Below are positions 1-36,061 of a stretch of 36,061 nucleotides of DNA, piece by piece. Source of the stretch: a virus; IMG/VR virus record IMGVR_UViG_3300043427_002137, positions 1 to 36,061 of that record; one strand, written 5' to 3'. The translations under genes and the position numbers were made by a program. The notes beneath the pieces were generated by a model, which was not told where the DNA came from, searched no databases, and saw nothing but the letters and a program-made list of their open reading frames with translations. The first letter of the stretch is position 1, and each line of letters begins with the position of its first letter.

Positions 1-313
1 TATCATCTTGAAACAAGAAAAATTTACATTCATTATATTTTTTGGATAAATCCAACATAGTTTGATGAAACTCATCTAAATTATAATTAAAAATGTAATT
101 TAAATCTAATATAACTACATCTCCTTTCTTAGGGTTTACATCATCTAATTTTTGAATAACTCTATCAAAGTAAGGTGGATTTCCAATCATCTTCTTTTCG
201 ATATCGTCTTGATCATCAAATTTATAAAGAATATATTCTTCTTTAAAATTTAAGATATCATACCAAGCAGTATACGCACCCTTACCTATATGTTGTCCGA
301 TTATATGAATCAT
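1..313 (-). CDS. Unknown protein, N-terminal part, runs off the left edge
   Basis: An open frame starts with ATG at 313 and stays open to the window edge for about 104 codons. Its ATG overlaps the primase TGA by 4 bases (ATGA), so it should be translationally coupled to the primase. The start of the protein reads MIHIIGQHIGKGAYTAWYD, and the middle has a hydrophobic beta-strand-like stretch (VVILDLNYIF). I do not recognise the family. The position directly downstream of the primase suggests a replication or nucleotide-metabolism block, but that is inference from position only. Confidence 0.75.
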   Translation of the reverse strand, partial: MIHIIGQHIGKGAYTAWYDILNFKEEYILYKFDDQDDIEKKMIGNPPYFDRVIQKLDDVNPKKGDVVILDLNYIFNYNLDEFHQTMLDLSKKYNECKFFLFQDD

Positions 314-1251
314 AATCCAAATAGTTTTTGTTTTATTACATCATCAAACCCAGTTTCCTTTGATTCTTTTAAAATTTTATTTACTTTTGAAAATCCCATT
401 TCACCCGCATCTTTATCTGATGGAATTATATTTCGTGTGGTTATTCCTTGATTTTGGAACTGTACTGTATAATACAGAGCAATTTCTTGAGCATCTTTAT
501 CCAATAAAATATTAATGTTCTTCACCCCTCTTTCATATATATTTTCTATTAATTTTTTTGGAATAAATTTACCAAGTATTGGAATTGAGTTTCGTTTTAC
601 TGCCATTGCATCAAAAACTCCCTCTACCAAAGTTATTGGTTCATTCCAATTAATTTGGTTCTCAAACATGATTACATTTTTTGATACTGGTGGATTTTTG
701 TATTTAAACTTTTCTTCCTCAAATACTGAACGGGCGATGAAGTAGTTGAGTTTGTTATTAATATCATAGGAAGGAATAATAATCCTACCAGAATAAATAC
801 CACTATCAACATAACCAATGTTATACCTGATAATATCTTCAGTAGTAATTCCACGAGAATCTGCATAATGTTTAGCCTTTTTATATGTAGGATTTAATCC
901 TTTTGGTTCGTGTAATAGAGATTTAAATTCACTTGGTAATCTGAGTTCTATCTTTTCCTCTTCAGAATCATTAGAATATACCACATAATCATCTCCATAG
1001 ATTTCATAAAGTTTTTGTACTTTCTTTGAATCTACATGAAGTTTTCTTAATAATGATGCGATTCGTTTACCCTTTGAATCACATACCCAACAATGCCATT
1101 GCTGAGTTTCTAAATTAATTTGGAGTTTCTTTTTATGATGATGGCAAAAAGGACAATGATGTGCCTGTTCACTACCTTTCATAGAAGTTCCCGTACCCAA
1201 CACCTCATCGAGTATATTTATTACAACTGATTTATCTCGTATAGAGAGCAT
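310..1251 (-). CDS. DnaG/gp61-type DNA primase
   Basis: Makes RNA primers for lagging-strand synthesis, working with the replicative helicase. At 313 residues it is close to the size of T4-type gp61 primases and shorter than bacterial DnaG. The N-terminal zinc-ribbon ligands are visible as C33-P-F-C36 and C54-W-V-C57, with extra histidines at 31-32. The TOPRIM catalytic core follows: E210 in LVEGVFDAM is the conserved acidic residue, and D251/D253 in ILLDKD form the DxD metal site. No C-terminal helicase fusion is present. The ATG at 1251 lies 18 bases downstream of a good host-type promoter, and the gene is coupled to the next one by a 4-base ATGA overlap. Confident at family level; calling it gp61 rather than a generic phage primase is inference from size. 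Confidence 0.9.
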   Translation of the reverse strand: MLSIRDKSVVINILDEVLGTGTSMKGSEQAHHCPFCHHHKKKLQINLETQQWHCWVCDSKGKRIASLLRKLHVDSKKVQKLYEIYGDDYVVYSNDSEEEKIELRLPSEFKSLLHEPKGLNPTYKKAKHYADSRGITTEDIIRYNIGYVDSGIYSGRIIIPSYDINNKLNYFIARSVFEEEKFKYKNPPVSKNVIMFENQINWNEPITLVEGVFDAMAVKRNSIPILGKFIPKKLIENIYERGVKNINILLDKDAQEIALYYTVQFQNQGITTRNIIPSDKDAGEMGFSKVNKILKESKETGFDDVIKQKLFGL

Positions 1252-1269
1252 ATAGTTTTATTTGTACAA

Positions 1270-1301
1270 CAAAGATACTAAAAAAATGTCACTATTCCAA
1301 A
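1270..1301 (-). promoter_or_regulatory. Host-type (Bacteroidetes sigma) promoter for the primase
   Basis: Read on the minus strand, TTTG (1301-1298) is followed by 20 bases and then TATCTTTG (1277-1270). This fits the Bacteroidetes housekeeping pattern of TTG or TTTG, a spacer of 19-21 bases, and TAnnTTTG. It ends 18 bases before the primase ATG. The upstream box lies inside the 3' end of the GIY-YIG gene. Confidence 0.75.
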
Positions 1302-1750
1302 TCTTTTCGAAAAAACTTTCCAAGAAGATTATCATTTAGTGCCCGTTTATCACCAAGAACATCGTGAGAAAATTGTTCTTGTAATTCATAATAAGTAAGT
1401 GATTTGGTTGAAGAACAAAAACGAAGTATTCGTAATTCTAATTGATCATTTTCCTTATCTTTGAACCATTCTTGAACGTGTTTGTTTGAGGAACGATATG
1501 ATTTCCAATCCGATTCACTGGTAACCATCTCGTATGTTTTTAACCTTTTATCAGTTAATAAAGCAATTTCTTTTTTACCGAATTTTCTTTTTCTGGTTGA
1601 TAAAACATTTTTCTTTCCGATGTAATACTCACCAGTTTTTCCATTGGTAATTTTATAAATGAAACCAATTGTTCCTTTTGGCATGTCATTCAATTCAGTT
1701 ATAAAACTCCCGTTATATATCCAAGTCATAGTTAAAAATCGTGAAATCAT
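1292..1750 (-). CDS. GIY-YIG nuclease-like protein (Seg/homing-endonuclease type)
   Basis: Residues 28-47 hold the GIY-YIG signature in the form GFIYKITN then YYIGKK, giving the paired tyrosines of this nuclease fold; basic residues follow (RKRK around 53-56). Similar short proteins are common in marine T4-like phages as free-standing homing or restriction-like nucleases. No separate DNA-binding domain is obvious in the 152 residues. The start used is ATG 1750, which overlaps the end of the sulfotransferase by 38 bases; a second ATG at 1729 (before TWIYN) would cut the overlap to 17 bases. An A-rich leader before 1750 favours the first. Activity is inferred from the motif only. Confidence 0.7.
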   Translation of the reverse strand: MISRFLTMTWIYNGSFITELNDMPKGTIGFIYKITNGKTGEYYIGKKNVLSTRKRKFGKKEIALLTDKRLKTYEMVTSESDWKSYRSSNKHVQEWFKDKENDQLELRILRFCSSTKSLTYYELQEQFSHDVLGDKRALNDNLLGKFFRKDLE

Positions 1751-2285
1751 TTTTATATTTGTTTCTTACCCATTCTTTTAACCACTCTTCATTATAGTAT
1801 TGTTTGTATAATTTATGAGTGTTTAAATTTGGATGTTTTTCCCAATATACATTTCTATTTAAGTGTGGGATTTCATTTATAGATATATTAATTTTATTTA
1901 ATATGAAATTCAAATCAGTATTGAAGTTTTCGTACTTACCTACGAACGAAACTTTTTTTGTATTAGTTTGACCGTGATGAAGGTAATATTCTTGTGAAAA
2001 AAATAAAAAATCTAATGGACTTATAGATTCTATAAATGTAGAAAATAATTGAATTTCACCTTCTCGTTTTCTATGTTCGTACCAAGAAGCTAATCGTGTA
2101 AAGGGATTTCGTACAAATGAAAAAATAAAATAATCATCAACCCCTATTAATTGATTAAGTGTACCATGAGTAGTGATTTGTTCACTATCAGGTACACTTA
2201 ATAATATTTTTGATATAGAATTACCACCAGTTTTAGGTATATGAATATACGCCCATTTTTGTGGACGGTTTATAATTAATCCCAC
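1713..2285 (-). CDS. Sulfotransferase family protein
   Basis: Predicted to transfer sulfate from PAPS to a carbohydrate or other hydroxyl. The 5'-phosphosulfate loop is clear at residues 14-21 (YIHIPKTGG), and the 3'-phosphate site is FVRNPFTR at 57-64, followed by aromatic SWYE. At 190 residues it is short for the Sulfotransfer_2 family but covers both cofactor sites. The start is GTG at 2285: an in-frame TAA lies directly upstream, so nothing further upstream is possible, and no good ATG occurs before the P-loop. The gene is AT-rich and sits between small phage genes and the GIY-YIG gene, which looks like accessory cargo. The target could be host surface glycan, a virion glycan or a secreted polysaccharide. 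Confidence 0.75.
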   Translation of the reverse strand: MGLIINRPQKWAYIHIPKTGGNSISKILLSVPDSEQITTHGTLNQLIGVDDYFIFSFVRNPFTRLASWYEHRKREGEIQLFSTFIESISPLDFLFFSQEYYLHHGQTNTKKVSFVGKYENFNTDLNFILNKINISINEIPHLNRNVYWEKHPNLNTHKLYKQYYNEEWLKEWVRNKYKNDFTIFNYDLDI

Positions 2286-2295
2286 TTATAATCTA

Positions 2296-2520
2296 TTATC
2301 GTCTTCGAGTAGTTTTAGTATAATTTTTTGAAGGAGTAAATCCTCCTAATCCGCTTCCTAACCCACTTCCTAATACACCACCTCTTCCTTTTTCTAACTT
2401 TTGAGGAGTAACTTGTAATTTTTTATGGTCAAAATCACCTGCAGAAATAGGTGTCCTATCCTTCTTTATTGGAAGTTTAGCAAAATCAGATTTGTTAAGT
2501 TTATCAATTAGGTTCGACAT
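2296..2520 (-). CDS. Small basic glycine-rich protein, unknown
   Basis: A 74-residue protein rich in Lys, Arg and Gly, with a flexible middle (GRGGVLGSGLGSGLGGF, about residues 45-61) and a basic tail ending TTRRR. There is no membrane segment or known motif. It lies 2 bases after the 67-residue gene and 10 bases before the sulfotransferase start, so it is probably in one transcript with them, from the promoter word at 2763-2772. The composition would suit nucleic-acid binding or a packaging or scaffold role, but that is only a guess. Confidence 0.6.
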   Translation of the reverse strand: MSNLIDKLNKSDFAKLPIKKDRTPISAGDFDHKKLQVTPQKLEKGRGGVLGSGLGSGLGGFTPSKNYTKTTRRR

Positions 2521-2522
2521 GA

Positions 2523-2726
2523 TTATTCAACAATTGGTTTATATATTCTAGCAGAATCAAAATTAGAATTTTCTTCTTCTGAAAGTTGTTCCATTAAGTC
2601 TTCAAATATAGTAACATCCCATTCAAAAGAATTAAAATCTTCCGAATTAATAATTAAATCCAGCTCTTCTTGAGATACAGATTCGGATATTACATCACCT
2701 TTGTAGTTATAAATTACGTAGTTCAT
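2523..2726 (-). CDS. Small acidic protein, unknown
   Basis: A 67-residue acidic protein (about a quarter Asp and Glu) starting MNYVIYNYKGDVI, with an acidic helix-like middle (EDLMEQLSEEE). I do not recognise it. It is the first gene after the phage-type promoter word at 2763-2772, with an A-rich leader that includes a long T tract on the plus strand. It is followed after 2 bases by the basic 74-residue gene; an acidic-basic pair in one transcript may mean that the two products interact, but this is untested. Confidence 0.6.
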   Translation of the reverse strand: MNYVIYNYKGDVISESVSQEELDLIINSEDFNSFEWDVTIFEDLMEQLSEEENSNFDSARIYKPIVE

Positions 2727-2762
2727 TTTTTTTTTATTTTTTTTTAAGTGAAAGTAACTTTT

Positions 2763-2772
2763 ATATAAATAT
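2763..2772 (-). promoter_or_regulatory. Phage-type promoter word ATATTTATAT
   Basis: Perfect copy of the recurrent word on the minus strand, lying between the end of the 360-residue gene and the ATG at 2726, with 36 bases between word and start codon. It is one of six identical copies, all intergenic and all in the same orientation as the genes. Confidence 0.55.
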
Positions 2773-2774
2773 CA

Positions 2775-3857
2775 TCAAGTATCAAAACGAATTAAAAAGT
2801 TAAGATCATAATCAGGTAAATTTTTTATTGGATGTGGTAATTTTGCTATAGCAACCATATCTCCATCATCATCATATAAACCTATTGTTGTGATATATGG
2901 TGCTAAATATGAACCAGTTGGGTCTACCGAAGATGAATTGTAATAATCATTCCATGAACCACTTTTTGATGTATTTAATGAACCACTATACCATTGTCTT
3001 TGTTTTATATCTAATACTTCTTTAATTTTAACCGTTTTTGCAGGTGATACATTAAATATAGGTGTTGTTTGAAAATCGTATGAACCACTTAAAACTACTT
3101 CTACTGCACTCGGATTTTGAGAATAATTAAATTCTCCTGCTTTAACAGAAACAAGAACTTCGGTTTCATAAATAGTTTGAGTAGACCGATATTCTAAATC
3201 ATACGAAGATATATCTAAATCGGATTTAATTACTAATATACCATCGGAATAAAATACATTACCAAATGATAATACATCAAAGTCAATATTGTTAAAATCT
3301 AATTCGTATGTAAATTTAATTATTCCTGTTTGGAAATCAATACTAATAACATAATATGTTTCAGCATCTCCATCATCTAATACAACTATTCCACCAGATT
3401 CAATATCAAATGTTATAACATCTATATCATATTCTACTGTTGCTTGTTGTATTGTTAAAATACCAAGTTCAGCATCAAATCGTGTAAACCTATAAGTTGG
3501 AATTGGATTTATGATTCTACCATATCCATCATCTACATACTCATCTCCGATGGAATCGGTTAGTTTTACTGATTTTTTCTTAATAAGTTCTCCAAACTTA
3601 TCTCTATCAATATCAATTACATATATCTCGTTTGAAAGAACTCTTTCAAACGAAAGTCTTGCCAAATTTTCATAGGAACCAAATGTATTAAGAACATTAC
3701 CATCTAAATTAGAATAATACTTTGACCGTATTGAACGATATAATGGATTAGAACCACTTATCAATTCAGTTAGATAAGTATCTTGATTAACATTCCAAAG
3801 TTTGTATACTTGGAACTTTCTTTTGGTTATATTTGATTTTGGTATTGATTTTAACAT
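2775..3857 (-). CDS. Virion structural protein, paralogue of the upstream 401-residue protein
   Basis: A 360-residue, beta-rich protein with many Ser, Gly, Tyr and Asp residues typical of phage tail or capsid-surface proteins. Its C-terminus (ITTIGLYDDDGDMVAIAK followed by PIKNLPD) closely matches that of the 401-residue neighbour (ITTVGLYNDANEMIAVAK then PIPKSFD). A second shared block is NEIYVIDIDRDKF here against SDIYVINIARARY there, and EFNYSQNP against EFNFSNNP. The two are therefore diverged duplicates along most of their length. The gene has its own promoter word 16 bases before the ATG and follows a hairpin terminator. The exact virion location is unknown. Confidence 0.75.
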   Translation of the reverse strand: MLKSIPKSNITKRKFQVYKLWNVNQDTYLTELISGSNPLYRSIRSKYYSNLDGNVLNTFGSYENLARLSFERVLSNEIYVIDIDRDKFGELIKKKSVKLTDSIGDEYVDDGYGRIINPIPTYRFTRFDAELGILTIQQATVEYDIDVITFDIESGGIVVLDDGDAETYYVISIDFQTGIIKFTYELDFNNIDFDVLSFGNVFYSDGILVIKSDLDISSYDLEYRSTQTIYETEVLVSVKAGEFNYSQNPSAVEVVLSGSYDFQTTPIFNVSPAKTVKIKEVLDIKQRQWYSGSLNTSKSGSWNDYYNSSSVDPTGSYLAPYITTIGLYDDDGDMVAIAKLPHPIKNLPDYDLNFLIRFDT

Positions 3858-3873
3858 AATATATTCTTACTCT

Positions 3874-3883
3874 ATATAAATAT
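3874..3883 (-). promoter_or_regulatory. Phage-type promoter word ATATTTATAT
   Basis: Perfect copy 16 bases before the ATG at 3857, and 12 bases downstream of the terminator stem at 3896-3917. The local minus-strand reading is GGTATATTTATATAGAG. This gives a terminator followed by a promoter between the two paralogous structural genes. Confidence 0.6.
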
Positions 3884-3917
3884 ACCGAAAGAAAAAACCC
3901 CATATTACTATGGGGTT
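3884..3917 (-). terminator. Rho-independent terminator after the 401-residue structural gene
   Basis: On the minus strand the stem AACCCCAT (3917-3910), a 6-base loop and ATGGGGTT (3903-3896) form an 8-bp perfect hairpin, followed by a T tract interrupted by a C (TTTTCTTTC). It ends the transcript of the 401-residue gene just before the next promoter word. Confidence 0.85.
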
Positions 3918-3968
3918 GAAACTCATTTGAGTCGGTCCTACGAGACTATCATAGGAGGGGTACTATTT
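3918..3968 (-). other. Structured 3' untranslated segment
   Basis: Between the stop codon at 3969 and the terminator lie about 50 non-coding bases, richer in G and C than the surroundings. They contain a small inverted repeat, ACTCA-AA-TGAGT on the minus strand (3932-3921), and a CCTA...TAGG pairing (about 3954-3936). No open frame of useful size is present. It could be an RNA element or simply an extended terminator region. Confidence 0.35.
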
Positions 3969-5174
3969 TTAGAAATCAAGTTTTACTTTGATTAGAACTT
4001 CTTTATCAAATGATTTTGGAATTGGCTGAGATGTTTTAGCAACTGCAATCATTTCATTAGCATCATTATATAAACCAACGGTTGTGATGAAAGTTTTAGG
4101 GTCTCTTTCGAAAGTTGATTCCGTAAATGAACCATCAGAACCAGTTGCAAATGTTGGGTTATTTGAGAAGTTGAATTCTCTATTAGTTGCTCTTACAAAA
4201 TAATGAGCAGTTGAAACATTTTCAGTTCTTCTTGCATCAAAATCACCACCACTCTTAATCGCGTTAAATAATTTAATGTGATTCTTTTGTTCAGCAGATG
4301 TAGATAATGTGGGAGCTAATTCAGACCCTATGTTTGATGCAATTGCAGCTGGATTTAAAATCATCAATCCTTGGTCAGGATAAAACAATCCAAATCCTTG
4401 TCCGTTAGAACCAGTTGTTGAATTAACAGTTGCTTCTGAATCAAATCCTAAGTTAAGAGAGCCAGATGCTACAAAAAATACTCTACCTGCTTTTCCTACA
4501 CTATCGGAGAATTTTTTACCAGAATCATCAATAAAAGTAGATTCACCTAGCGAACCACTTAAAGTCAATTCCCAGTTTCCAGCATCCATTTTTTCTTTAT
4601 ATCTAGCACGGGCTATATTGATTACATAGATATCCGAAATATCTACATTTTGTGCTCCATTTGCATCTATAACGGTAAAAAATTCATCATCTTGTTCTAA
4701 TAGAATAGAACGATATTGTGCATAAGTTGCTTTTGTTGCAAGAGTTGAGTTATTATTAATATCTAAACTTACTGAACCACTACCAAATTTATGCCCATAC
4801 GCTACTGCAAATTGAACTTCTGCAGAAGAGGTTTCAGGAAAGGCATAATTATATACATTCAAATAATAGTTTGATGAACTTTGTAAATTTTGTGTTGATG
4901 ATGTATAGAATTCATTCAATTGACCACTATCACCACTCCACATTCCAGTAGTTACGATTTCAACTTTTCCAGTAACTTGGTCAAATTCACCAAATCTTTT
5001 GTATATACCAGTGTTGATGTTTCCACCTTGAGCACCTAACTTATCACCACCAGTTAAGTAATTGTTGATAATTGTTGATAATTGCTCAGATGTTAAATTA
5101 CCATTTTGTGCATCCAAATACCTAGCTAATTCTGCAGATAAATTAACTCCGGCTTGTCCTGTAATTTGTGCCAT
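3969..5174 (-). CDS. Virion structural protein, paralogue of the downstream 360-residue protein
   Basis: A 401-residue protein beginning MAQITGQAGVNLSAELARYL, with low-complexity Ser/Thr/Asn stretches and predicted beta structure. It shares several ordered blocks with the 360-residue protein: SDIYVINIARARY, a FIDDSGKKF-like region, EFNFSNNP, and the C-terminal ITTVGLYNDANEMIAVAK motif followed by PIPKS. This type of C-terminal block is seen in structural proteins of large marine phages. The N-terminal 60 residues appear unique to this copy, and the extra ALARYLDAQNGNL-like segment may be a virion-attachment region. It is expressed with the 209-residue gene 22 bases upstream and ends at a strong terminator. 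Confidence 0.75.
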   Translation of the reverse strand: MAQITGQAGVNLSAELARYLDAQNGNLTSEQLSTIINNYLTGGDKLGAQGGNINTGIYKRFGEFDQVTGKVEIVTTGMWSGDSGQLNEFYTSSTQNLQSSSNYYLNVYNYAFPETSSAEVQFAVAYGHKFGSGSVSLDINNNSTLATKATYAQYRSILLEQDDEFFTVIDANGAQNVDISDIYVINIARARYKEKMDAGNWELTLSGSLGESTFIDDSGKKFSDSVGKAGRVFFVASGSLNLGFDSEATVNSTTGSNGQGFGLFYPDQGLMILNPAAIASNIGSELAPTLSTSAEQKNHIKLFNAIKSGGDFDARRTENVSTAHYFVRATNREFNFSNNPTFATGSDGSFTESTFERDPKTFITTVGLYNDANEMIAVAKTSQPIPKSFDKEVLIKVKLDF

Positions 5175-5196
5175 ATTTTTTTAATTCCTTGTTTTA

Positions 5197-5826
5197 TTAG
5201 TTTGGTCGAATATAGTTTATTGTTACTGGTATGGATTGAGACCCACCAGTTTCGTTACCATATACTGTCAATGTTGTTCTGATAGTTGTTGTGATGTTAG
5301 GATTTGGTATGAAAGTAAATGATAATCCTCTTTCTACTGCAGCCGTCATTGTAATCTCATCACCCAAGAATACGGGTATAGTACCACTTCCTGCGGCTAA
5401 ACCACTACCAACGATTGAACCAGCATTTTTATTAGCAAGTACTAATGTATATCCAGCTTGTTCATTACTTGCTCCACCTGTAGTTGGACGAAGGGAAACT
5501 TGGCCTGAATTCTGAGTAACAACAATCGATGGTACACCAAATTCCACTTTAGGTATTTTAGTAGTGCCCTTTGGAAGGGTTACTAATCTATATCTTAATA
5601 CTTGAGTTTCATCAGGTGAAGCTTCTGTGATAGGAATAGCTCTAATTGCTGAATCATAGTAAGCAGAACCAAGTGGATGGTCTGGTGCATATAAGGTGTA
5701 ATCTACTTCATCATCACCCAATGCAAATTTTGTAATGTTTAATCCTTCACCAGTTGCTAATTTTTCTCTACCTTTTTTGGTAAGAATTGCATCAACGGTA
5801 ATCTCGGTATTATCTAAATAAGCCAT
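5197..5826 (-). CDS. Phage structural protein, tail/baseplate region
   Basis: A 209-residue protein whose first part, ILTKKGREKLATGEG (14-28) then ITKFALGDDEVDY (31-43), is a motif I associate with structural proteins of large myoviruses. The remainder is beta-rich, with PNPNITTTIRTTLTVYG near the end suggesting an immunoglobulin-like strand pattern. The ATG at 5826 has an AAGGA-like purine stretch upstream and lies 26 bases from a phage-type promoter word. It sits between the giant LamG protein and the 401-residue protein. The specific virion role is not known. Confidence 0.65.
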   Translation of the reverse strand: MAYLDNTEITVDAILTKKGREKLATGEGLNITKFALGDDEVDYTLYAPDHPLGSAYYDSAIRAIPITEASPDETQVLRYRLVTLPKGTTKIPKVEFGVPSIVVTQNSGQVSLRPTTGGASNEQAGYTLVLANKNAGSIVGSGLAAGSGTIPVFLGDEITMTAAVERGLSFTFIPNPNITTTIRTTLTVYGNETGGSQSIPVTINYIRPN

Positions 5827-5852
5827 AGTTTTTTTTCCTTTTTACTTTCAAT

Positions 5853-5862
5853 ATATAAATAT
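5853..5862 (-). promoter_or_regulatory. Phage-type promoter word ATATTTATAT
   Basis: Perfect copy 26 bases before the ATG at 5826, in the 64-base gap after the giant structural gene. Unlike four of the other copies, no GC-rich terminator hairpin precedes it; only a weak AT inverted repeat near 5880-5893 is visible. Confidence 0.55.
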
Positions 5863-5890
5863 AAGTATTTTTTAATTTTGTAATAATTTA

Positions 5891-8800
5891 TTATTCTACA
5901 ATCAATATCGGTTCTCCACTTCCTCTACCAGTATCAGAAACTCTTAATGTATTAGGGTTAGTAGTAAATGTTACAATAGGTGAACCACCATCAAGAGTAG
6001 TAAGTTGAGTTTGTTTAGACCCCTTGAAATAACTATTTTGAAGACCAGTTGTTAAATCACCAACATTTCGATAGTGTGATGGGAAATACCCATTTAATGG
6101 AGTTGCAGAAACAATATTACCTCCACTTGGAGTTGGGGTTTCTAATCCGTTAGATCCTGTAAATGGTAAGATAGATACTTTATTTCTAGTAAATGTTTGT
6201 GTTACAAATTCTCTACCCAACGATTCATCATTTGGATTTATATTTTGTGGAACTAGAACTTCGTAACTTTCTTTGATTTGGAATATTTTTACTCTGTCTC
6301 TAATCACATTTCCAAACACATCTAAATAAGTTCTTATCGAGTGTGAACCACTACCAAATACACCAAACCCAGCTACTGAAATAGAATTTTTATCCATACC
6401 AACTTGAGTAAATGCAGTTGAATCGTATTCACCAACTAATGAGGCACCTAATTGGGCATTAATATTAAATACAATACCTCCCATATCAGAACCAGAGTTA
6501 ACGGTAATGAATCCTGTTAAAGAACTATCTTCAACAATTTTATATGGTTCTGCTTCATAATCACTTCTTTCACCACTTAAAGATGATACATCAGTATCAG
6601 TAATAGTTCCTTCATATTGAGGATTTGTTACATCAAACACTAAATCTTGAACTACTGATACGGAAACTTCTTTACCTTCATTTGTAGCAAATATGTTAGT
6701 ATCTTCTTCGGTATTAATTGTTACTTCTAAATCTTTTCGTTCGGAAGTTGGCTTTGTCCATTTTACTTTACTTCTTTCTAAAATATGTGGTTCAATCAAT
6801 AAACCAGAAGAAACTTTTGCTCTGGCAGGTACAAGGGATTCCAATGTATCAAATAGTGATTTATCAATATAACGAACCAACTGAATATATTCGTTAAAGT
6901 TTAAATCATATCTTTCAAAATAATAATTTCTTAATTTTATTAAGTCAGAATATGAATCCCTATATTCATCTGCAGGATTACCAATATAATCATCAATATT
7001 AAAACTGCCCAACGATTTTAGGATATCCATATTGATTTCCTTAACAGGTGAGAAGAATAATCCCAATCTATCGGAATCAACTGGAGCGTTATCAAATGAT
7101 TTTTTGGTTGAACGAGACCTATAATCTAAGCCAACACCAACTGATGACCCAGACCCAATTTGGTTTCCTTGTAAATCTGTTTGTGTCTCGAATCTAAATT
7201 TATTAGAAAAATTAAATCCTATTTGTGGAACCGTTGCAGTTACATCTCTATCGTATGGAGTATAATTGTATGGATAACTCGGTATAGATGTGAATGAACT
7301 TGCACGTGAGGATGTTTGATATGTTTGAATATACGCAACATTTTTAATATCCAATTCAACACCACGATTTTTTGGATATTCAAAATCATTTCTAAAAATC
7401 AAATCAACAGTAGATGCAGAAATATGATTTCCATCCACACCATCGGGAATTAAAGTATGATTATCAATTCGTGATTCGGAAAGAGCAGTAGTCCATAATC
7501 TAAACTCGTCAATTGAACCAGTAAAGTATGGTTGAATACCACCAATATTTAATTCAGAACCACTCTTCCAAGAAGTTGAACCAATTGGTAAGAATAAACT
7601 CGAAGATGATTCATTTCTAATTCTACCATTAAATCCTTCCTTTACATAAACATTAAATATTTCGTTACTACCACTTGTAGTTTTATTTAATGTAATGTGA
7701 TAGTAATCTTCATAGAATAACGGAATATAATCGGTATAACTACTTGTAGTAGTACCACTACCACTTATAGTAAATTTAAGTCTACCCAAATAGTTTGAAC
7801 CACTTTCAATTTCAAGTTGCCAACCTTCAGTTTGTGCAATTACTTGATTTTGTTTTTCAGTTGTATTAAGTCTAAATTCTACTGAATTTGGATAATCACC
7901 ATTAAATTCCTTCCAATCTACTGAAATTTGAGATTGCCCATTTAAATTAAGAGCAGCAGTTCTATCTTCAAATGTAAACTTGGTTGTACCATTTAATTGT
8001 GGATCTTGTGGTCCACCGAATTCCATTACTGTTAATAATGAAGCAGGAATACCATAACAAGCCATAGCTGCATGTAACGCTCGTTTAGTACCTTTATGTT
8101 TATTTAGATATGGTAAGTTATTTAATATTCTTCTCCATATTTCTTGTTGTCTTTGTTTTCCTGACATTGATGAAACTTCAGTTCCATCCGAATGTTTACC
8201 AAACGCATATTCCCATAATAATTGTGATTTAGCACCCATATCAGCATCCCATCCAAGAGATTCCAACATATGATAAACCAATTCATCTTTAATACCAATT
8301 TCGTATTTGTGTTCTAATTTTTTGGATTGTTGTAATCCTTTAACATAAGACCAAATAATATCAAAATGTTGACCAATCATATTGAAGAATAGGATAAAAT
8401 CCTGTCCTTCATCATCGGTTTGTATATGTAATGGTAAATTATTTACTAAATTTGAAGTGTTGTAGTAATCGTACTCCTCGGCAGAATCATAAATGTAATT
8501 ATACCAAGTTACTACTTCAGAACCGGTTGGGTTTAAGAAACTACCGGTATAATTTTGTTTCGGATAAGTTAATCCATCTTGAGATGATGAAGTAAATAAC
8601 CATTTTTCAAACGCGTCAAATCCTTGTTTTAAAGTATTCATTTGTGTTTGAACTTTATTAGCTTCGTTCACAACACTTAGTGAGGTTACCCATTCCGAAC
8701 CAGATACAAGACTGTTATATTTAGAAGTGTAAAAATCTAATAATTTTACCTTATAATAAAAGTTATCAACTCGTTCTTTGGCAGATGAGTATTTTACGAA

Positions 8801-10591
8801 ATTATTCCATCCATATGTGTATTCATTTTCTACAAATACTTGTCCTTCTTCTTCGGAACCACTTAATATTTTAGAAGCGGTTACAAATTGAATATTTAAA
8901 TCTTCTAATGAAAATTCAGATGATGAAATAAATTGATTTACTAAATCCGTAGAAGTAGCAGAACCACTTGCCATCAAATCATCCAAGATTTGATATCCAA
9001 TATCATCACCCAAATCAAGATTAAAATTTGGAGTCAATGGAGTACAAATATCAGTAACCTCCGAGATAATTGAAATTTGTTCAATCATCGGTATTGATTG
9101 TACTTTAGAAATCCAAAGAGTATCGTTTGGTTGATATGATGTTGGTAAAGGTTCGTATAATTTTAATACTAATGATTTTGGATCATTTGTTTTCTTCCTA
9201 TAAAAGACACCCTTTGAATCAAATCCTTCTTCATACTTAGCAAAAGTTTCGGTATCAATACCCCAAGTTGCAATTAATTTATTATCTCCTTTACCAAAAT
9301 GTAAATAATGAGTTAATAAATTAGAAATTTCATCCTCAAATACTTTAGTATTAAAATTTCTATGAAAGGCTTCTCTAATATCAGAAACAACTTTTCCTCT
9401 ATCTAATCTTAAATCACTTTTATCAAAAAGTATTTCAATCTCTTCTACTTTACCTTCTGCAACAGCATCTGCAGCAGTATTTGTTGGTACCAATAAAAGT
9501 TTAAATTGTATTTTATCGGTACTTTCGTTGTAACTTAGATTAGCCTTTTTTAATACTTTATCTACATTAAATGTTGCTTTACCAGATGGAGAGAATCGAC
9601 CCAATACAAATGATGAATCTTTTTTACCAACGTAAATATCTACATAATTTGTATTTATTGATTGCCAAACAATATCAAAATCAACATTAAATCCTGCAAA
9701 ATCCTTACCCTTAATCATTTCAGGATAAGTTATATTTGTAATATCAGGACCAGGTATAAATGATTTATTAATTACATTAATTTTAATAGTTTTTACAACA
9801 CCACTTCCTCGTGTTCTTGAGACGGGTTGTAGAAAAAGAGTGTGTTCACCTATATTTTGTAATTCAACTTTTGATAATTTTAAATCACCTTTAATTGGTA
9901 ATTCTCTTTGTATCTTACCTAATGACATTCGAACATAATTCGAATTTGTAGATTCAAATGGAATTGTTAATGAATTTGCATCATTTATATTCCAAGTGTA
10001 ACTATTTTGTGTAGGTTGTATTAATGTAGGACTTGCTGATGTAGGACCAACATTATTTTTTGATGTTACTATATTAACCTTAAAATCACCACCAGACAAA
10101 GTAAATCGTGCATCTTGGTCTGTGAATTTATTATTACTTGTGGTAGATATAACTGATGAATATTGTTCTCCAATATCTCTTTTTTCAAATTTAATATAAG
10201 AAGATTCGGTATTTAAAACAAAATCATTTATGACAAATCCAGTTTCGAATTCAGTAACATATCTTATAGCAGTAGTATTATGAACATCTGCAAAAATTAC
10301 AACACGAGTGCCCGCGGGTGGTGTGGGTGGTATCAATGGGTCACTAAATGTAAATGATAAATTCACATTTGGAGACTCATCTGGGTTTATAGTAGTAAAT
10401 TGATTCTCACCTACTTTTTCAATTTTTACTCTATAAAAAGTGCTTGTAACGGTAGCTCCTGCAGAGTTATTTGTGGCACCAGTCTGAGTTGCTGTATTAT
10501 TTACAGGACCGCTCTGTACCCCAGTACTTTGTACTGCGTTATTATATGCCGAGTTAGAACCAGTTGGACTAAATGAAAATTGACCTACCAT
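5891..10591 (-). CDS. Giant tail/adhesion protein with LamG-like domain
   Basis: At 1566 residues this is the largest protein in the window. The N-terminus (residues 10-45) is a Ser/Thr/Asn/Gln-rich repeat with NSAYNNAVQSTGVQSG, matching the start of the neighbouring 142-residue protein. Residues about 50-400 look like several beta-sandwich units. Around 825-860 a segment NKHKGTKRALHAAMACYGIP resembles a conserved block of large phage tail proteins. A LamG/concanavalin-like domain follows at about 870-1050, with the hallmark GSIDEFRLW near 1029. Residues about 1180-1320 include NFNEYIQLVRYIDKSLFDTL and PARAKVSSGLLIEP, also typical of phage structural proteins. The C-terminus is Gly/Ser-rich. 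Likely a tail-associated glycan-binding protein; LamG domains commonly bind carbohydrate. Confidence 0.8.
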   Translation of the reverse strand: MVGQFSFSPTGSNSAYNNAVQSTGVQSGPVNNTATQTGATNNSAGATVTSTFYRVKIEKVGENQFTTINPDESPNVNLSFTFSDPLIPPTPPAGTRVVIFADVHNTTAIRYVTEFETGFVINDFVLNTESSYIKFEKRDIGEQYSSVISTTSNNKFTDQDARFTLSGGDFKVNIVTSKNNVGPTSASPTLIQPTQNSYTWNINDANSLTIPFESTNSNYVRMSLGKIQRELPIKGDLKLSKVELQNIGEHTLFLQPVSRTRGSGVVKTIKINVINKSFIPGPDITNITYPEMIKGKDFAGFNVDFDIVWQSINTNYVDIYVGKKDSSFVLGRFSPSGKATFNVDKVLKKANLSYNESTDKIQFKLLLVPTNTAADAVAEGKVEEIEILFDKSDLRLDRGKVVSDIREAFHRNFNTKVFEDEISNLLTHYLHFGKGDNKLIATWGIDTETFAKYEEGFDSKGVFYRKKTNDPKSLVLKLYEPLPTSYQPNDTLWISKVQSIPMIEQISIISEVTDICTPLTPNFNLDLGDDIGYQILDDLMASGSATSTDLVNQFISSSEFSLEDLNIQFVTASKILSGSEEEGQVFVENEYTYGWNNFVKYSSAKERVDNFYYKVKLLDFYTSKYNSLVSGSEWVTSLSVVNEANKVQTQMNTLKQGFDAFEKWLFTSSSQDGLTYPKQNYTGSFLNPTGSEVVTWYNYIYDSAEEYDYYNTSNLVNNLPLHIQTDDEGQDFILFFNMIGQHFDIIWSYVKGLQQSKKLEHKYEIGIKDELVYHMLESLGWDADMGAKSQLLWEYAFGKHSDGTEVSSMSGKQRQQEIWRRILNNLPYLNKHKGTKRALHAAMACYGIPASLLTVMEFGGPQDPQLNGTTKFTFEDRTAALNLNGQSQISVDWKEFNGDYPNSVEFRLNTTEKQNQVIAQTEGWQLEIESGSNYLGRLKFTISGSGTTTSSYTDYIPLFYEDYYHITLNKTTSGSNEIFNVYVKEGFNGRIRNESSSSLFLPIGSTSWKSGSELNIGGIQPYFTGSIDEFRLWTTALSESRIDNHTLIPDGVDGNHISASTVDLIFRNDFEYPKNRGVELDIKNVAYIQTYQTSSRASSFTSIPSYPYNYTPYDRDVTATVPQIGFNFSNKFRFETQTDLQGNQIGSGSSVGVGLDYRSRSTKKSFDNAPVDSDRLGLFFSPVKEINMDILKSLGSFNIDDYIGNPADEYRDSYSDLIKLRNYYFERYDLNFNEYIQLVRYIDKSLFDTLESLVPARAKVSSGLLIEPHILERSKVKWTKPTSERKDLEVTINTEEDTNIFATNEGKEVSVSVVQDLVFDVTNPQYEGTITDTDVSSLSGERSDYEAEPYKIVEDSSLTGFITVNSGSDMGGIVFNINAQLGASLVGEYDSTAFTQVGMDKNSISVAGFGVFGSGSHSIRTYLDVFGNVIRDRVKIFQIKESYEVLVPQNINPNDESLGREFVTQTFTRNKVSILPFTGSNGLETPTPSGGNIVSATPLNGYFPSHYRNVGDLTTGLQNSYFKGSKQTQLTTLDGGSPIVTFTTNPNTLRVSDTGRGSGEPILIVE

Positions 10592-10648
10592 TTAAATTAT
10601 TATCTCTTGTTTTTTATTTAATCGATTCGTTAAGTGCTATATTTAATC

Positions 10649-11077
10649 TTATGGTGTAGCAGAACCAGTTGGTTGAGGTTGAATAGCGGGATTATAACCT
10701 CGACCCGGACCTCCAGGACCAGAAGGAGATGTTCCATTCGATGTTTGTGTAACTAATTCTGATGATATTCTATAAGTTTCAGTAGAAGTAGCAGAACCAT
10801 TTTTTAGGGATAATAATTTAGGAGTTAATAGTTCAGTTTCGGTATATTTCATGACATGAGGTGTAACAAATCCAGAATTAACTCCATCAATAAAAATGGC
10901 AGCACCATTAGGTGTTGATGAAATAGTAAAACTTATAGTTCTTGATGTAGGTGCGTTAATGGTAACATTAGATGTAGTTGTCCCACCCGTAGAAGTAGTA
11001 CCTACACCAGTTTGGGTTGTTGTACTATTTACTGTATTATTATAAGTAGAATTTGCTGAAGTACCGGTCTCTAACAT
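10649..11077 (-). CDS. PEGA-domain tail-associated protein
   Basis: A 142-residue protein. Residues 7-24 (SANSTYNNTVNSTTTQTG) repeat the pattern at the start of the giant LamG protein. Residues about 45-75 form a PEGA-like unit, STPNGAAIFIDGVNSG then TP, a beta-rich module of cell-surface proteins. The C-terminal 25 residues are Gly/Pro-rich (GPGGPGRGYNP), similar in flavour to the PGGPG end of the 511-residue protein. It lies 57 bases upstream of the giant gene and 24 bases after the glycosyltransferase gene. Most likely an accessory or decorating tail protein; the shared N-terminal tag suggests that both proteins bind the same site. Confidence 0.6.
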   Translation of the reverse strand: MLETGTSANSTYNNTVNSTTTQTGVGTTSTGGTTTSNVTINAPTSRTISFTISSTPNGAAIFIDGVNSGFVTPHVMKYTETELLTPKLLSLKNGSATSTETYRISSELVTQTSNGTSPSGPGGPGRGYNPAIQPQPTGSATP

Positions 11078-11089
11078 TATTTGTTTTTT

Positions 11090-11099
11090 ATATAAGTAT
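11090..11099 (-). promoter_or_regulatory. Degenerate copy of the phage promoter word
   Basis: ATACTTATAT on the minus strand differs by one base from the recurrent ATATTTATAT word and lies 12 bases before the ATG at 11077. Another one-mismatch copy is at 11148-11157, inside the end of the glycosyltransferase gene. Either might serve the PEGA and giant-LamG genes, but in AT-rich DNA these may be chance matches. Confidence 0.3.
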
Positions 11100-11101
11100 T
11101 T

Positions 11102-11926
11102 TTAAACGTATAAAATTGGTTTTATTAAACTTTGGTTTATGAGTATATTATAAATATCTTTTATTTTACCACCGCCCATTTTGTGATTTAAAACCACCAA
11201 TCTTACACATTCGAGTTTATCATTATTATCAAATTTATCTTGTCCTTGCCAATGATAATAAGAAGTTGATTTATTTAATTCATCAAATTCTAACTCATAG
11301 TATTGAACTATTTTATATAACAAATGCTCGAATATAAAATGAGAACTAAGAGATTTATTAGAATGAAATTCTATATTTCGATTAATTAAAATATTTTCAT
11401 TATCCAAATACCACTTTCTTAATTTAATATACGATTTTAAGAAATACTGAAGTAATTCATCATTTCCCTTCCAGTAAAATATTCCAGTAGAAAATGAAGA
11501 TTTTAAATCAGAATCCCATTCAGTAACAATTTTGTTCAATTCATATTCATTTAAAATTTCTAAACAATCTTTTGCATAACCATCTTTTTGTTCTGAAATT
11601 ATAGTATCAATTGATAATATACTTCTTTTGTTTATTTTTAATGGTTCATGTAAAAATATATCTCCATCCAATATCATGTATTCATCGGTTCTTGTTGATA
11701 AAATATGAAGTTTTAAATCATCAAAGAACTTATAATCTAAATTATCGATATTATGAATTTCATCAACATATTCTCCCAATTTTTCAAGTGTATCAGATGT
11801 TCCATATAATACTGTCTCATACCCTAAATCCTTTCCCATTTGGATTGATAAATAAAACATATCATAAACAAACGAGGGTTGTAATTCATTTTTATTCTTG
11901 TTATATAAACCCCAAACTAATTTCAT
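11102..11926 (-). CDS. Glycosyltransferase-like protein (GT-A fold, DUF6734-like)
   Basis: A 274-residue protein. The strand-then-helix start MKLVWGLYNKN and the motif EYMILDGDIFLH, with D87-G-D89, match the metal-binding DxD of GT-A glycosyltransferases. A later segment, SSFSTGIFYWKG, would suit the acceptor side, and LNHKMGGG near the C-terminus suits donor diphosphate contact. It resembles Bacteroidetes proteins of the DUF6734 type. The gene sits inside the tail operon, between the 511-residue and PEGA genes with 11- and 24-base gaps, and is far more AT-rich than its structural neighbours (11 G/C in the 60 bases from 11341). It is plausibly cargo that glycosylates tail proteins or host surface sugars. 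Fold fairly sure, substrate unknown. Confidence 0.6.
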   Translation of the reverse strand: MKLVWGLYNKNKNELQPSFVYDMFYLSIQMGKDLGYETVLYGTSDTLEKLGEYVDEIHNIDNLDYKFFDDLKLHILSTRTDEYMILDGDIFLHEPLKINKRSILSIDTIISEQKDGYAKDCLEILNEYELNKIVTEWDSDLKSSFSTGIFYWKGNDELLQYFLKSYIKLRKWYLDNENILINRNIEFHSNKSLSSHFIFEHLLYKIVQYYELEFDELNKSTSYYHWQGQDKFDNNDKLECVRLVVLNHKMGGGKIKDIYNILINQSLIKPILYV

Positions 11927-11937
11927 TCAATTTATTT

Positions 11938-13473
11938 TTATTCTTTAGCATCGTAACCTGGTCCACCTGGTCTAATTTGTACACCTGGTGCAAAACCAGT
12001 ATTATTACCTTGTTCTATTAGTTTATCAATAATTTGTTGTTGAGTTAATTGCCCTGAAGTTGTCCCTACTGATTCATTAACTACCGCACCAGTTGTTGTA
12101 CTAGATGGTGTTGTACCAGTTGTTGTAGTACCAGTTGTTGTAGTACCAGTTGATTCATTACTTTTATCAATAGCAGTTTTAGGTACCTCTCTAACATCAC
12201 CACCTACTGCTATGTCAAATGAACCTTCATAGTATGTTAATTTAAATTCGTCAAATTCATTAAATGTTTGTGTACTTCCACCCTTATCAGATAAATATTT
12301 AACTTTTGAACCATCTTTCCATCCATACCAAGTTTTTGTTATTAATCGGCCTTGATTTGAAGGACGTGGAATCTGACCATCACCTGGATTATTATCTCTC
12401 TCAAACACACAACTACCATCATCTACGGTTGCAAGAGGGTTGTAATTTTTAGCATTAGGATTAGTACAACCTCTAACTGGACTAATAACTATTTGGTCAG
12501 TATCGTATTTTGTACCAGATGTTACCGTTTTTAAAAGTTGTTTTACTTCATCTAAAGTTATTTGTTCGTCTAAGGTTAAGATATTTTGATCTTGATATGT
12601 TCTTTTTGGTAGATATTTATCTATTACTTTTATTAAAATCGAATTCAGGGTTTCTACTATTTTACTTACTGAAAGTTCCAAGTTTCTTGGAGTAGATAGT
12701 GGTTTTCCATAATTATTCGATGATATATTCCAATCTCTATTTTCAACAAAATATTGTGCACCCTCAATTAATTTTTCTCTAATTTGATTTACAAACAAAT
12801 CCCAACTTTGAATTTTAAATTCTGCTTGAATTAGTTTTACATAATTTTCGCCAGAGACTACACTACCATTTATAGTTAAAAATGTCTTTAATACATCAGC
12901 AACTTTTATTGAATCTACCATAGATTTGACAAAATATATGGTATCATCTCTAAAATCTCTTTTATTTAAAATTATATTTAATCTTTCTTGTAAATCAGGT
13001 AATATTCTTTGTTGCCGATCTTCCAATGGAAGAACACGAATTTCAGTACGAGATGGTGATATTTCGTGAATCCATAATTTATCTTTTTCAATAGTTTCAG
13101 AACCAACTCTTCTATTTAAAAGTGTAACCTGACTTTTGAAAATACCATTGGAATATCCAGCCTCAACAATTAATTTTTCTACATCAATAATATACTCACT
13201 TGCACCATTTAATCTTCTATTTGTTGGGTTCTGAGTGATTAAAAAATATCTTCTGATATTCTCAGCATCCAATGGAATATATCTAACCATCAATTTACTA
13301 TCACCTTGTGGCAATTGATTATTGTTGGAGTCATAAAGAATAAATTCAATCATATCAGATACACCCATACCAAAGTAGGATTTACCAATTTCTCGTTCGA
13401 AAATGGCTCTATCTGCTTTAGATACTTTATATCCTCGTTTATCTATTATATCTTTAAATGATTTTGTAGGCAT
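11938..13473 (-). CDS. Tail/baseplate structural protein with Cys-containing DDGSC repeat
   Basis: A 511-residue protein. Residues 1-170 form a mixed alpha/beta region that includes MGVSDMIEFILYDSNN and VRYIPLDAENIRRYFLI. Residues about 180-320 are helical. Residues about 333-356 contain GCTNPNAKNYNP followed by ATVDDGSC, a short Cys-bounded repeat frequent in secreted and surface proteins of Bacteroidetes. The next segment (about 370-420) includes TKTWYGWKDGSKVKYLSDKGG. A Thr/Gly/Ser low-complexity linker follows, encoded by a 15-base tandem repeat, and the C-terminus reads RPGGPGYDAKE. The position downstream of the baseplate wedge genes supports a tail role. The two cysteines could form a disulphide only outside the cell, in the released virion. 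Confidence 0.65.
   Translation of the reverse strand: MPTKSFKDIIDKRGYKVSKADRAIFEREIGKSYFGMGVSDMIEFILYDSNNNQLPQGDSKLMVRYIPLDAENIRRYFLITQNPTNRRLNGASEYIIDVEKLIVEAGYSNGIFKSQVTLLNRRVGSETIEKDKLWIHEISPSRTEIRVLPLEDRQQRILPDLQERLNIILNKRDFRDDTIYFVKSMVDSIKVADVLKTFLTINGSVVSGENYVKLIQAEFKIQSWDLFVNQIREKLIEGAQYFVENRDWNISSNNYGKPLSTPRNLELSVSKIVETLNSILIKVIDKYLPKRTYQDQNILTLDEQITLDEVKQLLKTVTSGTKYDTDQIVISPVRGCTNPNAKNYNPLATVDDGSCVFERDNNPGDGQIPRPSNQGRLITKTWYGWKDGSKVKYLSDKGGSTQTFNEFDEFKLTYYEGSFDIAVGGDVREVPKTAIDKSNESTGTTTTGTTTTGTTPSSTTTGAVVNESVGTTSGQLTQQQIIDKLIEQGNNTGFAPGVQIRPGGPGYDAKE
12113..12152 (-). repeat. 15-base tandem repeat encoding a Thr/Gly linker
   Basis: The plus-strand unit gtaccagttgttgta occurs at 12113-12127 and 12128-12142, with a partial copy at 12143-12152. 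It is in frame and encodes TTTGTT-type residues in the linker of the 511-residue protein. Unit-length multiples of three would let copy number change without a frameshift. Confidence 0.8.
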
Positions 13474-13480
13474 AATTTAA

Positions 13481-14170
13481 TTAGTTTCTAGCAGTAACAA
13501 AATCTTGAACTGCTTTTGTATAATTTGATTGTAATGTTGTAATATCAGATGTTAAGCCAACGATTGTTTTATTTGCTTCTTCTATTGATTTTCTAGCATC
13601 ATCTTGTATTTTTGTAAAAGCTTCTTTTTGTGCAAGGATACCTTGTAGTGATGCATCACGAGAAACTCTTTCAATTGCCTCCTTAGTACCTTTTACTAAT
13701 GATGTTTGTAAATCAACAGTAACCGATTGTAATGCTTCAGCCATTGCTGCTTTTTCATTTTCTATCGATGCCTTTAATAATTTTTCTGTATCAATATCAA
13801 TTACTAATTTATCAATTCTATTTTGTAAATTTTTATTTTCTGTTCTTAAATCGTTAACCTCTTTTTGTAATGACTTAATATTGGCCAAAGCAGTATCCAA
13901 TTGTATTCTTAAATCATCGTATACACTTTTTAATACCACTTCAGGACCTGCTGGTCTAGATGCAGAAATCAATTCATCCACAACCGTATCAACTGCCTTT
14001 GTAAGTTGTTGGTTATTATAAATTGGTCTTTCAACATAACCAAATGCAGAACCATCAGTAGTCACCGAAGTATTAACCATAAGAGTACCGTCTTGTGCAG
14101 TTGGTTGTCTTAATGCTGCTGAACCACTTTTAATAAGCTCTGATAATATAAATTCGTTACTTAATGCCAT
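13481..14170 (-). CDS. Coiled-coil structural protein
   Basis: A 229-residue protein. After a Ser/Thr/Gln-rich N-terminal part (1-60), residues about 60-220 are strongly heptad-patterned and charged, with LQKEVNDLRTENKNLQNRIDKL at their core. No membrane segment or catalytic motif is present. Its start codon overlaps the stop of the 353-residue gene by one base, and it ends 8 bases before the 511-residue gene. A fibrous trimer or dimer connecting the baseplate to tail fibres would fit; that is inference from sequence pattern and context. Confidence 0.7.
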   Translation of the reverse strand: MALSNEFILSELIKSGSAALRQPTAQDGTLMVNTSVTTDGSAFGYVERPIYNNQQLTKAVDTVVDELISASRPAGPEVVLKSVYDDLRIQLDTALANIKSLQKEVNDLRTENKNLQNRIDKLVIDIDTEKLLKASIENEKAAMAEALQSVTVDLQTSLVKGTKEAIERVSRDASLQGILAQKEAFTKIQDDARKSIEEANKTIVGLTSDITTLQSNYTKAVQDFVTARN

Positions 14171-15231
14171 TATTTTTCTACTAAGAATGTTAAATCTTTA
14201 TCTAAGAAATATTCAATTACTCCATCTCTATCAACTTTTAGTTCGATATAATATTCTCTATTAGTTTCCCAATTTATTAGGTTTAATCTAAAAAAGTTAC
14301 CGTTAGAATCACAACTAACTTTAGAGTACTCACCAAATGGAACAATAATATCATCAGTAACTACATCTCTTATTTGATAATAAGTTGTTGATGGTAAATA
14401 TTTTAAATCATTATATGTGTAATAATCATTATAAGTTCTTAATGGGTATTTTTCTCTGCCAAAAACTCTAATTTCTGGTTTACTACCTTGTTTGTATTTA
14501 CTTTTTAATCGTTTGAATGTTACATGAATATCATCTGCAGTAAGTTCAGGTAATGAACCAGTTGAAAACGAAGAATCATCCCAACCTATTCTAATTTTTG
14601 GTTGATATATTGTATTCGTTTCTTTTGAAAAAAACTTTAATTGTCCATAATCAATTGTATTATTTTCATACGAAGAATTATGTTTTAAAATAAATCCATT
14701 ATTTGGAAGAGACCCACTCAACCACAATTGAATAGTTTGTAATACATCTATACTCAAATCAGATGAACTGTAATCAAATGATTGTGTTGATTGAGATGCA
14801 GTATACCAAGTCGCCCCTCTACCATTATACGAACCGGAAGAATCTAATGAAAGTGAATCTGCCAATAACCAATTGGTATTAGTAGCTTTACGATTCCAAG
14901 TCACACCATCACTCGAAATTTCATCGAATCGGGTACCTCCTCCCATTTCCCATGATTGAGAAACTGGATGTGCGTAAATTATATATGGAATTGGTATTTC
15001 AGATGATTCGGCTTCTTTTAGTATTAATTCAGCCGAACTCAAAGTAATATCTCCACTATCAACTGATGTTGAAAAATTATTCAAATCAAATTGAATCAAT
15101 ACTCGAGTAACATCCTTTATATTTCCATAATAAATTTTAGAAATTTCTAATATTTCATCCAAACCAGTATTTTGAATTGGTTGTTGTAAATAAATAGATG
15201 CATCTTTTGATGCTGTTAGAAAGTAATGCAT
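14170..15231 (-). CDS. DNRLRE-like structural protein near the baseplate
   Basis: A 353-residue protein. The start, LTASKDASIYLQQPIQNTG (5-23) followed by RVLIQFDL, has the pattern of the DNRLRE/carbohydrate-binding-like beta module: aligned load, then a hydrophobic strand. Further on are SQSWEMGGGTRF and NNGFILKHN, which also fit that fold. It overlaps the gp6-like gene by one base (TAATG) and is followed by a one-base overlap with the coiled-coil gene, so the three form a translation-coupled set. This is likely a baseplate or short tail-fibre component that contacts glycan, but binding has not been shown by sequence. Confidence 0.6.
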   Translation of the reverse strand: MHYFLTASKDASIYLQQPIQNTGLDEILEISKIYYGNIKDVTRVLIQFDLNNFSTSVDSGDITLSSAELILKEAESSEIPIPYIIYAHPVSQSWEMGGGTRFDEISSDGVTWNRKATNTNWLLADSLSLDSSGSYNGRGATWYTASQSTQSFDYSSSDLSIDVLQTIQLWLSGSLPNNGFILKHNSSYENNTIDYGQLKFFSKETNTIYQPKIRIGWDDSSFSTGSLPELTADDIHVTFKRLKSKYKQGSKPEIRVFGREKYPLRTYNDYYTYNDLKYLPSTTYYQIRDVVTDDIIVPFGEYSKVSCDSNGNFFRLNLINWETNREYYIELKVDRDGVIEYFLDKDLTFLVEK

Positions 15232-17255
15232 TATACAACCCTCCCTTTAATATCTTGATTTGGAAACTTAACTTCAAATATCGATGGGTCCAATGATGGA
15301 TATACCATTTTACCTTTAGTTGCTGCTGTAATATTATACGAATGTTTAGAATATTTGCCCAAACATTTATTTACAATTTCACATTTTGGAACTGATTGAA
15401 CACCCTCAACTCCTGAAATTAATAATTCAATTTCCGAAATATTAATCGGCATATTAAATGTCCAATTATCTATATTAAAATATTCTTGAAGTTCGGTAAT
15501 ACAACGAGTTAAAACTTCTGCCTTATTATATCCTCCATATACACGAATATCAAATTCTATCCCTACATTAATAATAAACCCATCTAATAGATTTACACCA
15601 TCGGTTAATAAACGGTATTCATTCATATACGTTTTAAGATTCTCTTTTATTGCCCGATTTAAGAATGATAAATTCTTATTTGAATCGTATCCTAAAACAT
15701 ATAAATTAATTGCAAATGGATTATTTTTTTCTTGTATATTATTTTTCTTGCCAATTAAAAATTTTTCAACCTCTTGTTTAATTTGAGGCTGAGTAAGATT
15801 TCTATTTTTTAAATCAGTAACTAACGCAGTAAATTGATCCAAAATATCAGGATTTGCTAAAATTGAAGCAGGTGAATTATTATCTAATTCCCCATCAGGT
15901 GCACAATATGCTTTTGCAATTCCACCATATTTTGCTGGGAGTGATAAAGCTCTTACTTGGTAATCTTTACGAGTTACTGCTCGGTTTTGAGACCCAAAGT
16001 TAGCTAATGCATTTTCTCTAATTTCTTCAATACTTTCAGGACCTCTGCCACCAGTTGCTGGAAATTCATTATCAACTTGTAATGAATTTTGGGTTCTCTG
16101 AAGAATAGCTCCATTTACATCAGTACCTCGAGTATCATTATCAAAAGATACTGCTTCTATTTTTGTAATTGTACCTACTCCTACATTTGAATCGATACCA
16201 CCACCAACCAAATAAGAAACTATCATATTTCCGGTTGGTGCTTGACCATAAGATTTTGTTTTCAAAAAATTAGCAGGATCAAATGATGCTTCTAATTTAG
16301 AAATTGATGAATTTAAACCAAGTCCTACGTTTTTAAAATTTGGTATTAATGTTTCATCTGCAGAAGATACCCCACCTCCAAATACTATCTTTGTAGAGTT
16401 ATCTGCATTAATTTGTTTCACAAATCTACGAGATGTTTTTATTAATTTTAAAATATTTGGTACGGAATCTTTGAATTGTGCTAAATCTTTATCAGTTTGT
16501 TCGGAATTTGAATAATCATTAAAAACCATTTCTTGTGCAAGGTATGGAACTTCGTACCATTTATTTCCATTTGAATCACGAACATCATAAATATCAATCA
16601 CATTAAACTCACCAAGAACAATTTCAGCAAACTGTCTTGGAGTTGAACCAAAATTTACAACAGTATTTCTTAATGTGGCCGAGATGGCATTAACATATTT
16701 TTTTACCAAATAATATTCTGGAGAATTTCCTGCAGTAGTATTTCTACTAAATACACTTATCTCTCGTTCATCACTTACTGAAAAATCTAAAAGCTCAGTT
16801 GTTCTAAAAATAGTTCCATTATTGGCTTTACACAACATTCCTTCTTTTACTCGTAAATAATAATTACTATCTGGTTCAAAATCACTTGTAGAACCTGTTT
16901 TTCTTTTACTTGGAACTAACTGATATACTGTTAATTTTACAACTGCCGGTGATATTACTTTTGGTTTATATCCTAAATAATTAGCAAGAGCAACTACATT
17001 TTCTCTATCATCTGCGTATAACATCATAGATTCTCTAAGAGAATCATCAGTATAATAGGAAAGAACATCACCCAAATAAGATGCCATTTCTATGAATAAC
17101 ATACCAGGAGATGATTCGTTAAAATCAGTATATGTGTTTGGGAAATAGGTTTTAGTATATTCAATTAAGTTTTGCCTAAACGATGCAAAATCTTTATTAA
17201 GATATTTTATATCTCTTCCTTGGTTTGATTTTTTTGTAGTTGAATTTAGTGCCAT
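15231..17255 (-). CDS. Baseplate wedge protein, gp6/J-like
   Basis: Structural wedge protein that forms the inner ring of a contractile-tail baseplate. The N-terminus (about 18-95) carries the conserved pattern of T4-like gp6: IKYLNKDFASFRQNLIEY, then SSPGMLFIEMASYLGDVLSYY and LANYLGYKPK. The middle contains SIEEIRENALANFGSQNRAVT and RKDYQVRALSLP, a core Baseplate_J motif. The 674 residues are close to the size of T4 gp6. It lies 7 bases after the gp25-like gene, which is the classical neighbour. Together they show that this phage has a contractile tail. Confidence 0.9.
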   Translation of the reverse strand: MALNSTTKKSNQGRDIKYLNKDFASFRQNLIEYTKTYFPNTYTDFNESSPGMLFIEMASYLGDVLSYYTDDSLRESMMLYADDRENVVALANYLGYKPKVISPAVVKLTVYQLVPSKRKTGSTSDFEPDSNYYLRVKEGMLCKANNGTIFRTTELLDFSVSDEREISVFSRNTTAGNSPEYYLVKKYVNAISATLRNTVVNFGSTPRQFAEIVLGEFNVIDIYDVRDSNGNKWYEVPYLAQEMVFNDYSNSEQTDKDLAQFKDSVPNILKLIKTSRRFVKQINADNSTKIVFGGGVSSADETLIPNFKNVGLGLNSSISKLEASFDPANFLKTKSYGQAPTGNMIVSYLVGGGIDSNVGVGTITKIEAVSFDNDTRGTDVNGAILQRTQNSLQVDNEFPATGGRGPESIEEIRENALANFGSQNRAVTRKDYQVRALSLPAKYGGIAKAYCAPDGELDNNSPASILANPDILDQFTALVTDLKNRNLTQPQIKQEVEKFLIGKKNNIQEKNNPFAINLYVLGYDSNKNLSFLNRAIKENLKTYMNEYRLLTDGVNLLDGFIINVGIEFDIRVYGGYNKAEVLTRCITELQEYFNIDNWTFNMPINISEIELLISGVEGVQSVPKCEIVNKCLGKYSKHSYNITAATKGKMVYPSLDPSIFEVKFPNQDIKGRVV

Positions 17256-17262
17256 TATTTAA

Positions 17263-17700
17263 TTATCCTTGTATTAAAAATGTAACAGAATCGGTTTCTA
17301 TTTGATTATTAACTGAAAATGTTATATTCATTTCTGCTAAATTTCTATCTTTCATTTCATCTGTCATTCGTATATCAATTTCTCGTATACTAATATATGG
17401 TAACCAAAATGAAACAGCTTGAGTTATTGTATCTTGTATTTTTGTTTGAAACACACCATCTGTCATTGGTTCAAACAAAATCGAATGTAGACCAGTTCCA
17501 AAATTTGGTTGCATTATTCTCTCTCCCCTTCTTGTAGCAAGTAGATTTCGTAAATTAGATTTGGCTTGTTGATATGTTGTAAAAGCTTGTTCAAAGTATC
17601 CAGTATTACCTCTTTTTATCGGTAAAGTTAATCCATACGCACGATTATCTAAAGTTGGATCAGTTTCCTTAACAATTCTATTTCCAATTACATACGCCAT
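17263..17700 (-). CDS. Baseplate wedge protein, gp25-like
   Basis: A 145-residue protein of the GPW_gp25 family, which locks the sheath to the baseplate. The diagnostic region is at about 48-78: NLRNLLATRRGERIMQPNFG followed by TGLHSILFEP. The size is typical, at 130-150 residues. It is set 2 bases after the 204-residue gene and 7 bases before the gp6-like gene. Despite the old gp25 lysozyme label, no catalytic role is suggested. Confidence 0.9.
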   Translation of the reverse strand: MAYVIGNRIVKETDPTLDNRAYGLTLPIKRGNTGYFEQAFTTYQQAKSNLRNLLATRRGERIMQPNFGTGLHSILFEPMTDGVFQTKIQDTITQAVSFWLPYISIREIDIRMTDEMKDRNLAEMNITFSVNNQIETDSVTFLIQG

Positions 17701-17702
17701 TG

Positions 17703-18317
17703 TTACTTCTTAAACCTCTTAACTAATTGAGAGTAATCTCTATTCAATGCTTTATCTAAATGAGAAACTCCAGTTTGAACTCCTAATCCACCACCAGTAA
17801 CCATATCACCATAACCCATCTTTGATGCCATTTGATTTCTCATGGCTCCTAATCCTACTTGTGCAGTTACTGGATTATTAAATGTAAATGTTTCATCGAT
17901 ATCAGGTTCGGCATCCATATAACTTGGTACATAAGATGCAGCTTCTTGAATTGGTTGTTGATATGTATCTAAAATTGAAGACCCACCACCAAGACCACTT
18001 CTTTGAGCAGAACTAAATGGTTGAGTTTGGTTTAGTATTTCATTTAATACTGGATTTTTTGTAAACTCCTTTGTTTGTTTAGTTTGAACTTGTTGTCTAT
18101 CTTTTCGTAATACAGATTCTGCAAGAGCAAAAGGGTCAACTTCTTTTATGGGAGTTGTTACTTTGGTTTTGTTTTCTTTTAAAACTTTTGCAAATTTATT
18201 ATTAACTTCTTCTTCTAAAATCTTTGGAAAAATTTTAGTAAGAAAATGTTCTTGTTTTTTTGCTACCTCTGCTTCTACAAGTACTTTAATAATTTGTGCT
18301 AATTTTTTAGTATCCAT
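17703..18317 (-). CDS. Unknown protein at the head of the baseplate gene set
   Basis: A 204-residue protein with a charged helical N-terminus (about 1-50, Lys/Glu-rich, including AQIIKVLVEAEVAKKQEHF), a polar middle, and a Gly/Met-rich C-terminal third that includes QVGLGAMRNQMASKMGYGD. I do not recognise it, but it is the first gene after the phage promoter word at 18341-18350 (23 bases), and it is directly followed by gp25 and gp6. It probably acts in tail or baseplate assembly, for instance as a small chaperone or connector. No enzymatic motif is seen. Confidence 0.6.
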   Translation of the reverse strand: MDTKKLAQIIKVLVEAEVAKKQEHFLTKIFPKILEEEVNNKFAKVLKENKTKVTTPIKEVDPFALAESVLRKDRQQVQTKQTKEFTKNPVLNEILNQTQPFSSAQRSGLGGGSSILDTYQQPIQEAASYVPSYMDAEPDIDETFTFNNPVTAQVGLGAMRNQMASKMGYGDMVTGGGLGVQTGVSHLDKALNRDYSQLVKRFKK

Positions 18318-18340
18318 TTTTAAAATATATTATTTCACTA

Positions 18341-18350
18341 ATATAAATAT
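18341..18350 (-). promoter_or_regulatory. Phage-type promoter word ATATTTATAT
   Basis: Perfect copy 23 bases before the ATG at 18317, following the terminator of the receptor/lipoprotein cassette by 31 bases. It restarts transcription of the baseplate genes after the cassette. Confidence 0.6.
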
Positions 18351-18371
18351 GTGTTTTATGGATTTTGGGTT

Positions 18372-18404
18372 TTAAATAAAAAAAGGGAGAATAAATCTCC
18401 CTTT
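18372..18404 (-). terminator. Rho-independent terminator of the TonB-receptor/lipoprotein cassette
   Basis: On the minus strand AAAGGGAGA (18404-18396), a 5-base loop and TCTCCCTTT (18390-18382) make a perfect 9-bp stem, followed by TTTTATTTA. It begins 4 bases beyond the lipoprotein stop codon. It separates the cassette from the next tail genes. Confidence 0.88.
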
Positions 18405-18408
18405 AGTT

Positions 18409-19605
18409 TTAATTACCTTTTGATGGAAATCTAGTCCATCCATTACTCCAACTAGGTTTATCTAAACCATCCAATACAGATAGGATTTCCTTATTATTTT
18501 TACCTAACGCTAAAGTTTTAAGTTGGTCATTTGTTAGGATTGTGGTTGCTCTACTAATGAAATTTAGAGTAGGATTAAATGTTCCTACTGAATTGGTTTC
18601 AAATACTGAAACACCATCTTTTACGAATTGTGCAGTTTCATTACTTTCCAAACTCAATCCACCTTTCATCCATCCCCATACTATACTATTCTTCATTGTG
18701 AATTGTGTCCCTCTTCGGAATCTTAATCCTACATTGTGATTAGATAATGCAGTTGATACATTGGGTCCTACCAAAATCATATTGAATAACTTTGGATGTG
18801 TTAATGGTTGTGCAGATGAACCAGTTCCATCATTATCACACTCTATACCATTTCCAGCATCACCACTATCTACGAATTGAGGGTCTCTCTTTGCTACACC
18901 ATTTGTAATAGTCCCGGTGTATCCAAAATCAAAATCAAAATCATCATCAGCAGTTGCAAATGCATATAAGTTTTTAGCATTTACAGTTCCTCCAAAGAAC
19001 TCAAACGCATCATCGTTAGCATATATGGTTTGTACATTCTCTATAATCGTACCACTACCTACACCACCTAATGTTAATGCGTTGATTTCAGAGTTTGGAA
19101 GTGCTGCAATTCCTGCGTATTCAATCCTTACATATTTTAGAACACCACTATTATCGAAATCGTTGGTTCCACCGAATGCTCTACCAATACCACCTTCAAT
19201 AGTTGGTTCGGATGTTCTATTGGTTTTTGCTCTACCCAATATTACAATACCACCCCAATCACCAGGAGTTCTTTCACCTACTGCTTTACCAGATGTAAAT
19301 ACGATTGGTTTTGTTGCAGTTCCTTCTGCTATAATTTGTGCTCCTCTTTCAATTACTAATGCACCTTTCTCACTTATATCGGAAATGATTGTTGTTCCAG
19401 GTTGAATGATAAGTTTAGCACCATCGGTTACATACACATATCCTTTTAATGTCCACACTTTATCTGCGGTTAGTGTTGTGGTTGTGTTGATGTTACCAGT
19501 TAAGGTTGTTGATAGGGGAGTGTTGATAGGAGCATCATCTCCACCTAATTCTTTTTGGCAACTGAATAGTCCCAAGATTGCGAATAATACTAATAGTTTT
19601 CTCAT
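18409..19605 (-). CDS. Surface lipoprotein with parallel beta-helix, partner of the TonB receptor
   Basis: A 398-residue lipoprotein. The signal peptide MRKLLVLFAILGLFSC ends in a lipobox with the acylated cysteine at residue 16. The next residues, QKEL, resemble the flavobacterial surface-export signal (QK plus acidic residues), so it may be exposed on the cell surface. The mature part has repeated short strands with LIIQPGTTI and ALVIERGAQIIAEGTA, then PGDWGGIVILG, typical of a right-handed parallel beta-helix found in Bacteroidetes lipoproteins. It is not SusD-like, since SusD is helical. Its ATG overlaps the receptor's TGA by 4 bases (ATGA), so the two are translationally coupled, and a terminator follows it. 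A 60-base sample (18841-18900) contains 27 G/C, richer than most of the window. Substrate unknown. Confidence 0.85.
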   Translation of the reverse strand: MRKLLVLFAILGLFSCQKELGGDDAPINTPLSTTLTGNINTTTTLTADKVWTLKGYVYVTDGAKLIIQPGTTIISDISEKGALVIERGAQIIAEGTATKPIVFTSGKAVGERTPGDWGGIVILGRAKTNRTSEPTIEGGIGRAFGGTNDFDNSGVLKYVRIEYAGIAALPNSEINALTLGGVGSGTIIENVQTIYANDDAFEFFGGTVNAKNLYAFATADDDFDFDFGYTGTITNGVAKRDPQFVDSGDAGNGIECDNDGTGSSAQPLTHPKLFNMILVGPNVSTALSNHNVGLRFRRGTQFTMKNSIVWGWMKGGLSLESNETAQFVKDGVSVFETNSVGTFNPTLNFISRATTILTNDQLKTLALGKNNKEILSVLDGLDKPSWSNGWTRFPSKGN

Positions 19606-22079
19606 AATGTTAAATTTAGTGTTAGTGAAATTGTTTGTTCGTTGTTTGTTTTGATTAAATTTCTGTTTTGTACTTTTTGATAATAGATTGATGATTGGCC
19701 AAATACATCACCTATTGCCAATTTGATTTCTCCGTTTTTAAGTTTATGTAAAAAGGTTATATCCAATACATCTCTACTATTCTCAAAAATGTCTGGATAA
19801 CCCTGAAATCCTACTGCTGATATTCTATCTCCTACTCTGTTATGTGTTATATTAAGTGTGTTTTTATTTTTATGGATATTGACACCACCATTTACCACAT
19901 AGTTTGACTGTCCTTGTAATTGTCTTTTAGTTCCACCAACTTCCACCTCCGAGTTCATTAGTGAAGTATTTGTATACACATCCAACCATTCGGTAATGGT
20001 TTTACGAAACTCCAACTCAACTCCATAAAGAAGTGCATCATCAGGATTTGTATAGGTTAGTAGCAAATTGGATGGAACTGACCCATCTGCTACGATTTGT
20101 TCTATTGGTCTAATGAATTGTTTACCAAATAAGGATACTGAAATGTTCTCACCCATAGTTGGATATAATTCCCACTTCATATCTACATTGTATATGTCCG
20201 TTTTTTCCAAGTTTGAATTACCCAATATCTGTGCGTTTCTCACAAAATCATAGTACGCAAAATTAGCTACTTCTCTAAACTCAGGTCTTGCTAATGTTTT
20301 ACTTACCGAAAATCTATACTTTGTTTTATCCAAATTATATGAAAGATTTAGTGATGGTAGAACATCTAAATACTCTCTATTCACATTTACCTTTCCACCA
20401 CTAAAATCTGCAGTAGATACATCAAATAGGTTATACTCACCTCTCACACCTGTATTTAGTTTCCACTTACCCCATTCGTTTTCATACATTGAGTATAAAG
20501 AACCTAAATCAAAATCGGCAGTATATCTATCGGTATTGTTTGTTATCTCATCCATCAAATCTGCTGCAGTGTATCTAAAAACTCTGGCATTAAACCCTCT
20601 AATCTTTTTTAGATACCCACCACCAACTTTTATGTTACCCAAATCTTTGTTAAGGTTACCATTGAAACTATTCTCATCCATAATCGACCAGAAACGATAG
20701 GTATCTCTCCAAGCAGTAGTGTATGGTTCATCCACACCCAATGATTTGGTGATTGGATTTACTCTATAATCAGGTTGTTCTCTAAAAATAAAATTATATC
20801 CTAAATTGAAATCCCAAGTCCTAATCTTTCCATCAAATTGAGAATTAATTACAACATTGTTTATATGATTGGATGAATTGGTTAATACATCTTGTAGGTT
20901 ATCATAATTTTCACCACTACGGGTTAAGTAGGTATTATCCTCTTGATAATTTACTAATGTTTTCCAACTATATCTACTTTCACCCAAATATGTCAAGTTT
21001 AATAACCCATTTGTGGAAAATCTTTTTGTGTAAAGGATATCTTTATAATCGTATGCTAATTCAGTTGATGATTGGTAATCCTGTCTTTCAATATTATTTA
21101 GTGTGAATGAGTTTCTGATTGTTGAACTGAATAGCGAATTAAACTTACCTTTTGTATATCCAAAGGATAGTCCACCATTTAGATTTGGAATTGATTGAAA
21201 ATCCGTTTGGGTTGGGTTGCCGATTTGTTTTGTAAATAATCTCTTATCACCATTACCACTAATTCGGTATTTGTAGGTAGAAGGGAATGTGGAAGGGAAA
21301 TCGGTAGCTTGAACTAACTTAAAATCTCTAAAAGTTGAAACCGACCCCCAACCACTTCCCGATGATATATTGAAAAAATTATCAGATACTTCCTTAGTTG
21401 TAATTTGTACCAACCCACCACTCCAATCACCTGGTTGATTTGCAGATGCTGATTTAGATACTATAATGTTATCAATTAATGCGGTTGGGATTATATCAAA
21501 TGAAAATGCTCTCCTATCAGGTTCGGTTGATGGTAGAAGTGTTTTGTTTAGGATAGCAGAGTTGTATCTATCTGCCAATCCTCTTATCAATACAAACTTA
21601 TCATTTTGGATTGTCACACCACTCACTCTTTTAAGAGCATCTCCAACATTTCTATCGGGTGTTTTCTTAATGAAATCTATTGATACACCATCCGATACTA
21701 CTGATGAATTACGAATGGATTTTACAACTGAAACATCACTTACTTTCTGTCCAATTGCTTGTATTGTAACTTCTGTTAATTCAGTAGTTTCTTCTTCTAA
21801 TAGGATGTCTAATTGGATATTATCTTTTACATCTATTTGTTTTATAAAAGTTTTATATCCTAAAAATGATGCTCTTACTTCGTAAACACCAGTTGGAATA
21901 CTTATTTCGTAATTCGAATCTATATTAGAAGCAACACCTGATACTTTACCATCTGAATTTGTGAAAAGTATGTTTACAAATGGAAGTGGTTCTTTGATAG
22001 ATTTTGTAGAACCTTTAATGGTTACTTGGGAAAATAATAGATTCGGTAAAAGTAATAATAATAAAAATAAGCGTTTCAT
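19602..22079 (-). CDS. TonB-dependent outer-membrane receptor
   Basis: A full-length 825-residue outer-membrane transporter that would move a scarce nutrient inwards using TonB energy. Order of parts: signal peptide 1-17 (MKRLFLLLLLLPNLLFS), carboxypeptidase-regulatory-like domain about 19-105 (PFVNILFTNSDGKVSG to LLEEETTELTEV), plug about 115-235 (GDALKRVSGVTIQ, then RGLADRYNSAILN and STEPDRRAFSFD), and a 22-strand-like barrel to the end (closing TISLTLNLTL). The N-terminal extra domain is typical of Bacteroidetes. ATG 22079 is chosen because the next candidate upstream (22088) is a TTG that adds only ITM before the signal peptide. The gene sits inside the phage tail operon, on the same strand as its neighbours, without frameshift. 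The substrate cannot be read from sequence. Confidence 0.92.
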   Translation of the reverse strand: MKRLFLLLLLLPNLLFSQVTIKGSTKSIKEPLPFVNILFTNSDGKVSGVASNIDSNYEISIPTGVYEVRASFLGYKTFIKQIDVKDNIQLDILLEEETTELTEVTIQAIGQKVSDVSVVKSIRNSSVVSDGVSIDFIKKTPDRNVGDALKRVSGVTIQNDKFVLIRGLADRYNSAILNKTLLPSTEPDRRAFSFDIIPTALIDNIIVSKSASANQPGDWSGGLVQITTKEVSDNFFNISSGSGWGSVSTFRDFKLVQATDFPSTFPSTYKYRISGNGDKRLFTKQIGNPTQTDFQSIPNLNGGLSFGYTKGKFNSLFSSTIRNSFTLNNIERQDYQSSTELAYDYKDILYTKRFSTNGLLNLTYLGESRYSWKTLVNYQEDNTYLTRSGENYDNLQDVLTNSSNHINNVVINSQFDGKIRTWDFNLGYNFIFREQPDYRVNPITKSLGVDEPYTTAWRDTYRFWSIMDENSFNGNLNKDLGNIKVGGGYLKKIRGFNARVFRYTAADLMDEITNNTDRYTADFDLGSLYSMYENEWGKWKLNTGVRGEYNLFDVSTADFSGGKVNVNREYLDVLPSLNLSYNLDKTKYRFSVSKTLARPEFREVANFAYYDFVRNAQILGNSNLEKTDIYNVDMKWELYPTMGENISVSLFGKQFIRPIEQIVADGSVPSNLLLTYTNPDDALLYGVELEFRKTITEWLDVYTNTSLMNSEVEVGGTKRQLQGQSNYVVNGGVNIHKNKNTLNITHNRVGDRISAVGFQGYPDIFENSRDVLDITFLHKLKNGEIKLAIGDVFGQSSIYYQKVQNRNLIKTNNEQTISLTLNLTL

Positions 22080-22106
22080 AGTTATCAAGTTAGTTCCCCA
22101 ATAACT

Positions 22107-22120
22107 ATATTTCGAAATAT
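22107..22120. promoter_or_regulatory. 14-bp perfect palindrome upstream of the TonB receptor
   Basis: The sequence ATATTTCGAAATAT is a perfect dyad, 27 bases before the receptor ATG, in the 98-base gap between the 246-residue gene and the receptor. No exact host or phage promoter word is visible in this gap. The dyad could be an operator for a dimeric repressor, or a weak hairpin in the leader. Confidence 0.45.
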
Positions 22121-22177
22121 TTAAAATTTTAACTTTTAGATTATCAAATTATTAATAAATTGTTTATTTTTTATATT

Positions 22178-22918
22178 CTATTGTTGATTTTCTTTGGCTG
22201 CTAATTTTAATGCATCTAAGTGACCAGTACCACGTGGAACTTTTGTGGTATCCCTATCAACATTTGAACCTCGTGTTGAATCCGGTCCAACATATAAATT
22301 TTTACTTGGAACTCCGTTATCAATAGCAGATTCCATATTTCTTCTACCAACTGTATCTACGGTGTATGGTTCAACCAAAAATACTTTTGTTTTATCTAAA
22401 TTTGGATCATCAATTAACCCAGTTATTCGTTGACATCCAGCACTAAATAGGAATATTGGTATTTTTGGATTTAATTTTAAAACTTGTTTAATAGCAGGAA
22501 GATTGGTTGTTTCAAATGTAAAAGATTTAATTATTGCATCGGGAGTATATGCATTTTTAAATGCATTTACTTGTGAATTAAAAGAAATAGCACTTACTAA
22601 TCCAGATACAAATATTACATCAACATTAGTATCACTTTCAGGTTCACTTCCACCAGGTGATGGTGAAGGTGAAGGAGATGGTGATGGTGATGGAGGAGTT
22701 TGGTTATTTCTAGCCTCATTCTCCTTTTGTTGTTTATCATATTCATCAGGAGTTGGAATCGTATATCCTGTCCAATTAACTACACCCGGTTGTAAGGTGG
22801 GTGATGGTGTATAAGTACATGAAGTAATATATGTCCCACCTATTGTTTGTAAATGAGATTCTATAAGTTTGATTAAATTATCAATAAATTCTTCGCTATC
22901 TAATATTGGTTGTGCCAT
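22178..22918 (-). CDS. Tail-region protein with Pro/Ser linker and hydrolase-like C-terminal domain
   Basis: A 246-residue protein. Residues 1-60 form an N-terminal helical plus beta region; 74-91 is a (PS)n linker ending in GG; 98-240 is an alpha/beta domain. In the latter, VIFVSGLVSA then IPIFLFSAGC (S159), VEPY (E183) and GHLDAL (H233) appear in the Ser-acid-His order of an alpha/beta-hydrolase, although the usual first Gly of the nucleophile elbow is absent. A specific function cannot be named. It is placed between the M15 peptidase and the TonB receptor, with a 13-base gap from the former, so it belongs to the tail transcript. Esterase or glycan deacetylase activity on the host surface would suit a tail hydrolase. 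Confidence 0.55.
   Translation of the reverse strand: MAQPILDSEEFIDNLIKLIESHLQTIGGTYITSCTYTPSPTLQPGVVNWTGYTIPTPDEYDKQQKENEARNNQTPPSPSPSPSPSPSPGGSEPESDTNVDVIFVSGLVSAISFNSQVNAFKNAYTPDAIIKSFTFETTNLPAIKQVLKLNPKIPIFLFSAGCQRITGLIDDPNLDKTKVFLVEPYTVDTVGRRNMESAIDNGVPSKNLYVGPDSTRGSNVDRDTTKVPRGTGHLDALKLAAKENQQ
22656..22696 (-). repeat. Low-complexity Pro-Ser coding repeat
   Basis: Near-hexameric repeats of ggtgat/ggtgaa on the plus strand code for alternating Pro and Ser in the linker of the 246-residue protein. The repeat is in frame and could vary in copy number. Confidence 0.7.
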
Positions 22919-22931
22919 ATACGTATTTTAT

Positions 22932-24212
22932 TTAACCAAATGGTTTTACAAAACTAGGTTTACCATTCCAAACACCTTCATATAATGAGATGTGCATTGC
23001 ATCATGAGATGTGAGCCATTGGAGTACACCACCACCATGTTTTAATATAATTTCTACAACTTTACAATATCCCAAGTCAAACTCGTTGTAATCTCTCTTT
23101 TTTATACCAGTTTCTGGATTATAAATTCCATCATCTTTAAATTGTGTTTTCCACGGATATATAGCAGTATTCATATCCATTCCACACCCCCATGCGTGGT
23201 TTGATAATGAAGTACCACCTGTTACATTTCGAACTGCAAATCCTCCATGTTGTCTTTCACCTTTAGCAGTAGGTGGGGCTAAATAAATATCCAACCCTAA
23301 TGATTTAATTTCATCAAAAGCAGGTTGTATTAATTTTACAAGATCTACATGAAGAGGAGTTGTATAATCAACACCAGATGCCCGATAATTAAGGTTTGTT
23401 ATATATTTTTTTATGAACTCAGGATTATGTACATACCATATTCTACCACCCGCATCAGGTCCTTTGCTAATTTCAAAATTACCAGGTGTACCTTTTGCCG
23501 GCCAAAGTTCTCCTCTACCAGCTAATTGAAATAAATCCGAATCGGATAATGTAGATCTACCTCTTGTGTTTCTTTTACCTTGATTACTTCTTGCAGCTCC
23601 TCTTCTAATTTCCCGAGTATCAGCTGCTCTTTCAACATTTCCTCCACCAAAATTAATTGCATAACCACTAAATTCTGTATTGCCTTGTCTTTGGTCATCT
23701 TCCTCTTCTTCTATTTCTAGTAAAGTTAAATTTTCTTGAAGTGACTGATTTTCTAAATCATTATCAAAACCATCATCAACTCCATCCTCTTCTGTTTCTT
23801 CTGGTGGAATAACTTGATTATCACGTCCATTCCATGTACCTGTATTGGTTATACTATTTGATACTTGTGCTATGTGAATTGCAGGTGCTGGAATTGCCGT
23901 TGGTAATGGAGGTGGAAATAAATTCATAGTAGCACCTGTCCAATATGCTTGAAACACGGGTCCGAGATTTGTGTATAATGGATGTTCTCCTGCCGATTGT
24001 TGAAAAGCAGTATTAAGAACACCTATTAAAGTACTCTCCATTAATTCAGTATTTCCAGTTGATACCGTGATTTTATTAATCATATCATATCCCTTGTGAA
24101 CCAACGAATCGTATTCTTGTACTAATTTTTTTGCAAAATCTTCCTTAGAACCAATTGCTCGTTGGTTTCTCATATAAGAAAGCATATTTTGTTTAAAAAT
24201 ATCGTATGACAT
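22932..24212 (-). CDS. Tail-associated M15 D-alanyl-D-alanine carboxypeptidase-like peptidase
   Basis: A 426-residue protein. The N-terminal 130 residues are a phage-type helical region with a Pro-rich segment (FPPPLPTAIPAPA); an acidic linker follows at about 138-175. The C-terminal domain (about 270-415) has the M15/VanY-like zinc site: SNHAWGCGMDMN gives H339 and D346, and DAMHISL gives H407 with D404 nearby as a possible catalytic acid. This fold cuts peptidoglycan stem peptides. The gene starts directly after the spike gene, suggesting a virion-borne enzyme that opens the cell wall during infection rather than the main lysis enzyme. ATG 24212 abuts the spike stop codon. Confidence 0.8.
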   Translation of the reverse strand: MSYDIFKQNMLSYMRNQRAIGSKEDFAKKLVQEYDSLVHKGYDMINKITVSTGNTELMESTLIGVLNTAFQQSAGEHPLYTNLGPVFQAYWTGATMNLFPPPLPTAIPAPAIHIAQVSNSITNTGTWNGRDNQVIPPEETEEDGVDDGFDNDLENQSLQENLTLLEIEEEEDDQRQGNTEFSGYAINFGGGNVERAADTREIRRGAARSNQGKRNTRGRSTLSDSDLFQLAGRGELWPAKGTPGNFEISKGPDAGGRIWYVHNPEFIKKYITNLNYRASGVDYTTPLHVDLVKLIQPAFDEIKSLGLDIYLAPPTAKGERQHGGFAVRNVTGGTSLSNHAWGCGMDMNTAIYPWKTQFKDDGIYNPETGIKKRDYNEFDLGYCKVVEIILKHGGGVLQWLTSHDAMHISLYEGVWNGKPSFVKPFG

Positions 24213-25442
24213 TTATTCAGTAAAGTTTTGAGTGGATAACATATTTACTAAGTTTGCTTTTAAATCATTAAACTCAGTTTTATTTTCAGGTCCTATTGCA
24301 GTAGGTCCCGCGGGAGTTTTATACACTTGTTCGTTGATTAAATCAATCAATGTCTCCAAAATTTGTTTTAATATATTACCTCTAACTAGGGGTTCTACCT
24401 CACTTGTATTGGGAGACCGTCCATTCGTATCGGTATTTAAAAAAATCTTACCATTGCCTGTATTTACCGAAAAGTTTGAACTAGTTCTATCAGTTGTAAT
24501 ATTTACATTACCCCCAAAATCTAAATCGGCTCCAAGACCATTATCAATTGAAAATTTACCATCAGAAATAAATCCATAATTACCTCGAGAATGGAAAATC
24601 ATATTACCTGTTTTAGCAGATAAAATAATTCTGTCAGAGTTTAATATTAATTGATTACCATCTAGTTTAGTAGGATAATTTTCAAACTTTATTTTATCTT
24701 GTATAGTTGTTGCTGTAAAATTTGATTGATACTGATTACTGCCAAATAAAATCGTAGAACCATCTTGATTTATATCTTCTTCTATTTTGGAATTTTGTTT
24801 TGTACCAACAACACCTTGACCATTTCTGATAATAATTGTTGGAGAAAAAACATTATTAGGATTATTATATGCACTCATACGAATTGATTGTCCAAATCGT
24901 GATTGCGTAATTTTATCACCTTCGTATGGTTTTAAATCATTTATATTATTTTCAGTAAAATACGTTCCAAATGTGGAAGTTCTATTTTGATTAGTTGTAC
25001 TAGCATTAGGTGTGCCTGTTGCGCCTACTTCTCTAAAATCACTAGACTTATTACCAGTATTACTATTATCTTCGTTTGGAAATGTAACTAAATCGATATT
25101 TAATTGTGCATTACCTAAGTTTAAACTATTACCAGGTATTCTTTCGTAATAACGATTTTCACCCTTTACAACTAATTTAACGGTCTCACCTACAATTGGT
25201 AAATTTAAGTTGTAGTTATCGTGAGGTCTAATAATTGTATTTGGTTTATTTCTTGCAACCTCCCATGTTTTTCGTACAACAACCGCACCAATTAAGTTAA
25301 GATTTTTATCCTCAAAATTTTCATTATCTAGATCTAAATCGGATAAATAAATGTCATCGGTTTCAGTTATAACGTGTATTACCGTAGCAACTGATTCGTT
25401 TTTGTTAGATTTAAATTGTTTACTATGTAATCTATTAAGCAT
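24213..25442 (-). CDS. Baseplate hub/spike protein, gp5-like
   Basis: A 409-residue protein. The first 110 residues look like an OB-type beta barrel region (VIHVITETDDIYLSDLDLD, then LPIVGETVKLVVKGENRYY). A middle section of Asn/Ser-rich strands leads to a beta-helix-like part at about 260-330, with short repeats such as LILNSDRIILSAKTG, MIFHSRGNYGF and NVNITTD. This layout fits the central membrane-piercing spike of contractile tails. The last 50 residues are helical. It overlaps the upstream coiled-coil gene by 8 bases and abuts the M15 gene, so spike and peptidase are a pair as in T4 gp5, but encoded separately. Confidence 0.7.
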   Translation of the reverse strand: MLNRLHSKQFKSNKNESVATVIHVITETDDIYLSDLDLDNENFEDKNLNLIGAVVVRKTWEVARNKPNTIIRPHDNYNLNLPIVGETVKLVVKGENRYYERIPGNSLNLGNAQLNIDLVTFPNEDNSNTGNKSSDFREVGATGTPNASTTNQNRTSTFGTYFTENNINDLKPYEGDKITQSRFGQSIRMSAYNNPNNVFSPTIIIRNGQGVVGTKQNSKIEEDINQDGSTILFGSNQYQSNFTATTIQDKIKFENYPTKLDGNQLILNSDRIILSAKTGNMIFHSRGNYGFISDGKFSIDNGLGADLDFGGNVNITTDRTSSNFSVNTGNGKIFLNTDTNGRSPNTSEVEPLVRGNILKQILETLIDLINEQVYKTPAGPTAIGPENKTEFNDLKANLVNMLSTQNFTE

Positions 25443-25854
25443 CTTTTTTATTAATTTTTTGTTTCAATTCTTCTACTTCGTATGTTAAATCATCAACTTT
25501 TTGATCTTGAACATCTACTACTTCTTTAGCAGTTAATTCTATTTCTTTTAGTAATTGTTCTTTTTCTTCATCACTAAGAAATCCAGTATCACCTTCTGAT
25601 TTATGTTGAGAGGATATGATTCTTTGTGCAATTGCGGCAAGTTTAATTAAGGCATCATCATTTTTTACTGATGTATCTACTAAATCCTTTATGATTGGAC
25701 CAATCACTGCCATATCTCCTGCATGTCTAATCACCTTTTTCATTTCAGCAATCAGTTCAGATATTCGTTGTTTTTTATTTACTTGGTTATCGTATATATC
25801 CTTGAATAACCCACTTAGGTTTTTACCAGGAAATAATTCAAAGTCTGTGCTCAT
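25435..25854 (-). CDS. Small helical coiled-coil protein of the tail operon
   Basis: A 139-residue, nearly all-helical protein, with FPGKNLSGLFKDIYDNQ (8-24) near the start and a C-terminal coiled coil (about 95-137, ending VEELKQKINKKDA). It is the first gene after the phage promoter word at 25876-25885 and overlaps the spike gene by 8 bases. Similar short proteins accompany hub genes in other marine myoviruses. A chaperone or hub-assembly function is possible; no enzymatic motif is present. Confidence 0.6.
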   Translation of the reverse strand: MSTDFELFPGKNLSGLFKDIYDNQVNKKQRISELIAEMKKVIRHAGDMAVIGPIIKDLVDTSVKNDDALIKLAAIAQRIISSQHKSEGDTGFLSDEEKEQLLKEIELTAKEVVDVQDQKVDDLTYEVEELKQKINKKDA

Positions 25855-25875
25855 GATTTTACCATATTATATTAT

Positions 25876-25885
25876 ATATAAATAT
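25876..25885 (-). promoter_or_regulatory. Phage-type promoter word ATATTTATAT
   Basis: Perfect copy 21 bases before the ATG at 25854, directly following the terminator stem by 8 bases. It is the likely start of the first tail transcript (coiled-coil protein, spike, M15 peptidase, hydrolase-like protein) and possibly of the receptor cassette. Confidence 0.6.
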
Positions 25886-25921
25886 ACTAAACGAAAAAAC
25901 CTCACCGAAGTGAGGTTTTTT
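25886..25921 (-). terminator. Strong terminator with UUCG tetraloop after the dioxygenase gene
   Basis: A 12-bp stem (CCTCAC/GTGAGG plus A/T pairs, 25894-25905 with 25910-25921) closes on TTCG as read on the minus strand, giving the very stable C(UUCG)G tetraloop. A T-rich end follows. The stop codon of the dioxygenase overlaps the stem. The T runs on both sides could also stop transcription from the other strand. Confidence 0.92.
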
Positions 25922-26711
25922 AATCTTTATTAAAAAAATTTATAAATGCAAATCTTTTAAAATTATCATCTATTACAGGATTCACACTATGTAATATATT
26001 ATTTTTTGTAAAATCCAATATTGCAATATTACCAAATATAGGTTCAATTATATTTTTGTTATCTATTACAAGTTCACCTCCAAACTCATTTTTATAATCA
26101 TCATTTAAATATATTAAAATAACACATAGTCTTCCATCTACATATCCGTCACTATGTGGTTCAATAAAATTATTTTTAACATATAAAGTTAAAGTATTAC
26201 CTCTTAATATATTTTTAATATACATTTCATAGTCAGAAATATAATCTGAGTATAATGCCATTATACTTTTTTGATAAATTTTTGAAACTATATTGTTAAG
26301 TGTAGCAGACTCCGATACGAGTGTCTTAAAATACCAAGTTTGAGATATAATAGATGATATTTTTTTTAAAATATTTTCAATTTTTTTTAACGAATCAAAA
26401 CTTCCTACTATTCTTGGTGATAAGTAAAGATATTTTTTATTATTTTGTTCATATATATTATAATTAAATTTTGACCCTTCACTAAGTTCATATTCTTTAA
26501 TTATATTTTGAAAATAAAAATCAATATCATCTATTCCAACTGGAAAATCATCAAGGTCAATTGAACCATCATATCTTAACGAATCTATAATATTAAATTG
26601 AATTTCTTTATCAAAATTATTATATAATTCATTATATAACGATTCATCTAAATCTTTTATATTAAATGATAAATATCCTTCTTTTAATAACCTCTCTTTA
26701 TCTAAAACCAT
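25920..26711 (-). CDS. 2-oxoglutarate/Fe(II)-dependent dioxygenase
   Basis: A 263-residue protein. The C-terminal half has the iron and cosubstrate ligands of the P4H-like 2OG-Fe(II) superfamily: H186 and D188 in IEPHSDGY, H241 in ILHSVNP, and R253 in FKRFAF. The stretch GRLCVILIYLNDDY then GGELVI between them is the standard core. The N-terminal part is unfamiliar. Such phage enzymes may hydroxylate protein side chains, sugars or nucleobases; the substrate is unknown. The gene is extremely AT-rich (8 G/C in the 60 bases 26341-26400) and ends at a strong terminator, which suggests a transferable cargo gene. Confidence 0.78.
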   Translation of the reverse strand: MVLDKERLLKEGYLSFNIKDLDESLYNELYNNFDKEIQFNIIDSLRYDGSIDLDDFPVGIDDIDFYFQNIIKEYELSEGSKFNYNIYEQNNKKYLYLSPRIVGSFDSLKKIENILKKISSIISQTWYFKTLVSESATLNNIVSKIYQKSIMALYSDYISDYEMYIKNILRGNTLTLYVKNNFIEPHSDGYVDGRLCVILIYLNDDYKNEFGGELVIDNKNIIEPIFGNIAILDFTKNNILHSVNPVIDDNFKRFAFINFFNKD

Positions 26712-26713
26712 AT

Positions 26714-26812
26714 TTAATTTTTTTGTTTGTAAATACCGGATTTTTGTTGAGATTTTATTGTCTGTTTGGCCATTCGTTTTCTATTTTTTGTGGCAACCTC
26801 TCGTTTAGTCAT
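26714..26812 (-). CDS. Possible 32-residue highly basic peptide
   Basis: Too short for a standard ORF call. ATG 26812 overlaps the end of the upstream 190-residue gene by 8 bases, and TAA at 26716-26714 is 2 bases from the next start, so it fills the gap exactly. The peptide begins MTKREVATKNRKRMAKQ and has roughly one Lys or Arg in every three residues. It could bind nucleic acid or a phosphate-rich target; it may also be a chance frame. Confidence 0.45.
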   Translation of the reverse strand: MTKREVATKNRKRMAKQTIKSQQKSGIYKQKN

Positions 26813-27377
26813 TAGTATCCTCCTTCAATTTTCCACACTTCAAACATTCTAACTCACCATCGTTATCGGAATCACCCCAAACGTGCTCACAATTTCTATG
26901 TGCGAAATATACATCAATCACTCCATCACCATCAAAATCAATACCATCCATAATTCCATCACCATCTTCATCGACTTCAATACCGATTCTCGGTTCGTGT
27001 TTTACTATTACCACATCTTCAATTTCAATTTCTTTTACAATAGGTTTTGGTGGTGGAGGTAAATCGGGTGCATCGCTACCCATGGTATTACTTAAAGACA
27101 CACCATCTTCTTCATCCATTTTTTGAACTAGCATTTTATCCTTATCGGTATCACTAAACCAGTAGTCAATGATTTTACCATAAGAGCCAATAAATGCACC
27201 TAACATTAGAAGTAATAATTCTTTCCATTCTTGACCAACTATGGTTTCGGTATGAATAGAAATAACAATACCGAATGTTAGTAATAAAAATGTAAATAAT
27301 ACGATGGCTGTGATTAACCATCTTCGTTTCATCATTGAATTTAATAAATCCTTAAATCCAGAACTTTGATTCTCCAT
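26805..27377 (-). CDS. Holin-like membrane protein with Ca-binding-like repeat and zinc-ribbon tail
   Basis: A 190-residue protein. Two hydrophobic segments lie at about 20-41 and 53-70; the stretch GAFIGSYGKIIDYWFSDTDKD resembles the end of holins of marine T4-like phages (small residues, then YWF, then a charged tail). After this come a Pro-rich linker (104-112), a Ca-binding-like DEDGDGIMDGIDFDGDGVID run (136-155), and a possible zinc site from C163, H165, C178 and C181. It has a phage promoter word 25 bases upstream. If it is a holin, the cytosolic or periplasmic tail is unusual and might regulate timing. It may instead be a membrane-anchored virion or host-takeover protein. Confidence 0.5.
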   Translation of the reverse strand: MENQSSGFKDLLNSMMKRRWLITAIVLFTFLLLTFGIVISIHTETIVGQEWKELLLLMLGAFIGSYGKIIDYWFSDTDKDKMLVQKMDEEDGVSLSNTMGSDAPDLPPPPKPIVKEIEIEDVVIVKHEPRIGIEVDEDGDGIMDGIDFDGDGVIDVYFAHRNCEHVWGDSDNDGELECLKCGKLKEDTND

Positions 27378-27402
27378 TTTATGTAATCTCCCTATTTTTT
27401 AC

Positions 27403-27412
27403 ATATAAATAT
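27403..27412 (-). promoter_or_regulatory. Phage-type promoter word ATATTTATAT
   Basis: Perfect copy 25 bases before the ATG at 27377 and 8 bases after the terminator stem at 27421-27445. The leader contains AGGGAGA, which may act as a ribosome-binding site. Confidence 0.6.
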
Positions 27413-27445
27413 AAAATAAAAAACCCCAACAATTAGTTGGGGTTT
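27413..27445 (-). terminator. Rho-independent terminator of the carbamoyltransferase gene
   Basis: A perfect 10-bp stem, AAACCCCAAC (27445-27436 on the minus strand) with GTTGGGGTTT (27430-27421), a 5-base loop, then TTTATTTTAT. It lies 18 bases after the carbamoyltransferase stop codon. Confidence 0.9.
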
Positions 27446-27462
27446 AATTTAATAAAATTACA

Positions 27463-29178
27463 TTATTTTATTTTCTTTTTTACAATATAATTGTGTAATA
27501 CTAATATATCCATTTCACAATCCAAGAATGTTTTTATTGCAGTTTCTGGATCTAAAACCATTGTTTGGTCTTTCAAATTAAAGGATGTATTAAGAACAAT
27601 TGGATAACCATTATCCCTCTCTAATTGATTAAGCAATTTGTAGATACGAGTATGTTGTCTATTATTAAGAGTTTGAATTCTAGCAGAACCATCCACATGA
27701 GTAATAGCAGGTAGATTTTTTCTATGTTCTTCTTTCACCTTCACCACTTGATTCATATAAGGAACAAGATGTTTGTAATCAAAGTATTTCATTCGTTCTT
27801 CCTCTTTTACAATTGGTGCAAAAGGTCTAAACCCTTCTCGTTTCTTAATAACACGATTGACTCGTGCTTTCATTTGTGGGTCTCGTGGATTAGCGAGAAT
27901 AGAACGATTCCCAAGGGCTCGAGAACCAAACTCCATTCTACCCTCGAACCAACCAACCACATTTCCATCAGTAATTTCTTTACTGATGATTGGAATAATC
28001 TCGGAGTGGTTTTTATATTCATACCAAACATCATCTTTATATTGTTCTAAAACTTTTAATATTTCTTCATTTGTATAGGATGGTCCTAAATACGGATTAG
28101 TATTTATAACTCTTGTTTTGTTATTCAATTCATTATACCAATAATAAAGTGCAGACCCGATAGCAGAACCTGCATCCGATGGAGCAGCTGGAATCCAAAG
28201 ACCTTTAAATGGAGTCATGTGGGTTATCTTTCCATTAGCAGTTCCGTTGTAAGCACATCCTCCACTCAAACAAACATTATTAGTAGGTCTTAATGCAATT
28301 GCACGATTGAGTAATTTAAAGAAATAATGTTCGTATTGAAATTGTAAAGTTGCAGCTAAATCCTTATGGTCTTGTGTTATTTCTTCATCTGGTAATCTAT
28401 TAGTGATTCCAAGTAATTCTCCAAGATTTTCATTAAACATAGATTTATTATCCCAATCATAAGTGAAATACTCCATATTGATTTTATAACCACCTTCATT
28501 GGTAGGTGAAATAATTTTGAAAAACTTGCCTAAGTATTTTCTATAATCACCATATGGGGCTAGACCCATTACTTTATACTCACCTTCATTGGGTTTGAAT
28601 CCAAGAAACGCGGTGAAAGCAGAATACAACATTCCTAATGAATCTGGAAAATCTATTGTTTGTAATTTAACTATTCGGTTTTCTTCTCCATACGCAATTA
28701 CGGTAGTTTCCCATTCCCCAACTCCATCTACCGAAACAATCATAGACCTCTCATAAGGTGATGTATAAAATGAGTACGCTAGATGAGAAAGGTGATGTTC
28801 GGTGTAGAATAATTTAGAAGTTGGAAATAACTTTTTAATTTCTTTTTCTACCCTTTTGTATTCGTGTTTATTATTGTAAATTATTTTTTGTCTATTGATT
28901 TCATTAAGAACCCCACCTCGTTTTGTAGATTTTTCAATTCTATCAATTTTAGTATCAGGTATTTCATAAAAGGTCACTACATCTATATCACTTGGTGTGA
29001 TACCATGAGTTTCTAATAACCAATTAATAGTATTGATTGGAAAAGATGAATCGTGTTTGATACCAGTAAATCTTTCTTCTTCTACTGCACCAACAACTTC
29101 ACCATTCTTAATAAGTGCTGCAGCTGAATCATGGTACCCACAACTTATACCTAAAATAAAAAAATTATTCGTCTTCAT
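27463..29178 (-). CDS. NodU/CmcH-family O-carbamoyltransferase
   Basis: A 571-residue enzyme that would transfer a carbamoyl group from carbamoyl phosphate, through a carbamoyl-adenylate, to a hydroxyl. The N-terminal kinase-like domain starts FILGISCGYHDSAAAL, with EEERFTGIKHD at about 34-43 and the histidine cluster HHLSH at 128-132. The C-terminal YrdC-like domain is recognised by GWFEGRMEFGSRALGNRS (about 408-426). The size is usual for the family. ATG 29178 is chosen; TTG 29181 adds one residue. It overlaps the sigma gene by 14 bases and ends at a terminator. Phage targets may be nucleobases (with hydroxymethyl groups) or sugars; the neighbouring dioxygenase and distant glycan genes make either possible. 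Confidence 0.9.
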   Translation of the reverse strand: MKTNNFFILGISCGYHDSAAALIKNGEVVGAVEEERFTGIKHDSSFPINTINWLLETHGITPSDIDVVTFYEIPDTKIDRIEKSTKRGGVLNEINRQKIIYNNKHEYKRVEKEIKKLFPTSKLFYTEHHLSHLAYSFYTSPYERSMIVSVDGVGEWETTVIAYGEENRIVKLQTIDFPDSLGMLYSAFTAFLGFKPNEGEYKVMGLAPYGDYRKYLGKFFKIISPTNEGGYKINMEYFTYDWDNKSMFNENLGELLGITNRLPDEEITQDHKDLAATLQFQYEHYFFKLLNRAIALRPTNNVCLSGGCAYNGTANGKITHMTPFKGLWIPAAPSDAGSAIGSALYYWYNELNNKTRVINTNPYLGPSYTNEEILKVLEQYKDDVWYEYKNHSEIIPIISKEITDGNVVGWFEGRMEFGSRALGNRSILANPRDPQMKARVNRVIKKREGFRPFAPIVKEEERMKYFDYKHLVPYMNQVVKVKEEHRKNLPAITHVDGSARIQTLNNRQHTRIYKLLNQLERDNGYPIVLNTSFNLKDQTMVLDPETAIKTFLDCEMDILVLHNYIVKKKIK

Positions 29179-29929
29179 CAAATATATCTAATTCAAGTTC
29201 TATTTTAGAAGTATCAATCCAAAAAGGTTTTTCACTTACAGAAAAATCCCCATTCTCAAGATACTCGTTTAACATTTTTTTCTGATGTTGTTTCATTATA
29301 TTTACAACTTTGGTAATATAATGGGTTTTACAATCAGTCATTTCTCTTATAAGTAGATACAAGTGTTTTTTATTGAAATTTTCTATGTATTGACTTCTAC
29401 GAAACAACTCCAATACTGCATCTGCAATTTGTATATCTCTTTTTTTATTGAATACGGTAGCAAGATGTTTATCCCAATACTCTAACATTATATCATTAAA
29501 CTCTCTGAATTCAGTAGCCTCCTCTGTTTCATAGAAATCATTTTCAGGATTCCATGTTTCTGGCATTTCTGAAATTAGAGCATTCTGTTTCCATCTCTTG
29601 TAATTACCATTATTTTTTAGAATCAAATGATTCTTTGCAATAATAGTAAAGTATGAGAATGCTCTACCCTTACCTTCTTTGTACATATGCATTTTTTCAA
29701 CCATTGTAGAAACTACTTCTGTTTGAATGTCTTTTTTAGGTACATCAAAGTAAGAGAATTTGAATGTGTTAATTACATTTTCTGCCAATTTTTCAAATGG
29801 ATATTTAATTCTTTCTTCGTAGATTCTTGACCTTTTGATTGGATCTTTTGTTTTATTATATTCAACTATTGCATCTTGTGCAGGAGTACCAAAATAAATT
29901 TTATCTTTTGGTTTTCTTTGTTTCATCAT
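29165..29929 (-). CDS. gp55-like late-transcription sigma factor
   Basis: A 254-residue protein. The conserved core GRAFSYFTIIAKNHL (88-102) matches the sigma region 2-like motif of T4 gp55 and marine phage relatives, with helical flanks before it and NGNYKRWKQN after. Proteins of this kind direct host RNA polymerase to late phage promoters together with the sliding clamp. The C-terminus reads IELELDIFDEDE, an acidic and hydrophobic tail like the clamp-binding end of gp55. The start can be 29929 or the second ATG at 29926. It is 1 base from the 87-residue membrane gene and overlaps the carbamoyltransferase. This is the obvious candidate for reading the ATATTTATAT word, although that link is not shown. 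Confidence 0.72.
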   Translation of the reverse strand: MMKQRKPKDKIYFGTPAQDAIVEYNKTKDPIKRSRIYEERIKYPFEKLAENVINTFKFSYFDVPKKDIQTEVVSTMVEKMHMYKEGKGRAFSYFTIIAKNHLILKNNGNYKRWKQNALISEMPETWNPENDFYETEEATEFREFNDIMLEYWDKHLATVFNKKRDIQIADAVLELFRRSQYIENFNKKHLYLLIREMTDCKTHYITKVVNIMKQHQKKMLNEYLENGDFSVSEKPFWIDTSKIELELDIFDEDE

Positions 29930-29930
29930 A

Positions 29931-30194
29931 TTATAATTCTTGATTTAGATCTTCGATAATGTTTTTTAGTTGCTCGAACGTGGCACCAACCTCATCATCC
30001 TTTTCAAAGACTTCTCGATTATCTATATCTCGCATTTGTTGTAATGTAGTTTCAATTTTAATACGAGTTCCTTCCACAACATCGGTTAGAGTATCTTCAA
30101 GTTCTTCGTTTTGTTTGATAAGGTTTCTTAAACCAATTCCCAAAACAATATTAAGTATAGCTAATAAAACAAGGAGTGTATAAACTAATTCCAT
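29931..30194 (-). CDS. Small membrane-anchored coiled-coil protein
   Basis: An 87-residue protein with a single N-terminal membrane helix (about 4-23, VYTLLVLLAILNIVLGIGL), then a charged helical region with coiled-coil character (LIKQNEELEDTLTDVVEG and later EQLKNIIEDL). It lies between the sigma gene and the 125-residue gene with gaps of only 1 and 3 bases, so it is co-translated. A spanin-like or lysis-accessory role is possible because the endolysin lies two genes upstream, but no defining feature proves it. Confidence 0.6.
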   Translation of the reverse strand: MELVYTLLVLLAILNIVLGIGLRNLIKQNEELEDTLTDVVEGTRIKIETTLQQMRDIDNREVFEKDDEVGATFEQLKNIIEDLNQEL

Positions 30195-30197
30195 AAG

Positions 30198-30575
30198 TTA
30201 GGTTGTTTTTATTGAAGATTTGATATTCTGAAGTAATTGTAATTCGTTGTGGAACACTTTCTTTTCAAATTCTTCTCTATCTTTTTCAATGTAATTTCTT
30301 ACAACATTAATAACATAATCGTTGAATGGTAGTGGAGATTGTGCAACATAAGTAAATTTGTGATTGGTGATTGTAATTGAAGTATCTCCAACTTTTACAT
30401 AATATCCCAATCGTTTGTTGGAGATATAATACTTACCACTTATAGGGGCAGTAATACATTCAGTATCATCATCATCAAAAAGTAATCCAATAATATCGAT
30501 TACTAATTGTTCGTGCTCTTGAGGTGCATAAGGAGGAATGAGTTTATTTTTAAATTTCGTAAATAAAGATTTCAT
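30198..30575 (-). CDS. Unknown small phage protein
   Basis: A 125-residue protein that starts with a basic stretch (SLFTKFKNKLIPP), followed by a central region with beta strands (APISGKYYISNKRLGYYVK, then TSITITNHKFTYV) and a helical Lys/Glu C-terminus. No family is recognised. It follows the endolysin gene after 6 bases and precedes the membrane protein after 3, so it likely shares the host-type promoter at 31167-31197. Confidence 0.55.
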   Translation of the reverse strand: MKSLFTKFKNKLIPPYAPQEHEQLVIDIIGLLFDDDDTECITAPISGKYYISNKRLGYYVKVGDTSITITNHKFTYVAQSPLPFNDYVINVVRNYIEKDREEFEKKVFHNELQLLQNIKSSIKTT

Positions 30576-30581
30576 AACTTT

Positions 30582-31142
30582 TTAGAATTTAGATTTAAGG
30601 TTTTGGTTTTCAATAATTTCTTGTAGTTTTAAAATGTAATTAGGGTCTTCTGCATAAGAAGATGAGAGATATGAAAAATAATCACTCTCACTTTTTAATT
30701 TATGAAGATAGGTTGATGAATACAATGCATAATCATATACAGATTCGGTCCAAGTATCATAATACGCATGACCGTGTTGTGTACCACCTGCAGTATTAAT
30801 TCGTGTTACTGCTTGTTTCATTCCAAAAAGGTTGTTGTTTTCATTAAACATTTTGGATTTAAAATGTGCAGTTTCTAATTTAGCCTGGGCTAATACTATG
30901 TGTGGGAATTTGAAATTCAACTCTTTGATTTTAGAAATCAATTTTTCTTCTGAGAATTCATTTTGTTTTGCAAAGATTAATTCAATTTCTTGTTCGGTTA
31001 ATTCACCATCTCTATAATTTTGTATTTGTGATACTGCACCAATAGAGATTAATACCGATACTACGAAAATGAATTTGGGTAAGTGATTTGAAAAATTAAT
31101 CTTTTTGAAATCTCTTGATTTTTTGTCATAAATGTAAATCAT
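30582..31142 (-). CDS. Membrane-anchored glucosaminidase-type endolysin (GH73-like)
   Basis: A 186-residue protein. A hydrophobic segment at about 28-44 (FIFVVSVLISIGAVSQI) would act as an uncleaved or releasable N-terminal anchor. The catalytic part includes IVLAQAKLETAHFKSKMF and NENNNLFGMK, the GH73/FlgJ-type pattern, with the Glu of LETAHF as the likely acid. It ends with the YDYALYSSTYL and YAEDPNYILKLQ motifs of this fold. ATG 31142 is chosen: the longer frame starts at a TTG at 31169 that lies inside the TATCTTTG promoter box. It is the best candidate for host lysis, distinct from the M15 enzyme of the tail. Confidence 0.8.
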   Translation of the reverse strand: MIYIYDKKSRDFKKINFSNHLPKFIFVVSVLISIGAVSQIQNYRDGELTEQEIELIFAKQNEFSEEKLISKIKELNFKFPHIVLAQAKLETAHFKSKMFNENNNLFGMKQAVTRINTAGGTQHGHAYYDTWTESVYDYALYSSTYLHKLKSESDYFSYLSSSYAEDPNYILKLQEIIENQNLKSKF

Positions 31143-31166
31143 AATAGTTTTAAATTTGATACAATA

Positions 31167-31197
31167 CAAAGATACGAAAAAAAACTGAAGCTACCAA
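31167..31197 (-). promoter_or_regulatory. Host-type (Bacteroidetes sigma) promoter for the endolysin
   Basis: Minus-strand TTG (31197-31195), 20 bases, TATCTTTG (31174-31167), then 24 bases to ATG 31142. The box CGTATCTTTG is nearly identical to those before the primase and nucleotidyltransferase genes. Its presence fixes the start codon choice for the endolysin. Confidence 0.78.
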
Positions 31198-31214
31198 GTC
31201 ATCTTGTAATTTTT

Positions 31215-31472
31215 TTACGCCTCACCTATAACATCACTCATAAACATATTTGATGAGCTCATTTTTTTAGAAATAGAATTCAATTCCATTACTTGTTTAT
31301 TTAATATTTCAAGATTTTTTTGAATTTTATCATTAACATTATCCGAATTAATTATATTGGTTTCTACCAACTCATCAAAAATTGCACTCAATGTAATTTC
31401 TAATGTTAGAATTCGTTCAAACAGAATAGTAGTTTCATCCTTTTCTTGGATGGGTTTCTTTTTAGAGTTCAT
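31215..31472 (-). CDS. Small helical protein, unknown
   Basis: An 85-residue charged helical protein (KKPIQEKDETTILFERIL, and KNLEILNKQVMELNSI in heptad style). Its start overlaps the end of the 93-residue gene by 11 bases, so it depends on upstream transcription. No recognisable family. There is no terminator before the endolysin promoter, so readthrough is possible. Confidence 0.55.
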   Translation of the reverse strand: MNSKKKPIQEKDETTILFERILTLEITLSAIFDELVETNIINSDNVNDKIQKNLEILNKQVMELNSISKKMSSSNMFMSDVIGEA

Positions 31473-31743
31473 TTGATGATGAATAATTTAATAATGTGGA
31501 TTTTAAAAAATTATTAAATTCAATATCAAGTTGGTTATCATAAACTGCATCAATATCATATAGAGTCTTTCCAAAAGATTCTTTTATTGTTGATTCGGTG
31601 AAACCCATGGCAGCTGCCATTCTCATACAAATGACTTTGTACTCGTGGATATCAAAATCATCAGGTATTATCATTTGGATTTTAGAAGCTTCTCTACAAT
31701 CTTCTAACATTTCTCCACTATATTTAAATATAAGTTTTGCCAT
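31462..31743 (-). CDS. Unknown small phage protein
   Basis: A 93-residue acidic, mixed alpha/beta protein beginning MAKLIFKYSGEMLEDCREASK, with IIPDDFDIHEYKVICMRMAAAMGF in the middle. No known motif is visible. It is 18 bases after the COG5610-like gene and overlaps the 85-residue gene by 11 bases. The function is not predictable from sequence alone. Confidence 0.6.
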   Translation of the reverse strand: MAKLIFKYSGEMLEDCREASKIQMIIPDDFDIHEYKVICMRMAAAMGFTESTIKESFGKTLYDIDAVYDNQLDIEFNNFLKSTLLNYSSSNEL

Positions 31744-31761
31744 AATTGTTGTATTTTAATT

Positions 31762-32760
31762 TTATTTTCTTGTTATTTTTTTTATATTATTTCGTACATA
31801 GTAGTTATCATGAAAAAAACTATTGAATAATCCTTCATTTTTTATATTACTTTTCATACACATTAAATCAAAAAGATTGTCTGAAAAATGTTGTGGTATT
31901 TCGGATTCTTCAATTTCAAATGATAACATATCAATTGCAAATTCTTTTATACCATTTACTATTTTTATTTTATCATTAAAATATTTTTGATTTTCAGTAT
32001 TATCTTCATTTATAAATTGAGTTTCAATTATATCAACATAAGTTCCAACTTTATCGGTGAATACTGATTCAAAAAATATAATGTTATCTTTAAAATAGCA
32101 TTTTTCAAAATCATAAAAACCTTTAGTATTTTTTAAATCAATGTTTCCTTTGTAGGTCATATACCTACCTTTTAAATTCAAATTAAATGTTTTTTGTAAA
32201 TAATATTGAGTAGTTCCCTGAAATCCACTATCAATCATATACAGATTATTATAACCGCCAATTGTTTGATAAATATAATTTCCATATTCAGCTCTTACCC
32301 TATCTGATTTTTTTAGTATATCAGATATGTAAAAATTTAAATCGGGTAATTCATAATTCGTATTTATTTGGATATCATTTTCAATAATAATGTCTAACCC
32401 AAATCTATGTTTAAGTAATTCAGAAAGAGTACCTTCATATCGGTGAAGTTTGAATGATTCGTATATATCTTCGTTGGAAACATACGAAGATAGGGATGCC
32501 AACTTTCTTGATGTTTTAAAATATACTGAATTTGGTAGATGGTATTTCTCTTTAAACAGCTGATATATCTCACTAAGAAAATATCCCTCTCTTGAATTGA
32601 ATAGGATTAAATCACCATCTTTTACTTCGTTCTTTAACCAAAACAGGTAATTAAAAACAAGAGGTCCAAAGAAAATATATCCAAGTTCTTCTAATGATTC
32701 TGGATTCCCAAAGTCTTTATCCTTCAATAACTCATTTGAAATATCTGATATTGTTCTCAT
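31762..32760 (-). CDS. COG5610-like protein of polysaccharide gene clusters
   Basis: A 332-residue protein. Residues 29-67 (YIFFGPLVFNYLFWL, then LILFNSREGYFLSEIY) and FKTSRKLASLSS at about 81-92 match the pattern of the predicted HAD-like proteins (COG5610) encoded in bacterial surface-polysaccharide loci. The usual FLSRDG-type motif is FNSREG here, and no N-terminal HAD DxD motif is present, so catalytic activity is uncertain. It overlaps the upstream PNKP-like gene by one base. It supports the view that this block acts on glycans, whether of the host or the virion. Confidence 0.5.
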   Translation of the reverse strand: MRTISDISNELLKDKDFGNPESLEELGYIFFGPLVFNYLFWLKNEVKDGDLILFNSREGYFLSEIYQLFKEKYHLPNSVYFKTSRKLASLSSYVSNEDIYESFKLHRYEGTLSELLKHRFGLDIIIENDIQINTNYELPDLNFYISDILKKSDRVRAEYGNYIYQTIGGYNNLYMIDSGFQGTTQYYLQKTFNLNLKGRYMTYKGNIDLKNTKGFYDFEKCYFKDNIIFFESVFTDKVGTYVDIIETQFINEDNTENQKYFNDKIKIVNGIKEFAIDMLSFEIEESEIPQHFSDNLFDLMCMKSNIKNEGLFNSFFHDNYYVRNNIKKITRK

Positions 32761-33191
32761 TATACATGAACTTTAAAAGATGGTATTTCAAAACTAGTCC
32801 ACAAATCAATTATCTCTTGTTTATCATCAAACGCACAAAATACTTCATCATCAATTAAATCAATATACATATTTCGTTTTAATTCCACATCTTTAATGAA
32901 ATGATTTTCTTTACTTCTCATGTGTAATCTATCGTAGAAAACAGTATAGTTCTCCAACCAATCTTTGGTAGATTCTTCTATTGATTCTGGTCTACTTGTT
33001 AATAATACGATTTCAAACTTATCAAATAACCGATTTACAATATCAATCATTGGATAGTTTGGTTCATCTGATATTACATTTTTATAATCATATAAAACAT
33101 CCCAATCTACACTATCATCAAGTTTAGTTGCAAGTTCATACCTCTTTTTATTTATTGCAAGAGTATTATCTATATCAACTATCACAATCAT
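32760..33191 (-). CDS. HAD phosphatase, PNKP 3'-phosphatase-like
   Basis: A 143-residue single-domain HAD phosphatase. The nucleophile motif is D6-I-D8-N-T, motif II is LLTSRPE (64-69, with T65/S66), the Lys is in VELKRNMY (about K105), and motif III is FDDKQEIIDLW (D122/D123). This arrangement resembles the phosphatase domain of T4 polynucleotide kinase without its kinase half. It may remove 3'-phosphate from nicked RNA or DNA, or it may be a sugar-phosphate phosphatase, in keeping with its neighbours. It is coupled to the radical SAM gene by an ATGA overlap. Confidence 0.7.
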   Translation of the reverse strand: MIVIVDIDNTLAINKKRYELATKLDDSVDWDVLYDYKNVISDEPNYPMIDIVNRLFDKFEIVLLTSRPESIEESTKDWLENYTVFYDRLHMRSKENHFIKDVELKRNMYIDLIDDEVFCAFDDKQEIIDLWTSFEIPSFKVHV

Positions 33192-34387
33192 TTTCGTAAA
33201 CCTTGTTCTTTATAACTTACAGGTACTTTGATTCCTGTATTACACCCATTACAATTATCACAAAATGTGATGTATCCAAGTTCGGTAAATCCTAAATCAA
33301 ACTTAATCAAATCTTCGGATGAAACATCGGATAGATTTACATAATCATTATCGTTTAGTGGAAATAATTTTGTAAGTACCGCTGATGTATTCAAGTGACA
33401 ATAGTAAAACTTACCATCGTTTAATCCTCTAAAAGGTGCAGTACAATTATCAAAGTGGTTAATGAGTTCTTCTTCACTCATATTGTTTTTGATTCTTAAA
33501 TCACCAAAGTCATACCATTCAATATTATTTCTAACATAATGATTGATATTATTTACCTTGTAAGTATCTACAACTCTTTCAACTTTACTTTTTAGCTTTT
33601 CTAATTTGTTTGAGTAATTACTTACACTTAAAATAACATCGTTGTTTTTTAATACTCCTAATATTTCTTCTCGTGGTAAGACTGTTCCATTAGTTGTTAT
33701 TATAAACTTGTCAATTTTATCTGAATACTTTTCTAAAATATATTCAATAATATCTTTAATGTTTGGATGTAGAAACGGTTCACCACCAACTAAATGGAAA
33801 ATACTTACATAATCAACAAGATTAAAATACGAATCAATATCACTTAAAATGATTTGAGTATCTCTATGTTTTGGTAGTTCGTAATGAGGTATAAACATAT
33901 TACAAAACGAACATGCTAAATTACATTTTTCAGTTACCAATACATCGGTTTGAAATATGTGAACCTTTTGTGTATGTATGAAAGGCCAAATAGATGCAAT
34001 GTTTTTATACCAAGTATATTTTACATTTCGTTTATCTAAATATTCTTTATAGTATTGTCTGTACTCATCCGATGTGATAATTACATTTTCCCCATTTGAT
34101 TGAAAATTATCAATATGGACTAATTTTAAATTCTCACGAGTGTTAGTAAGAGTTTTAGATTGATGATAAAATGAACTTATTTCATTTACGTTAATCAAAT
34201 TTGATTCATTCTTTACATCGTGGTCAACTATATATTTAATTTTTAGAACATCATTACCCAATAGATAATCTACACTCCTAATGAATTGGACACATTCTTT
34301 ACTAGCACCAAATAGTACATACTCTTTGTCAGTATCCCAATCGGATATAAATTTATTAAAGTTGTGTAGATTTGGATTGTATTTCAT
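33188..34387 (-). CDS. Radical SAM enzyme with SPASM-like C-terminal cluster
   Basis: A 399-residue protein. Residues 22-130 are a Rossmann-like region (YVLFGASKECVQFI). The radical SAM cluster is C155-NLA-C159-SF-C162, followed by GGEP (201-204) for SAM binding and TTNGT (231-235). The C-terminal cysteines C315, C330, C376, C379 and C382 look like a second iron-sulfur cluster as in SPASM/twitch enzymes. Proteins of this shape modify sugars, peptides or metabolites by radical chemistry. It sits between the deformylase gene (1-base gap) and the PNKP-like phosphatase (4-base ATGA overlap). The exact reaction cannot be inferred. Confidence 0.82.
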   Translation of the reverse strand: MKYNPNLHNFNKFISDWDTDKEYVLFGASKECVQFIRSVDYLLGNDVLKIKYIVDHDVKNESNLINVNEISSFYHQSKTLTNTRENLKLVHIDNFQSNGENVIITSDEYRQYYKEYLDKRNVKYTWYKNIASIWPFIHTQKVHIFQTDVLVTEKCNLACSFCNMFIPHYELPKHRDTQIILSDIDSYFNLVDYVSIFHLVGGEPFLHPNIKDIIEYILEKYSDKIDKFIITTNGTVLPREEILGVLKNNDVILSVSNYSNKLEKLKSKVERVVDTYKVNNINHYVRNNIEWYDFGDLRIKNNMSEEELINHFDNCTAPFRGLNDGKFYYCHLNTSAVLTKLFPLNDNDYVNLSDVSSEDLIKFDLGFTELGYITFCDNCNGCNTGIKVPVSYKEQGLRK

Positions 34388-34388
34388 T

Positions 34389-35000
34389 TTAAAGTACTTC
34401 TACTCCAGGAATTAGTTGTGCCTTCTTATATTTCATGAACTCGGTTTCACCATTTGGTAATTTAACCATCACCATCTCGTTTCTACCATATCTTTTTGGT
34501 GCGTAATAAGTAGGATTATATCTTCTAATAGGGTCTGTAATTAATACACCATTCAAGTGGTCAATTTCATGTTGAGCACATACGGATTCTAATAATCCCA
34601 TATCTTGAAAAAATTCGTGTCCATCCTTCCAATTACCAAGTTTATTATCTGGAGAAAAAACTACAGTACCCAAATTATCACATTCAATTGTAATTGATTT
34701 GTGTCTAACAGTCTTTATTGGTTTCCTCATTGTTTTAGGAATAGATAAACATTGTTCTACATAAGCAACGGTATCTTGTGATACTTCAATTACTACTGGA
34801 TTAATTAGTACAAGTGGTTCTTTTACATTGATGACACATGCACGAACATCTAATCCGATTTGATTTGCAGATAATCCAATACCACCGTATTGAGTTAAAC
34901 CTTCCAATAACTTTACAGAGATTTCATCAATCTCTTCTTGAGTCATTGGGTTGGATTGGATTGGATTTGTAAGTTTTAAAGGATTTTTAATTAATGTCAT
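34389..35000 (-). CDS. def: Peptide deformylase
   Basis: Removes the N-terminal formyl group from new proteins. A 203-residue protein with all three metal-site motifs: GIGLSANQ (40-47), QCLS (83-86, metal ligand C84) and QHEIDH (143-148, ligands H144 and H148, catalytic E145). The canonical EGCLS is changed to EQCLS here, which is unusual but lies next to the ligand, not on it. Short deformylases are known in marine phages, where they may adjust host or phage protein maturation. It precedes the radical SAM gene with a 1-base gap. Confidence 0.93.
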   Translation of the reverse strand: MTLIKNPLKLTNPIQSNPMTQEEIDEISVKLLEGLTQYGGIGLSANQIGLDVRACVINVKEPLVLINPVVIEVSQDTVAYVEQCLSIPKTMRKPIKTVRHKSITIECDNLGTVVFSPDNKLGNWKDGHEFFQDMGLLESVCAQHEIDHLNGVLITDPIRRYNPTYYAPKRYGRNEMVMVKLPNGETEFMKYKKAQLIPGVEVL

Positions 35001-35003
35001 AAC

Positions 35004-35306
35004 TTATTTAGTTGGGTGATATGGATTTATAAATTGTTTTTTGTAATACTCATCAGTATATTCTACTGAACTTGGAAAAATTGATTTTCTAGTTTCATCA
35101 CTTATTAATGTTCGCTCGGATAAATCTCCACCAAATGGCCGTTCGTAAATAGTTTCGCCTTTATCAGGTGATTCATATATCTTTTTATCTTTCATTTCTT
35201 CCATCAACTTATCTTGATATTCTCTTTCTTTCCAATATAGTTCTCTTACTTTTGCACCTAATTCATTATTGTTTGGATACATTTCTACTAGTTCTTTGAT
35301 ATTCAT
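35004..35306 (-). CDS. Unknown protein, charged, about 100 residues
   Basis: A charged 100-residue protein with an N-terminal helix (MNIKELVEMYPNNNELG, then VRELYWKEREYQDKLMEE) and a Tyr/Pro-rich end (QFINPYHPTK). The start is set at ATG 35306, which overlaps the stop of the nucleotidyltransferase by one base; the longer frame begins at a TTG at 35342 within that gene. No family is recognised. It is coupled to the nucleotidyltransferase, and the deformylase follows after 3 bases. Confidence 0.6.
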   Translation of the reverse strand: MNIKELVEMYPNNNELGAKVRELYWKEREYQDKLMEEMKDKKIYESPDKGETIYERPFGGDLSERTLISDETRKSIFPSSVEYTDEYYKKQFINPYHPTK

Positions 35307-35782
35307 TATTCTGCTAAGTTTAAATATTTTTCTAATAACCAAGATGATGATTGTACCTTATCTCCAAGCCCCCAAACCGAATCAATACCCAATACATCAC
35401 ATACTGAATTTTCAGGAGTAGTTGTTTCGGTCCTATCTCCACCATTACCAAACGCCATAACACCTCGTGGTAAATCACCATTTTCTCTAATGTATTTTCG
35501 TTTAGATTTTTCGATAAAATCAATTGCAGTATTATCCAAGTGGTCCTTTGGATTCATAACATAAACCCAATCTACATTTTTAAGATTGCTCATTATGAAT
35601 GCTCGTTCTTGTTCATTCATAAATGACCTTCCTTTTTTTCTTTGTAGCCACTCATCGTTGTTTAGTCCAATCCAAACTTGGTCTGCAAGTTCTTTGGCAT
35701 TGTTGATACATTCAATGTGTCCTTTGTGAACTGGATCAAATCCACCACTAATCAAGATTACTTTATATTTTTTTGTTTCCAT
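35306..35782 (-). CDS. Cytidylyltransferase-like nucleotidyltransferase
   Basis: A 158-residue enzyme of the HxGH nucleotidyltransferase superfamily, which joins a nucleotide to a sugar-phosphate or alcohol-phosphate. The signature is GGFDPVHKGH (13-22, H19 and H22). The pattern NDEWLQRKKGRSFMNEQERA (43-61) matches the RfaE2/TagD type. GNGGDRT at about 112-118 is a variation also seen in phage relatives. It is the first gene after a host-type promoter and probably starts the accessory sugar block. The exact product (activated heptose, glycerol or other) is not certain; a NadD-like role is less likely from these motifs. Confidence 0.78.
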   Translation of the reverse strand: METKKYKVILISGGFDPVHKGHIECINNAKELADQVWIGLNNDEWLQRKKGRSFMNEQERAFIMSNLKNVDWVYVMNPKDHLDNTAIDFIEKSKRKYIRENGDLPRGVMAFGNGGDRTETTTPENSVCDVLGIDSVWGLGDKVQSSSWLLEKYLNLAE

Positions 35783-35798
35783 AACTTTTTTATTTTTA

Positions 35799-35829
35799 CA
35801 AATATACGAAATTATTTTCTATTTTCAAA
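35799..35829 (-). promoter_or_regulatory. Host-type (Bacteroidetes sigma) promoter for the nucleotidyltransferase
   Basis: Minus-strand TTTG (35829-35826), 19 bases, then TATATTTG (35806-35799), ending 16 bases before ATG 35782. The upstream box lies inside the 3' end of the unfinished gene at the right edge. Confidence 0.75.
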
Positions 35830-36061
35830 ATTTTTTGTCAAAAAAAGATCTTCAAAAAATCTGTACAACTTACCATCAGACTGCTCAGATATATCTAAAA
35901 GTTTTAAATTATTAGAATTTAAATAATCTACGAATTCAATATGATAATCACGAATTAATAAGCATTTTATAATAAACAAATTTGAATATTTAATATTATT
36001 TTCTTCAATAACATCCCAAATTGGAAAATGTGGAACAACATAATTTTCTTTATTAAATCCA
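35812..36061 (-). CDS. Unknown protein, C-terminal part, runs off the right edge
   Basis: An open frame enters from the right edge (frame from 36060) and ends at TAA 35814-35812, giving about 82 codons. The end reads LYRFFEDLFLTKNFENRK. It contains Ile/Leu-rich strands (YSNLFIIKCLLI) without a recognisable motif. The base composition is strongly AT-rich like the accessory genes. No function can be named. Confidence 0.65.
   Translation of the reverse strand, partial: GFNKENYVVPHFPIWDVIEENNIKYSNLFIIKCLLIRDYHIEFVDYLNSNNLKLLDISEQSDGKLYRFFEDLFLTKNFENRK

Follow-up and report, generated by a model that had tools for sequence, protein, structure and literature searches.

The 36,061-nucleotide viral DNA analyzed here (IMG/VR record IMGVR_UViG_3300043427_002137; hereafter the window), which probably comes from a large phage with a Bacteroidota host, carries a movable three-gene unit that has been transferred between phages and consists of a radical SAM enzyme (rSAM), a HAD phosphatase and a protein predicted to be a glycan phosphoribosyltransferase (gPRT; the phage protein is called PRT below). 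We consider it probable that this unit is a transferable glycan-modification cassette for PRPP-dependent ribofuranosylation, dephosphorylation and radical tailoring.

Gene organization of the region

A preliminary description of this region had proposed one contiguous block in which a nucleotidyltransferase (NT), a radical SAM enzyme, a HAD phosphatase and a COG5610-like polysaccharide-locus protein jointly build an activated, unusual sugar. All four genes are present where they had been placed, on the minus strand (Table 1), but they are not contiguous, as ORF112 and a previously overlooked peptide deformylase gene (PDF) separate NT from rSAM. The spacings from NT through ORF112, PDF, rSAM and HAD to PRT are -1, +3, +1, -4 and -1 bp, and so the reported tight packing is real; however, 17 of the 38 adjacent gene pairs in the window also lie within 4 bp, which makes tight packing alone weak evidence.

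Table 1. Features of the cassette and its flanks in the window.
Feature	Position	Strand	Evidence or remark
NT, HldE/RfaE-domain-II-like cytidylyltransferase fold	35306-35782	-	PF01467 3.5e-13; TIGR02199 below cutoff
ORF112	35004-35342, likely start 35306	-	between NT and PDF
Peptide deformylase (PDF)	34389-35000	-	PF01327 8e-25
rSAM, 399 aa, first cassette gene	33188-34387	-	PF04055 1.5e-13
HAD phosphatase, PNKP 3'-phosphatase type, 143 aa	32760-33191	-	PF25109 1.7e-17; phrog_415
Stand-alone gPRT/CriT-like protein (COG5610-like), 332 aa, predicted	31762-32760	-	predicted structure and profile matches
Mobile three-gene cassette rSAM-HAD-gPRT	31762-34387	-	between PDF and core gene at 31462
Core ORF, 93 aa, downstream side of insertion site	31462-31743	-	empty-site relatives

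Linkage and mobility of the three genes

In 69 distinct relatives without the triad, PDF runs directly into the core gene at 31462 with a gap of less than 40 bp, and NT adjoins PDF on its upstream side in 56 of them. Exactly three genes, rSAM, HAD and the COG5610-like gene, fill this gap in the window and in four distinct relatives, giving 69 distinct empty sites against four distinct occupied ones plus the window. NT, ORF112 and PDF thus belong to the phage core and lie outside the cassette. The triad was intact in all 37 loci found by an rSAM search and was also present in a locus found independently by a PRT search (L090), with an identical gene order, where visible, in all 38 other loci. 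Linkage extends to the gene junctions: rSAM and HAD share a 4-bp ATGA overlap in 36/36 loci with both genes called, the HAD and PRT ORFs overlap in all of these 36 loci, and HAD precedes gPRT in every locus whose upstream DNA is covered. HAD and PRT are even fused in locus L029 and in the bacterial relatives L042-L044. The conserved co-occurrence on which the preliminary description had staked its claim was therefore found for rSAM, HAD and PRT and does not extend to NT.

Thirty triad loci sit inside large sugar-biosynthesis operons that encode epimerases, dTDP-4-dehydrorhamnose 3,5-epimerase, halves of TPP enzymes and a GT7-type glycosyltransferase; such an operon is absent beside the triad in the window's own phage. 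Comparison with the operon-context phages by blastn gave 89.6% identity over 2,645 bp, covering only positions 31750-34398, and phylogenetic trees reject descent of the triad together with the phage backbone. Since DNA similarity to the operon copies ends at the triad boundaries, these data and the empty sites together imply that the triad is mobile between phages.

In 30 of 37 relatives the triad is surrounded by a large sugar operon, and PRT is homologous to characterized polysaccharide ribofuranosyltransferases; both observations support the sugar or glycan role suggested earlier, but the proposed activation of the sugar by NT is not supported. A four-gene pathway, in which NT makes an NDP-sugar that rSAM remodels and the COG5610-like protein uses, would be compatible with the genuine NT fold encoded nearby on the same strand and with the richness in nucleotide-sugar enzymes of some operons (those resembling locus L002). 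However, NT is a core gene that accompanies PDF in triad-less relatives and was not detected beside the triad in other triad-carrying lineages, and the transferase falls in a family whose donor is PRPP rather than a nucleotide sugar (PMC10299916, PMC11127046), making such a pathway highly improbable.

The COG5610-like protein as a predicted glycan phosphoribosyltransferase

Profile searches of PRT against Pfam, PHROGs and NCBIfam gave no match, and its identity was thus reached through structure prediction alone; a PDB sequence search with a phage-only PRT profile was also empty. The predicted structure (pLDDT 91.7) matched the Thermobacillus composti polysaccharide ribofuranosyl transferase of the gPRT + PRP family (7shg) with a Z score of 26.3 over 306 residues, and Bcs3 (CriT-CrpP) of the Haemophilus influenzae b capsule (8a0c/8a0m) with a Z score of 24 over 314 residues (24.1 to 8a0m). 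Once bacterial intermediates were added, the PRT profile also matched the 7shg sequence (E 2.5e-9), and hhalign against bacterial HAD-PRT proteins gave an E value of 1e-21. The loops S56-R57-E58 and S84-R85 and residue D177 are invariant in 28 phage sequences and were aligned to the bacterial members. The first two correspond to S678-R679-D680 and S707-R708 of Bcs3, which are active-site residues of CriT (PMC10299916), whereas CriT R712 is replaced by S89. All three loops (SREG, SR and DxGxxGTxQ) are shared with 7shg, in which DVGWKGTIQ corresponds to the third, D177-x-G-x-x-G-T-T-Q. PRT thus combines the gPRT/CriT fold with the S-R-(D/E) and S-R loops and the acidic loop-3 residue, and we predict that it is a glycan phosphoribosyltransferase. 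By analogy with these enzymes, PRPP would be the donor, and ribofuranose-5-phosphate would be transferred to a sugar in O-linkage.

The same comparisons bear on whether PRT might act on a nucleobase or another small molecule, with the trio making a modified nucleoside or signalling molecule. Purine PRTases share the superfamily fold, and the phage rSAM also matches viperin-like enzymes, whose substrates are nucleotides. However, the nucleobase-type PRTases, the next matches after the glycan enzymes, reach a Z score of only 6.4 against 26, and the D-x-G-x-x-GT and SR(E/D)G motifs are those of glycan PRTs and not the DD motif of a PRTase, so we give this possibility very little credence.

The HAD phosphatase

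In HAD, the catalytic residues D6, D8, T65, K105 and D123 are invariant and D122 is nearly so in 20 sequences. A HAD phosphatase is therefore encoded with gPRT, as in the gPRT + PRP ribofuranosyltransferase systems, but it is of the PNKP type (PF25109) and not of the capped PRP type, and hhalign against the HAD domains of bacterial capped phosphatases revealed no profile similarity (probability 2%). We propose that it is a phosphoribose 5'-phosphatase, a substrate that is not assured because the PNKP type is unlike the capped phosphatase of bacteria. Its family-level match is to the T4-type PNKP 3'-phosphatase HAD (phrog_415, PF25109), from which it differs in having no kinase domain and a fixed gPRT partner.

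This nucleic acid phosphatase type is also what would be expected if the triad served DNA hypermodification, with PRT phosphoribosylating a hydroxylated base, HAD trimming the product and rSAM modifying it. However, the triad lies within glycan operons in 30 relatives, the thymidylate synthase of the relatives keeps the canonical LPFNIASY motif rather than that of a hydroxymethylase, and the characterized relatives of PRT act on glycans. We thus regard a role in DNA modification as very unlikely.

The radical SAM enzyme

The rSAM comprises an N-terminal Rossmann-like domain (about residues 1-140), a core with C155xxxC159xxC162 and a C-terminal twitch domain with the pattern C315-x9-G-x4-C330...C376-x2-C379-x2-C382. 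This pattern and all nine cysteines are invariant in 29 phage sequences (mean column identity 77%). The combination of CxxxCxxC with C-x9-15-G-x4-C...CxxC indicates a twitch enzyme with one auxiliary cluster, and only five C-terminal cysteines are conserved in place of the seven of the two-cluster SPASM motif. The earlier label "SPASM-like" was thus right in kind, as a twitch domain is half a SPASM domain, but not as a full SPASM assignment. The best structural match was the twitch rSAM dehydrogenase SpeY (Z score 13.4 over 229 aa), a sugar dehydrogenase, although the model is mediocre (pLDDT 73) and several rSAM families score within about 1 Z of SpeY. SpeY and BtrN share the core and single-cluster twitch domain with the phage enzyme, which has in addition the Rossmann-like domain and, as genetic partners, PRT and HAD. 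By this analogy, rSAM may be a putative sugar or cyclitol dehydrogenase.

It is also conceivable that rSAM is a protein or peptide maturase of the sulfatase or RiPP type that merely travels with the ribosylation pair, since anSME and SuiB (Z scores 12-12.5) lie near SpeY and the best sub-threshold NCBIfam matches include peptide maturases. Yet the five C-terminal cysteines suit one auxiliary cluster rather than the two of SPASM, no precursor peptide was seen, the Rossmann-like N-terminal domain is unlike a peptide recognition element, and rSAM is coupled to HAD by the ATGA overlap in all 36 loci. A maturase is hence unlikely.

Among 84,980 bacterial and archaeal species genomes, close rSAM relatives were confined to one contig with the same operon in a Pelagibacterales MAG, possibly a mis-binned phage. 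In 299 sampled genomes of the phylum of this MAG, distant PRT and rSAM relatives never occurred together except in the MAG itself. Distant bacterial rSAM relatives adjoin GT2 glycosyltransferases.

Proposed pathway and comparison with known systems

In the ribofuranosylation pathway that we favor, gPRT would move 5-phosphoribosyl from PRPP onto an acceptor glycan in O-linkage, HAD would strip the 5-phosphate to leave ribofuranose, and, either after these steps or before them, the twitch rSAM would oxidize or epimerize one carbon of the new pentofuranose or of its acceptor. PRPP occurs in every cell; the cassette would therefore need no nucleotide-sugar pathway and could function as a portable unit. 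The acceptor glycan may belong to the host surface or to the virion, and possible purposes include host-surface alteration and particle decoration. We suggest more tentatively that this is a phage-specific, self-contained mobile pathway of large phages in which PRPP ribose is added, dephosphorylated and radically converted to a new glycan pentofuranose. The rSAM product could be a keto sugar; alternatively, epimerization could give, for example, xylo-, arabino- or lyxofuranose.

A gPRT and a HAD phosphatase starting from PRPP form a known pathway (PMC11127046, PMC11231755). These two papers and PMC10299916 place PRPP-dependent glycan ribosylation in bacteria, in loci for the capsule, the O-antigen and the cell wall. 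The arrangement in the phage differs from each of these systems. 7shg carries its own N-terminal HAD, whereas the phage PRT stands alone beside a separate PNKP-type HAD and an rSAM gene. Bcs3 is a multi-domain capsule polymerase with a ribitol-phosphate transferase and without radical SAM. The Klebsiella O4/O7 ribofuranosyltransferases (PMC11231755) are likewise PRPP-dependent, separate polypeptides of a polysaccharide locus, but they are bacterial, combine gPRT and PRP on one chain and lack radical SAM.

We searched the literature for a gPRT of phage origin and for phage sugar pathways that use radical SAM enzymes and found neither, and tblastn with the phage PRT and with a bacterial gPRT against 50,697 GenBank phage records gave no match; a viral structure library returned only weak giant-virus matches (TM about 0.4). 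If the proposed pathway is correct, it would let phages alter glycans of a surface or of the virion without nucleotide sugars, account for three genes sufficing to move between phages, and supply a small group of enzymes with which modified pentofuranosides could be made. In addition, a COG5610-like protein that no family library named receives a predicted function.

An Rfam scan detected no RNA. A scan for Bacteroidota-type promoters gave 7 matches against 3.6 expected, a weak excess.

A three-gene cassette independent of the nucleotidyltransferase

The window (a viral record of 36,061 bases, 30% G+C, genes nearly all on the minus strand) carries, in order of transcription, genes for a nucleotidyltransferase (NT), ORF112, a peptide deformylase (PDF), a radical SAM enzyme (rSAM), a HAD phosphatase and a 332-aa protein (PRT). 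The preliminary description had proposed a packed four-gene block of NT, rSAM, HAD and the 332-aa gene; these genes and their tight spacing were confirmed, but they are not contiguous, as the PDF and ORF112 genes separate NT from rSAM. Since spacing of 4 bp or less occurs in 17 of the 38 neighbouring gene pairs of the window, packing is weak proof by itself.

The real unit is the triad rSAM-HAD-PRT. Scanning IMG/VR with rSAM identified 37 close relatives and one distant relative (L039), and order and strand of the three genes are kept in all 37. Searching independently with the 332-aa protein recovered the same contigs and two more, one with the triad (L090) and one lacking the DNA upstream of the 332-aa gene (L092), so the co-occurrence proposed earlier holds for these three genes. 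The rSAM/HAD overlap is exactly 4 bp (36/36 loci), the HAD and PRT ORFs also overlap (36/36), and in L029 HAD and PRT form a single 471-aa protein.

Scans with PDF and the core protein at 29165-29929 revealed a common order, NT-ORF112-PDF-o93-...-NodU, in which o93 is a 93-aa core ORF. In 69 distinct PDF loci (duplicates removed), o93 starts less than 40 bp from PDF and the triad is absent; NT is nearby in 56 of them and is therefore separate from the triad, not a fourth member. Exactly the triad occupies the PDF-o93 gap in four distinct loci (L012, L016, L017 and L020) and the window. The nearest core relative of the window, L093 (PDF 85%, o87 100%), has an empty site, and rSAM is absent altogether from two long relatives (289 and 276 kb). 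Just 5' of NT, TTTG-N19-TATATTTG resembles a Bacteroidota -33/-7 promoter; such matches are in weak excess in the window (7 vs 3.6 expected).

Features of the window
Feature	Position	Strand	Remarks
Sulfotransferase	1713-2285	-	PF03567
Glycosyltransferase-like ORF	11102-11926	-	ILDGDIF; no match in Pfam search
Lipoprotein-like ORF	18409-19605	-	follows receptor-like gene
TonB-dependent-receptor-like protein	19602-22088	-	CarboxypepD_reg-like, Plug, OMP_b-brl_3
2OG-Fe(II) oxygenase	25920-26711	-	PF13640
NodU-type carbamoyltransferase	27463-29181	-	phrog_1601, PF02543/PF16861
o93	31462-31743	-	93 aa
332-aa protein (PRT)	31762-32760	-	
HAD	32760-33191	-	
Radical SAM	33188-34387	-	
Peptide deformylase	34389-35000	-	overlooked in preliminary description
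ORF112	likely start 35306	-	overlaps NT by 1 bp
NT	35306-35782	-	
Promoter-like sequence	35799-35829	-	

Mobility of the triad

The triad moves. In blastn comparisons of the window with phages carrying the triad in or beside a sugar operon (L002-L011 and others), the alignment covers the triad alone (about 31750 to 34398; 89.6% over 2,645 bp with L002). The window clusters with these phages in rSAM and PRT trees, apart from the syntenic lineage sharing its backbone, and keeping the syntenic group together was rejected (AU p 2.8e-14 and 5.7e-4 for rSAM and PRT, quick trees). For the baseplate protein, the window shares 73% identity with the syntenic lineage and L022, compared with about 54% for other jumbo phages.

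A probable glycan phosphoribosyltransferase and its putative partners

When the AlphaFold model of the 332-aa protein (pLDDT 91.7, 28 sequences) was compared with the PDB, only two proteins stood out, namely the T. composti polysaccharide ribofuranosyltransferase 7shg (Z 26.3, 306 aligned, rmsd 2.9) and region 611-976 (CriT) of the Hib capsule polymerase Bcs3 (Z 24.1); nucleobase PRTases ranked next (Z 6.4). Sequence matches confirm this assignment: the bacterial intermediate L042 matches 7shg (5.5e-22) and Bcs3 (3.3e-17), phage and bacterial profiles align (hhalign, E 1.1e-21), and the joint profile recovers 7shg (2.5e-9). The PRPP pocket of Bcs3 includes S678, R679, D680, S707, R708, R712, E818 and T825, among others (PMC10299916). 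By alignment, the invariant S56-R57-E58 and S84-R85 of the phage protein correspond to pocket residues, whereas R712 is not conserved. Aligned with 7shg, the loop D177-S-G-F-Q-G-T-T-Q falls on DVGWKGTIQ, and D177 and T184 may represent E818 and T825, judging from the seven-residue spacing in both rather than from direct alignment.

HAD, a small phosphatase of the PNKP type, retains a complete catalytic set (D6, D8, T65, K105 and D123 invariant, D122 nearly so). In bacterial ribofuranosyl systems, a capped HAD (PRP) removes the 5-phosphate after transfer (PMC11127046). Profile comparison detected no similarity between the phage HAD and the PRP domain, so the phage enzyme appears to be a functional substitute.

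In rSAM, the canonical cluster motif is joined by a twitch domain with one cluster. Its model, which is only moderate (pLDDT 73), lies closest in structure to SpeY, whose PDB title describes a twitch radical SAM dehydrogenase; other rSAM families score within about one Z unit. The substrate of SpeY, in spectinomycin biosynthesis, is a sugar alcohol. In bacteria, distant relatives of rSAM are encoded next to GT2 glycosyltransferases.

Judging by its family, the glycan phosphoribosyltransferase (gPRT) would convert PRPP and acceptor-OH to acceptor-Ribf-5-P and PPi; HAD would remove the 5-phosphate and, least securely, rSAM might abstract hydrogen from a sugar carbon, yielding a ketone or epimer. 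Mean column identity decreases from rSAM (77%) through HAD (62%) to PRT (47%), as might be expected if the sugar substrate were constant and the acceptor variable. Two queries found no gPRT in 50,697 GenBank phage records, and our literature search found no description of a phage gPRT. The individual components are known; what is new, as far as tested, is the combination with a radical SAM enzyme, the apparent substitution of the phosphatase and the occurrence as a phage cassette.

Genomic context

A long operon surrounds the triad or, on cut contigs, adjoins it in 30 of 37 loci; it encodes varying subsets of NAD-dependent epimerases, a dTDP-4-dehydrorhamnose 3,5-epimerase-like protein, a split thiamine-diphosphate enzyme, a GT7-type glycosyltransferase and a second radical SAM protein. 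The most probable target is therefore a glycan. The window lineage carries the triad on its own, which a PRPP donor requiring no nucleotide-sugar supply might explain. In jumbo-phage sugar operons, the split enzyme (L006:5368-5997 and L022:12515-13060 (+)) has its E1-alpha-like half directly upstream of rSAM and its transketolase-pyrimidine half downstream, possibly for two-carbon branched sugars; the second radical SAM protein (L006:1690-3105 (+), 471 aa) is kept across these operons.

The TonB-dependent-receptor-like protein is striking in a phage and suggests Bacteroidota hosts; it is not an assembly accident, because the 201,940-bp phage of L006 encodes a receptor with 78% identity. The NodU-type carbamoyltransferase, kept in nearly all core relatives, is possibly another glycan or nucleic-acid modifier.
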